Of a stretch of DNA of 64,000 bases, positions 1 through 64,000 are shown one piece after another (the first letter of the stretch is position 1; each line of letters begins with the position of its first letter). The translations under genes and the position numbers were made by a program. The DNA is from Anadara kagoshimensis (Eukaryota > Mollusca > Bivalvia > Arcoida > Arcidae): positions 33,964,185 through 34,028,184 of the forward strand of contig CM037874.1 of NCBI GenBank assembly GCA_021292105.1. The letters run 5' to 3'. The notes beneath the pieces are model-generated. The model saw nothing but the letters and a program-made list of their open reading frames with translations. It was not told the DNA's origin and made no database searches.

Positions 1-744
1 ATTACTTCTGAAGACATGCTGAAACCATTGACCTATAATTTTAAAGGCATCTTCAGCTTGAGTACAACGTTAACTTCAGTTTTCTGAGTGTCTATATCTT
101 TGATCAATAATTGTTGCTTACACATTACACCAGAGAGCAAGATTAATTGATTGAATGAAATTTTAAGAATATTTCACTTAAAAAAAAATATCGAGACGTC
201 ACCAGCTGTAGGTGAAATTTTTTACCTTTGCAGTGCGCTCAGGGCAATGTGTAATTAAGGTATTTAACGTTGTTTAGGGCATCAGTTTTAAAGTCTCGTC
301 CGTGACAAAAATCCTTCTTACCATGTAAATATCAATTAGAATGCAGAAAAATGCACTAAATTGCTTGATTTATGCAATTTTTTTTTGGGGGGGGGGGGGC
401 GGGGGGGCATATGTCCCCGTAACAACTTAATAAAGACGCGACCACGGCGGTGCCTTTGACACTGGGCTTGCACATTCATTCCTTTCTGCCTACGCCCCTG
501 TTAGCAGTTGTAGTCTAGAAGCGTCTTCGCTCTGGACATTATTATCCCTTATAATAAATTTCTTCCATTCGATTTTCACCACAACTACACGGAATAACAC
601 CAATTTTCCTCGAGTCATTCCAAAGACCCTGGTCCCATTACCAAAATTAGACATGGCAGTCCCAAGTAGATATTAGTAGGACCAGCCGTCAACAAAGTCC
701 GGGATTAGCAAGTGTAGCCTGAAAGCAACATCACTATCTCTCAC
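1..744. other. Non-coding flank, poly-G tract
   Basis: No gene is visible. A G-rich homopolymer run lies at about 387-407. The rest is AT-rich sequence without repeats shared with the rest of the window that I could detect. Confidence 0.5.
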
Positions 745-1058
745 TGCAGTAGTTCAGTTGGTGGAGTGCTGGCTCCGTAAGTGGGAGGTCATGGGTTGGA
801 ATCCCGACCGGGTCTGACCCAGGACATGAAAGTGGGCAGTGACTGTTCTTTCGCCAAGCATTTGACATTACAAAATGAAAGTCATAGTTCTTTCGGTTGG
901 GAAGTTAAAATAAACGAGGTTTTGCGCGATAAAGAACCCTGCTGTATAATGCCATCAGCGCAACGCACAATCAACATTTCTGCACTTTCGGCTATAGCTG
1001 GCTACGTCTAAGTATGAGTAGAATATTCTTGACTGGGACGTTAAACACCATTACTCAC
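745..1058 (+). mobile_element. tRNA-headed SINE, copy 1 (full length)
   Basis: The head resembles a tRNA gene: an A-box-like TAGTTCAGTTGGTGGAGTG near 750 and a B-box-like GGGTTGGAATCCC near 793. A conserved body follows, including GTCATAGTTCTTTCG, AACGAGGTTTTG, AAAGAACCCTGC and CAGCGCAACGCAC. The 3' end is GACGTTAAACACCATTACTC. The same order recurs at 24398-24728 (minus), 55481-55797 (plus), in a split copy at 56902-57093 plus 60275-60378, and in a shortened copy at 58457-58594. It is non-autonomous and short open frames inside it are meaningless. Molluscan families such as RUDI or MetaSINE are candidates, but I did not compare sequences. Confidence 0.85.
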
Positions 1059-1435
1059 AGCTCGTCTCAAATAAAATCCTTTCCACGAGGGATAACTCTA
1101 ACAGTCTTACTGAATAATCGATATCTGTTAGAGTTGCGTCCCTTAGTATGTATTACACAACAGGGCTGTAAAAATAGAAATCGGATTTTTATTAAAGAGG
1201 GAATTATGTGACTTAAATTATTAGCTCCAAAATTTGCTCTTAAAGGCCAGTGTGACTTAATCATGACAGCAAAGATCCATCATATCTCATCTTAGGTGAG
1301 TACACCACAAAATTAGTCTGTGTTCAGTCCAGTAAAGTATAGTCCCCTGTCGAACGTTAAATGATAACCGAATGAATTAGTACCTAATTGGCAGTTCATC
1401 TCTGATTCTCATTATATTTTAGCTACATAATACCC

Positions 1436-1436
<1 letters not shown>

Positions 1437-1474
<38 letters not shown>
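1437..1474. repeat. (TAA)n microsatellite
   Basis: A perfect TAA repeat of about 12 units, just upstream of a hAT-like MITE. Confidence 0.95.
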
Positions 1475-1476
<2 letters not shown>

Positions 1477-1497
1477 ATCTAATTAATAGTATTATTA

Positions 1498-1801
1498 CAG
1501 TGGCGGATTGGGGGGGGGTTGCGGGGGTTGCAACCCCCCCCCCCTTTGAAAAATTTAAAGAGAGAGAGAGAGTGAGATATTGACTGATTAAAATTATTTT
1601 CTTGGCCCCCATCGGGGCTCTGCCCTAGACCCATCGTCTCTGGCAGCTCGCGCCTTCGGCGCTCGCATCTAGCATTGATATAATTTTCGCCCCTCCCTTT
1701 AAAAAATCATGTATAGATCTCAACCCCCCCCCCCTTTAAAAAAATCCTGGATAGTTCTCAACCCCTCCCCCCCCTTTCAAAAAATCCTGTATCCGCCCCT
1801 G
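1498..1801. mobile_element. hAT-like MITE with C-rich interior, copy 1
   Basis: Termini are CAGTGGCGGAT on the left and ATCCGCCCCTG on the right, giving hAT-style inverted ends. The flanks TATTATTA and TATTATAC match at the first six positions, compatible with a worn 8-bp target duplication. The interior holds C runs followed by TTTAAAAAATCC and a GA-rich stretch. A second, left-truncated copy lies at 21600-21858. Confidence 0.75.
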
Positions 1802-2190
1802 TATTATACGAAGTGGTTATTGCCCCGTACGTGTCAAACGTGTTTAAACGGTTGAAAGGAATTTTTAATTCAGCCTCGTCAGTCAGTGTTTAACGGGAAA
1901 ATTCAATAGAACCTTTAAAGCTACGGTGAAGTTTTGTCAAGATTTTTTGTACAAAAAAGGTTAAAGGACGGTGTTAATTAAGCCTGTTTAGCCGGAAATT
2001 GCGATGGAACCTTGCAAGTTACGGCGAAGTTTACGATTTACTTTATTGCATCTAATATGGCATACTTTTACGACGGTCATAGTCGATTGCCGTCATGTTT
2101 TAAATGACTTAATAATTTTTTCGCGATTCTTGGAATATTCGCGTGATATTTGAATTCGCGACTTAGAGTCCTCGCGAAATTACGCGTAAT
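1802..2190. other. Non-coding, imperfect direct duplication
   Basis: Two related segments at about 1885-1940 and 1990-2035 share a block ending in ACGGTGAAGTTT or ACGGCGAAGTTT. No gene is seen. Confidence 0.4.
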
Positions 2191-2338
2191 CAGGGCCGTA
2201 ACTACTACAGAGGCAGACGAGTTGCCTCGTCCAGGATTTTTCCAAAATTTGGGTAATTAAATCCAAAATATCCAAATAAATTACTGATAAAAACCTATGA
2301 GTTTGTCAATTTGTAAATCAATCCTAGTTACGGCCCTG
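2191..2338. mobile_element. 148-bp hAT-like MITE
   Basis: It has perfect 14-bp inverted ends: CAGGGCCGTAACTA on the left and TAGTTACGGCCCTG on the right. No clear target duplication was found. The CAGGG start resembles the 375-bp element at 9979. Confidence 0.75.
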
Positions 2339-2478
2339 CTGGATGTACCAACATTGGTCGTTTGTGGAAAGAATTATGACGAGCAATTTGTCATTCTACT
2401 GTACAAAAATACTTGAACAATAATTGTAAGTAAATATTTAAGCAAACAAACGTACGTATGTTGAACATACTCATATTT

Positions 2479-2640
2479 AAGAAATAACATTCTATTTTAG
2501 TGTATCCATTCGGTATTATGAATGAGAGTCAGGAATAGCATATTCAATGAACTGCGAAACAGTTCATGTTAAATAATATGCTATTCCTGACTCTCATTCA
2601 TATTACCGAATGAATACACTCAAATAGAATGTTATTTCTT
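2479..2640. repeat. Long hairpin / foldback element
   Basis: An almost perfect inverted repeat of about 75 bp per arm. AAGAAATAACATTCTATTT at the left edge is mirrored by AAATAGAATGTTATTTCTT at the right edge, and the inner arms hold ATGAGAGTCAGGAATAGCAT and its complement. The loop is only about 10 bases. It is probably a foldback MITE; no coding content. Confidence 0.9.
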
Positions 2641-3789
2641 CTACTTACAATCATAAAAAACATTGATCATGTCCGAAATGTAAAATTATCTCTACAATAA
2701 GTTATTTCATTCAAGATTCCGACAAACATACGGGATTGATGGAACAGCCTTGCTCCAAATAAGGAAAGTTACGTCGCGAGTAGACTTGGATGCTGACCAA
2801 TCAAACAATGCGTGACGTAATAGATGCCATTCTGTGACGTATTCGAATAGTTAAACGTTACGTAATCAGAGGTCATGACCCCACACTGTATTCAAGAGCA
2901 ATTGAATGCCAGTTAAAACAAATAGGTCCATCTAAAGAAGGTCAACTCCAATTGTAAATATTTAAGCATGAAGCAACAAGACGTTTTACTTTTTTTGGTG
3001 TGGGTGTTTTAAATTTTGACAATGTCCTGATTTCATTTATAGACTATATGCTTGTGTTGTACCATGGTTATGCATCAGCTGATGTTCTTATACATGTGCA
3101 TGCATAGAAACAGGTTATATAGTTTTTGCTGCATCCGACTGTCTGTCTGTCTGTCTTTCTGCTTTACAGAATTATTCAATATGAACCATAATAATTCTGA
3201 AAGATTACGATTTTCCTCGGGGATTGTTAATCCAGTGAGTCACTAAATATATAAGGACGAACGACGTAATCAAAATGCTGTACATTTTTCGAAGCAAATT
3301 TTGCATTTAAATTGAAGGAAATGGCAGGATTTTGTGTCAAAAATTTCAATCCTCCGGCTTGCCTCGCCCACAAGTCAATCCTACTAGTACATACTATTTT
3401 GCAAGAACATGTGGCAAACTCTGTATAAAAGAGTGTTCTGGAATATGCTCTTTTGCATTTCAAACACAAGTTTCGATTTTGACTGGTAATTCCACACCAT
3501 GAACAATATTTCAGTATGGTTTGGTTATGAACTCAATTTATTAGTCATGTAGATTTATCAGTGTACTATGCAAAAGGCACACATAATGAACAAACACTTA
3601 ACTATAGCCACCACTTTATTTTTAGAAATTGTTTTACTTTAATTTTGGTTTTAACATTTATACTTCAGTTTAGCCTTTTTCATTTTAATGTAACAACCCA
3701 AGTCTGCAAGTTGTGCTGAAATGTCACAAAGTACCATCTTTTGCTAAAACATGGAACTTAAATAACACTGAGAAATGATATGCCGATAA
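2641..3789. other. Non-coding, no gene recognised
   Basis: AT-rich sequence. CRE-like TGACGTAA and TGACGTAT words cluster at 2810-2845, and a short GTCT repeat lies near 3140. No supported coding sequence. Confidence 0.4.
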
Positions 3790-4770
3790 ATTTAAACAGT
3801 CGCCATTTTGTTTTCGGAATTATGGGTTCAAAAGCTCAAAATTTTACTTGGTATCCGTCATTTTTGAAATACAGCAAACTCGAATTATATCAAATTAAGC
3901 ATGTTGCCAACTTTTACTAAAATTTAAAACCCCAAATAACATTTTTTCATTAGTACACTATAAGTCGCCATTTTGTTTTTGGAATTATGGGTTCAAAAAC
4001 TCAATATTGAGATTAGTATCTGCCATATGTGAATTCGGGATCCTCAAATTATGTTAAAAAAAATCATGTTACCAACTTTTACTGAAATTTGAAACCCCAA
4101 CTAACATTTTTGCATTGGTACATCATCAATTTTAGCCGCCATTTTGTTTTTGGAATTATGGGTTAACAAATTAAAAACTGACCTTGGTATCCATCATTTT
4201 TGGAATCGGTATCTTCGAATTGTGTTAAATAAATCATGTTACCAACTTTTACCAAACTTTCTCAAATCAAGTAACATTTTTTGCATTGTAATTTTAGCCG
4301 CCATTTTGTTTTTGAAATTATGGGTTCAAAAACTCATAATTGAGCTTGGTATCTGCATTTTTTAATTCGCCATCCTCTAATAATGTTAAATAAATGTTAC
4401 TAAGTTTTACCGAAATTTGTCAACCCAAGTAACATTTTTTGCATTGGTACACCATTAATTTTAGCCGCCATTTTGTTTTTTCGGAATTATGGGTTCAAAA
4501 ACTCAAAATTGAGCTTGGTATCTGCCATTTTTAAATTCAGCACCCTCGAATTATGTTAAATAAATCATGTTACCAACTTTTGCTAAAATTTGTCAACCCA
4601 AGTAACATATTTTTGCCATGGTACATCATTAATTTTAGTCGCCATTTTGTTTTTGAAATTATGGGTTTAAAAACTCAAAATTGAGCTTGGTATCCGCCAT
4701 TTTTTAATTCAGCAACCTCGAATTATGTTAGAAAAGCATGTTACCAACTTTTACTAAAAAATGCCGCTTC
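3790..4770. repeat. ~165-174-bp tandem repeat, six copies
   Basis: The word GCCATTTTGTTTT recurs at about 3803, 3968, 4139, 4300, 4468 and 4641. Each copy continues with ATTATGGGTT, a CTCAAAATTGAGCTTGGTAT-type block and TGTTACCAACTTTTAC. Copies differ by substitutions and small indels, so this is an old local array. The repeated CCGCCATTTTG core matches the binding consensus of the zinc-finger factor YY1. Confidence 0.9.
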
Positions 4771-4795
4771 AAGTCACATTTTCTAAATTTGTTCC

Positions 4796-4915
4796 TAGTC
4801 TAGAGCACCCGGCCTCACTTTCCTGGTGGAAGTTCACGTGTCTAACCTAACTTGTCAGTTCCAAAGTTTTTACTTTGCTTCTGGATTGTGATTCGGACAT
4901 GGATTAGTATGTTTG
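4796..4915 (+). repeat. Dispersed repeat family R1, copy a (fragment)
   Basis: Carries the family signature GAGCACCCGG, then CTCACTTTCCTGGTGGAAG, AACCTAACTTGTCAG and TTTACTTTGCTTCTGG, ending with GGATTAGTATGTTTG. Other copies lie at 11645, 19975, 20860, 24225, 33235, 35036, 60434, 61003 and 63885. No protein coding is evident in any copy. Confidence 0.8.
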
Positions 4916-5777
4916 TTTTTGAATGTTATAGCATTTTTATTTCAGATAATGCAAATTAAAAGAATACTGTGAAGAAGATTTTCATTTTTCCACCAGGGAT
5001 TGATATTGTTAAAAGAACTGAATATTGCAGCTTCAGCTACGAAAACCTGTAACGACGACTAATGAGGAATGAGACTATGATGAAATATCCATGCACGACA
5101 TAGTAAAAGGTATTGATAATAAACATGTATTGAAAATACCCACATAATAGTAAATGTTATAATGACATCTGAGAGCAACAATAATCGCCACATAAATCAA
5201 TCATGTAGTTGTTGTTGTGCTGTTCGACAAGAATTTGAATAATTAATTGACCGATTTTAGAATTATTTAAATTCCTAACACGCTCATCTAATTTACGGTG
5301 TTGTAACATAAAACTGTTAATGTGTAAAATTATAACTAAAATGGAACTTACCTGGAATTTTCAGGTAAAAGACAGGTATATTTTTACCTGGAATTTTCAG
5401 GTAAAAGGCAGGTATATTTTTTTTTTAAAAAAAGAAGATATTTGTGAGGATTTTCCGTTTGAGTCCACGCAATAGTTATATTAATTACACGGGGGGATTG
5501 GGGACAGGAACTAACAAAAAGGAAACACACTTAACCACACTAACCTACTTATCCCACCCACCCTCCAATATTTTAATTTTGATTAAAAGGCATAAATTGA
5601 CTGAATAAATCCATCTTAGACAATTTTTCAATACTTAAGCTAGAACTTCGAAAGAGTTCCATTTGCACTTTTAATTTTTTTTAGATTTTAAATGATAAAG
5701 GCAAATAATTGATCTGAATAAAATATTTTGAAAAGTGTATTTGAAATTAGCGAAGGGTCGGCGAGTTTTATTAGTGG

Positions 5778-5778
<1 letters not shown>
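4916..5778. other. Non-coding, short tandem duplication
   Basis: A ~45-bp unit containing ACCTGGAATTTTCAGGTAAA is duplicated at about 5350-5420. Each copy is itself partly palindromic. No gene is seen. Confidence 0.45.
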
Positions 5779-5810
<32 letters not shown>

Positions 5811-5813
5811 TTT

Positions 5814-5846
<33 letters not shown>

Positions 5847-5860
5847 TTTAGTAAGTGATA

Positions 5861-5901
<41 letters not shown>

Positions 5902-5916
5902 GTAAGTAAGTAATTT

Positions 5917-5961
<45 letters not shown>

Positions 5962-5964
5962 TTT

Positions 5965-6009
<45 letters not shown>

Positions 6010-6155
6010 TTTAGTAAGTAAGTAAGTAATTTAGTAAGTGAGTAAGTAAGTAATTTAGTAAGTAAGTAAGTAGGTAAGTAAGTAAGTAAGTAAGTAAGTA
6101 GTAAGTAAGTAATTTAATAAGTAAGTAAGTAGGTAAGTAAGTAAGTAAGTAATTT

Positions 6156-6220
<65 letters not shown>

Positions 6221-6223
6221 TTT

Positions 6224-6256
<33 letters not shown>

Positions 6257-6279
6257 TTTAGCAAGTAAGTAAGTAATTT

Positions 6280-6316
<37 letters not shown>

Positions 6317-6466
6317 TTTAGTAAATAAGTAAGTAAGTAATTTAGTAAGTAAGTAAGTAGGTAAGTAAGTAAGTAAGTAAGTAAGTTAGTAAGTAAGTAA
6401 GTAAGTAGTAAGTAATTTAGTAAGTAAGTAAGTAATTGAGTAAGTGAGTAAGTAAGTAAATAATTT

Positions 6467-6523
<57 letters not shown>

Positions 6524-6526
6524 TTT

Positions 6527-6566
<40 letters not shown>

Positions 6567-6567
6567 G
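5779..6567. repeat. (GTAA)n array, ~790 bp, with ATTTAG interruptions
   Basis: Long runs of GTAA are broken at irregular intervals by AATTTAGTAAGT. The same interruption recurs more than ten times, so blocks of array plus interruption have been duplicated together. Confidence 0.95.
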
Positions 6568-7882
6568 GATGAGTGAACTAGTAAGTGAGTCTAGAATTTA
6601 ACGACTAGGTTACAATTTGACTTATCTCGCTTATTAGTCTCTCATTAATATGAGAATATTAATAGACTCTTTCGCAACCAGTAATGGTTGATTCTTTTTC
6701 TCGCACCTTTTTCCTTTAAAAATCCATTAAAAGCTTCTAGGGTCACAGAAAACAGCTGTTTATTTAGGCGTAGTATGTAGCCTGTCTCTATCCTAGACTA
6801 GAAAATCCCACATGGGTAAAAACGCAGAATTTTACATGTCACAGGTGTGTGAATATTATGTACATAACATGACAGCAGGACACATCACAACATATACCAG
6901 ATACCTGTGATTACTGTAACGAACAATGTACATTTCTCTGACTATGGACAGATAGCTGTGATTAATATACAGACTTTATTTCATCCAAATTTCACTATAG
7001 GTATGTTTGTTTCAGCACAAATAGTTGTAAATCATTTTTACAGAAGTACCGATACCTCACATCTGGATATAATGAATCATTATGTTCGATGTACGTGCAA
7101 AGTCGGGAGTTTTGTTATACCAATTGTCTAAATAAATCTTTATCATATGTTTTGCACATGTATTTATTGTTTATGCAGTTTTTGATTACCTCTTGTTGGT
7201 TGCTATGGTTATTGTCAGATACATGTAACTTAAAACTACATGTATCCCTACATGTATCTTCGATTGCAAGTTAACTCGTCGTTCTTGGGCTAATTTCACC
7301 CACGGGTTGCTTTTTATCGGTCTAATCTGGCTGTCAAGTACCATCAATTCTAAACACATGGCTGTTCTCGTGCAACAATTCTTTCTCGTATTCTTTTTTT
7401 TTTCCTGAACACTTTTTATAAAGTAACCTCTTCATTGTTTGAGATTCGTACATTATGTTTGAACTTGGACTATGCTAGGTTGCCATTGTTGGGTATATAT
7501 CGTGGTCTTGGCAGAGAGTTCTTTAGCGCCCGACATCTCACAGCCTATGTTTGACGCGAAGTCAGAAAGATCCTTGTGTTAGAAACATTGTCAATTTGCT
7601 TGCAGGGAGTTTGTAGTTTTCTGCGGGAACCCCGCTTCCCCATCACCCAACAACTGAATGCCTCGATATGAGAGAATTGACATTGACCGAGACGAAAAAA
7701 CTCAATTGCTCCACTCCAACCTTGAACTGTATAGCAGAACCTGTTGTCATTATTTCAGTTGGTTTGTGCTTACGTTTGCTATAAAGCTATTTTAATCGGT
7801 AACAAATAATTTGCTATACAAACCTCCTCAGTAAAACTTCATGAGGGTAAGGTTAATTTGTTGGAGTTTTACGCCTGAACCT
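6568..7882. other. Non-coding, no gene recognised
   Basis: Short open frames at 6907-7274 show no domain, codon bias or splice context that supports translation. Confidence 0.4.
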
Positions 7883-8093
7883 AGTTGTTCGAAGCTTGAT
7901 TTGTTTAATCGGTGATTAACAGAAATTTAACATCAACAGAAACAAAGTATCATTATTTTTTAATTTTTTATAACAATGTGCTTTGATTTGATGAAATTCT
8001 ATCAATTTTTATTTCGCAACATATTAAAAATTATCCAAAAAACAAATTTCAACAAATCATTGATTTAACTTATATCACGCTTCGAAGAACTGA
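7883..8093. repeat. Inverted-repeat element (~210 bp)
   Basis: AGTTGTTCGAAGCTTGATT at the left edge is matched in inverse by ATCACGCTTCGAAGAACTG at the right edge. The interior is AT-rich. It looks like a decayed MITE. Confidence 0.5.
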
Positions 8094-9129
8094 CCTCTCA
8101 TGTTTTAATACCTAGGTAAATAATTAAAATGCTCAGGTATATAGAGGCAGTATCATGGGATTCTGTTTACCTTGCTCCAGTTTCACAACCACGCCTTAAC
8201 TTAGATTTTCCTACCTAAACTTAAATATGGCATTTTAGTATTTGTTAATTATTAAGACATTCAGGAATTTAAAGCCGTGACTGTACAGAACTAACAACAC
8301 CTGTATTGGTTTTTTTCAATTAATTTTTCCAAATACTATTTCCCAAAGTATACTAATCTATCCGTGAAGGAATGCTTGGAGCTAAAGTGCCTCAATGATT
8401 GAATGGCAAATATAATGCCAATATTAACTAAAGGGAAATAACCCTTAAATGCATTATACGAATGCAAGTTCGAACAACTTAATCCCCGATTTGGCACACA
8501 GTGATTATTTCCTATTTAGAAATTTGAAATCCCATTTACGGAGAATCAGATTTCCTGATGACGATTGACTTGAGGCTACCACAGAGGCATAGTTTCAGGA
8601 CTAAGCCGAAGACTTCTATTTCAAAGGTATAGACAGTCTGAAAGAAAAGTGGGCTAAGTGCATTAAGGTAATTGGGGACTGTATTGAAAAATAATAATAA
8701 AATGTATGGTTTGTTGCGGCAATATATACCCCGTTCTATGAACTTTCTGACCTCCCTTCATATATCAGTATTTTTGCTACTTTAGGGCTCTTCTACTCCA
8801 ACTCGCCTAGCATAAGAATGACCCGCGACCTATATCGTTTTGATATTTACAAATGGCGTCTTCGGGTCAAAAGTCAAAAGGGGGAAAAACGCGGATATAA
8901 AACCAAGGTAAACAACACGACGGCAATCGACAGCAGATTTTTTGGTTTATTGTAATTGCTCTTGCATAACTGTATTTTATGCGATGGAAAGTACGATGCA
9001 CTCGGGGAATTACCTGATCAATTTGGAAACACGCGATATGACAATAAAGGTGAACTTACCGCGATGTTTTGCAGTCAACACAAGAGATGTGACGTACGCT
9101 CGTCAAATCGGTCTATGTCATAGACTACG

Positions 9130-9175
<46 letters not shown>

Positions 9176-9978
9176 TTGATAGCGCAATATTCCCTATGCT
9201 TCAAGTTTGTTAGTTAGCTGACTGGATTAGAAAATGTGGTCTCAGATAGTGGTCATTCATCTTCATCGCGGATATAATCATTTTATGGCCAGTACATGAT
9301 AGGGACGCAAGAACACGAGTTTGTATAAATTTGATTTTACAATTCATTTCAGTATTTTAAATACACTTTAGAAATGTGTGAAATTCCAAAATAAAATCAT
9401 CAACATATTACATCATCAGTTTTTTCTTCTTATTTTTTATTTATTCATTTTTATTTATTTATTTATTATATTTTCCTATATGACTACAGAATCAGATGGA
9501 TTTACAAAATAAAAAATACATTTATTGCTATAATTAAAGTAATGTTTGTGAATATTGGGAATAATAAGTATATTTTAATTTTTAGCTTGCTTGCATGCCT
9601 CGGATTTTATATTTTCGAATATATTTGTAACATACATTTTGTTATTAAAAACATGGATTTGGACATCTAAATGCATTGTATATTGGATTTCCATTAACAT
9701 TTAAAGAAAAATTGAAAACTGACTGTATTTTACATTTTCATAATTCAATAGCTATATAAGTGATATTTCAGTTATAGATGCAGAGAGAATTACAATCACT
9801 TAATATCTTTTAAGTCCTTATATCAACTGTTTGAGTTTTATAATTGGTGGTCTAAAATGTTAAAATATTATGTAGACTAATATTGGCCTGTCATATCCTC
9901 TGTCCCCATCAAACCAGCCTATTCTGGCCTGGTAGTATCTATGTAGCCTTATACTAGCTGCTAATGAGCGCCACCAAG
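8094..9978. other. Non-coding, T42 homopolymer
   Basis: A run of about 43 T lies at 9132-9174. The segment 8820-9125 is less AT-rich than its surroundings but shows no exon that I can support. Confidence 0.4.
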
Positions 9979-10353
9979 CAGGGGCGTAGCTAGGCGTACG
10001 TTTGTACGCAAAAACGTCCACATCGTTTCGTTTACAAATATATTTCCTCTCCTCCGTTTAACCTCACCACTACATTAATTGAACGCCCATTTTAACTTGA
10101 CTTTCTCAATTATTGAGTGTTGTTTTCGTAGTGCTTATGCCATACAACATCAGATCCCCTTGTACCTCGTCTTCAGATTTAAGAATGAACTAGTCCTCAA
10201 AAAAACGACAAAAACTACCACAGCATAGCATAAAATTATAAGAAAAATTCTGATAAATAGCGCCCTGGAGGGCCGAAAATTCGCATCAAGGCGGCCCCAA
10301 ACCCCCTGTCCTCTTTAGGCGTCCTCATCATAAACACCCCAGCTACGCCCCTG
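9979..10353. mobile_element. 375-bp hAT-type non-autonomous transposon
   Basis: Left end CAGGGGCGTAGCTAGG, right end CCCCAGCTACGCCCCTG. The 5-bp flank CCAAG is repeated exactly at 9974-9978 and 10354-10358. A 5-bp duplication fits the hAT5 subgroup rather than the usual 8 bp. No transposase is encoded. Confidence 0.8.
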
Positions 10354-10540
10354 CCAAGTGACACCTTGGTCAGACGTCTACGGCCGACATTATAGTAGCA
10401 GAACAGTTTTAATGTTTTCCAAAACAAAAAGAAAATTAAATTCATTTCTATAGTTTGTCTGGTTTTATTAGTTATTGCCAAGTACATGGGTTTTCAGCCT
10501 TCTATTATCAAAAAAAAGATGAATAACATTTTCATTTGAT

Positions 10541-10546
10541 TTTATT
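10541..10546 (-). promoter_or_regulatory. Polyadenylation signal of the dermatopontin-like gene
   Basis: AATAAA on the minus strand, about 180 nt past the stop codon at 10724. Closest canonical signal downstream of the last exon that I found. Confidence 0.5.
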
Positions 10547-10723
10547 AAAAATTTTAATTGATCAAAAACAATTCTACTTCATCTAAACTTAAGCCAAGAT
10601 ATATGATAATAATGCACTCATTTTTATGTTCGAAATTTCTAAATTCCTGGATGAAATATCATTGTACAAAGAAATGGTTGGTTTACAAACATATATATCC
10701 ATTTGTAAAACGGAAACGGGAGT

Positions 10724-10805
10724 TCATCCTGACGAAACGGTGTCTCTGATGATCAACTGAGGATCTCTTCTCTGTCGGCAAATCGTAAATCCCCAACGTC
10801 TGTCC
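10724..10805 (-). CDS. Dermatopontin-like gene, exon 4 (terminal)
   Basis: Acceptor TTAATTTCAG, then the last base of a split arginine codon and DRRWGFTICRQ, ending at TGA. The second D-R-R-W signature sits right at the exon start. Confidence 0.75.
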
Positions 10806-13800
10806 CTGAAATTAATAATAGTGTCACTTAAAGTACTTAATTAACAGAGTCGTTATCAAGTGGAACACGACTTGGAATGGCCTTCGTGGAACTGAATGAA
10901 GAAATACCTAATGAAAGTTCAAACAGGAAGGGGAAAAGCTTCTAGTAGTTTAAACCATAACGATGTAGATGCCAAACGTTTCCGCCCAAGAACCCTCTGT
11001 AAATCCCCACCGCCGCTTCCTAAAAGTCTTATTTATAATTAAAGTTTATTTATTTATTTACCTATGTGAGATTAAAAAAAATACCCAGAAAACTTAAAAC
11101 ACTTTCTTTAGGTCTACAGTTGGTTATTTGCTTATTCAACTGTAGACCCGCTGTATACTTGATCCCCAAAGCTTTTTTGTTTTGTCGTGTATCTCTTATG
11201 TTCAGCTTTTCAGTTAATTTTGTTAACGATATACCGCGGATTTTTCAGGATGAAGAATCTCAAAATGTCTTATGGACAAAACATCAGTTTCACAATCATT
11301 CCTTAACAAAAATTTTCCTTAACTTAAACCTGACAATTTTGATACTGGTCCTTGCTCGCTCTGTAAGTCACGGCAAGATCAGTGTTAGAATTCTAATGGA
11401 ATCTAGTAGGTTCTGTGGTCTAAGAAACTTGTATTTGGATCACAAGCAAACTCACTAGTTTGAACCCCATTTGAGTCCAATCCTAAGACAGGAAAGTTTG
11501 TTAGCTTGCTTGTCATCAGTCTGGTTTTCCTAAGACACTCAGTTTCCTCTGTTATATCAGAAATGATTGTCCCAATAAAGACCATTTTAAACAGTTAACC
11601 AACTGATCAAGAGGCAAATCAGTCCTTGTATTTGAAATCAAAAACAAACATACCAATCCATGTCCGAATCACAATCCAGAAGCAAAGTAAAAACTTAGGA
11701 ACTGACAAGTTAGGTTAGACACGTAAACTTGCACCAGGAAAGTGAGGCCGGGTGCTCCGGAAGGGTAAGTACCTCCTTTTTTTATATTGAAGATACATAA
11801 GGTGTCATTTTGAAGATCACTTCGAACTTGCAAACTTTGTATTATATGCCAAAAAAATGTTTTTATGTTAAAAAAGATTGCCAAAATTTGTCGAATTTAA
11901 GTTAAGGAAAATCTTAGTTAAGGATTGACCGTGAAATCGGGGAAAGAGCCACATCCAATAATGTGAACAGGAAACTAATAACCATTAATCAACAAGTCGT
12001 GGATAGTTTGGCATTTAGAAATGTATAAGAAATGTAGAGTAGGTAAAACTGTATTGTCATGAAGCTTTTCTTAACACATGTCTACATTTAAAAAGCAGAA
12101 ACAAGCCAAGAAGTAGTTTAACTGAATAAAACAAAAATTGTATAACCAGGCAGTGGAGATGGGAACTTCATATATCTAAACTAAACATAAAGAATCTGCC
12201 AGTAGGTACTTTTTGTAATTTGTACTTGTTCAAAGGGCAATAACTCACAGGGAAATGAACAAACAAACTCGGGTTTTGCACTTCTCGTTTAACGATGATG
12301 CTTTATACCACACGTTTCGTAAAATAGTGTTTTATGGTTTTTGGAGAAATACTGAAGACAAAAAAGTGTCTTGACGGAAAGATCAAACTCAGAATTAGAT
12401 ATGTCTCTCTCTTCCTTCAAAAATATATTTTCGAACCATGATAGTACTGGATAGTAAACATATTGAGATTTAATTCGACCTATAAAATACTATACCATTG
12501 AGCAGCTTAACGTGATTTACACTACATCAAATATGAGACGGAATATACATGGACATATTTAGCAAGAAAAATGTTACAAATCTTACCTATGTAGCCAGTG
12601 TCTTGATGATGTCCTTACTGCTGTGATGACGTAATCTTCTGGTGTTATATAGTCGAACGCTTGTCTATAGCCGTTTACATAACGGGTCGATTTACATTGA
12701 TGGTTTTTGTAAGTCATGGCTGTTAATGAAACAAAGAGAACTATAGTGAGAAACAGCTACAGTTAGAACGCTCATGCCACAAGCACAATAATGACACATC
12801 GAGGTCACGGTATTGACATATCGAGGTCTAGATATTGGCACACTGAGGAAACAATATTGACACATTGATGACACAATATTGACACATCGAGGTCACGATA
12901 ATAACACTAAAGACATAATATTTACCCATTTAGGATATAAAATTGACACACTGTGGAAACAATATTGACGCACTGAGGACATAATATTGACACATTGAGG
13001 ACACACTATTTAACACATCAAGATCATGATATGGCATATTAATGTCACGATATTGACACATAGCGGTCATGATATTGACACTTTGAGGTCACAATATTGA
13101 CACACTGATGACATAATATTGACACATTGAGGTCACAAAATTGACACATTGAGGTCACAAAATTGACAAACCGAGGAAACAATATTGACACATTGAGGAC
13201 ATGATACTGACACATTGAGGTCACACAATGGACACATTGGGGTCACAATACTGACACATTGAAGACACAATATTGACACATCGAGGACATAAAATTTACA
13301 CACTGAGAACACACTATTGACACATTAGGGACACAATATTTATTTAATATTGAGGTCACGACACTGACACACTGAAGACACAATATTGACACACTGATGA
13401 CATTAAATTGAGGACGCTGAGGATAATATTGACACAAAAAGGTCACTTTATTGACACATTGAGGTCACAAAATTGACACGTTGAGGTCACGATATTGACA
13501 CATTGATGACATAATAATATTGACACATTGGAGTCATGATATTGACACATTGAGACCAAAATATTGACACATTGAGGTCAAAATATTGACCAATAAAATA
13601 TGTCATTTGGTTTGTTTAAATTTCTAAGGCATACATTTCTTTCTCACAAACACACGAATTCAATTATGCATAAATACATGTATAAAGCCCCATTTATACG
13701 GCGAGAATTGCATACCTAAGTATTTTACTCATATGTTAATTTACTCACATATGCAAATTGTGTCGTATGAACAACTTTGCATATACGCAAATTTTACTCA

Positions 13801-16800
13801 TGTAAGTAAATTTGCACCTAGTAGGGATCAAGTGCAAATTTGCTATAGTATGTGCGTATTTTATACTAAGGTATGCAAATTTTGCTACAGTGTCGTATGA
13901 ACACACAGTGATATTTACTCACATAATTTTAAACGTATGGGCTTATGCCAGGTTATTTATCTCTATGGGTTAATGTTCATTCAGGTCCATGTGGTGCAGG
14001 AATGAATATTGGTGTTTGTCATCTGCCTTGTACCAGAAAAAATGTTGTCCACTGGTATACAATGTCACAGATTAACATTACATATATCCCATTGTATTGA
14101 CATCGAGCTAACCAACAGGTGTCAATTGTAAGGGAAACCCATTCACCACATACGGTGGGGATCTAACTCATAGCAGTTAAAGAAGCCAACTACTATTAAC
14201 CACCACTGCCCTCATTGATTTGTAATAATAATCAAATAAAGATCAAAAGTTGTAATTGAAATAGATTTATTTGACAAAAGCACAAAAACTAGTGACAAAC
14301 GGTCACAAAAATTTGACGTTTTACTAGTTTTCGAAAAGAAAGTGCTGAAGCAACAAAAGCCAACCAAAGAATGTAAAGAAAATTTACTTTTACAAATTTG
14401 ACAATGAATTGTCCATGAACGGAGATGCCATGTCGTCACGAAGTGTTTTGGGAGAACAAATATTACAAGCATCATCATCTTCAACATCATTAAAATAATT
14501 TTTACCATCACGTTCAATAAAAATATTCGACCGATTCCTAAAGAGTTAATTTGCAGCTCCATATATAGGGATGAAGCTTATCTAATTTGAGTTAGGGGTC
14601 CAGCTCAGTTAAAAAAGAAGTTTTAATGTAATAAATAACTAAAATATGTAAACAGTTTGGGGCCCAGACTGGGTTTTAGGAGACATGGGCTAATTTAAAT
14701 ATCTGATATATGTTACGAGGAACAACACAAGCTCCTTTTACAGAACAAGCAAACACGACATGGACATCAATCCTGTATTGCAAACATCACAATGGGCATT
14801 TCAAGCAACCAAAAGAGATCGAAGATCCATGCCAGTGTCGTTCTACCCTAACTAGACGGCATATAAATGTGCTCTGCACTGGTGTAAGATTTTGTTTTTT
14901 GTATAAGGCTTGAGAAAACAAGTCTTTAGAGGATATGTCACATAACATTTAATGTATTTTATGAATAAATTAAAAAACTGGTATATGACAGATATGCTGG
15001 ATCACCAAGTAGAACGGCTCCTTTGCCATTATAATAGCTCAGTATCAAATCAGTGCTTAAATTGTAAGGAAACGTTCTTATCTGATAAACAAGTCTAAAC
15101 TGTTCAATGTTCAGAATGAAAATTATCCAAAATTGGTTGAAAACTTCAAATTTACTTATGGTACATAAATTATGTATGAACGCAAAGTAAAATATACTTT
15201 TGCTTACATAAGTAAATTTACATATGAGTAAAAATACTTTGGTATGCAATTCTCGCCGTATAAATGGGGCTTTAGATAGAGTATACAACAGGTTTTAAAC
15301 ATCATCAGGTTAATTAGAGTTAACTAATTAGATTTTGATTTTGACTTACTAAATCTCCTACAGCATCTAAAGCTCCACCTCCTGTCCTTACTTCCTGGTA
15401 CCCAAACACCCCTTATACCATTTAAATAGTAGTCCTTCTTACAGTTGTAGATAAACGATGAAACTACGCTAGTTAATGCTGCAACACATAAACAATTATA
15501 TACATGTATTTATAATTTTACATTTTTCTCTCTAAACATTGGTACTTTACAAATCATCTCTATCACTCAACCACAAATATACAGATTAATGTTGGCATGT
15601 TCGGATTTTGTATTTATATTAAAATAATGCATTTAAAATCAGCACATGACAATGTTGAAATCACAATGCCATGAAAATTGGCAAATTATAAAGCACGTGA
15701 ACTTTCATTACATAAAACAAACGGAGAGAGAGAAGGGGGGGGGGTTCACATTTTACAATGTAATGAACACCTTGATTCTTAATGGCTTAATGCTTTTAAA
15801 TTATTGTCAAAATTTGCAAAACATTGAACACTTTTCAAACTAAAAAGAACATAAAAAACCGATGCGGATAGTTATTATGAGTTTTTTTATATTGTTAAGA
15901 CTATGAGTTAACTGTGTGTTGAGTTGCTCTTTGCACTTTGTGGAAGCATATAGTTCAGTTGGGTTGGTAGAGCGTTGGACTTGTTAACTGTTTCAAATCC
16001 TGGGGATGTCGTAACATTAAGCAACTTACTTATTTCACATTCCTGTTGACTTACACGGTGTCAGGATAGTGAACGAAGAAGACAGCAGCATATGCAACTG
16101 CTGTCTCAGTGAACTACCGCCTAAAAGTCGCCAAGTGTGCACTTATGAACAAAGCATACTTGCATAGAATACAGCCAGTCATGGTTACATCGGGGTAACC
16201 TAGTGTAATTTTGCTGACACTAAAACAGTAGTACTATATTAAAATGCGCCAATACAAGCCGAAGGTTTACTGATGATGTTCTGCTAGGGTCTTATTTGCA
16301 CGATTGCTCCTTCGATCTGAACGCAAGAAACGAAGGAGCAAACACACGATGGAGAAAAGCCGAAGTTACTATCGCTTTTTCGTCTTCGCCATCGTATCTT
16401 CACTCCTTCGTCATCGTTCTTTCCCTCTTTCGTTCCTTCGACCTGAACGAAGCGAAGGAGCGATGATGCAAATTTTGACCTAACTGGACATCATACATAC
16501 TAAAGGTGTCTAATAAATTAAAGTAAAAATGAAAGTTATGAAATAAGATATCAGTATATGATTACTTACGTGACCAGGGTGTACAAGCAGCATTAACTAT
16601 ACCAGCAGTGGAACGACATCTTATATCAAACCGTCTGTCCCGTACACTGTTTGAAAAAATACTCTTAATTCTGTACACGTTCATGGTTACAGGACAATTC
16701 ACCTTCAGCTCTTGTTGATAATTATTATTATACCATGCATTGACTCCATTGTTGTTCAGACAGGCAACGATAACAAAGACCCAAACAACGCGAAAGTACT

Positions 16801-17160
16801 TCTGTAAAAAATAAAACAAATAATGCAGAAATCAAAATAATATTTTGACTTCAACTTTTTTGAAGTTATAGTAATCTTAAAAAAAACTCTGGGAATATAA
16901 TTAATAAAAATATGACTAAACGTAAAAAAACCCACTACATCAAGCTTCTTAAAGTCAATTTTATCAACTAAACTTATATCAGACAGTAATAGAATCTAAA
17001 ATGACAAACAAATTGTCAAAAATATCTAAAAATAAACTTTGCGAGATGCAAACTTATTTCTGCCGTTTTCACATTTTCCTTAATTTTTAGAGTATCGGTT
17101 TGCGAAATTAGTGCTATGATGAAACAGAAAACAATCCTCGTTAGTGGCTATAATTTCCAA

Positions 17161-17234
<74 letters not shown>

Positions 17235-17433
17235 TAATATAAAATTAATATAAATAAAATAAAAATGAAATAAAATGAAATAGAATGGAAAGAAAAAATA
17301 AGATAAAACAAAAGTTAAAAAAAATGTTTTAATTTTGTAATTTTACACGTCTTTTTGTGGTCACACAGTGTTACAGTTCTAATATGATAAAGAGACGATA
17401 TATCTTACTTACCAAACTTATGTTACAGTTCAT
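10724..17433 (-). CDS. Dermatopontin-like secreted protein, four exons
   Basis: Exons in order of transcription are 17433-17413, 16801-16570, 12719-12587 and 10805-10724. They sum to 468 nt, giving 155 residues plus stop, and all three junction phases match with GT/AG borders. Residues 1-29 (MNCNISL, then KYFRVVWVFVIVACLNNNG) form a signal peptide, cut probably before WYNNN. Dermatopontin signatures follow: VNCP near residue 42, DRRFDIRC near 66, VNGYRQAFDYITPED near 105 and DRRWGFTIC near 135. Family members are extracellular matrix proteins that bind collagen and proteoglycans; in molluscs they occur in shell matrix. This one has only five cysteines after the signal peptide, fewer than the vertebrate protein. 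A TATA box precedes it and AATAAA follows it. The family call rests on motif spacing read by eye; the exon chain is strong. Confidence 0.78.
11645..11775 (-). repeat. Dispersed repeat R1, copy b (intron 3 of the dermatopontin-like gene)
   Basis: Reverse complement of the R1 signature: CCAGAAGCAAAGTAAAAAC, GACAAGTTAGGTTAGACACG and GGGTGCTCCGGAAGGGTAAG. Confidence 0.8.
12587..12719 (-). CDS. Dermatopontin-like gene, exon 3
   Basis: 133 nt with acceptor TTCATTAACAG and donor GTAAGA. It completes the proline codon begun in exon 2 and leaves two bases of the arginine codon finished by exon 4. It encodes the second dermatopontin half, including CKSTRYVNGYRQAFDYITP. Confidence 0.75.
12781..13592. 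repeat. ~22-bp minisatellite (TATTGACACATTGAGGTCACAA)
   Basis: About 36 degenerate copies of a ~22-bp unit around TTGACACATTGAGG. Some copies have ATGACATAA or GGACACAA in the second half. It lies in intron 2 of the dermatopontin-like gene, immediately upstream of exon 3 on the gene's strand. Confidence 0.95.
13684..15273. mobile_element. 1.59-kb transposon with ~90-bp terminal inverted repeats
   Basis: Left end AAAGCCCCATTTATACGGCG and right end its inverse, followed inwards by GAGAATTGCATACC and subterminal motifs of the type TTTACTCATATG and AAATTTGC. Short plus-strand frames inside (for example MNGDAMSSRSVLGEQILQAS at about 14415) may be remnants of an element gene, but I recognise no transposase. 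The target duplication is unclear. It lies in intron 2 of the dermatopontin-like gene. Confidence 0.75.
15945..16010 (+). mobile_element. Possible tRNA-derived SINE head
   Basis: AGTTCAGTTGGGTTGGTAGAG resembles an A box and TTTCAAATCCTGG a weak B box. The following sequence does not match the main SINE body, so it is a different family or a decayed fragment. Confidence 0.3.
16270..16496. mobile_element. ~225-bp MITE with ~45-bp inverted ends
   Basis: Left TGATGATGTTCTGCTAGGGT and TTTGCACGATTGCTCCTTCG are mirrored on the right by CGAAGGAGCGATGATGCAAA and CTAACTGGACATCAT. GCTCCTTCG/CGAAGGAGC words repeat inside. Confidence 0.7.
16570..16801 (-). CDS. Dermatopontin-like gene, exon 2
   Basis: 232 nt, acceptor TTTTTTACAG, donor GTAAGTAAT. 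It encodes the hydrophobic part of the signal peptide and the first dermatopontin half with DRRFDIRC. It starts in phase 0 after exon 1 and ends one base into a proline codon. The upstream in-frame ATG at 16819 is intronic. Confidence 0.82.
17165..17231. repeat. (TA)n microsatellite
   Basis: About 33 TA units inside intron 1 of the dermatopontin-like gene. Confidence 0.95.
17413..17433 (-). CDS. Dermatopontin-like gene, exon 1 (start codon)
   Basis: ATG plus six codons (MNCNISL) followed by a strong donor, GTAAGTAAG. It is 21 nt long and sits about 55 nt downstream of a TATA box, which supports this start. Confidence 0.7.
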
Positions 17434-17485
17434 GTTGTATAATAGCTACTAGACTGATCTAGATACATGTCTCATGTTCTGAGAA

Positions 17486-17500
17486 CTTTTATATATACCT
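17486..17500 (-). promoter_or_regulatory. TATA box of the dermatopontin-like gene
   Basis: Minus-strand AGGTATATATAAAAG. Transcription would start near 17460 and give a short 5' UTR before the ATG at 17433. Confidence 0.6.
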
Positions 17501-18270
17501 AAGATAATAGGTGATAATTAGAGCAGAAATTGTTGTTTATTTCTTATGAATAATTATGAAGGAAATAGACATATAATTATTTATATCCCGGATTTTGGAG
17601 CTCATTTATCAAAATCAGAATTCGATTAACTTATTTTAAATAGAAAATAAAGCAATCCATCTTTTTGATGCCAAAATGTACCGCAAATAATTGGTGAAAT
17701 TGTGGTATTGTGATAATAAATATTTTCTAAGTTACCGTGAAGGTTTCATGATTGTGAATATTTTAACTGATCGAAACGGACACAATAAAACTACAAATTA
17801 CCTACAGTATATATTTTGGACAAAAAATAACCAATCAAATTTAGATATTAAAGGATTTTTAAATTTAATGTCTGACATCGTTTTTGTACCGTGGTAGCGA
17901 ACAGTACTAGTACTGGACCATTACCCGGATATGGTATCGCCTGCAGAGACATGTACTGGCGGTAAAAAGAAACGCATGTTTGATTTTTGTATTATAAATT
18001 TTAAATACGTGGACGACAATGAACTAAATTTGCACTGGACCACCTACGTGCATTGCCAAAATGTTCTTCAGCTTAAATTCAACTGGGCATTATCACACTT
18101 ATGACTGGCTGCATGCTTTCAGCAGATTTTTAAGAAATTACATCCGGGGTAATCCAGCACCATATGTGCTGGTAAATGATTACAAATCAACCATTAAACT
18201 GACCAGTTACAAAACATTGTGATTGTAAAGGTAGGACTATTTCTCTGATAATGCAAGCGAATTCATAACT
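17501..18270. other. Non-coding, no gene recognised
   Basis: AT-rich upstream flank of the dermatopontin-like gene. I see no coding sequence or shared repeat. Confidence 0.4.
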
Positions 18271-18274
18271 TCAT

Positions 18275-18960
18275 GTAGCCGATCAATTTGGTGTTCATGA
18301 GACAACAATATTTCGTTTAGTTGGGCGTTTTAGAGCCACGAGAAGATTCAAAGGTTACCGTCCTAACAGCGGACGCCTGTGCGTTACGTGGCTTTGTCAC
18401 GATAGAGGCATACGTCTCTTGTACTTCCTACACTTGCTTAACAAACAGGGACAGATTCGGGGACGGGGTCTGTTATATTATGAATGGGGACACCTAGCGG
18501 CATGATAACAGCTTTCGTGGTTATCCATGGCAATCTTATGAAAATAAGACATCAGGATCCTTCCCGTTTATCACCAGCCTTACATATTTACAGCAGGACA
18601 ACACGAAACTCCATCTGGCTAGTTTTTGTTGCGAAATCACATTGTGCTCTTGAACGCTTTCATCAAACACTTAAGAACATGCTTAGGACTTATTGTTTTG
18701 AATGTGAAAAGGACTGTGGTGAAGGAATTCATCTTGTGTTGTTTGCTGTGAAAAAGCAGTTCAAGAAATAACATCCCAGTTCTTGGTCGGCTACCATGCA
18801 GTCCAGATTTGTCCCGGATGAAGCATTTGTTGGACGACCTAGACAGAAAGGTTAGGGGTACGTCCTCGGACCCGATCAAACGTCGCTTAATTCACACAGG
18901 CCATCATTAGGTAGTGGGATACCTCTAAGGATACTAAACACCTTGCTGGTGAATGTTTAA
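18275..18960 (+). pseudogene. Tc1/mariner transposase pseudogene
   Basis: The N-terminal helix-turn-helix region is readable from 18275 (DQFGVHETTIFRLVGRFR, then YRPNSGR). The stretch around QQDNTKLHLA near 18595 corresponds to the second catalytic aspartate of the DDE domain. LPCSPDLSRMKHLLDDLD near 18797 corresponds to the third catalytic block, with K where the family has the acidic residue. The region with the first catalytic aspartate is deleted, frames shift repeatedly and stops are present. A Gypsy integrase fragment interrupts it at about 18637-18775. Confidence 0.75.
18637..18775 (+). pseudogene. Gypsy-type integrase fragment inside the Tc1 remnant
   Basis: The frame ALERFHQTLKNMLRTYC followed by HLVLFAVKK is the conserved C-terminal part of the integrase core of Gypsy retrotransposons, the catalytic-glutamate region just before LERFHQTLK being lost. 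Only about 45 residues remain, flanked on both sides by Tc1 transposase sequence. Confidence 0.7.
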
Positions 18961-19974
18961 GAAGAATAAGAGCATGCAAGAAGCCAGAGTTGGGCACACA
19001 AGCTACTGATTTTGATCAGGAAACGACTGTTGTGTTAGCGTTATTTACGCAAGCACCGTCTGTGGTTGGACAAAAATATCAAACAAATATTCAGTAATGT
19101 TGAAATAATCAAGAAACCCAAGCATCGGACTAATTATCAAAGAATCAAATAAATTAATAACTATCAAACTTTCTGTTTCTTCTTTCCACTAGTATATCTG
19201 CTTGTGAATCTATTGCCTTGAACTTCTTCAATACACTATCGATTGGACTATCATTTATTCGTTTTGTGATATGAGCGATGTTCACGTTGTTTAAGGAGTT
19301 AAGGAGAAAACAGCAATCAATGTTAATACTGTGATAAATCAACTGGACCGGTGAGGCTTTACCAGACTTCATTCAGTTTTTTGACCGATGTTGGTGTTGT
19401 ACTGTGTGCCAAATGGCGCATGCCGTACCAGGGTTTTATACATGCCTGAAAGGAATATTAATTAACGTCATATCCATCCTGTTTTTGTTTACAAGAAAAT
19501 TATAATGAACAGGATGCTACCTGCTTTGGCTGTCTATAAATGAAATAGCAATGTTTGAATTTTGACATTGATAAGGTTTAAATAAGTGCAGAATATTTTT
19601 TAATTTATGAAAACTATACCAACTCTGGCATGTCTGAATATATAATAATATATTTCAAAGTACAATTTATTTGGCTACACTCGATCTTTTAGTCCATCAT
19701 TATTTAAATATTTTATGAAGTAAAGGATTCTTTCTACGTCACAATGACAGTTAGTGTTAAATGTAACTTTAAGTGGAATGGTCTGGGCCACGTCACTAGA
19801 CAACAGTTTGTTATTTAATCCATTAGGCTTCAGTCGAAGAGTTGAGGAGTTTTACCACCCGTGATTTCTCTTATGGCATATTCTGATTGTTGTCATGTAT
19901 TACTCGCTTGTTTCACCTGTTTATTGTTCTTGGTTACATTGGCTACATCATATTACATGTGTTCAGCTTTAAAA
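18961..19974. other. Non-coding, no gene recognised
   Basis: May include the decayed 3' end of the Tc1 copy. Nothing else is supported. Confidence 0.35.
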
Positions 19975-20155
19975 TTATTGATCCATGTTCCTTTCTTTCT
20001 CAATATTGATTACACATGTGGCGGATGTACCTAGCTAAACAGGTGGTGCTTACCTTTCCGGAGCACCCGGTCTCACTTCCCTGAAGGAAGTCCATATAAA
20101 AGTTTTCACTTTGCTTTGGGATTGTGATTTAGACACGGATTGGTATAATTTTTTT
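19975..20155 (+). repeat. Dispersed repeat R1, copy c
   Basis: TTGATTACACATGTGGCGG, GGTGGTGCTTACC and TTTCCGGAGCACCCGGTCTC in family order, ending at GGATTGGTATAATTTT. Poly-T tracts follow at 20150-20176 and 20235-20249. Confidence 0.8.
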
Positions 20156-20859
20156 TTTTTTTTTTTTTTTTTTTTTGATTTATTACATTTCAAATAAGCA
20201 GCCATAGTAAATTGAAGGAAAGATGTTTCACGGTTTTTTTTTTTTTTTTGGTTTTTTGGTTTTTTTTCATTTTGAAACATTGATTAGTAAGTTATATGTT
20301 TATTTCAAATATTGGCACATTGATATAATCAAATTGTTATTTATTTTCGTATAAAGCGGCACACAAGTACCTTGCAAGATGTTGCTATAATAGGAACATT
20401 TCAAAATAGAATTCACCAAACCGATAACCAGACATGTACACACTCTTCATAAATACAGCCAAATCATGATACTGCTTATAGAAAGTACATGCAATGGCTA
20501 CTGGTACATTGTTATATGTGCATTTCATATTTCATAGTACCGTTGATTGTCTTTGATAGAAAATTGTTGTTTCTGAATTAAATACTTTTTGTTTACAATT
20601 TTGGATCCACAGGAGTACATCATCATCAATAAGCAACGACTACTTAACTTTATCTATAGTATTGGGTCACTGCGATACTGTTCTATTTTTATAGTCAATT
20701 TAAAAATGCAAAAAAATAAGTACCACATGATACAGGAAAAGGGAATCTAGAATTGTGGAAAAAAGAAATGATTTTGTTATTCTGAACTTTATTGTCTTGA
20801 TTATTTCACGTTTCTTTGCTCTTGTTTTTTAAGTTCTCTTGTCAACTGTCCTAAATAGT
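20156..20859. other. Non-coding, poly-T tracts
   Basis: Two T runs and AT-rich sequence; no gene. Confidence 0.4.
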
Positions 20860-21255
20860 GTTTCGATCTACATTTACATCAAATTTCATTAGCGTGTTCC
20901 CACTACGGAGACTTAAAATACAATGAAGCAAGCTGCTTACAAATAAATTGTTGACCCAAGAATATTGCAAGCCGGTCTCAAAAAGTTTTATGACTGTCAT
21001 CACAATGGTGTTGTTGATAAGTATGATGTTTTTATGTGCAGAATTGCTCAGGATATATTTGACGTCCCATAGTTTTATATTCCTTTCATTACCAATTTTG
21101 ATTACGCACGTGATGAGTGTAGCTAGCTAATCAGGAGGTGCTTACACTTCCGGAACATTCGGCCTCACTTCCCTGATGGAAGTTCAAATGTTAAACCTAA
21201 TTTGGTAGTTTCAAAGTTTTTTTAACTTTGTTTTAGGGATTGTGATTTAGCTATT
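20860..21255 (+). repeat. Dispersed repeat R1, copy d (long)
   Basis: Collinear with the reverse complement of 33235-33680 and 35036-35450: GAAGCAAGCTGCTTAC, AAGAATATTGCAAGCC, GGATATATTTGACGTC, then the R1 signature with TTCCGGAACATTCGG. The open frame at 20948-21130 is part of the repeat. Confidence 0.75.
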
Positions 21256-21599
21256 AATTATATCTGTGTTTTTAATTACATCTCGGAACCGTTATCCAGA
21301 CAATTTCTCGAACAGTGTTAGACCTAGACCAAGATTATAGCATTATAGACTTGTCTGTAACATTTAATATACTCTCGATGATTTAACACTGCGCTAACGA
21401 AAAGGAGTTGAAGTCCTGCTGCTTCAGATATGGATAGCTAAAGTCTGTTTACAACCAATTAGTCTCTAGGTTTTTCACGTCCCTTTTCATGGGGTTAATT
21501 AACGTGTGAATAAAAATCATAGCTTTTTGCATCGTGAAAACAAGCCTATGCCGTAATGTGGCCTGTTGTAACCGGTGTCTAATCTACTCTCTTTACTTC

Positions 21600-21858
21600 A
21601 TATTAAAACTTTTTTTGCAACCCCCCCCCCTTTTAAAAATTAAAAAAAAAGAGAGAGATATTGACTGATTAAAAATGGTTTTCTTGGCCCCAATCGGGGC
21701 TCTGCCCTAGACCCCTCGTCTCTGGAGCTCGCGCCTTCCTCACCATCCCTTTCGAAAAATCCTGGATAATTCTCAACCCCCCCCCCCCCCTTTAAAAATC
21801 CTGAATAATCTTCAAACCCCCCCCCCCCCCTTTAAAAAATCCTGGATCCGCCCTGGGG
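21600..21858. mobile_element. hAT-like MITE, copy 2 (left end lost)
   Basis: Shares GATATTGACTGATTAAAA, TCGGGGCTCTGCCCTAGACC and the C-run plus TTTAAAAAATCCTGGATCCG end with the copy at 1498-1801. The left terminus is missing. Confidence 0.7.
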
Positions 21859-22239
21859 TCATTAACACAATCTTCTTCGATTCTAGGAAGATAGTCACCC
21901 CAACCACGTGTATATTAATATCACAACCTGAAATTTTATTTTGAGTTAATGTCTCTAAAAATCTGCACAGTTGTTGATTTATCGTTATTATTTAATTCAT
22001 ATTTTCTGCTACAACGATCAGAAATATTTGTTAACATACCCTCTAATTATAATCCGGTTACCAAATTGCTAAAGTCAAAGTTGACCGACTTTTACAACAT
22101 GTGTACACCTGATCATGAATACGGTAGTTCTTGCCAACCACCAAGTAGATTTGACAAAGTTCTTGCAGTCTTTCTAAAATCCGTACACACGATTTATAAT
22201 TGTAATTAAGTACCATAATTTACTATTTAAGAATAATAG

Positions 22240-22354
22240 TACAACGAGAGAGAGAGAGAGAGAGAGAGAACGTTGTCTCAAATAATGATTTGCACGTGAA
22301 ATGTTTTAAGTTTGTCAAGGTTAAGTATCGCCGTTCTTAAATGAATTAAGTAAG

Positions 22355-22411
<57 letters not shown>

Positions 22412-22502
22412 ATTGTCTTAAATAATAATTTGCACGTGAAATGTTTTAAGTTTGTCAAGTATCACCGTTCCTCAATGAATTTCTGTAAAAATTATATGGT
22501 AC

Positions 22503-22545
<43 letters not shown>

Positions 22546-22580
22546 ATTGTATCAAATAATGATTTGCACGTGAATTGTGA
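22240..22580. repeat. Triplicated unit with (GA)n tracts
   Basis: Three tandem units of about 110-150 bp. Each has a GA microsatellite followed by CATTGT and AATAATGATTTGCACGTGAA. The GA tracts differ in length from about 25 to 54 bp. Confidence 0.85.
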
Positions 22581-23220
22581 TAAGAATGCTATTTCGTACA
22601 AAAATCTTGTAAACAAAAATGTTTAGCACTGGTACATGACGCATTATAACACCATATGATTATTGATAACTATTGATAAATTTAAACAATTTTGAGTAAT
22701 TTTATACACAAATTTATGAAAACAGTATCCGTCCTTGTCAAGCATGTGAAGTGTTGCGTATCAACATATTGTCGACAAGTATTTCTTATGCAAATTAGCT
22801 CAGAATTTCCATGTTCGAAATGGTTTCGACCGAAATGTAGGACTTAGACAAATTAGCCGTTGCTCAAAATTGACCAAAATTTTCAGAGTATGGGGCTTAT
22901 AATTAACTGAGAACAGTTTAAGGATAGAAATATTAAAAATCAATTACGTCATGAATCGTACAATAGACGTACGATTTTACTTTTACAATAAAACGTTTCG
23001 TTTTAGAGAATTTTACGAAAAACCGAGAGACTAAAGGATCGTAAATGGACTTGAGTGACCAATTGCTGCAGAGAGATAATTAGCAGTTGCCAAATATAGC
23101 TAATGATGGACTAAGATTATCAGCTGTCGATTCGGCACTGATTATGATAAACTTGTTAGCTCAGTGTTAAACTTTCGACAGATCTGTGCTGGATCTATTG
23201 ATTATAATTAGGCTACCTAC
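22581..23220. other. Non-coding, no gene recognised
   Basis: AT-rich. A short piece at 23160-23190 (GTGTTAAACTTTCGACAG) matches the end of the MITE at 54236-54453. Confidence 0.4.
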
Positions 23221-23725
23221 ATACTGTGCATAAAGGCTATTTTGAACATGGAATATTGTAAATTACATTTTAATAAAGAATTGCTTGGACAAATTAACAA
23301 TGCATATTTATTGACTATTCAGAGACCTAACTAAAAATTATATTTTTGTCATGTTTGGTTAACGTCTGTATATAGAAAAAATTACATTTGTGACAGAAAA
23401 TATGTATTCCAGCTATCCATTTGGGCCCCAAATTATAAACGAATGTACCTTTTACCTGCGTGATTGAATCAAAACAATTCACACCCGGACGACCTACATA
23501 TAACCAATGAGGTACCTAATAGGAGTATTTATACTTAACCATTTTGATTTTATTGAAACAGTGGCAAAATGTATGGTATGCACACACTAACATAGACTGA
23601 TTTAAAAGAAAACATTTTTTTTTCCCTTTTCTGTGTTGAAATATAATTAAAATGTTAACAAAAAGATACAAATAAAAATTTAATAGCAATATATGCATGT
23701 TCAAAATAGCCTTTATGCACAGTAT
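23221..23725. mobile_element. ~505-bp MITE with ~30-bp inverted ends
   Basis: Left ATACTGTGCATAAAGGCTAT plus TTTGAACATG; right end is the exact inverse. The interior is AT-rich with no coding content. Confidence 0.75.
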
Positions 23726-24224
23726 AGTTATATAGTTTTTTTTTATAGTTATAAATCTCTCTTGATAAAAAAGTAATCTACAGTATATATAGATTAGCAA
23801 TACAAAAAGTTGAATCTTTTGACTATTTTGTTAAACTGTATATTATACACAGACATGTAAAAAGCATTCGGTCACCTGGTAGAACCCTTCATTATTTCAT
23901 ATTAAACCTTATAGTTTTAAAACAAAAATTTACTTCTTGGTCAATTTCCGTAACGTTTTCAATGTTAAATTTAACATTAATTGTAATTTTTTCTAAAAAT
24001 TAGAAAAGGGAATTTTGCTTTGAATAGATAAACATTTAAATTCAAAATTAAAAAAAAAACAAAACAAAAAACGTTTTTAAGGGGGTATAACTAGTTGTGT
24101 TTTTGGTAAGGTGGTTGCCTAATATAAGAAGATAAATCTAAGGTACGACACCTGGATATTGCAATTTTAGTGTAAAAAGATGTCATTTTTTTTCATTTTT
24201 ATTATAGATGGCATGTATGGATTT

Positions 24225-24385
24225 CTTCTGATTACACACGTGGCGGTTGTAGCTAGCTAAACACGAGCATCCGACCTTACTTCCCTGGTAGAATTACTTG
24301 TTCACGTGTTTAGCTCAATTTGTCAGATTTCACAATTTTTTATTTTTTTAGGATCCCGAAGTAAACATGGATTAGAATTAAGTCA
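24225..24385 (+). repeat. Dispersed repeat R1, copy e
   Basis: Contains GATTACACACGTGGCGGTTG and TAGCTAGCTAAACACG, then CTTACTTCCCTGGTAGAA. More diverged than copies b and g. Confidence 0.65.
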
Positions 24386-24397
24386 TATATAGCTATT

Positions 24398-24728
24398 TGA
24401 GTTGAGGTGAGTAAATGTGTTTAACGTCCCAGTCAAGAATATTTCACTTATATCGTTACGTCGCCAGCTTTTGGCGAAGTGCAGAAATTTTGCCTGTGCG
24501 TTGCGCTGATGGTATTATTCAGCAGGATTCTTTAGCGTGCCAAGTCCACCGTGGCACGGGACCTCGTTTATTTTAAGTTCCCATCCGAAAGAACCATGAC
24601 TTTCATTTCGTAATGCCGAGTGCTTGGCAAAAGAACAGTCACTACCCACTTTCAAGTCTTGGGTCAGACCCGGCGGGGATCGAACCCACGAACTCACCAA
24701 CTACCATCTGAGCTACCGCAGTGGTCAC
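24398..24728 (-). mobile_element. tRNA-headed SINE, copy 2 (minus strand)
   Basis: Full-length reverse copy. The 3' end reads TTGAGTTGAGGTGAG at the left, and the tRNA-like head ends with GAGCTACCGCAGTGG at the right. Confidence 0.85.
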
Positions 24729-25985
24729 AAAAATGAGTAAATAAATAAGCGTCATCACTATTTTAATATTTTTATGAAGCAGACTTTTAACTTTACAGTT
24801 TCTTACTTTTATCTTTGCTTCTTCTTTCATCAACTTTAAGATTCCAAGCTTTCCAAAGTACAGTGCAGACCCATCGAAAGATTAACACTAAGTAACAAAT
24901 TAGTTCCGAATTGGTAACGCATTTTAGTTCGTCTATAGCTATATTTCTGCAGATTTTGGCAAGCTAATATCTTTTGGTAGTTTTCGGCCTCTAGTTATCC
25001 GTGTCTCGGTCACTTTACAGCCATTCATTCATTCATTCATTCATTCATTCATTCATTCATTCATTCATTCATTCATTCATTCATTCAATTATTCATTCAT
25101 TCATTCATTCATTCATTCAATTATTCATTCATTCATTCATTCATTCAAACTTTATTCACTCTAAACCACCGGAGGTCGTACAAGAGGTATATTTACATTA
25201 TAGTAATATAGAATCCGATGCCTGCATCACAATGTTTACAATAAATATACATTTCATACATACAAACATTTAATATAAATACATAATTCCACAGTGTTTA
25301 TAATAATAATAAAAAGTACATATTTTCCAGTAATAAGTGTATGTGTGTTAATATTGTCCGAAATCAACTAAAACATTTTAGACCTTCTTTTATCTATTTA
25401 CTGAGATTATATTAATGAGTGTATCTAAATCTTGAATGTTAAATAATTGATGTAAATTCAGTATATTTGGTCTTTTCCAGAAACGTTCTTTTATGTATTT
25501 TGACCTTATATTTTTTTAATTTTTTACACTGAAACAAAAAATCAATTCGTCTCCCATAATATTTTGATAAAAAATACAAAAACGTTCATCTCTAGGAGTT
25601 CTATTCCACCCACCAGATTCTATAGGTGACTTGTGATTCGAGGTTCTGAACTTAAACATATAAGACCAATAATAATCTGGGTTCCGAGTTTCGACTTTTT
25701 CCCATTAGCTTCGTGTTTAACTTTTGACATAGATGCACTGAGTATGTAAACAAATTGCTGCAAACACAACCGTCTTAAATTGCCCATTTTTCATAAAGAC
25801 CGTACTTGGTCACTGTGATAGATTTCACTAGCTTGTGATCTTTATTTTATTGATTTATTGATTGATTGATTGATTTATTTATTTAAAATGTTTTAATCTA
25901 TTTATAAAAGTTTAACGGTGTAAATTAATTTATTTCTATATTCATTAATTAAAAATGTATGAACTATTTTTTTAATTTTATTAAT

Positions 25986-26016
<31 letters not shown>

Positions 26017-26078
26017 TTTTGTAGCCTCAAATTGTATTAGGATTTTGATGAAGTTTTGCAAATAATTACAAGTTCACA
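24729..26078. other. Non-coding, simple repeats
   Basis: Besides (ATTC)n at 25021-25146 it has GATT repeats near 25855-25880 and TTTA repeats at 25982-26018. No gene before the ATG at 26079. Confidence 0.45.
25021..25146. repeat. (ATTC)n microsatellite
   Basis: About 30 ATTC units with two AATT interruptions. Confidence 0.95.
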
Positions 26079-26227
26079 ATGAAAGAGGAAAAACGAGATA
26101 AAAGGCAACACAAATCGTGGGTTATAACAGATAGTTATTCCGACGTTTTAATTGGACAGAAAAGCAAAAAGACTGAAAATAATGATGTGAGAAATCAAAC
26201 TGAACGTGGCGAAACTCCCTTGACATT

Positions 26228-26560
26228 TAGTCGAGTAGGCATTTTATGAACCTAGAAATGTTCATTCCTATGAAGTTTTTTTGCTGTTTTGTTTTCCTTA
26301 TGGGTCCTTGAACAAAACTAACTTAGTTGCCCTTCGGGCAAATTTGGGCAACTTGCACAATATACAGAAATCCAAAATGGCAGCCAAACGTCAAATTAAA
26401 ATACATACTGCGATATAAAATATCTTCCAATAGGTTGTAATATATCCTTTTATATGTTTTTTTAGGCATGAGGAACCCATTTCTGGTGTTAATTTTTACA
26501 TACGGAACACTTAACTCACACAATAAGCTATAAACACAAGATGACCGACGGACGCCATCT
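26228..26560 (+). repeat. Left terminal inverted repeat of the 3.34-kb element
   Basis: Pairs with 29235-29568. It contains CCAAAATGGCAGCC, a YY1-consensus-like site also kept in the other arm. Confidence 0.8.
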
Positions 26561-26829
26561 TGAAATATTGATTTTGTACAAAAACAAATTTATAATAGAT
26601 TGCCATACATCTTTGCAGGGGTATTTAGGCAGGGGCAACTCAATTCTGGCATTAGTTTTACATTAAATACCATCATGTCTATAATGACCGACTATATTTG
26701 TCAAATAACTTTTCACCCTTGTGTAAAAATTCAAACACTCCCTTTCTCCAAAACAGTTACAAAATTATATACAGAATTTGTTTTAGGCAAGCATGTCCTT
26801 GTGTGTTGCACTTATGATTTTGTGCCTTA

Positions 26830-28150
26830 CATTGACATAACACGACAAAGAAGTTCTTTGGGCGCTGGATATCCTTTCGCTATAACATGTAATGAGAATT
26901 GATCTTTGAATTTCAATCCGAAATTGGTTATCATCTCATACTGCTTAGGAGGATCTTGACTGTCGGTACCCTTTCACAACATTAACTAAAGGTGTGACAA
27001 CAGAAAATGGCGTTTGATACAAAGTTAAAACTATAAGGCTTTGGTGTTACTTATGAAGAACCTATGGAAACGTCACAGTTTTCCCTGCTGGCTGGCAATA
27101 CAGAACAACAAAGAATGGTTCAGATCCCATAAAATTATTTGGGATCTTTGTTGACCACATCAGCTAAATGAGGAGAATAAGAGTTTGTAATTATGATGTT
27201 GTATCACAACCACTAAGAACATGCATACATAACAGCTCAAGATATCTCGAACGAAGTCCATGTCCCTAAGAGCATTCATGCCTGGTGATTCAAGACATCT
27301 CGATCCAAGACCATCACACTTACAGTGTGCATGCCTGGCTGTTCAAGACATCTCGAACCAAGACCACGACACTGAGAGCATGCATGCCTGACAGTAAAAG
27401 ACATCTCAAACCAAGACCACGACACTGAGAGCATGCATGCCGGACAGTTAAAGACATCTCAAACCAAGACCACGACACTGAGAGCATGCATGTCTGGCAG
27501 TTAAAGACATCTCAAATCAAGACCATAGTTAGTTGCATTGATGTTCAAAAACTTATATCCTATTACTCCATCTGTACATCACATTATTTTCATGCGTATA
27601 CACCCAATACACTAGGGAAACAAAAACATCTGTGCCGTCAATCAGCACACAAATGATATCATGACCTGTCTGTGCAGCCTGGAGAACATACGATACCATA
27701 GTTATGCCGGATTCATCATGGCCGAATCCACAATCGTATACATATTGCTGTGGTGTTCCCTCTGTCCTGGTTTCTTAGAATATATGAGATGTTATTTGTC
27801 GAAAAACAAGATTTTCTTAGAAGTGTCTGGGTACCAATATGACCTTTTTTGGATTGATGCAATGAAATCTGATGGGTTAACCCCATTGATCAAGAGATGT
27901 GGTAGAAAAACTGTGAATCATTGTGATTGTGAGTTTTGGGTGAACGAACTCTACAAAGCGATTTGTCTAGAGCTGACTTAATTCCTTTTTCAATGACAAC
28001 TTTTTTCTACCAATGTCAAAAAAGGAACAGAACCGATTACAAATGCAAGCAGAAACTACGCTCAAACTGCCCTTGCTGTCCAAACAACGATAACCAAAGA
28101 AACATGTTTCCAAGATCAATAACTGGCTTTGTTTTTGCATCTTGACAGCG
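26830..28150 (-). pseudogene. XPG/FEN1-like nuclease gene remnant inside the 3.34-kb element
   Basis: Minus-strand fragments in three frames, in order. SGITMVSYVLQAAQTGHDII at about 27700 is the position of a family HEEADT-type block. Next comes DGTDVFVSLVYWVY (DTDV-type metal site), then GMHALS repeated in the 53-bp array (27237-27527), where the family has HAxxGCDT. YEMITNFGLKFKDQF and YPAPKELL near 26900 come before the usual Cys-rich tail. I know this block order from uncharacterised metazoan proteins. It parallels the acidic clusters and the GCDY helix-turn-helix of XPG/FEN1 nucleases. There are multiple stops and shifts, and the acidic residues are partly replaced. The region above about 27760 is probably the N-terminal part but is not readable. 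Confidence 0.55.
27237..27527. repeat. 53-bp tandem repeat, ~5.5 copies
   Basis: Unit around AGACATCTCAAACCAAGACC and ACTGAGAGCATGCATGCC. On the minus strand each unit contains the GMHALS codons of the nuclease-like gene. Confidence 0.9.
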
Positions 28151-28895
28151 TCGCTTTGAAACGAATTGTCTTTATTATCTATATAAAGCCAATGATGGCA
28201 TTGTAAAACTCATCAGGTAGACCGGATTGTACTCTTATTCCATCTTCACATCCATTGCAACTGAATCCACAATAAGCAATATATTTTGGTCATATATATC
28301 CAATAAACATCGAGGATTAAACTCTTTGAGTTATGGTTCGTATCACACTCAGAATATATTCATTCCAATCGATCAGAGAAGCACCAATCTACCCACTAAA
28401 AGGATCAGGCTAGAGAGTTATGCCTTTTTCAAATTTGATAGCAGTTTGTACTCCAAACTGGTTAACCAAGACAGCATCCTAATAATCACTATGGTGTCGA
28501 CATGCAATATCCTCAACAGGACATGCATGTGTTTATAGCAGACACTGATAAAGTTTACCAGCATATTGTACATGTCCAGCATCCAATAAAATCATTTGTT
28601 GGGTTTGTTAATCAGGATACAAATAGTTTTGGTGGTATACAGTGCAAGGGTATTATTTTCTGCAGTCCAGTATAATTTATATGTGAAACAGCAGTTTCAG
28701 GTCTAGATTTCGAGATGCTGCTTAATGGTAACTTAGGTAAGTTGAGACACCAGAAGTAAGCCAAATCTTCACTGTGCACTACCTTTTCACTTATACCACA
28801 TGAATGAACATGGAAGTCTGTATTTATAACGTGTGTCTTATAGCGGCCATTTGGAGTGGAAATAGTTAATTAAAATATCAAAACTATCATAAAAC

Positions 28896-28946
28896 CAACA
28901 AAAAAACAAAAAACAAACAAACAAACAAACAAACAAAAAAAAAAAG
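28896..28946. repeat. (CAAA)n microsatellite
   Basis: CAAA units followed by an A run, inside the 3.34-kb element. Confidence 0.9.
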
Positions 28947-29234
28947 TTCTACTGTTCAACTCCAACCAAACAATTTGTGGAAAGTTGTGCATTATCAGTG
29001 ACAGATTTTGCTGCAGATTCCCGAAACCATAATACTTCATTACATGAAGTAATGTATCAATGTTTATGTAAAAGTCGAATCAATTCACTGCTGCCAAAGA
29101 TTATGTTTTTAATTTCTTATTAAAAGGAATTGTGCGAGCCTCATTTATGACCTTTTAATCAAAACGTATCAAGATGCATGGTTAAGTTACACAGCATTGA
29201 ATGTGATATGCTGAGTTAATCTAATTATAATAAA

Positions 29235-29568
29235 CCCTTTTTTGGTCAAAATTGTTATATATACTTTCAAAATGTCCCAAATGTTAAAAACAACAACGGA
29301 AATGAGTCTCTTATCACTAAAAAAACATATAAAACGGTATATTGCAAGCTATTGTAGAACAATTTTTACAAAAGATAGATTTTCAATATGGCGTCAGGCA
29401 GCCATCTTGGATATATGCAAATTATTCAATTTGCCCAATGTTGCCTCCAGGGCAACTAACCTAATTTTACTCTAGGGACCCTATAGAATACAAAACAGCA
29501 AAAAAACTTCATAGGAAAAAACATTTCTAGGTTCAAGTATTGAGTATATGGGAGTGTCAACTCGACTA
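29235..29568 (-). repeat. Right terminal inverted repeat of the 3.34-kb element
   Basis: Inverse of 26228-26560, with an extra ~20 bp near the tip. It contains CAGCCATCTTGG, the inverse YY1-like site. Confidence 0.8.
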
Positions 29569-30258
29569 ATTGGCGGTTATGAACGGAGACACCGACAGAG
29601 TTATAGAAATTCTTAATGCAGGTGTCTCTGTTTGTGACGTAAATATAAGCGGCTATTCGCCTCTGGCGTTGAGCATTTACACTAAACAAAGTAAAATAGT
29701 GCCACTTTTGAAGAAACATGGTGCTGAATTAGTGACAAAGAAAGATATTTCATTGATAAATGATGTACTGTCCGATTTAGATGAAGACTTGTTGGATTAT
29801 GCCTTGAAGAGCGGATGTGACGTCAATTTCTGTGACCCAAAAGGGAGACTACCACTTGTAATGGCCGTGGAATCTATCAACATACGTAAAGTTAATTTAC
29901 TTCTAAACTACCAAGCTGATATCAGCAAATGTGACATGAACTCCGTATGTCCACTCAAACAGGCAGTCGACACTTGCAATGTTTATCGGAAGGCAACGTT
30001 TCATGACATCGAGTTGTTGAAATTATATGAAAACACTTTGGAAATAGCAGAGATACTTCTGAAGAAAGCTGGACTAATTACGACAGATTACATTATCGAA
30101 GCTATCTCGGCCAACAGTACTCTTCTGATAAAGAAACTTTTATGTTACGTCTCTGCTGTAGATCCATCTGTGTATACGGATTATCATAGGATTGTCAAAA
30201 ACACATCTAAAAGTACAGAGATTTTCGATACGCTTATCGATGCTGGTGTGGACATCAT

Positions 30259-30878
30259 CACTAAAAGGGGATTTTACCGGAATAATTGCAAAAATCCGGA
30301 ATAATCAGACCAAATCCGGAATAAACCAAATTGATCCGGAATAATCAGGTAAAGTCCGGAATAAACCGGTAAAATCCGGAATAATCAGGCAAAATCCGGA
30401 ATAATTGGACTATTTTGTTACGGTAAGTTTTCCGTAATCTAAAAATTACGGTGTCTGATTATTCCGGAAAATGACAGATTATTACGGAAAAAGTCTAATT
30501 ATTCCGGCAAATGTCCAATTATTACGGGAAATTTTCTAAAAAATAATAATTTTTTTAATTTTTTTTACCATAATAATTGGACATTTGCCGGAATATTTAG
30601 ATTTTTACCGTAATAATCAGTCTTTTACCGGAATAATCAGACAAGTTACCGTAATAATCAGACACTTGCCGGAATTTTTAGAATCCGTAAAATTTACCGT
30701 AAAAATATTCTTATTATTCCGGATTTTGACCAATTATTCCGGATTTTGTCCGATTATTTCGGATTTGGTCTAAAAATTCCGGAATTGATCTAAACATTCC
30801 GGATTTTCGCAAAGATTACGGAAAGTGTCTTACTATTCCGGAATTTCGCAATTATTCCGGTAAAAACCCCTTCTAGTG
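30259..30878. mobile_element. 620-bp CACTA-like MITE in the ANK-SOCS coding region
   Basis: Ends are CACTAAAAGGGG and CCCCTTCTAGTG, i.e. CACTA(A/G)AAGGGG in inverse. Both arms continue with TTTTACCGGAATAATTGC. The whole element is built of degenerate CCGGAATAATCAG-type units on either strand. The flanks CAT and TAA do not form a clean 3-bp duplication. Removing 30256-30878 gives GAC ATT AAT ATG AAA, the ankyrin frame VDINMKDRNG. Confidence 0.75.
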
Positions 30879-31796
30879 TAATATGAAAGATCGTAATGGA
30901 AAGCTGGCTTTGTGTAAAGCGGTTGCCATGGGAAACGAATATGTGTCTGAAAGTTTGATCCAAATGGGCGCCAATGGCAATACCACTGATGGAGCAAATC
31001 AAACTGCTTTTGCTATAGCGTTGTTGCAGAAAGATAAATTTGGTTATGCAAAGCGAATGGTTTTGGAAGGAAACATTAATTTAGAACACCAGTTGTCTAT
31101 TTGCTTCAAAAAATTATCAGTTAGGCGTTTTGAGTATTTATTGAAATTAGGAGCGGATCCTTTTAAAAGACTTGAAAATGAACAAACAGTAATCACTGAC
31201 ATCGCAGTGTTTCTTCTACTCAGACATTCTCCATTAGGTTTCAACGACCACACATTTCTGTTTACGGGCAAATGGAGGGCGTTACTTAGAGAATGCGGAT
31301 TAATGACCTGTCACCCCAAAAAGGAAAATAAACTCTTCTATGACCTTTATAATTAACCTGCAAATCATTTAAAAAAGCCTTGGCAAAATACAATGCTCTT
31401 TTTGATGAAGCGTTTCAAACAAATCGCCAAGCGATTCAACGGTATGCTCACTACATGTTAAATACTATAGTTCAGTTATTGAAATTAGGTACGGTTGTAC
31501 CGATTTATGATATTTTCAACAAAGTTCATTGTGAAGAAACAGAATGCATGTGTGATTTCTTGAAGAAGGATCTTGGACTTAAAGACATGTACAATGATAA
31601 ATCACTATACCATGGAGTCTTAATAGAGCCAGTTAGCTTGCAAATGCAATGTCGGACAGCTGTGAGATGCGCGATGCGCACTAGCTGTGTCAACAAGACG
31701 AAGTGTTTACCTCTACCCGACAGTATTAAAAGATTCTTGATCTTTGACGGGGAGATTTTAGTTTTGGAGGACTTATTTGACCTTGAGAAACGATAG

Positions 31797-32135
31797 AGAC
31801 ATTGTTTGAATTTTATGCATGAAGTACATGACAGTCGAAAGTGAAAGTTTAACACCGATATAACGGAAAAGGGGGTCGATATATGGCTAGCTTATGAATC
31901 AATCGCATTGTAGAGATAGATAACAGCTGTTGACGAAAAAATGTTGAATATCGCAAAAATATGACTGAGAATCGGTACTAATTCCTCGTGTATTACAAAA
32001 ATGTCCATTACTAGTTTTATAGATATATGTTTATTGACTATCACAATAATTTACAATCAATGGCTAAATGTATAGCAAAATCTGAATAATACATTTTTTC
32101 GCAATAAATACAGGTTTATCAATTACAGTTTTTGT

Positions 32136-32178
<43 letters not shown>

Positions 32179-32916
32179 TACATGATCTATGTACATATGC
32201 ATGCTTAAGTTTCTAACATCACCATCTTTTAGAATCTTCTCTTTCTATTCGTCTGATGAGTGTTAAAAGTTGCTGCAAGCAAACACCTGACAAAACGTTC
32301 ACAGGAAAGCCCACAATGAATCATTTATTAGTTCCTCAATCAGTTTAATCCTTTTTAATGCTTTAAACATAATTATCAGCAAAATACATTTTCCAACGTC
32401 AGCTGTAACTCAGCACGGTGTCGTGTGTTCCAGTTTCACAATCATTTATTAACTAACATAATATAATAATAATATATAATAACAATAATTTTTATTTTAA
32501 AGTGCAACCCGATTTACAATTTTTTTTCGCGCGCGATGACTTTCACATATATATCTACCGGAGAGCCTTTGTAAACTTATGATGCACTATCAATTATATG
32601 GCATTTTGAGACTGTCTATGGTACAATAGTACAATATCTTAGTTTCGCGAAAAAATGAATTAAGTTATTATAGTTAAATTTCGCGTATTAAGGCAGTCAA
32701 TTAAATAGTTTGACACAAGTCTTGTGTTTGTCGTAAGAATAGTACCAAGAATATCATCTGAGATTGGATTACTGTTGACCATGGTACCCTGTAGTGTTGC
32801 ATGTAACATATTCCTTAACCTAAATCGATGAAATTTGAAATCTGATTGGTTTTTGTTAGTATTCAAATTAGATATAAATCACTTTAAAGTACCATGTTTT
32901 AGATCGCCGTTTGATT
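31797..32916. other. Non-coding, (TC)n at 32139-32174
   Basis: Apart from the TC microsatellite I see no gene. Confidence 0.4.
32139..32174. repeat. (TC)n microsatellite
   Basis: About 18 TC units. Confidence 0.95.
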
Positions 32917-33090
32917 TTTTGGTTTCATAATTTTGGTCCAAACACTACTGATTAGGAATTGTATTCCGAAACGGCCGTCTAGTGCTGTAAATTACATATT
33001 ATACCAGTTTTAATTTTACACCACTAGACGGCCGTTTTGGAATATAATTCCTCATCAGTAGTGCTTGGACCAAAATTATGAAACCAAAAT
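32917..33090. repeat. Hairpin MITE with ~70-bp arms
   Basis: TTTTGGTTTCATAATTTTGG and AAACGGCCGTCTAGTG on the left are mirrored by CACTAGACGGCCGTTT and CCAAAATTATGAAACCAAAA on the right. Partial copies lie at 61700-61740 and 63390-63480. Confidence 0.85.
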
Positions 33091-33234
33091 TATTTTGAAG
33101 ATGTTGAAACGCTACCCAAAGGACCAAAATATATTTTACCAAATAAAGCTAAGGCATGCTGTAAAATTAAAACTGGTATAATATGTAACTTTATACAAAA
33201 ATGTACGACTTTATGCTTATCAAAAACGAATATC

Positions 33235-33680
33235 GATCATAATTCTAAAGCAAAGTAAAATCTTTCAAACTAACAAGTTAGGTTAAATATGCGAACTTCC
33301 ATCAGGGAAGTAAGGTCGGGTGCTCCGGTAGGGTAAACACCTCGTGTGTAATCAAAATTGAACAAAAGAAACATGCAACTTAGGCATGCCAAATATATCC
33401 AGGGCAATCCTGGACACAGAGGTATCATACTTGTGAACAATAATATGAATATGGCCAAAACACATGTTTGAGGGCCATGATAAGCTTAGGCTTGCAATAT
33501 TCCTGGCTCTACAATTTATTTTTAAACAGCTTGCTTCGTTGTATAATTTCCCGTATTAATTGTGAAACAAATACACCATAAGTAGGAGAAGCAAGTATGT
33601 TGCTTTATAGAAAGGAAAAGTTGGCAACGGAAAAAATGAAGTCATCATTTTTGTCATACAGCTTCAAACTTGCAGATTTT
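33235..33680 (-). repeat. Dispersed repeat R1, copy f (long)
   Basis: Reverse orientation: CAAGTTAGGTTAAATATGCG, GGGTGCTCCGGTAGGGTAA, then AGGCTTGCAATATTCC and CACCATAAGTAGGAGAAGCA. Confidence 0.75.
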
Positions 33681-33709
33681 ATTTTTTTTTCAATGTAGTA
33701 CAAAAACAA

Positions 33710-33993
33710 AATTTGTTTGATTTATGTTAAGGAACATCTTAGTTTAGGAATAATATTAATTGTAAAGCTGGAGCCAGGTACATATGTGTATTATTCAAAT
33801 TAGATTTAAACAAATATTTAATTACAAAAAAAATGCAGATTTTCTTTTTATTTTAATGTAGTATAGTAACACAATTTGTTTGATTTAAGTTTAGGAACAT
33901 CTTAGTTTAGGAATAATATTAATTGTAAAGCTGGAGCCAGGTACATATGTGTATTATTCAATCAGATTTAAACAAATATTTAATTACAAAAAA
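33710..33993. repeat. ~157-bp tandem duplication at the PEBP gene 3' end
   Basis: Two copies of a segment running from TTTGTTTGATTTA through AGGAACATCTTAGTTTAGGA and GCTGGAGCCAGGTACATATG to TTTAATTACAAAAAAA. The second copy reaches into the last codons of the PEBP gene. Confidence 0.85.
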
Positions 33994-34248
33994 ATTGCAA
34001 TTTTTATCGTCACCAAAACAACCATAGCTTGAACAAATAATAATGTTGGTAGTGTGTGTGTATTAGATCCCGACACAGGGCACGGTTTGGCATATCCAGC
34101 AACCCCGGTACAAAAGTTATCCTCATCTCGTCCTAGAAGTCCTGTGTAAATGTGCCTAACATAGTCATCTGTCGTGGTGAAATGCCAGCTAGCACCAACC
34201 AGAGTTAAACCAGTCTCATTTACGAACGCTCTGATATCAAAACGACAC
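33984..34248 (-). CDS. PEBP gene, exon 5 (terminal)
   Basis: Acceptor TTTTTCTAG. It starts with the last base of an arginine codon, then CRFDIRAFVNETGL, and ends with the hydrophobic tail and TAA. An ATTAAA motif follows within a few bases of the stop. Confidence 0.82.
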
Positions 34249-37200
34249 CTAGAAAAACAAGCAAATTCAGTTAATTAGAATTCTTCGCCAATAGGGACTT
34301 TTTGTGATTTGTAGTTATGTTCAAAGGACCATAACTCCCCAAAAAATAAGAAAACCAACCCGGGTTAAAAAACATGCACAGTTGGTTCTTTGCATCAAGT
34401 TTCGTAAAATAGTACATCATAGTTATTAGTTATTAGGAGAATTACACTGGAGAAACAGTGTCTGGACAGACGGAAGGACGTAAGGATTGACGAGAGCTAG
34501 AATATAATATCCCCCATTTCTTCAAAGGCGGGAATAAAAAAGTAAGCATTAGATGATTTCCGAGAGTAACGTCATTTCAAGATATTCGCGTATGTTTATT
34601 TTAGGACCGTTGGATAATGGTCAGTGTCGCGTCAGTTAATCGAACACCACAATTGCACAACGTTTGCGTACTTTGATTTCCATGTCATCAGATGAGTGTC
34701 AGTGCAAATACAACTGAATTACATCAAAACTAAATATTCGCGGAGGCTTTATTTTTGCGTTTTATTGATCTCGCGAAGTTACGACATTTACAATCGCTAG
34801 TGTTTTTTCTTACATAAACCTATTGACAAGAATAATGTTTACATTTCACCTTTAAACCTCTCGTCAAGTCTGTTTTTGGTTTGTGTTCGTTATTCTGACG
34901 TTAAAGAAAGCAGGGCTTTTGCTCTAACTGTTCCATTTACTGACAAATCAAGCGGATAAGAAATATAAACATGTACATGTATTTTGTCATATTTAATGAT
35001 TGGCTTTATTTTAAAATTCTGAGCAGAAATGTAATGAAAAACAAACATACTAATCTATTCCGAATCACATTTCAGAAGCAAAGTAAAAACTTTGGAACTG
35101 ACAAGTTAGGTTAGACACGTGAACTTCCACCAGGGAAGTGAGACCGGGAGCTCCGGAAGGGTAAGCACCTACTGTTTAACTAGCTACACACGTCACGTGT
35201 GTAATCAAAATTGTGTGAAAGGAACATGGAACTATGAGACGTCAAATATATCCAGGGTGATCCTGGACACAGACATCAAACTTATCAACAATACTGTGAT
35301 GTCGGCCATAAAACTTTTTAAGGGTTTTGATAAGCCTAGGCTTGCATTATCCCTGAATCAACAATTTATTTGCAAACAGCCTACTTCGTTGTACAAAGTC
35401 AACGTAGTGGGAACAAGCTCTACCATAGCGTATTAATTAGGAAACAAATACACCATAAGCAGGAGAAGCAGGGTATATTGCTGCATAAAAAAGGAAAGTT
35501 GACAATAGAAAAATTGAAGTCATCACGTTTGTCATAAAGTTTCAAATGTAGAATACTTAAGTACTGTAGGAGCCACTCTGCCTGTGACAGTGAAATACTT
35601 TTTATATCCATAAAAAATCAAATAAAATTGAATAAAAATTGATATTTTTCACTTACTGGTACCTAGTCGTAACAGGAAATCTGTATGCGCATCCGCGATT
35701 GTCATAAAGTATGTCTGAAGAAAAGAAAATGCCGGCGTTATGGGGATTTCACATGGCGAAAATGGCGATGTTTTTACCGGAAGTGATGTCCTTGGTGACA
35801 TTTTACGTCATATGCACAGCAAAATCCACCATTTGCCTTGTTTTTCAACATGTTACATTCCCATAGCGTCAACGTTTTACCCTGCGCAGATATATTCTTG
35901 GCTAATCGCGGATGCGCATACAGAATTCCTGTTACGACTAGGTACAAGTTAGTGAAAAATATCAATCTTTATTAAAATTTATTTGATTTTCTATGGATAT
36001 GAAGAGTATTTCACTGTCACAAACAGAGTGGTTCCTACAGAGTAGTACTGATATATTAGGAATAACTTTCAATTTGTTGTGGTTTGTATTCGGGAATGTA
36101 TACCCGATTTTGGAATTGGCAATTCTATCATAAATTGCTTCGAAATTTTATTAGAATTGTATCTTCAAAAATCTTGTTTATACCCCGTTAACCACAACAA
36201 ATTGACATTTTTTTCTAAAATAAATCAAACGCCAATATTTCTCACTTTACAGTGTATCTACAGACAAGTTACTTAATTGTTCCTCACCTTCCTTGTGTGG
36301 TTGTGGAACAATTTTGTCCAGCAAATCGTTCTATATTTGTAGTATTGATGGGAGATGTCTGTTCATAGAGCAGAAAGTAGTACTGATGTTGTTTGTTGTC
36401 CGGTGGCTGTGGACCTCGATACGTCTTCAGTTCCGTTCCTTGAGACACTGTTCCATTTGGTATATTAACTATTTGCCAATGGAGAAGCGGATAATCTAGT
36501 GTTCCAACTGATGGTGAGGGAACATCTGGATCCACAGCAAGGAGTGTATGATATGTTCCTAAATAAAAATAAATATATATAAATAATCAAAAAATAATCA
36601 ATAACTTTGGGGAAAACAAACAATTCAAGCACACTTGAACCGGCTTTAAAGGTCACCTCTTTTTAAGGACCAATTGCTTTTAATGGCCAGTAAGTTTGTA
36701 ACTCAGTTGTTTTTATTCATGCTATTTTAAGATCTATAAGAAGATGTCGAGATAATTATGTCAACTAGTTGTGGTAAATATCTCGACATTAGTATCTCGA
36801 AACGTGTTAATTATCTCAACTTTTTATTTTACTATTAATAACAATTTTCCATTATATTATCTCGACTTGTCGTAATATTTAGTAAATATGTCGAGATAAT
36901 TTTATATCGACCGAAATTATATGGATGTCAGAAATAGACTACAATATATACATGTGTATTAGCATTTAGGCATTTTGGTAAATATTCATATTTTGACCAC
37001 TAGACAGCCGAGCTTTGAATAGTATGTTTGTTTTTTATTTCGTTAGCTAAGTGTTAAACTTTCGACAGGTCTGTACTATACATGTATACCTCTAAACATT
37101 GTGGCCTCAGGGAAAAAATCTTTTTTCAGCATCTGTACGTATGGAGTGACACCTGTCCTTACTTCTGCGCCATTTATAATCTCGTTACCGAGAGGGTTTA

Positions 37201-39504
37201 AATCTCGTTGTATGACACTGAAATATGAAAGAATGTTATTAGAACATTATGATTGTTAAGGAAAATGTTATACTCTACATACAGAGTGGTTCGGAAAACA
37301 CTTGTCACTTCACCTATAGCTAGCCATGGTGACGTCCGGATACAGTTAAATAATTTGAATGGGGCATAAATGCCCATTCAATTGATCAATATCAATCTAT
37401 ATTAAATAACGCGGTTTTACAAACATGCATACAGAAAACCAGCCCAAAGCTAAGAGTAATATTGAATAGGCAACTCATATAGTTCCCACTTCAGGTACAT
37501 ATCTCGATAGCTTTTTGTTAGTTGATTCATATTTCTTGGCAGCTTTTGTGGTCACTAGCTTTTCGTATCTCTGCCGTTCGGCAGTCCAGTTTCGACTCGT
37601 TCTCGTTATACTTTCGACAGGTTTGCGTTATTCTTAAAAAAGACGATGCAACTCATCTGTCGGTACGAGTTCATTGTGGAAATAAGTTGATGCACCTTAT
37701 CTAATGGCACGAGTATATCGTAGTTGGGGTACGAGTTCATGTGTAGATACGTCTTATCTGATGGTACGAGTTGATTTATAGATGCGTCTTATCGAATGAC
37801 ACGAGCAAATGTCTAGAAGCGTCTTATCTAAGGATTAAAGTAGCTAGGCTTCCCGGTATTGGAAACTTACTTGTTTGTGTATTCAGTACAGCATGATTTA
37901 TACGTTATGGTACTGGGTCTGAATTGTACATTCAGAAAAACCTTCAGTTCTACATCTGTCGGTATAAAACTTCTATTCTGTTTTGATATCTCTGAAACAT
38001 AAAACATAAACATAAAGGTTACATAACTGTATAAAAATGGTGTTTAAAGTGCCATTACTTGTAGTCTATTATTTACTAAACCATTTAAAAAAGACACAAT
38101 CGCCAACACTATATCATCCGTAATAAATAATTACAACAACAACAAGAAATATATGCATGTAGCCTATGGTATTGGATAGACGGCTATTTATTTCTTTGTA
38201 ATGTAAATATCCACATAAACATATAATAATGCCCAGGATTAAAAAATGAGAGAGTCAAAAACTCTGGAAAACCTTTGGGCTCTATGTTCCCAAAATAAAT
38301 AACAATAATAATGAAAAATGGTCTGACCAGTGTGAAGACCGAAGATAGAATGACACGTACTTTAACAAACTTACTACACCTCACTTAAAACTTCGTGCAT
38401 CACGCCAGACATACATACACAAAAAATGCCACGCCCCCTAATTTAAATATTAAAGAACCGTGAAAGCAATCTGAATAACGAAGGATAACCCGTAATGATT
38501 AGTCTGCTTTGCACAGCAATGGAAATTATACCGTTATAACGCAATTCCTCGACATTTCTATGATTACATTAACATTTCGCATTTTTGGTCGTTTAATTCT
38601 AACGTAGAAACAGTCTAACCTGCCTTAAAGGTGACCTTTATAGAAGGTCCACCTGCTTTTTATAGGCCAGTAAAAGTTGATCTCAATTGTTCTTTATTCG
38701 TATTATTTGAACCTGTACATAAAAGCAACCTGTCCATAAAGCCCACTTTTATCAGTTCCATTGAGTGGTCTTTATAGACAAGTTTGACTGTTTTTCCAAT
38801 CGAGAGAGGAACAGCCAATCAATCACGCGTATAGGCATGAGCAAGAAATGAGTGGTCTCAATTAAGCAATGGCAATCGTGTATATGCATAAGTACTAGCG
38901 GCATACTAATTTGGCCATTTATGCAATAAAGTGGCGCGAATTTCAATGTACCACTAAATTAAATACAATCGTAGTTAAAACGTGATCAATGAGATGAACT
39001 CCAATTTAAACTAATACGTTGAATAACCCAATTATAATTTGTGCTTAAATGTGTATCCAAAAATCAAGGCTTCAATAATTGTTGTAAATAAAGCAATTGA
39101 CAGCATACAACAACAAACTTATTCTTTAGAAAAACTAGAGGAATGCTTGTAAAACATATTATGGCACCACACCCCTAAATATGTCTACAATCATGCTCTT
39201 AACCATAGAACTATGGCTTAAAATTCTTCCTGTCAAGAATATCTATGTATAAAATATAATGTTTCATCAATTTTTTTATTTCCATCAAACTAAACATTGT
39301 GCCGTCATGCATTACTGATGGGTTGATGGCTAAAGGACAGAATCCGACTATACACGTTGGCATACTAAATACGTAATCGGTCTAAATGAAAACAAACACG
39401 CAAAAAAGAATGAAGTTATATAGGAATGATTTTTTTATGCAAGTACGAAAGAATTGGACATTTTGCACCCTGAATGATTCGCGTAGCGAATTACTTTGCG
39501 TGTG

Positions 39505-39561
<57 letters not shown>

Positions 39562-39744
39562 AGACTTACCTTGAGTTACGAAGTAAGCACAATTGTTCAT
39601 TACCAAATTGTCCAAAAATAATTGAACTGAATATGGATCCAGAAGAACTCTTATCCAGTTCATAGCAATCGGACCTACAATGTCAAACACAATAGTAAAA
39701 GTATCAAATACAACAGTACAAAGCAATAACATTCTTATTGCCAT
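33984..39744 (-). CDS. Secreted PEBP-family protein, five exons, probably GPI-anchored
   Basis: Exons in transcription order are 39744-39570, 37991-37871, 37217-37090, 36558-36288 and 34248-33984, total 960 nt (319 aa plus stop). All four junctions keep phase with GT/AG borders. The phosphatidylethanolamine-binding domain shows LLAVDPDVPSPS near residue 150, LLHWQIVNIPNG, YRGPQPPDNKQHQYYFLLYE and, in the last exon, FDIRAFVNETGLTLVGASWH. Four N-glycosylation sequons (NGT, NTT, NCS, NET) suggest secretion. The N terminus MAIRMLLLCTVVF is hydrophobic but contains aspartates. A TATA-like run at 39754-39766 lies only about 10-20 nt before the ATG. The true start may therefore be M5, or an upstream exon may join at the acceptor-like TTGACATTGTAG before 39676. 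The C terminus (TLPTLLFVQAMVVLVTIKIA) is a hydrophobic tail ending at the stop, as in GPI-anchor signals. PEBPs bind phospholipids and modulate kinases or proteases; the partner here is unknown. Confidence 0.82.
35036..35560 (-). repeat. Dispersed repeat R1, copy g (longest)
   Basis: Within PEBP intron 4. Continuous from AAACATACTAATC through GAGCTCCGGAAGGGTAAG and TGTCATAAAGTTTCAAATG. The open frame at 35119-35436 lies wholly inside it. Confidence 0.8.
35564..36040. mobile_element. 477-bp transposon with ~140-bp inverted ends
   Basis: Left CTGTAGGAGCCACTCTG and right CAGAGTGGTTCCTACAG. The arms continue inward through GACAGTGAAATAC and TAACAGGAA to TGCGCATCCGCGAT and its inverse. Located in PEBP intron 4, directly after R1 copy g. 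No clear target duplication. Confidence 0.8.
36070..36212 (-). mobile_element. ~143-bp MITE (CAATTTGTTGTGG family), copy 1
   Basis: CAATTTGTTGTGGTT on the left is mirrored by AACCACAACAAATTG on the right. The interior aligns in reverse with 54692-54830. Confidence 0.75.
36288..36558 (-). CDS. PEBP gene, exon 4 (core domain)
   Basis: Acceptor TTTTATTTAG, donor GTGAGG. It encodes the DPDVP signature, the HWQIVNIPNG strand and YYFLLYEQ, plus three sequons. Split codons at both ends (GGA and AGG) close with the neighbouring exons. Confidence 0.88.
36745..36905. repeat. TATCTCGAC / GTCGAGATA motif cluster
   Basis: At least five copies of (G)TCGAGATAA or its inverse within 160 bp in PEBP intron 3. 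They appear in both orientations, as in a decayed foldback element. Confidence 0.5.
37090..37217 (-). CDS. PEBP gene, exon 3
   Basis: Acceptor ATATTTCAG, donor GTATAC. Encodes IQRDLNPLGNEIINGAEV and MLKKDFFPEATMFR. Confidence 0.82.
37500..37845. repeat. Decayed MITE plus ~42-bp tandem repeat (PEBP intron 2)
   Basis: 37500-37640 resembles the right half of the MITE at 54236-54453 (GCAGCTTTT, TTTCGACAGG). 37645-37845 has about five degenerate units of the type GGTACGAGTT plus TAGATGCGTCTTATC. Confidence 0.6.
37871..37991 (-). CDS. PEBP gene, exon 2
   Basis: 121 nt, acceptor ATGTTTCAG, donor GTAAGTTT. Encodes DVELKVFLNVQFRPSTITY and CCTEYTN, upstream of the core domain. Confidence 0.8.
37992..39569. 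other. PEBP intron 1
   Basis: 1.6 kb. A segment at 38620-38760 (AAAGGTGACCTTTATAG, GGCCAGTAAAAG) is related to 36640-36720, so another dispersed repeat may be present. No gene. Confidence 0.45.
39507..39560. repeat. (GA)n microsatellite beside the exon 1 donor
   Basis: On the gene strand this is a TC tract that begins about 10 nt after the exon 1 splice donor. Confidence 0.95.
39570..39744 (-). CDS. PEBP gene, exon 1
   Basis: 175 nt, donor GTAAGTCTC. Encodes a hydrophobic N terminus and LLDPYSVQLFLDNLVMNNC. The start is uncertain because a good acceptor lies inside the frame at about 39676. Confidence 0.6.
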
Positions 39745-40513
39745 TGTAGTTAGGATATATATATACTAGTATGTAGATATTTAGTGAAGTCGTTTTAACT
39801 GAAAAGTAAACGGCAGCATTGACTGTTCCCACAATGCATAACAATTGGTCATGTAACTTGTATATAATTTTTGAAAACCGATCAACGCTCAATACACAAT
39901 CCCAAAAGACCTTCAATAGAAAATCCAACCAAGAAGCCAATACGAATTTAAACGTTAAAGAATTCCAAGTAATCAACACTAACTTAATGTTAACTTTGTA
40001 CCCACTGTAACATTTTGTATAAAGAACCATCAATACAAAATAATTTAAAGGGACCAACGCTAACTTAATGTTAACTTTGTATCCACTGTAACGTCATGTA
40101 TGATATAGTTTTAATACGAAGACGAACTCGCAAAAAAAAACCCACACACATGGAATTGCAAGTTAAATCGAATAATATTTTAAAAGTTATCAATGAAAAC
40201 TGCTGATAATCGACCTTCTTTTTCTCCGTTCACGACGATAGTTAAAGATATCTAATGATATTTTAATTGAAATGAAAACCCTGATACAAGTGCGTGTAAT
40301 GAGCTTTCATCTACCACATGCTCCAAGATAAAGACTTCAAAATTTATAATAAAGAAGAAATTCGTTTTTATTGAAAACAGAACAGAGAACCAATTTTCAA
40401 TTTTTTAGCAAAACAACTGTATATGTACTTAAGGGCCACATTTTGTCTTGTACATCCTTAACCACAGTAGTAACATTATGCATTATAATTATTCAATACG
40501 AAGAAATCAAACA
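39745..40513. other. PEBP upstream region
   Basis: Contains a short direct repeat (AACACTAACTTAATGTTAAC at about 39977 and a variant at about 40050). No further exon recognised before the assembly gap. Confidence 0.4.
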
Positions 40514-41513
40514 NNNNNNNNNNNNNNNNNNNNNNNNNNNNNNNNNNNNNNNNNNNNNNNNNNNNNNNNNNNNNNNNNNNNNNNNNNNNNNNNNNNNNNN
40601 NNNNNNNNNNNNNNNNNNNNNNNNNNNNNNNNNNNNNNNNNNNNNNNNNNNNNNNNNNNNNNNNNNNNNNNNNNNNNNNNNNNNNNNNNNNNNNNNNNNN
40701 NNNNNNNNNNNNNNNNNNNNNNNNNNNNNNNNNNNNNNNNNNNNNNNNNNNNNNNNNNNNNNNNNNNNNNNNNNNNNNNNNNNNNNNNNNNNNNNNNNNN
40801 NNNNNNNNNNNNNNNNNNNNNNNNNNNNNNNNNNNNNNNNNNNNNNNNNNNNNNNNNNNNNNNNNNNNNNNNNNNNNNNNNNNNNNNNNNNNNNNNNNNN
40901 NNNNNNNNNNNNNNNNNNNNNNNNNNNNNNNNNNNNNNNNNNNNNNNNNNNNNNNNNNNNNNNNNNNNNNNNNNNNNNNNNNNNNNNNNNNNNNNNNNNN
41001 NNNNNNNNNNNNNNNNNNNNNNNNNNNNNNNNNNNNNNNNNNNNNNNNNNNNNNNNNNNNNNNNNNNNNNNNNNNNNNNNNNNNNNNNNNNNNNNNNNNN
41101 NNNNNNNNNNNNNNNNNNNNNNNNNNNNNNNNNNNNNNNNNNNNNNNNNNNNNNNNNNNNNNNNNNNNNNNNNNNNNNNNNNNNNNNNNNNNNNNNNNNN
41201 NNNNNNNNNNNNNNNNNNNNNNNNNNNNNNNNNNNNNNNNNNNNNNNNNNNNNNNNNNNNNNNNNNNNNNNNNNNNNNNNNNNNNNNNNNNNNNNNNNNN
41301 NNNNNNNNNNNNNNNNNNNNNNNNNNNNNNNNNNNNNNNNNNNNNNNNNNNNNNNNNNNNNNNNNNNNNNNNNNNNNNNNNNNNNNNNNNNNNNNNNNNN
41401 NNNNNNNNNNNNNNNNNNNNNNNNNNNNNNNNNNNNNNNNNNNNNNNNNNNNNNNNNNNNNNNNNNNNNNNNNNNNNNNNNNNNNNNNNNNNNNNNNNNN
41501 NNNNNNNNNNNNN
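40514..41513. other. Assembly gap (1000 N)
   Basis: Exactly 1000 unknown bases, a conventional scaffold gap. Frames reported across it are artefacts. Confidence 0.99.
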
Positions 41514-44500
41514 GGAATTTCGCAATCATTGTACTACTATGCTTAGGCAATGTCACTACCACAAGTATGGTTACCCCCAGTGCCTCGGAACACATTGGCT
41601 TACAGCTTCAATGTAAGCCCATGCCATTATATACAGTATTTCATAAAGACGGAAAGTAAAGTGCCTGAGCAAAGTGAAGCTTTCACTGTGCTCGGAATTT
41701 CGCAATATCATTTTGTACTACTGTGCTTAGGCAATGTCACTACCAAGTATGGTTACCCCCAGTGCCTCGGAACACATTGGCTTAAAGCTTCAATGTAAGC
41801 CCATACCATTATATACAGTATTTCATAAGACGGAAAGTAAAGTGCCTGAGCAAAGTGAAGCTTTCACTGTGCTCGGAATTTCGCAATATCATTTTGTACT
41901 ACTATGCTTAGGCAATGTCACTACCAAGTATGGTTACCCCCAGTGCCTCGGAACACATTGGCTTAAAGCTTCAATGTAAGCCCTACCATTATATACAGTA
42001 TTTCATAAAGACGGAAAGTAAAGTGCCTGAGCAAGTGAAGCTTTCACTGTGCTCGGAATTTCGCAATATCATTTTGTACTACTATGCTTAGGCAATGTCA
42101 CTACCAAGTATGGTTACCCCCAGTGCCTCGGAACACATTGGCTTAAAGCTTCAATGTAAGCCCATACCATTATATACAGTATTTCATAAAGACGGAAAGT
42201 AAAGTGCCTGAGCAAAGTGAAGCTTTCACTGTGCTCGGAATTTCGCAATATCATTTTGTACTACTATGCTTAGGCAATGTCACTACCAAGTATGGTTACC
42301 CCCAGTGCCTCGGACACATTGGCTTAAAGCTTCAATGTAAGCCCATACCATTATATACAGTATTTCATAAGACGGAAAGTAAAGTGCCTGAGCAAAGTGA
42401 AGCTTTCACTGTGCTCGGAATTTCGCAATATCATTTTGTACTACTACTATGCTAGGCAATGTCACTACCAAGTATGGTTACCCCCAGTGCCTCGGAACAC
42501 ATTGGCTTACAGCTTCAATGTAAGCCCATGCCATTATATACAGTATTTCATAAAGACGGAAAGTAAAGTGCCTGAGCAAAGTGAAGCTTTCACTGTGCTC
42601 GGAATTTCGCAATATCATTTTGTACTACTGTGCTTAGGCAATGTCACTACCAAGTATGGTTACCCCCAGTGCCTCGGAACACATTGGCTTAAAGCTTCAA
42701 TGTAAGCCCATACCATTATATACAGTATTCATAAAGACGAAAGTAAAGTGCCTGAGCAAAGTGAAGCTTTCACTGTGCTCGGAATTTCGCAATATCATTT
42801 TGTACTACTATGCTTAGGCAATGTCACTACCAAGTATGGTTACCCCCAGTGCTCGAACACATTGGCTTAAAGCTTCAATGTAAGCCCATACCATTATATA
42901 CAGTATTTCATAAAGACGGAAAGTAAAGTGCCTGAGCAAAGTGAAGCTTTCACTGTGCTCGGAATTTCGCAATATCATTTGTACTACTATGCTTAGGCAA
43001 TGTCACTACCAGTATGGTTACCCCCAGTGCCTCGGAACACATTGGCTTAAAGCTTCAATGTAAGCCCATACCATTATATACGTATTTCATAAAGACGGAA
43101 AGTAAAGTGCCTGAGCAAAGTGAAGCTTTCACTGTGCTCGGAATTTCGCAATATCATTTTGTACTACTATGCTTAGGCAATGTCACTACCAAGTATGGTT
43201 ACCCCCAGTGCCTCGGAACACATTGGCTTACAGCTTCAATGTAAGCCCATGCCATTATATACAGTATTTCATAAAGACGGAAAGTAAAGTGCCTGAGCAA
43301 AGTGAAGCTTTCACTGTGCTCGGAATTTCGCAATATCATTTTGTACTACTGTGCTTAGGCAATGTCACTACCAAGTATGGTTACCCCCAGTGCCTCGGAA
43401 CACATTGGCTTAAAGCTTCAATGTAAGCCCATACCATTATATACAGTATTTCATAAAGACGAAAGTAAAGTGCCTGAGCAAAGTGAAGCTTTCACTGTGC
43501 TCGGAATTTCGCAATATCATTTTGTACTACTATGCTTAGGCAATGTCACTACCAAGTATGGTTACCCCCAGTGCCTCGGAACACATTGGCTTAAAGCTTC
43601 AATGTAAGCCCATACCATTATATACAGTATTTCATAAAGACGGAAAGTAAAGTGCCTGAGCAAAGTGAAGCTTTCACTGTGCTCGGAATTTCGCAATATC
43701 ATTTTGTACTACTATGCTTAGGCAATGTCACTACCAAGTATGGTTACCCCCAGTGCCTCGGAACACATTGGCTTAAAGCTTCAATGTAAGCCCATACCAT
43801 TATACAGTATTTCATAAAGACGGAAAGTAAAGTGCCTGAGCAAAGTGAAGCTTTCACTGTGCTCGGAATTTCGCAATATCATTTTGTACTACTATGCTTA
43901 GGCAATGTCACTACCAAGTATGGTTACCCCCAGTGCCTCGGAACACATTGGCTTAAAGCTTCAATGTAAGCCCATACCATTATATACAGTATTTCATAAA
44001 GACGAAAGTAAAGTGCCTGAGCAAAGTGAAGCTTTCACTGTGCTCGGAATTTCGCAATATCATTTTGTACTACTATGCTTAGGCAATGTCACTACCAAGT
44101 ATGGTTACCCCCAGTGCCTCGGAACACATTGGCTTACAGCTTCAATGTAAGCCCATGCCATTATATACAGTATTTCATAAAGACGGAAAGTAAATGCCTG
44201 AGCAAAGTGAAGCTTTCACTGTGCTCGGAATTTCGCAATATCATTTTGTACTACTGTGCTTAGGCAATGTCACTACCAAGTATGGTTACCCCCAGTGCCT
44301 CGGAACACATTGGCTTAAAGCTTCAATGTAAGCCCATACCATTATACAGTATTTCATAAAGACGGAAAGTAAAGTGCCTGAGCAAAGTGAAGCTTTCACT
44401 GTGCTCGGAATTTCGCAATATCATTTTGTACTACTATGCTTAGGCAATGTCACTACCAAGTATGGTTACCCCCAGTGCCTCGGAACACATTGGCTTAAAG

Positions 44501-47500
44501 CTTCAATGTAAGCCCATACCATTATATACAGTATTTCATAAAGACGGAAAGTAAAGTGCCTGAGCAAAGTGAAGCTTTCACTGTGCTCGGAATTTCGCAA
44601 TATCATTTTGTACTACTATGCTTAGGCAATGTCACTACCAAGTATGGTTACCCCCAGTGCCTCGGAACACATTGGCTTAAAGCTTCAATGTAAGCCCATA
44701 CCATTATATACAGTATTTCATAAAGACGGAAAGTAAAGTGCCTGAGCAAAGTGAAGCTTTCACTGTGCTCGGAATTTCGCAATATCATTTTGTACTACTA
44801 TGCTTAGGCAATGTCACTACCAAGTATGGTTACCCCCAGTGCCTCGGAACACATTGGCTTACAGCTTCAATGTAAGCCCATGCCATTATATACAGTATTT
44901 CATAAAGACGGAAAGTAAAGTGCCTGAGCAAAGTGAAGCTTTCACTGTGCTCGGAATTTCGCAATATCATTTTGTACTACTGTGCTTAGGCAATGTCACT
45001 ACCAAGTATGGTTACCCCCAGTGCCTCGGAACACATTGGCTTAAAGCTTCAATGTAAGCCCATACCATTATATACAGTATTTCATAAAGACGGAAAGTAA
45101 AGTGCCTGAGCAAAGTGAAGCTTTCCTGTGCTCGGAATTTCGCAATATCATTTTGTACTACTATGCTTAGGCAATGTCACTACCAAGTATGGTTACCCCC
45201 AGTGCCTCGGAACACATTGGCTTAAAGCTTCAATGTAAGCCCATACCATTATATACAGTATTTCATAAAGACGGAAAGTAAAGTGCCTGAGCAAAGTGAA
45301 GCTTTCACTGTGCTCGGAATTTCGCAATATCATTTTGTACTACTATGCTTAGGCAATGTCACTACCAAGTATGGTTACCCCCAGTGCCTCGGAACACATT
45401 GGCTTAAAGCTTCAATGTAAGCCCATACCATTATATACAGTATTTCATAAAGACGGAAAGTAAAGTGCCTGAGCAAAGTGAAGCTTTCACTGTGCTCGGA
45501 ATTTCGCAATATCATTTTGTACTACTATGCTTAGGCAATGTCACTACCAAGTATGGTTACCCCCAGTGCCTCGGAACACATTGGCTTAAAGCTTCAATGT
45601 AAGCCCATACCATTATATACAGTATTTCATAAAGACGGAAAGTAAAGTGCCTGAGCAAAGTGAAGCTTTCACTGTGCTCGGAATTTCGCAATATCATTTT
45701 GTACTACTATGCTTAGGCAATGTCACTACCAAGTATGGTTACCCCAGTGCCTCGGAACACATTGGCTTACAGCTTCAATGTAAGCCCATGCCATTATATA
45801 CAGTATTTCATAAAGACGGAAAGTAAAGTGCCTGAGCAAAGTGAAGCTTTCACTGTGCTCGGAATTTCGCAATATCATTTTGTACTACTGTGCTTAGGCA
45901 ATGTCACTACCAAGTATGGTTACCCCCAGTGCCTCGGAACACATTGGCTTAAAGCTTCAATGTAAGCCCATACCATTATATACAGTATTTCATAAAGACG
46001 GAAAGTAAAGTGCCTGAGCAAAGTGAAGCTTTCACTGTGCTCGGAATTTCGCAATATCATTTTGTACTACTATGCTTAGGCAATGTCACTACCAAGTATG
46101 GTTACCCCCAGTGCCTCGGAACACATTGGCTTAAAGCTTCAATGTAAGCCATACCATTATATACAGTATTTCATAAAGACGGAAAGTAAAGTGCCTGAGC
46201 AAGTGAAGCTTTCACTGTGCTCGGAATTTCGCAATATCATTTTGTACTACTATGCTTAGGCAATGTCACTACCAAGTATGGTTACCCCCAGTGCCTCGGA
46301 ACACATTGGCTTAAGCTTCATGTAAGCCCATACCATTATATACAGTATTTCATAAAGACGGAAAGTAAAGTGCCTGAGCAAAGTGAAGCTTTCACTGTGC
46401 TCTGAATTTCGCAATATCATTTTGTACTACTATGCTTAGGCAATGTCACTACCAAGTATGGTTACCCCCAGTGCCTCGGAACACATTGGCTTAAAGCTTC
46501 AATGTAAGCCCATACCATTATATACAGTATTTCATAAAGACGGAAAGTAAAGTGCCTGAGCAAAGTGAAGCTTTCACTGTGCTCGGAATTTCGCAATATC
46601 ATTTTGTACTACTATGCTTAGGCAATGTCACTACCAAGTATGGTTACCCCCAGTGCCTCGGAACACATTGGCTTAAAGCTTCAATGTAAGCCCATACCAT
46701 TATATACAGTATTTCATAAAGACGGAAAGTAAAGTGCCTGAGCAAAGTGAAGCTTTCACTGTGCTCGGAATTTCGCAATATCATTTTGTACTACTATGCT
46801 TAGGCAATGTCACTACCAAGTATGGTTACCCCGTGCCTCGGAACACATTGGCTTACAGCTTCAATGTAAGCCCATGCCATTATATACAGTATTTCATAAA
46901 GACGGAAAGTAAAGTGCCTGAGCAAAGTGAAGCTTTCACTGTGCTCGGAATTTCGCAATATCATTTTGTACTACTGTGCTTAGGCAATGTCACTACCAAG
47001 TATGGTTACCCCCAGTGCCTCGGAACACATTGGCTTAAAGCTTCAATGTAAGCCCATACCATTATATACAGTATTTCATAAAGACGGAAAGTAAAGTGCC
47101 TGAGCAAAGTGAAGCTTTCACTGTGCTCGGAATTTCGCAATATCATTTTGTACTACTATGCTTAGGCAATGTCACTACCAAGTATGGTTACCCCCAGTGC
47201 CTCGGAAACATTGGCTTAAAGCTTCAATGTAAGCCCATACCATTATATACAGTATTTCATAAAGACGGAAAGTAAAGTGCCTGAGCAAAGTGAAGCTTTC
47301 ACTGTGCTCGGAATTTCGCAATATCATTTTGTACTACTATGCTTAGGCAATGTCACTACCAAGTATGGTTACCCCCGTGCCTCGGAACACATTGGCTTAA
47401 AGCTTCAATGTAAGCCCATACCATTATATACAGTATTTCATAAAGACGGAAAGTAAAGTGCCTGAGCAAAGTGAAGCTTTCACTGTGCTCGGAATTTCGC

Positions 47501-47590
47501 AATATCATTTTGTACTACTATGCTTAGGCAATGTCACTACCAAGTATGGTTACCCCCAGTGCCTCGGAACACATTGGCTTACAGCTTCAA
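41514..47590 (+). repeat. 182-bp satellite, homogeneous array (~33 copies)
   Basis: The unit begins GGAATTTCGCAATATCATTT, contains GCTTAGGCAATGTCACTACC and GCCTCGGAACACATTGGC, and ends AAGCTTTCACTGTGCTC. Units are nearly identical apart from single-base losses. A variant unit (CTTACAGCTTC with CCCATGCC, followed by ACTACTGTGC in the next unit) recurs near 41600, 42508, 43230, 44137, 44861, 45769, 46855 and 47580. The array runs into the assembly gap, so its true length is unknown. Confidence 0.97.
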
Positions 47591-48589
47591 TATAAGCATT
47601 TTTGAGTTTTGAAATAGACCGCGGAAATGTTCATTCAGTTTCGTATTTATCGTGTTTTTTGAAAAGCGATAGTCGAATCTGCAATGTTTTGCTACATTTA
47701 AGATATTATTTTATTGTATTTAAGAAGCATTTCTATAAAATACAAATGATGACAGTGATAGCCCCGTGGTAGTTGTCATGGACATTTTTGTTAAGTAATT
47801 TTGTGGTTAGACCGTGGACGAAAATCCGAAACTGTGGACAAATGTACGAACTTGTGACAAAAATCCGAAACGATGGACAAAAATACAAATACATGTATTC
47901 ATTCTTAACTTAATGGAACTTTCAATTTGATGTGTCAATTTTTCTTTTGTTTGATGAAAAACGTTTTCAGATATCAATCTAATTAATTACTTTCGGAACA
48001 ATTGTCCCTATTTTGAGTTTGACTGCCCAGAGCCCTTGCCTTTCGATTATATCAAATTTTGATATGTTACTTTCGGAACATATGTTCTGAGGGTCTCAGA
48101 TCTATTTCTTTGATTTTCAAAAATGTGTTCTCTAGATCATTTTCTATTCTATAGTGACAATGCCATATGAGGTGTTACATACAATATGTCATTTCACAAA
48201 TTACCAAACAGTGAAAGTTTCATTTCGCCCGAACATTTTACTTTATGCATATTCCAAGGGCTTAGATCGATGAGATCCAAGGCACTGTACTGAAGAGAAC
48301 CATACTTGGTAGTGACATTTTTTATAATTTATTTATTAACTTCAATTTATAATTGTCAATAAAATGAAAGCGTCATCATGCCAGAACCTTTAATTTCTAC
48401 ATATGTATAATTTATTGTGTAATGGCATTTGATTAGATTGATGCTTTAGGTCAAAGTGTCCCAAAGATCTACAGGAACAGTACTTAGTAGTGACATAGTA
48501 TCATAATAGTAAATCAACACGATGTTATCAACCGTTTACCATAATATAAGCCTAACTATGCTAGAACACTTTACTTAACGACAAAATGA
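47591..48589. other. Spacer between the two satellite arrays, with eroded satellite
   Basis: 47591-48100 is not satellite (repeated ATCCGAAAC and GTGGACAAA words near 47820-47880). 48100-48589 has weak satellite similarity in reverse orientation, such as CATACTTGGTAGTGACATT at about 48302 and CAGTGAAAGTTTCA at about 48210. Confidence 0.7.
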
Positions 48590-51500
48590 AATATACGGAA
48601 CGTCTACATTGTTCAGGCGGTTTACTTTCCGTCTATATAAAATATACTTTATAATGGCATGGGCTTACATTAAAGCTTTAAGCCAATGTGTTCCGAGGCA
48701 TTGAGGGTAACCATACTTGGTAGTGACATTGTCCAGGCAAAAAAGTATTAAATGTTATTTCGAAATCCCGAGCACAGTGAAAGTTTCACTTTGTTAAGGC
48801 ACTTTACTTTCCGTCTATATGAAATACACTGTATAATGGTATGGGCTTACATTAAAGCTTTCAGCCAATGTGTTCCTAGGCACTGGGGGCAACCATACTT
48901 GGTAGTGACATTGCCTAAGCATAGTAGAACAAAATGATATTCCGAAATTCCGAGCACAGTGAAAGATTCACTTTGCTTAGGCACTTTACTTTCCGTCTTT
49001 ATGAAATAAACTGTATAATGGTATGGGCTTATATTCAAGCTTTAAGTCAATGTGTTCCGAGGCACTGGGGGTAACTATACTTAATAGTGACATTGCCTAA
49101 GCATAGTAGTACAAAATGATATTCCGAAATTCCGAGCACAGTCAAAGCTTCACTTTTCTCAGGCACTTTACTTTCCATCTTTATGAAATACACTGTATAA
49201 TGGTATGGGCTTGCAGTGAAGCTTAAAGCCAACGTGTTCCGAGGCACTGGGTGCAACCACACTTGGTAGTGACATTGCCTAAGCATAGTAGTACAAAATG
49301 ATGTTCTGAAATTCCGAGCACAGTGAAAGCTTCACTTTGCTCAGGCACTTTACTTTCCGTCTTTATAAAATACACCGTATAATGGTATGGGCTTACATTG
49401 AAACTTTAAGCTAACGTGTTCCGAAGCACTGGGGGTAACCATACTTAACAGTGATATTGCCTAAGCATAGTAGTACAAAATAATATTCCGAAATTCTGAG
49501 CACAGTAAAAGCTTCACTTTGCTCAGGCACTTTACTTTCCGTCTTTATGAAATACAGTGTATAATGGTATGGGCTTACATTGAAGCTTTAAGCCAATGTG
49601 TTTCGAGGCACTGGGGGCAACCATACTTGGTAGTGACATTGCCTAAGCATAGTAGTACAAAATGATATTCCGAAATTCCGAGAACAGTCAAAGATTCACT
49701 GTGCTTAGGCACTTTACTTTTCGTCTTTATGAAATACACTGTATAATGGTATGGGCTTATATTGAAGCTTTAAGCCAATGTAATCCGAGGCCCTGGGGGT
49801 AACCATACTTGGTAGTGACATTGCCTATGCATAGTAGTACAAAATGATATTCCGAAATTCCGAGCACAGTGAAAGCTTCACTTTGCTCAGGCACTTTACT
49901 TTCCGTCTTTATAAAATACACTGTATAATGGTATGGGCTTACATTAAAGCTTTAAGCCAATGTGTTCCGAGGCATTGAGGGTAACCATACTTGGTAGTGA
50001 CATTGTCCAGGCAAAAAAGTATTAAATGTTATTTCGAAATCCCGAGCACAGTGAAAGTTTCACTTTGCTCAGGCACTTTACTTTCCGTCTATATGAAATA
50101 CACTGTATAATGGTATGGGCTTACATTGAAGCTTTCAGCCAATGTGTTCCTAGGCACTGGGGGTAACCATACTTGGTAGTGACATTGCCTAAGCATAGTA
50201 GAACAAAATGATATTGCGAAATTCCGAGCACAGTGAAAGATTCACTTTGCTTAGGCACTTTACTTTCCGTCTTTATGAAATAAACTGTATATTGGTATGG
50301 GCTTACATTCAAGCTTTAAGTCAATGTGTTTCGAGGCACTGGGTGCAACCACACTTGGTAGTGACATTGCCTAAGCAAAGTAGTACAAAATGATATTCCG
50401 AAATTCCGAGCACAGTCAATGATTCACTGTGCTTAGGCACTTTACTTTCCGTCTTTATGAAATACACTGTATAATGGTATGGGCTTATATTGAAGCTTTA
50501 AGCCAATATCCGAGGCCCTTGGGGTAACCATACTTGGTAGTGACATTGCCTATGCATAGTAGTACAAACTGATATTCCGAAATTCCGAGCACAGTGAAAG
50601 CTTCACTTTGCTCAGGCACTTTACTTTCCGTCTTTATAAAATACACTGTATAATGGTATGGGCTTACATTAAAGCTTTAAGCCAATGTGTTTCGAGGCAC
50701 TGGGGGTAACCATACTTGGTAGTGACATTGCCTAAGCATAGTAGTACAAAACCATATTCCGAAATTTCGAGCACAGTGAAAGCTTCACTTTGCTCAGGCA
50801 CTTAACTTTCCGTTTTTATAAAATACACTGTATAATGGTATGGGCTTACATTAAAGCTTTAAGTCAATGTGTTCCGAGGCACTGGGGGTAACCATACTTG
50901 ATAGTGACATTGCCTAAGCATAGTAGTACAAAATGATATTCTGAAATTTCAAGGACAGTGTAAGCTTCACTTTGCTCAGGCACTTTACTTTCCGTCTTTA
51001 TGAAATACACTGTATAATGGTATTGACTTACATTGAAGCTTTAAGCCAATGTGTTCTGAGGTACTGGGGGTAACCATACTTGGTAGTAACATTGCCTAAG
51101 CATAGTAGTACAAAATGATGTTCTGAAATTCTGAGCACAGTGAAAGCTTCACTTTGCTCAGGCACTTTACTTTCCGTCTTTATAAAATACACCGTATAAT
51201 GGTATGGGCTTACATTGAAGGTTTAAGCTAACGTGTTCCGAAGCACTGGGGGTAACCATACTTAACAGTGACATTGCCTAAGCATAGTAGTACAAAATAA
51301 TATTCCGAAATTCTGAGCACAGTGAAACCTTCACTTTGCTCAGGCACTTTACTTTCCGTCTTTATGAAATACACTGTATATTGGTATGGGCTTACATGAA
51401 GCTTAAAGCCAACGTGTTCCGAGGTACTGGGTGTAACCATACTTGGTAGTAACATTGCCTTAGCAGAGTAGTACAAAATGATGTTCTGAAATTCTGAGCA

Positions 51501-53815
51501 CAGTGAAAGCATCACTTTGCTCAGGCACTTTATTTTCCGTCTTTATGAAATACAGTGTATAATGGAATGGGCTTACATTGAAGCTTTAAGTCAATGTGTT
51601 TCGAGGCACTGGGTATAACCATACTTGGTAGTGACATTGCCTAAGCATAGTAGTACAAAATGATATTCCGAAATTCCCAGCACAATCAAAGATTCACTGT
51701 GCTTAGGCACTTTACTTTCCGTCTTTATAAAATACACTGTATAATGGTATGGGCTTATATTGAAGCTTTAAGCCAATGTAATCCGAGGCCCTGGGGGTAA
51801 CCATACTTGGTAGTGACATTGCCTATGCATAGTAGTACAAACTGATTTTCTGAAATTCCGAGCACAGTGAAAGCTTCACTTTGCTCAGGCACTTTACTTT
51901 CCGTCTTTATAAAATACACTGTATAATGGTATGGGCTTACATTAAAACTTTAAGCCAATGTGTTCCGAGGCACTGGTGGTAACCATACTTGGTAGTGACA
52001 TTGCTTATGCATAGTAGTACAAAATGATATACCGAAATTTTGAGCACAGTGAAAGCTTTACTTTGCTCAAGCACTTTACTTTCCGTCTTTATGAAATACT
52101 GTATATAATGGTATGGGCTTACATTGAAGCTTTAAGCCAATGTGTTCCGAGGCACTGGGGGTAACCATACTTGGTAGTGACATTGCCTAAGCATAGTAGT
52201 ACAAAACCATATTCCGAAATTTCGAGCACAGTGAAAGCTTCACTTTGCTCGGGCACTTTACTTTCCGTTTTTATGAAATTCACTGTATAATGGTATGGAC
52301 TTACATTGAAGCTTTAAGCCAATGTGTTCTGAGGCACTGGGGGTAACCATACTTGGTAGTGACATTGCCTATGCATATTAGTACAAAATGGTGTTCTGAA
52401 ATTCCGAGCAAAGTGAAAGCTTCACTTTGCTTAGGCACTTTACTTTCCGTCTTTATGAAATACACTGTATAATGGTATGGACTTACATTGAAGCTTTAAG
52501 CAAATGTGTTCCGAGGCACTGGGGGTAACCATACTTGGTAGTGACATTGCCTAAGCAAAGTAGTACAAAAATGATATTCCGAAATTCCGAGCACAGTGAA
52601 AGCTTTACTTTGCTCAGGCACTTTACTTTCCGTCTTTATAAAATACACTGTATAATGGTATGGGCTTATATTGAAGCTTTAAGCCAATGTGTTCCGAAGC
52701 ACTGGGGGTAACCATACTTGGTAGTGACATTGCCTTAGCATAGTATTACAAAATGATGTTCTGAAATTCCGAGCACAGTGAAAGATTTACTTTGCTTAGG
52801 CACTTTACTTTCCGTCTTTATCAAATACACTGTATTATGGTATGGGCTTGCATTGAAACTTAAAGCCAACGTGTTTCGAGGTACTGGGGGTAACCATAAT
52901 TGATACTGACATTGCCTAAGCATAGAAGTACAAAATGATGTTCTGAAATTCCGAGCACAGTGAAAGCTTCACTTTGCTTAGGCACTTTACTTTCCGTCTT
53001 TATGAAATACACTGTATAATGGTATGGGTTTCCATTGAAGCTTTAAGCCAATGTGTTCCGAGGGACTGGGGGTAACCATACTTGGTAGTGACATTGCCTA
53101 AGCATAGTAGTACAAAATGATATGACGAAATTCCGAGCACAGTGAAAGCTTCACTTTGCTCAGGCACTTTACTTTCCGTCTTTATAAAATACTGTATATA
53201 ATGGTATGGGCTAACATTGAAGCTTTAAGTCAATGTGTTCCGAGGCACTGGGGGTAACCATACTTGATAGTGACATTGCCTAAGCATAGTAGTACAAAAT
53301 GATATTCCGAAATTCCGAGCACAGTGAAAGCTTCACTTTGCTCAGGCACTTTACTTTCCGTCTTTATGAAATACACTGTAGAATGGTATGGGCTTGCATT
53401 GAAGCTTAAAGCCAACGTGTTTCGAGGTACTTGGGGTAACCATACTTGGTAGTGACATTGCCTAAGCATAGTAGTACAAAATGATGTTCTGAAATTCCGA
53501 GCACAGTGAAAGCTTCACTTTGCTCAGGCACTTTACTTTCCGTCTTTATGAAATACACTGTATAATGGTATGGGCTTACATTGAAGCTTTAAGCCAATGT
53601 GTTCCGAGGCACTGGGGGTAACCATACTTGGTAGTGACATTGCCTAAGCATAGTAGTACAACATTGTGTTCTGAAATTCCGAGCACAGTGAAAGCTTCAC
53701 TTTACTTAGGCACTTTACTTTCCGTCTTTATCAAATACACTGTATAATGGTATGGGCTTACATTGAAGCTTTAAGCCAATGTGTTCCGAGGCACTGGGGT
53801 AACCATACTGGTGAC
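48590..53815 (-). repeat. 182-bp satellite, inverted divergent array (~29 copies)
   Basis: Same unit in reverse: ACCATACTTGGTAGTGACAT, CCTAAGCATAGTAGTACAAA, CAGTGAAAGCTTCACTTTGC and CTTTACTTTCCGTCTTTATG. Units differ from each other far more than in the left array. The array ends sharply near 53815. Confidence 0.97.
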
Positions 53816-54235
53816 ATTTAATCGTGAAATGTGATAAAATTTGTTTTATTTGATGTTTTATGAATGAAACAAAAATATTTGCGAACGTTGAATAAGTAAC
53901 TGTTTACTTATTCAATGTTGAACGCTGCAATGTTGAATAAGTAACGTACTTCAGGTATCCGTTCGATGGGATATATTTACTTTTTGTTTGGAATAGACAC
54001 TATTTTGACCGGATTTGTTTTATAAATTTCATTCTGTGATCTTAGGTGCTAGAATATCAGGCTTGCTTTACGGAATACAACCATTTAAATACGATCAACC
54101 TTATGTCACTTTAACAAGATTAAGGAAATCCTGATCTAGTTTTCGGAATGACTTCTTCCGATCGAGGGATTATCTCAATAAAGATAGTTATTTTGTTACA
54201 TCATCCAAAAACTTGCGAAATGACATAAATATATA
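53816..54235. other. Non-coding, no gene recognised
   Basis: Contains a short inverted repeat around TTGAATAAGTAACTG at about 53888. Nothing else supported. Confidence 0.4.
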
Positions 54236-54453
54236 CAGTACAGACCTGTCAAAAGTTTAGCATCGAATGAATACCAAAATTGACAACTCCTCCCGTTACC
54301 TAGAAACCTATATATCTCGGCAGCTTTTCAGTAGCTGCTATCTACCGTCCACCAGCTTTTCGGTCACTAATTAACTGTATCTCGACAATTCGCCAGCCGA
54401 ACTTCGACTCCTTTTCGTGAGATCAGTGTTTAACTTTCGACAGGTCTGTACTA
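54236..54453. mobile_element. ~218-bp Tc1/mariner-like MITE
   Basis: Left CAGTACAGACCTGTC and right GACAGGTCTGTACTA, flanked by TA on both sides (54234-54235 and 54454-54455). Pieces of the same family lie at 23160-23190, 37040-37075 and 37500-37640. Confidence 0.7.
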
Positions 54454-54534
54454 TATATATATATGTAACGGGTTGAATTAAGACGATACACAGGGATCAG
54501 GTAGGTGTGAATATGTTAGTTTAGAAGTAACTTT

Positions 54535-54700
54535 CAATTGACGGATCGCCGGCCACACACACACCGTTCCAACAAAGTCCCGGTATGAAAACTCGGCCTA
54601 AATTGTGTCATTTAATGACCTCACTGACACCAGTACGTCATTAGTTGCCGTGACGCTGTCTTGGTACAGTGATGGAGCCATGGCCGGCGATGCGTCAATT
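54535..54700. repeat. Inverted repeat with GCCGGC core
   Basis: CAATTGACGGATCGCCGGCC on the left and GGCCGGCGATGCGTCAATT on the right. Its right end overlaps the start of the next MITE. Confidence 0.6.
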
Positions 54701-54830
54701 TGTTGTGGTTTACGGGGTAAAATCAAGATTTTTAAAGTGGCAAATCTAATAAAATTGCGAAACAGTTTCAGATAGATTTGCGACTTCTTCCAAAATATTA
54801 TATCCCCTTAAACCACAAATTTAAAGTTAT
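54692..54830 (+). mobile_element. ~140-bp MITE (CAATTTGTTGTGG family), copy 2
   Basis: CAATTTGTTGTGGTTTACGG at the left and CCTTAAACCACAAATTT at the right. Aligns in reverse with 36070-36212. Confidence 0.7.
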
Positions 54831-55480
54831 TTCTTATGTTTACAATATTAATCGTTGACATATCTGCTCAGAATTTGCAAAAGGTCAATCATTTAATATT
54901 ACAAAATACTGGCTTTCACTTCCTATTTGCTGGTTTTGTCATTGAATCATCCTTTCAGAGAATTTAGCCCCGCCTTCTTTGACGTCATTTCATTTCTTAA
55001 ACGCATTTAGCTCCGCCTTATCTGACGTTACAATGAAGAATCCAAAACAAAAATTCAGACTTGACGTGATTTTGACAGGCGATGCTTATTTACTAAAATG
55101 TAAGCGTTATTCTTGTCACTGTTTTATAAAAGGAAAAAAAAAATCAGCGATTGTAAATACTAGTTTATGGTATGTATAAACTATTAAAAAAAGAATGTTA
55201 TATTGGACTTTGGATCACATACTGAAAAGGTTAATAAGCCCACAAGTTTCACAATCATTCTTTAACTAAGATTTTCCTTAATTTAAAAGTAAATCTTGGC
55301 AAGCTCTTTTTGTGTGTTTCTCCTTCTAAGCTATATACACCGACTACATGTGTAATCAAAATTGAAAATGAAAGAAACATATAAAGGAACAGGAAGATGT
55401 TTCTAGAAATCACTGCTATAGTATCTGACGTATGCTCCAATCTTGACAATTTCATTTAAGAAAGTCAAAATTGTAATTAC
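54831..55480. other. Non-coding with an R1 fragment
   Basis: 55325-55385 (CTACATGTGTAATCAAAATT, GAAAGAAACAT) is a minus-strand R1 piece. The frame at 54979-55179 shows no recognisable domain. Confidence 0.45.
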
Positions 55481-55797
55481 CATTGCGGTAGCTCATTTGG
55501 TGGCATGCCCGCTCCTGGAGATCGTGGGTTTGAACCTCGCCCGGGTCTGACCCAAGACTTGAAATTGGGTGGTGAATGTTTTTTCACTAAGCACTCGTCA
55601 TTACAAAATGAAAGTCATGGTTCTTTCGAATAAAAACTTAAAATAAACGAGGTCCCGTGTCACGATAAAGAACCCGGCTGCATAATACAATCAGCGCAAC
55701 GCACAGTCAAAGCTTCTGCACCTTCGCATACAGCTGACGGCATCTCGATATAAGTGAAATATTTTTGACTTGGACGTTAAACACCATTACTCAACTC
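55481..55797 (+). mobile_element. tRNA-headed SINE, copy 3
   Basis: Head GGTAGCTCATTTGGTGGCAT with B-box-like GGGTTTGAACCTCGCCC. The body and 3' end CATTACTCAACTCAA match the other copies. Confidence 0.85.
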
Positions 55798-56199
55798 AAA
55801 GCTACCTGTACATTTGCAATGATGGGCTATCGTATATGAATATCCATAACGGACATATCAATCGTTAATAGTTATCTCAATATTACAGATTTACACGTTA
55901 CATAACATGGTTTATCTTATAAACTCTAAACATCTATAATTTTGTTACAATAAAGAACATCTGTTAATACTACAATTTTTTAATTTTTAAAAAAACTAAA
56001 AAATCAATATTTTTCAACATTTTATTGGATAAATGTCCAGTTTAAAATAATATTGATTAGATGTTATTTATACGTATCCAATTTACTTTAATGTTATATA
56101 ACGAATGCCAACGGCAAAAAAGCAACAGAAAGAATAGGTTATCAATAGGAGGGTATAAATAAAAATATGTGACGTAGATAGAGAAAAATTGAATTATTT
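55798..56199. other. Non-coding, no gene recognised
   Basis: AT-rich; nothing supported. Confidence 0.4.
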
Positions 56200-56860
56200 T
56201 AAAATATTATTGGGTCATTGAACTGATATTGTGAAATATTGTCCCGAGTTGACTCGACATTTGCAAGGGCTTGCAAGTGCAAATGTCGAGTTAACGAGGG
56301 ACAATATTTCACAATATCAGTTAAATAACCCTTTTATTATATAGCAAAATAAATTTCGTTTTAACTTTACTCCCGTCAAGTATTTCATCTAAAATGCCAT
56401 TTTGTCGTGCAAAACATACATATTGCACTAGTTCTTGTAAATGGATAGAAGAACTAGTTCAATATGACAGCAACACAGCGATGACGTCGACAACAATTTA
56501 TGACGTCATAAACGATAGCGTCATGTCACAAAGCGTTCAGTATAAAAATTGATTCGGGAAATCTTTGACTGGACCAAAGTTAGCGTGCAAATATTATACG
56601 GTTATTGAACTGATATTGTGAAATATTGTCCCGAGTTGACTCGACATTTGCACGAGCTTGCGAACTTGCAACAAAGTTTGCGTGCAAATATCGATATATA
56701 TTGCACGCTAACACCTCGAGATTTATCCTTTAATTTCTATGTGATGCATATATTGCTATATAAAAATAATATTTATTGCACGTTAACACCTCGGGATTTA
56801 TCATATACTTCTATGCGAAGCATATTGCTATATAATAATATGTAATACTGGATTTGAATT
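56200..56860. repeat. Hairpin element and its partial duplications
   Basis: 56200-56343 is a hairpin: AACTGATATTGTGAAATATT and GTCCCGAGTTGACTCGACAT pair with the inverse arm ending AATATCAGTTAAATAACC. The left arm recurs at 56595-56650. A ~85-bp unit with TATTGCACG(C/T)TAACACCTCG is duplicated at 56697-56840. Confidence 0.75.
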
Positions 56861-56901
56861 TAATAAATATGTTGAATAACATTTTGTGCAACAAGTCTTG
56901 A

Positions 56902-57093
56902 GTTGAGTTGAGTTGAGTTGAGTTCAGTAATTGTGTTTAACGGTTAGTCAAGAATATTTCACTTATATCGAGACGTCGCTATAGGCGAAGGTGCAAACAT
57001 TTTGCCTGTGCGTTGCGCTGATGATATTATGCAGCAGGGTTTTTTATCGTGCCAAATCCACCGTGACACGGGTCCTCGTTTATTATAAGTTCC
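56902..57093 (-). mobile_element. SINE copy 4, left part (3' half), split by the LTR element
   Basis: Continues at 60275-60378. The 12-bp flanks AACAAGTCTTGA (56890-56901) and AACAAGCCTTGA (60379-60390) are the target duplication of this one SINE insertion. Confidence 0.85.
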
Positions 57094-57276
57094 TGTAGTG
57101 TATTACGGTCAAGGGGCAGATAACTATTATACATGTATGTATAATGTGACGTAATAACTACGTCATCCATATATGACGTCTAGAGTGGTACACGAGGTTC
57201 AGCCATTAATAAAGCAGATGTACACGATGACCTGTGTTTAATCACGTTGTTATTATTATAAAGTAGTTATACTTCA
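57094..57276 (+). repeat. 5' LTR (183 bp)
   Basis: Starts TGTAGTGTATTACGG and ends ACTTCA. Contains three CRE/ATF-like words: GTGACGTAA, TACGTCA and TGACGTCT. Confidence 0.8.
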
Positions 57277-57314
57277 TTTGGCGACGAGGAAAATCAGAAG
57301 ATAATTCCAGGAAT

Positions 57315-58305
57315 ATGGGGGATGAAGCGGAGGCACCATCGCCAGTAAAATTAGAAGGTTTGACATTAAAACCATTTAATCCTAACATTGAAATGCACAA
57401 CATTGGCACAAGATGGACCCGTTGGGTTCGATCATTTACACTCTTTGTGACGGGGAAAGACATTGCCGATCCAGTGCAAAAGAAAGCATTACCTTTGCAT
57501 ACAGCAGGTGTCGATGTGCAAGATGTTTATTTTTCATTGTCAAATATTGATCGTGAACCAGAGGGAACTGACACTGTCTATGTCGTCACACTCGCTATTT
57601 TGAACGATCATTTCAAGCCACGTGTTAACATACCGGTGGAAAGGGCGGCATTTGGGTCAATGGTACAGGCGCCCAATGAGACTGTAGATCAGTACATTAC
57701 AGGACTTAGACTAAAAGCAGTTTTGTGTAATTTTCCAAATTAGATGAAGAATTACGTGATCAGGTACTTGATAAATGTGTGTCAAAAAGATTAAGAAGGA
57801 AATTGTTAGACATTGAAAATTTGACTTTAGAAAAGTTACAGACAGCAGCGAAAAATTTCGAGAGAAATGAAAAGCACTTGTTGCAGGAAGAGTTAGCGGA
57901 AACAACGCCAGAAACGGGAAAATTATATCAAGTTAAAAGTAAGTTCAGCGCCGGTAAAATAACAGGTGTTACGCCACAAAGCACTTCGGCAGCTAAGACT
58001 GTTGTGGCCGGAAGGGTCATCTCTCGAAAGACCCGGCATGTCCCGCACGCGACAAGAAGTGTTACAAATGTAAAAATGTTGGACATTTTGCTGACCGGTG
58101 TAATACCAAGACTAAATCGCGTGGGTCGAATCCCAGCCGTGGCGGACATCGCGGTAAAGGCAGAGGCAATATGTGTAATTATGTAGATCCGTCGTCGGCC
58201 TCGGACGAATATGCGCTCAGTGTTAATGGCAGTAAGCGTAACAATGAGAAGATAGACATTAAAGTAGGAGGAAATGACATTGAAGTTATAATTTACAGTG
58301 GGCTG
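57315..58305 (+). pseudogene. gag and protease remnant of the LTR element
   Basis: Starts MGDEAEAPSPVKLEG; the capsid-like region runs to about residue 140. A frame change near 57735 is followed by a basic region, then two zinc knuckles (CCGRKGHLSKDPAC at about 57998 and CYKCKNVGHFADRC at about 58057), the latter in another frame. The protease active-site region near 58290 has lost its catalytic triad and meets a stop. Confidence 0.8.
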
Positions 58306-58456
58306 TAAATATCATAGATAGTGAACTGTGGAATACATTGAAAAGTAATAAAATAAAGTGTGTGTCTGAAAAAAACTGACAAAAGATTATTTACATATGG
58401 GTGTAAAAAACCACTGAATTTGTTAGGTAAATTTACTGCTCAAGTCTCCCTTAAGG

Positions 58457-58594
58457 TCTGACCCAAGACTTGAAAGTGGGTATAATGCCATCAGCGCAAC
58501 GCACAGGCAAAATTTCTGCACCTTCGCCTATAGTTGGCGACGTCTCGATATAAGTGAAATATTCTTGACTGGGACGTTAAGCACCATTACTCAA
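58457..58594 (+). mobile_element. SINE copy 5, shortened, inside the LTR element
   Basis: 138 bp starting TCTGACCCAAGACTTGAAAG, jumping to ATAATGCCATCAGCGCAACG, and ending with the normal 3' end. The 11-bp flank CTCCCTTAAGG is exactly repeated at 58446-58456 and 58595-58605. Head and central body are missing. Confidence 0.88.
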
Positions 58595-58619
58595 CTCCCT
58601 TAAGGATAGTAATATATTT

Positions 58620-59712
58620 TTATGTCATACAGGGTAGGGGTCAGCTTTGTTGGGGAAGGATACTGCTACTAAACTGGGGGTACTTAAACTGGGTATATTT
58701 TCTGTCTATGAAGATTGTTTTAAGGGTTTTGGGAAATTAAATAATTATCAACTCAAGTTGCACAAAGATAAGACAGTTACACCTGTGGCTCAAAGAATGT
58801 ATAGAGTTCTTTTCAGTCTTAGACAGAAAGTTAGTGACAAACTAGCAGAACTAGAAGTTTGGATATTATTGAGAAAGTGACCCAACCCCATGGGTAAGCC
58901 CTGTAATTTGTGTACCCAAACCCAATGGTGACATCAGACTGTGTGTTGACATGAGACAGGCCAACAATGTTATCAACTAGAGACACCCCATACCGACGGT
59001 TGTAAACGAAATCCTTTATAACATGAATGAAAGTGAGGTTTTTAGCAAACTTGATCTTAAATATGGCTTTCACCAAATTGATTTAGATGAGGCTTCAAGG
59101 GAGATAACTACTTTTGTAACTCATAAGGACTTGTTTCGTTATAAAGGTTGATGTTTGGAATTTGTTTAGCCCTGAAAAGTATTAGCAGGTCATGTCACAG
59201 GTATTTCATGATTGTGAAGGTGTTAAGAATATTTCAGACGATATTGTGGGTTCATGGTAGGAACAAGGAGGAACTTGATATCAGATTAGGAAAGGTCATG
59301 AATAGGTTAAAGGAAAGGAATTTGATACTTAATAAGAATAAATTTTGGTATGAATAAAATTTATGGGTCATGTTTTGTCGAAAAGAGGCATTGGTCCCAC
59401 TGCTGACAGGGTTTATTAAAACACTATTACCACAGATTGAAGATCAAGTTTTAGACAAAGAAGTTCTCGATCGTGACGCGCTAATAAAACACAAAACAAG
59501 ATGTATATAGACAGTAAACGTAACGCGAAGGAGAGAGATTAACAAGTTGGAGATCAAGTGCTTATCAAACAACAGCAACGCGATAAGATGGATATACCAT
59601 TTCATAAAATATATATAATTGGTTGACAAAGTAGGCAACAGTTGTGTTGTAAAGTCACCGGAAGGTGTTATACATAAACGTAACAACACTTATGTTAAGA
59701 AATATAACGAAT
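58620..59712 (+). pseudogene. pol remnant: reverse transcriptase and integrase C-terminus
   Basis: Readable blocks: LLGKDTATKLGVLKLG, PVICVPKPNGDIRLCVDMRQ, FSKLDLKYGFHQIDLDEA and KEELDIRLGKVMNRLKERN, spread over several frames with stops. From about 59440 the sequence jumps to DKEVLDRDALIKHKTR and a basic region of the type following the integrase core. Confidence 0.8.
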
Positions 59713-60169
59713 GATTATCGAATGAACTTGGTGACAATTTATCCGCGATCGAAATATTAACAGATCCCGAGAACAATACACGTGCGGAACAAAGTGATAA
59801 TATCGATTTTAAGGACGGAATACAGAACGAGTCAAATCACGACGAACAACCGAAATACCAGAATCACCAGGGAAAAGACTAGCTAGAGAGAGAAAACTTC
59901 CTAGCCGTTTTAATGACTTTTTCATGGGTTAGGGCATTTTGAATTTTTTCTTTTTAAGGATTTGAAAAGACAGTTCTTCTTTTCTCTTTATGTTAAGTTC
60001 GATTTTAAATAAAGTGTTGAACATGAATAATTTAACTTTAATTTTAGGCAAGTATTTGCAGTTAATAGTTTTCTTATCATTCTAATTGTGTGTTAAAATG
60101 CTTGTTTTGAAATTCGTGTATAGGACATTAATATTGGTAGAAGGTTTATATATCTTATAAAAGGAGAAA

Positions 60170-60274
60170 TGTAGTGAATTACGGTCAAGGGGCAGATAAC
60201 TCTATTGTACATGTTTATCATGTGACGTAATAACTACGTCATCAATATATGACGTCTAGAGTGGTACACGAGGT
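60170..60274 (+). repeat. 3' LTR, truncated (105 of 183 bp)
   Basis: Starts TGTAGTGAATTACGG and stops after CACGAGGT, where SINE sequence resumes. It differs from the 5' LTR at several positions over the shared part. Confidence 0.8.
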
Positions 60275-60378
60275 GCTTGGCGAAAGAACAGTAACTGCCT
60301 ACTTTCAAGTCTTGGTTCAGACCCGCGACCTCCCACTTACGGAGCAAGGACTCTACCAACTGAGCTACCACAGTGATC
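60275..60378 (-). mobile_element. SINE copy 4, right part (tRNA head)
   Basis: Resumes at GCTTGGCGAAAGAACAG and ends with the head GAGCTACCACAGTG. About 40 bp present in intact copies is missing between the two parts. Confidence 0.85.
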
Positions 60379-60433
60379 AACAAGCCTTGAACGAATTGCA
60401 TGTACATTATATTCAAGAAGTTACTAAATTAAA

Positions 60434-60720
60434 GTTTTTAGGGCTTTGATAACTATAGGGTTTCAATATTCCAAAATCAAGAATAAATATTTAATTAGTA
60501 GGTTCCTTCGTTGTATGAAATTAACATAGTGGGAAAATTCCTGTCCTCGTATATTAACTGAGGAACAAATATACAATAAACAGCGGATATAGGTAAAGTG
60601 ATGCATATAAGTGAAGTTGTCAATAGAAAATATATTTAGGCATAAATACATTTTCCCAAGTCCTATTACGATCGTATATCTAAAACCGACGTTGGACATT
60701 GAGTGAAGCATAGCAAGGAC
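60434..60720 (-). repeat. Dispersed repeat R1, copy h (distal part)
   Basis: Contains GGTTCCTTCGTTGTATGAAA, ACAATAAACAGCGG and AAGTGAAGTTGTCAATAG, the distal part seen in copies f and g. Confidence 0.65.
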
Positions 60721-61002
60721 AAAAGAGCGAAAATAAACGGATCTTTGAGCGACGAAGTACTGGACAGAATTTTAACCCATTTGAGCTAAATTCCAAATAC
60801 ATGATAGATATTTGAGCGATATTTTTTCTTAAATTTTTCCGTTAGCCAGACTGAAGCTAAACGCTTCGAAAAATTTTTAATCTGTGTTAGTGATAACTTT
60901 TCTTCCGTTATTGACTGCAGCTCATTGCATATTATCTTTGATGGTCTGGATGACATATCATCTACTTTGCATTTAGCGTTAACCCTGAAGACATAATAAT
61001 TA

Positions 61003-61260
61003 AAGGCTTGCAATATTCCAAAATCAAGAATAATTATTTTATAAGTAGCTTCCTTCGTTGTATGAAATTCCCATAGTAGGAAAATCCCTGTCCTCGCATA
61101 TTAACTGTGGAACAAATATACAATAAACAGCGGATATAGGTATAGTGCTGCATATAATAAGTGAAGTTGTCAATAGAAAAATGATTTAGGCAAAAATACA
61201 TTTCCCAAGTTCTTTTACGAAAGTTCCGTATATCTTAAACGTGACTTAGTCTTAATGGGT
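61003..61260 (-). repeat. Dispersed repeat R1, copy i (distal part)
   Basis: Very similar to copy h: AGCTTCCTTCGTTGTATGAA, CAATAAACAGCGGATATAGG. The two copies are ~570 bp apart in the same orientation. Confidence 0.7.
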
Positions 61261-62733
61261 AAGTAGAAAACACTTAACATAGCACCAGTGATTTTGTTAC
61301 ATTTTTGAAAAACTACCCTCTGCCTTCTGGGAAAATTTTAATTTTGAAACACAGCAAACTGCAATTATGACATGCTTGCAATACCCGTAATTATAAGATC
61401 CTCATTTCAAAGATGTTATATTGTAACAATAAGGACAACTAGACTACTAGTAGTTTGCTTGTGTATGTGTTTTGGAATTTTAGTTGTTAAATTGAATATT
61501 TTACTCATATTACCCATCTTTATTTGGTCGTAATTTTAGGCAAACAAAATCACTGGGCATATGTCAATATGCTAGTGTGACGAAATTAGCTCTGAAACAA
61601 GTTTATTCTTGGTAGCAAAAACATATATCAATTATTATTGAACCTGTTTCAATTTTCAGAACTAGACGTAAGGTAATAAATAATTTAAAGAATAAAATTT
61701 AAATTCCTAATCAGTAGTGCCTGGACCAAAATTGTGGAAATCCAATATTTTTAAGATGTTCAAATTGAAAAAATGAAAATGAAATCAAAACCTGATAAAA
61801 GTAAAGTCGTGAAATTAATGTTGTGTATCACCATCTTTCTCTCTCTCTTCCCAAAACATACGAATGAAACTCTTTATAAAAGAACTTGGGAAGTTGTCAC
61901 AGGTGTTTTTAAGAGCTGTTAACGTCAATCAATTTTTCTTGACCGTTTATGGTAACGTCATACAAATCATTATTGATTATCTAATATAATAGAGATAAGA
62001 TGACTGTACTTTTTCTGTTTTATCTTGTGATTTTTCTTTAATTTTTAATGAGCTGTTGATTTTTGTCCAAAAAAAATTATTTACAGTATCACCGGATTAA
62101 TACAACCTGGAAAATTTCTCTACACTAATGCCCGTTTCATTTGGTAAGTTTATTTTATATGTCCGATTGTAGAAAAGAGGTGTATTATGCGTTGAAAAAT
62201 TATCCCGGCCTAGTACCATTTAAGATATTTTTTACTTAACGTTATATACATAATTATCAAAACGTTAAATAGCATGTACTAGTTTCACATGATGGAAAAC
62301 AAATGTACAAATCCATGTCACAATTCGAAAGCGAAATAAAAAATGAAAACATGTGAACCTAAGAGTAAGGTGAGTACATGCTGTATACACTGCCGTCAAA
62401 TTTCTATTTGTCATAAATTTTTATTACAATTATTATGTCATTTTCATGAACATTGCATTTTTTTTATCTTTTATTATTAATTATTTTGCAGTATTTGACA
62501 CTGATACCGTAACTAAATGATCTATATGTATATAATAAATTTGTTTTTCTTGAAAAAAAAAAGAATTTCAAGGATTTCTTTGAAATATTTTTAAAAAAAA
62601 AAAAGCGGGAAAAATATATTTCCCTAGATAAAAAAATAATTTTAGCTGAAAATCACTTACTTTTGCAGAATGATGTTTCGGCAATGTAATGTTGTGATAA
62701 TTGTCAGTCTGCAATGATATGGCCAGTTTGAAT
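61261..62733. other. Non-coding with repeat fragments
   Basis: 61700-61740 is a piece of the hairpin MITE of 32917-33090. 62300-62360 is a faint R1 piece. No gene. Confidence 0.4.
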
Positions 62734-62874
62734 TAGGAAATAACCAAAGGTAATTTTCCAATGGCTTTATGAAGTATAATGGACTGTTTCAAATTGCATA
62801 AAAGTCGAAGCCTTTTGTGCAAAAATTGAGACAGCCTATTATACAAAGAAATTGGAAAATTACCTTATTTCTTA
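62734..62874. repeat. Hairpin MITE (~140 bp)
   Basis: TAGGAAATAACC and GGTAATTTTCCAATGG on the left pair with CCAATTTC-type inverse sequence and GGAAAATTACCTTATTTCTT on the right. Confidence 0.7.
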
Positions 62875-63884
62875 TATTTACAATATTTATACAAATTATT
62901 TTATTGCCGTCTCACATGTTCCATGTTATTTTGAAAACAATTTTGAAATGCGCTGATGGTGCGCCTTCTCATAAAAAGGGTCGTCTCCTCTCAGTCAACG
63001 AGAACATTTAACATCTGACGTCATCACGTCAACGCGTGGAGCATTGTCTCTATGAAGTGTCAAAGTATAGACGATGTCAAATACTTTATTGAAGCAAAGA
63101 TATTGCAATTTTAAATAATTTTTTAATTATGTGTGCATAATAATTTTTGGATGCCAATGTTATCCATATACTGTCCATACTTTCTCTACAGTTTAATGTA
63201 AAATGCATTGCAAAGATGTATTTGGACGTTGTTCCTGTTATCTACTAGTATATGGAATCCAACTTTTATCCGAGATAAAGTGTTCTGAAAATAATAAGGT
63301 ATACTCTCTCTTGCAAAGCATTTCCTTACCAAAATTTGGTAAAATATATTTTGATTCTTTGGGTATCTTTTCAACATCTTTAGAGAAATTTTGTTTTACA
63401 ATTTTGGTTAGTCAAAGCACTACTGATGAGGAATTGTATTTGGAAACGGCTGTAGCGCTGTAATTACAACTTAAAGATAGATACAGCCCGTCACATGACG
63501 ATGAGTTCCCGATTTCTCAACGCATATAAAAATACACACTTCTAGTGTCAAGGTATAACATCTGCTTATGTTTTATATTCCAGGGCCTCAAATCCGCAAT
63601 TAATATTTTCAGAAATAACGAACTTCCGTGTTGAAAGTTCCTTTTAATCAATTTCAGTTTTGCTATTTTTACTAAAATATATACCTTTTTTCTATAAACA
63701 AAGTCCACGTAAGATTTTAAAACTGGACGGTAAGATGGTTAATTTTGCCTTTCAAATAACAAAAATGAGTCACTTTGGTCGTCCCTTACTGAGATGCTTT
63801 CATTAAGCTTGAAATAAAATTACGACTGATTCCTCAAGTTCTGTTTCAAATTTAGACTTATACCTGAATCATGACACCCACGAA
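62875..63884. other. Non-coding with a hairpin-MITE fragment
   Basis: 63390-63480 carries CACTACTGATGAGGAATTG and AAACGGCTGTAGCGCTG, a partial copy of 32917-33090. No gene supported. Confidence 0.45.
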
Positions 63885-64000
63885 AGGCTACATTTGAAAC
63901 TTTATGACAAACGTGATGATTTCAATTTTCAACTTTCTTTTCTACACAGCAATATATCTGCTTCTCCTGCTCATGTTGTATTTGTTTTTTCAATTAATAC
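63885..64000 (+). repeat. Dispersed repeat R1, copy j (cut by window end)
   Basis: CTACATTTGAAACTTTATGA and CAAACGTGATGATTTCAATT are the reverse of 35490-35560. It continues past the window. Confidence 0.8.

Follow-up and report, generated by a model that had tools for sequence, protein, structure and literature searches.

A transposon that left a clean 3-bp footprint interrupts one of two ANK-SOCS gene copies in the bivalve Anadara kagoshimensis

In Anadara kagoshimensis, we found one copy of an ANK-SOCS gene interrupted by a transposon whose footprint is a clean three bases. The window, by which we mean the whole stretch of 64,000 nucleotides analysed here (C18:33964185-34028184), belongs to an assembly of 1.115 Gb in 36 contigs that also contains an uninterrupted copy of the gene. 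Our reading of the locus as a whole, to which we give a probability of about 0.85, is that an AcademX-type element was inserted with the help of a transposase acting in trans, that ATT was duplicated, and that the result is a null-like allele of which the intact copy is the other haplotype. What we observed directly are the insert with its duplication, the site in its empty state and the broken frame; the remaining parts of this mechanism are inferred.

The element (insert 1 in Table 1) begins with TAGTCGAGT and ends with ACTCGACTA, is flanked on either side by ATT, and lies at codon 50, in the first ankyrin repeat of the gene. When it is excised and a single ATT is retained, the joined flanks read ...GETPLTLAVMNGD... 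and encode TPLTLAVMNGD in frame. A preliminary description of this DNA had placed a 3.34-kb transposon with an ATT duplication at this site, and its boundaries for both proved correct to the base. It had also proposed that RGETPLT and LAVMNGDTDRV rejoin without a change of frame, which they do, and the uninterrupted genomic copy is identical there. The end motif alone gives no proof beyond chance, because TTAGTCGAGT with at most one mismatch has three occurrences in the window, where 3.41 are expected; its two exact matches in the window are the two ends of insert 1.

Table 1. Features of the interrupted gene copy, its insertions and the neighbouring gap (window positions)
Feature	Position	Strand	Basis
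ANK-SOCS first piece, from ATG, ending with the left ATT inside codon 50	26079..26227	+	4 substitutions/149 vs uninterrupted copy
Left target-site duplication, ATT	26225..26227	.	sequence
Insert 1, 3,341-bp terminal-inverted-repeat transposon	26228..29568	.	ends, flanks, other genomic copies
Left terminal inverted repeat, imperfect	26228..26512	+	alignment
Decayed transposon-protein remnant, parts of L063 ORF residues ~256-917, ordered, several frames	26702..28580	-	tblastn
53-bp tandem array within insert 1, size varies among copies	27237..27525	.	repeat analysis, copy comparison
Right terminal inverted repeat, imperfect	29270..29568	-	alignment
Right target-site duplication, ATT	29569..29571	.	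sequence
ANK-SOCS second piece, ankyrin repeats	29572..30258	+	Pfam Ank_2 2.7e-12 (29570-30256); 23 substitutions/687
Insert 2, 620-bp fold-back MITE, CACTA...TAGTG ends, no duplication here	30259..30878	.	vs uninterrupted copy
ANK-SOCS third piece	30879..31348	+	5 substitutions/470
5-bp insertion, frameshift and early stop, exact bases ambiguous in a T/A run	31349..31353	.	vs uninterrupted copy
ANK-SOCS last piece, SOCS box and stop	31354..31796	+	Pfam SOCS_box 2.9e-9; 10 substitutions/440
1,000-N gap between two homologous stretches	40514..41513	.	sequence

The identity of the interrupted gene as ANK-SOCS, also part of the preliminary description, was confirmed by Pfam, which recognises both the ankyrin repeats and the SOCS box. 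A genome search that took the gene's SOCS end as query, and that covers copies having such an end, gave four places (22 of 22 candidates scored). Besides the window itself, these are a match at C18:34456088-34456501 with 93% amino-acid identity, located inside a 592-codon open frame, and two remote relatives on C7 that are 38-39% identical to the query. The open frame, which runs stop to stop over C18:34454756-34456504 and encodes 582 amino acids from its ATG, is the uninterrupted copy; it lies about 461 kb from the window copy in the same assembly and matches Pfam Ank_2 (7.5e-16) and SOCS_box (2.2e-9). Its empty site reads CTTGACATTGGCGG, with one ATT and no intron. With this pre-insertion sequence at hand, and with the inserted segment being a multicopy element, the earlier claim of an insertion into a real gene holds. 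We take the encoded protein to be of the ASB type, with which the uninterrupted copy shares its ankyrin repeats and C-terminal SOCS box, whereas the window copy is broken at three places. ASB-type ANK-SOCS proteins bind Elongin B/C-Cullin5. A bacterial ankyrin identity was rejected for the uninterrupted protein, whose best NCBIfam score was 44 against a cut-off of 600 bits; the two have nothing but ankyrin repeats in common.

Insert 1 is one of many related copies in the genome. With its left 340 bases as query, we found at least 40 matches at 96-100% identity, the window's own included (40 scored of 1,124 first-look candidates). Copies with both ends were recovered from 20 of the 23 loci fetched, and none from L023, L027 or L041. 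This search used the end sequences of insert 1 as its pattern, so the equal ends are partly a matter of construction and the flanking duplications serve as the independent test. All 20 copies carry such duplications (3 bp in 19 copies, 4 bp in one), and the target words vary, which is more than chance would give. An earlier pass, in which the ends were taken from BLAST alignments, yielded the same tips at 17 loci. At L023 (C14:21424461-21430735) we observed three left ends of the family in one orientation with a spacing of about 2.67 kb; these may be shortened copies arrayed head to tail.

The long terminal inverted repeats of the preliminary description are present, but they are not the clean repeats of about 340 bp that it proposed: they measure about 285-299 bp and are about 75% alike past the tips. 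A 9-bp identical tip is followed by about 266 bp at about 75% identity, with bases 20-285 of the left repeat aligned to bases 34-299 of the right one, counted from the tips. The internal 53-bp array is expanded in some copies (L028, L022).

There is no open transposase frame in the window copy of insert 1, whose longest stop-to-stop frame measures 121 amino acids. A minus-strand peptide from it gave at least 150 genomic matches (150 scored of 850 candidates). Long open frames do occur in the genome, with at least three of 900 amino acids or more among 150 scored rows, found with a generic peptide of that sort as query. One relative, L063, has an ORF of 952 amino acids from its first start codon, and tblastn matches pieces of it (within residues 256-917) to insert 1 in order and in several frames; the other 20 copies match this ORF likewise, with varying completeness. 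One flank of L063 is 79% alike to the subterminal region of insert 1 over 396 bp, the other 67% over 453 bp. Together, the ordered protein matches and the shared flanks identify insert 1 as a decayed relative of a protein-coding transposon.

Academ proteins contain a transposase and an XPG-type nuclease motif. In the 952-aa ORF of L063, Pfam found no transposase or XPG domain; DUF6589 scored 20.4 bits, under its cut-off of 27, and TCR matched at E 6.8. Pfam searches with three insert-1 ORFs and two remnant peptides returned no significant family, and PDB searches with the remnant peptide and the 952-aa relative returned nothing under E 0.1. Insert 1 is nevertheless likely of the AcademX type, Academ being the best fit as compared by published description. 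AcademX is described with duplications of 3 or 4 bp and an encoded nuclease (PMC10045372), Academ is given 3-bp duplications (PMC5199201), and an amplification of Academ in bivalves is reported (PMC10294476). Insert 1 shares with AcademX the 3-4 bp duplications, the terminal inverted repeats and the kinship to a large-protein element, but differs in having no open transposase frame; as to the nuclease, Pfam gave no XPG match in the related L063 ORF. Zator, for which a source gives a 3-bp target-site duplication (PMC10045372), agrees with insert 1 in that feature; as to the ISAzo13-like transposase of Zator, the related L063 ORF has no Pfam transposase match.

Relative to the uninterrupted copy, the window gene carries three lesions: insert 1, insert 2 and, near 31349, an insertion of 5 bp. 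The last two are absent from the preliminary description. Insert 2 folds back across nearly its whole length (z -34, 20 shuffles), and a genome search placed it at a minimum of 40 other sites at 91-97% identity (1,042 candidates). At the window site no duplication was seen, and the flanks join precisely as they do in the empty copy. A family that inserts without duplication was set aside, as 3-bp duplications were visible by eye in 11 of the 11 other copies viewed, and the loss of one repeat at the window site is the simplest reading. Presumably, insert 2 is a MITE of the CACTA/EnSpm type: its inverted CACTA termini and the 3-bp duplications of the 11 other copies are like those of such elements, while the near-whole-length fold-back and the missing duplication of the window copy set it apart. 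The 5-bp insertion could be the footprint of an excised element.

The presence of three lesions in a single copy raises the question of their order. If the 5-bp change or the MITE came first, the gene copy was already dead when insert 1 arrived, and its loss was not caused by insert 1. We hold this to be a real, if tentative, possibility, against which nothing decisive speaks. Between the two gene copies we counted 42 substitutions over 1,746 coding bases, 15 of them synonymous and 27 non-synonymous, and the resulting pN/pS of 0.48 shows some constraint, across the joint history of both copies only.

Insert 1 itself probably arrived after the two gene copies had separated, judging by its private substitutions and its distance to the nearest copy when set against the divergence between the gene copies. 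Over 3,304 columns, 12 substitutions are private to it, and it differs from the 20 other copies by 1.12-11.31%, the nearest being at 1.12%. Continued mobility of the AcademX-type family in this animal is doubtful, and we consider it unlikely. In its favour are transposase-dead copies that are only 1-2% apart with their duplications intact, an insertion that probably came after the gene copies had diverged, and relatives whose open frames, at least 900 amino acids long, could drive the family; however, the single relative that was read (L063) is only 67-79% alike in DNA.

Next to the insertion stands the question of what the uninterrupted copy is. On the left side of the gap, blocks of window 17229-39739 line up collinearly with 23 kb from C18:34444400. 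About 730 window bases without a counterpart follow, and alignment then resumes, immediately past the final block of the other copy, with the last 46 bases before the gap (score 57; 200 shuffles reached 34 at most). On the right side, window 54000-55500 matches C18:33559743-33560984 at 88-95%, and among the matches listed (40 of 6,236 candidates scored) none lies near +458 kb. The shift is thus +461 kb on the left side and, reciprocally, -458 kb on the right. Judged from the two ends of the stretch, about 460 kb seem to be shared between the end of one contig and the start of the next. To find the second copy so placed on the far side of a scaffold gap suggests the other allele, although a tandem duplication whose junction fell at the gap would look alike.

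A 182-bp satellite occupies about 12 kb at the opening of the right contig (window 41514-53809). We observed it as two large arrays in opposite orientations beside the gap, 41514-47597 and 48609-53809. The satellite unit is absent from L061, from L062, from the 23 kb of the other copy and from the window left of the gap. Collinear homology in the left contig starts at window 53961, right past the satellite arrays, with none further left in L061. Either a haplotype-specific array where the assembly broke or a satellite marking a duplication junction would account for this difference. With the satellite missing from the matching place in the left contig, the odds of an allele over a duplication come down from roughly 4:1 to roughly 7:3, and at these odds the uninterrupted copy is probably the second haplotype kept in the assembly.

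Under the opposite reading, which we consider unlikely, the intact copy would be a paralogue created by a tandem segmental duplication of about 460 kb, and the window copy would be decaying to a pseudogene. This would exclude the allele part of our interpretation alone and is compatible with the insertion itself. The two homologous stretches do stand on one scaffold, 458-461 kb apart; their divergence, 600 substitutions in 15,371 aligned bases or 3.9%, is much for alleles in many animals; and a satellite in the right contig with no counterpart at the matching place in the left one is easily explained as a junction satellite. However, the homology of the left copy reaches the last 46 bases before the gap, which requires the junction to fall exactly at the gap. 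The divergence is also uneven, ranging from 2 to 8% per block across 12 blocks (12 of the 17 aligned blocks entered the count; three inverted and two off-diagonal blocks were left out), and the ANK-SOCS relatives on C7, at 38-39% identity, do not form near-identical pairs (22 of 22 candidates scored).

Other differences between the two copies were seen in the same region. Window 25469-25918, 450 bp bounded by the short direct repeat TGTAAATT, is missing from the other copy, through either a deletion there or an insertion in the window, and window 22353-23190 is inverted around the other gene copy at 95% likeness, a small inversion between the copies. Gene presence-absence variation is reported for a mussel (PMC7653742); a broken and an intact copy would likewise occur in one animal here, but through transposon insertions into an exon, whereas whole genes are absent there.

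That insert 1 is a spliced intron or introner and not a disabling insertion is very improbable: its flanks rejoin in frame and 19 frame-keeping GT/AG pairs occur in the ranges searched, but the uninterrupted copy has no intron at the site, the exact ends are TA...TA and not GT...AG, an in-frame TAA immediately precedes the TTG at 29570, the longest GT/AG choice still costs about six ankyrin residues, and the sequence occurs elsewhere in the genome with new short duplications. The intronless uninterrupted copy and the dispersed-repeat nature of the segment lead us to reject its identity as an intron, while the 19 pairs would still allow a spliced, damaged protein.

For the insertion that we favour, the sequence of events is most likely as follows. 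Transposase supplied in trans by a relative would cut out a transposase-dead copy, which would then be pasted into a staggered 3-bp cut at codon 50, with duplication of ATT. The reading frame ends seven codons into insert 1 (ORF 26079-26249), which would leave the window gene copy without a full-length ankyrin-SOCS protein and presumably without function. The sequenced animal would thus probably be heterozygous for a triple-broken, null-like allele.

Such an insertion is an ordinary process, well documented here. With a break in a coding exon and its empty site in one assembly, heterozygosity, age and the effect on a presumed ubiquitin-ligase adaptor become testable. Both haplotypes may stand in tandem on part of the scaffold and, if this is true, gene counts would be inflated.
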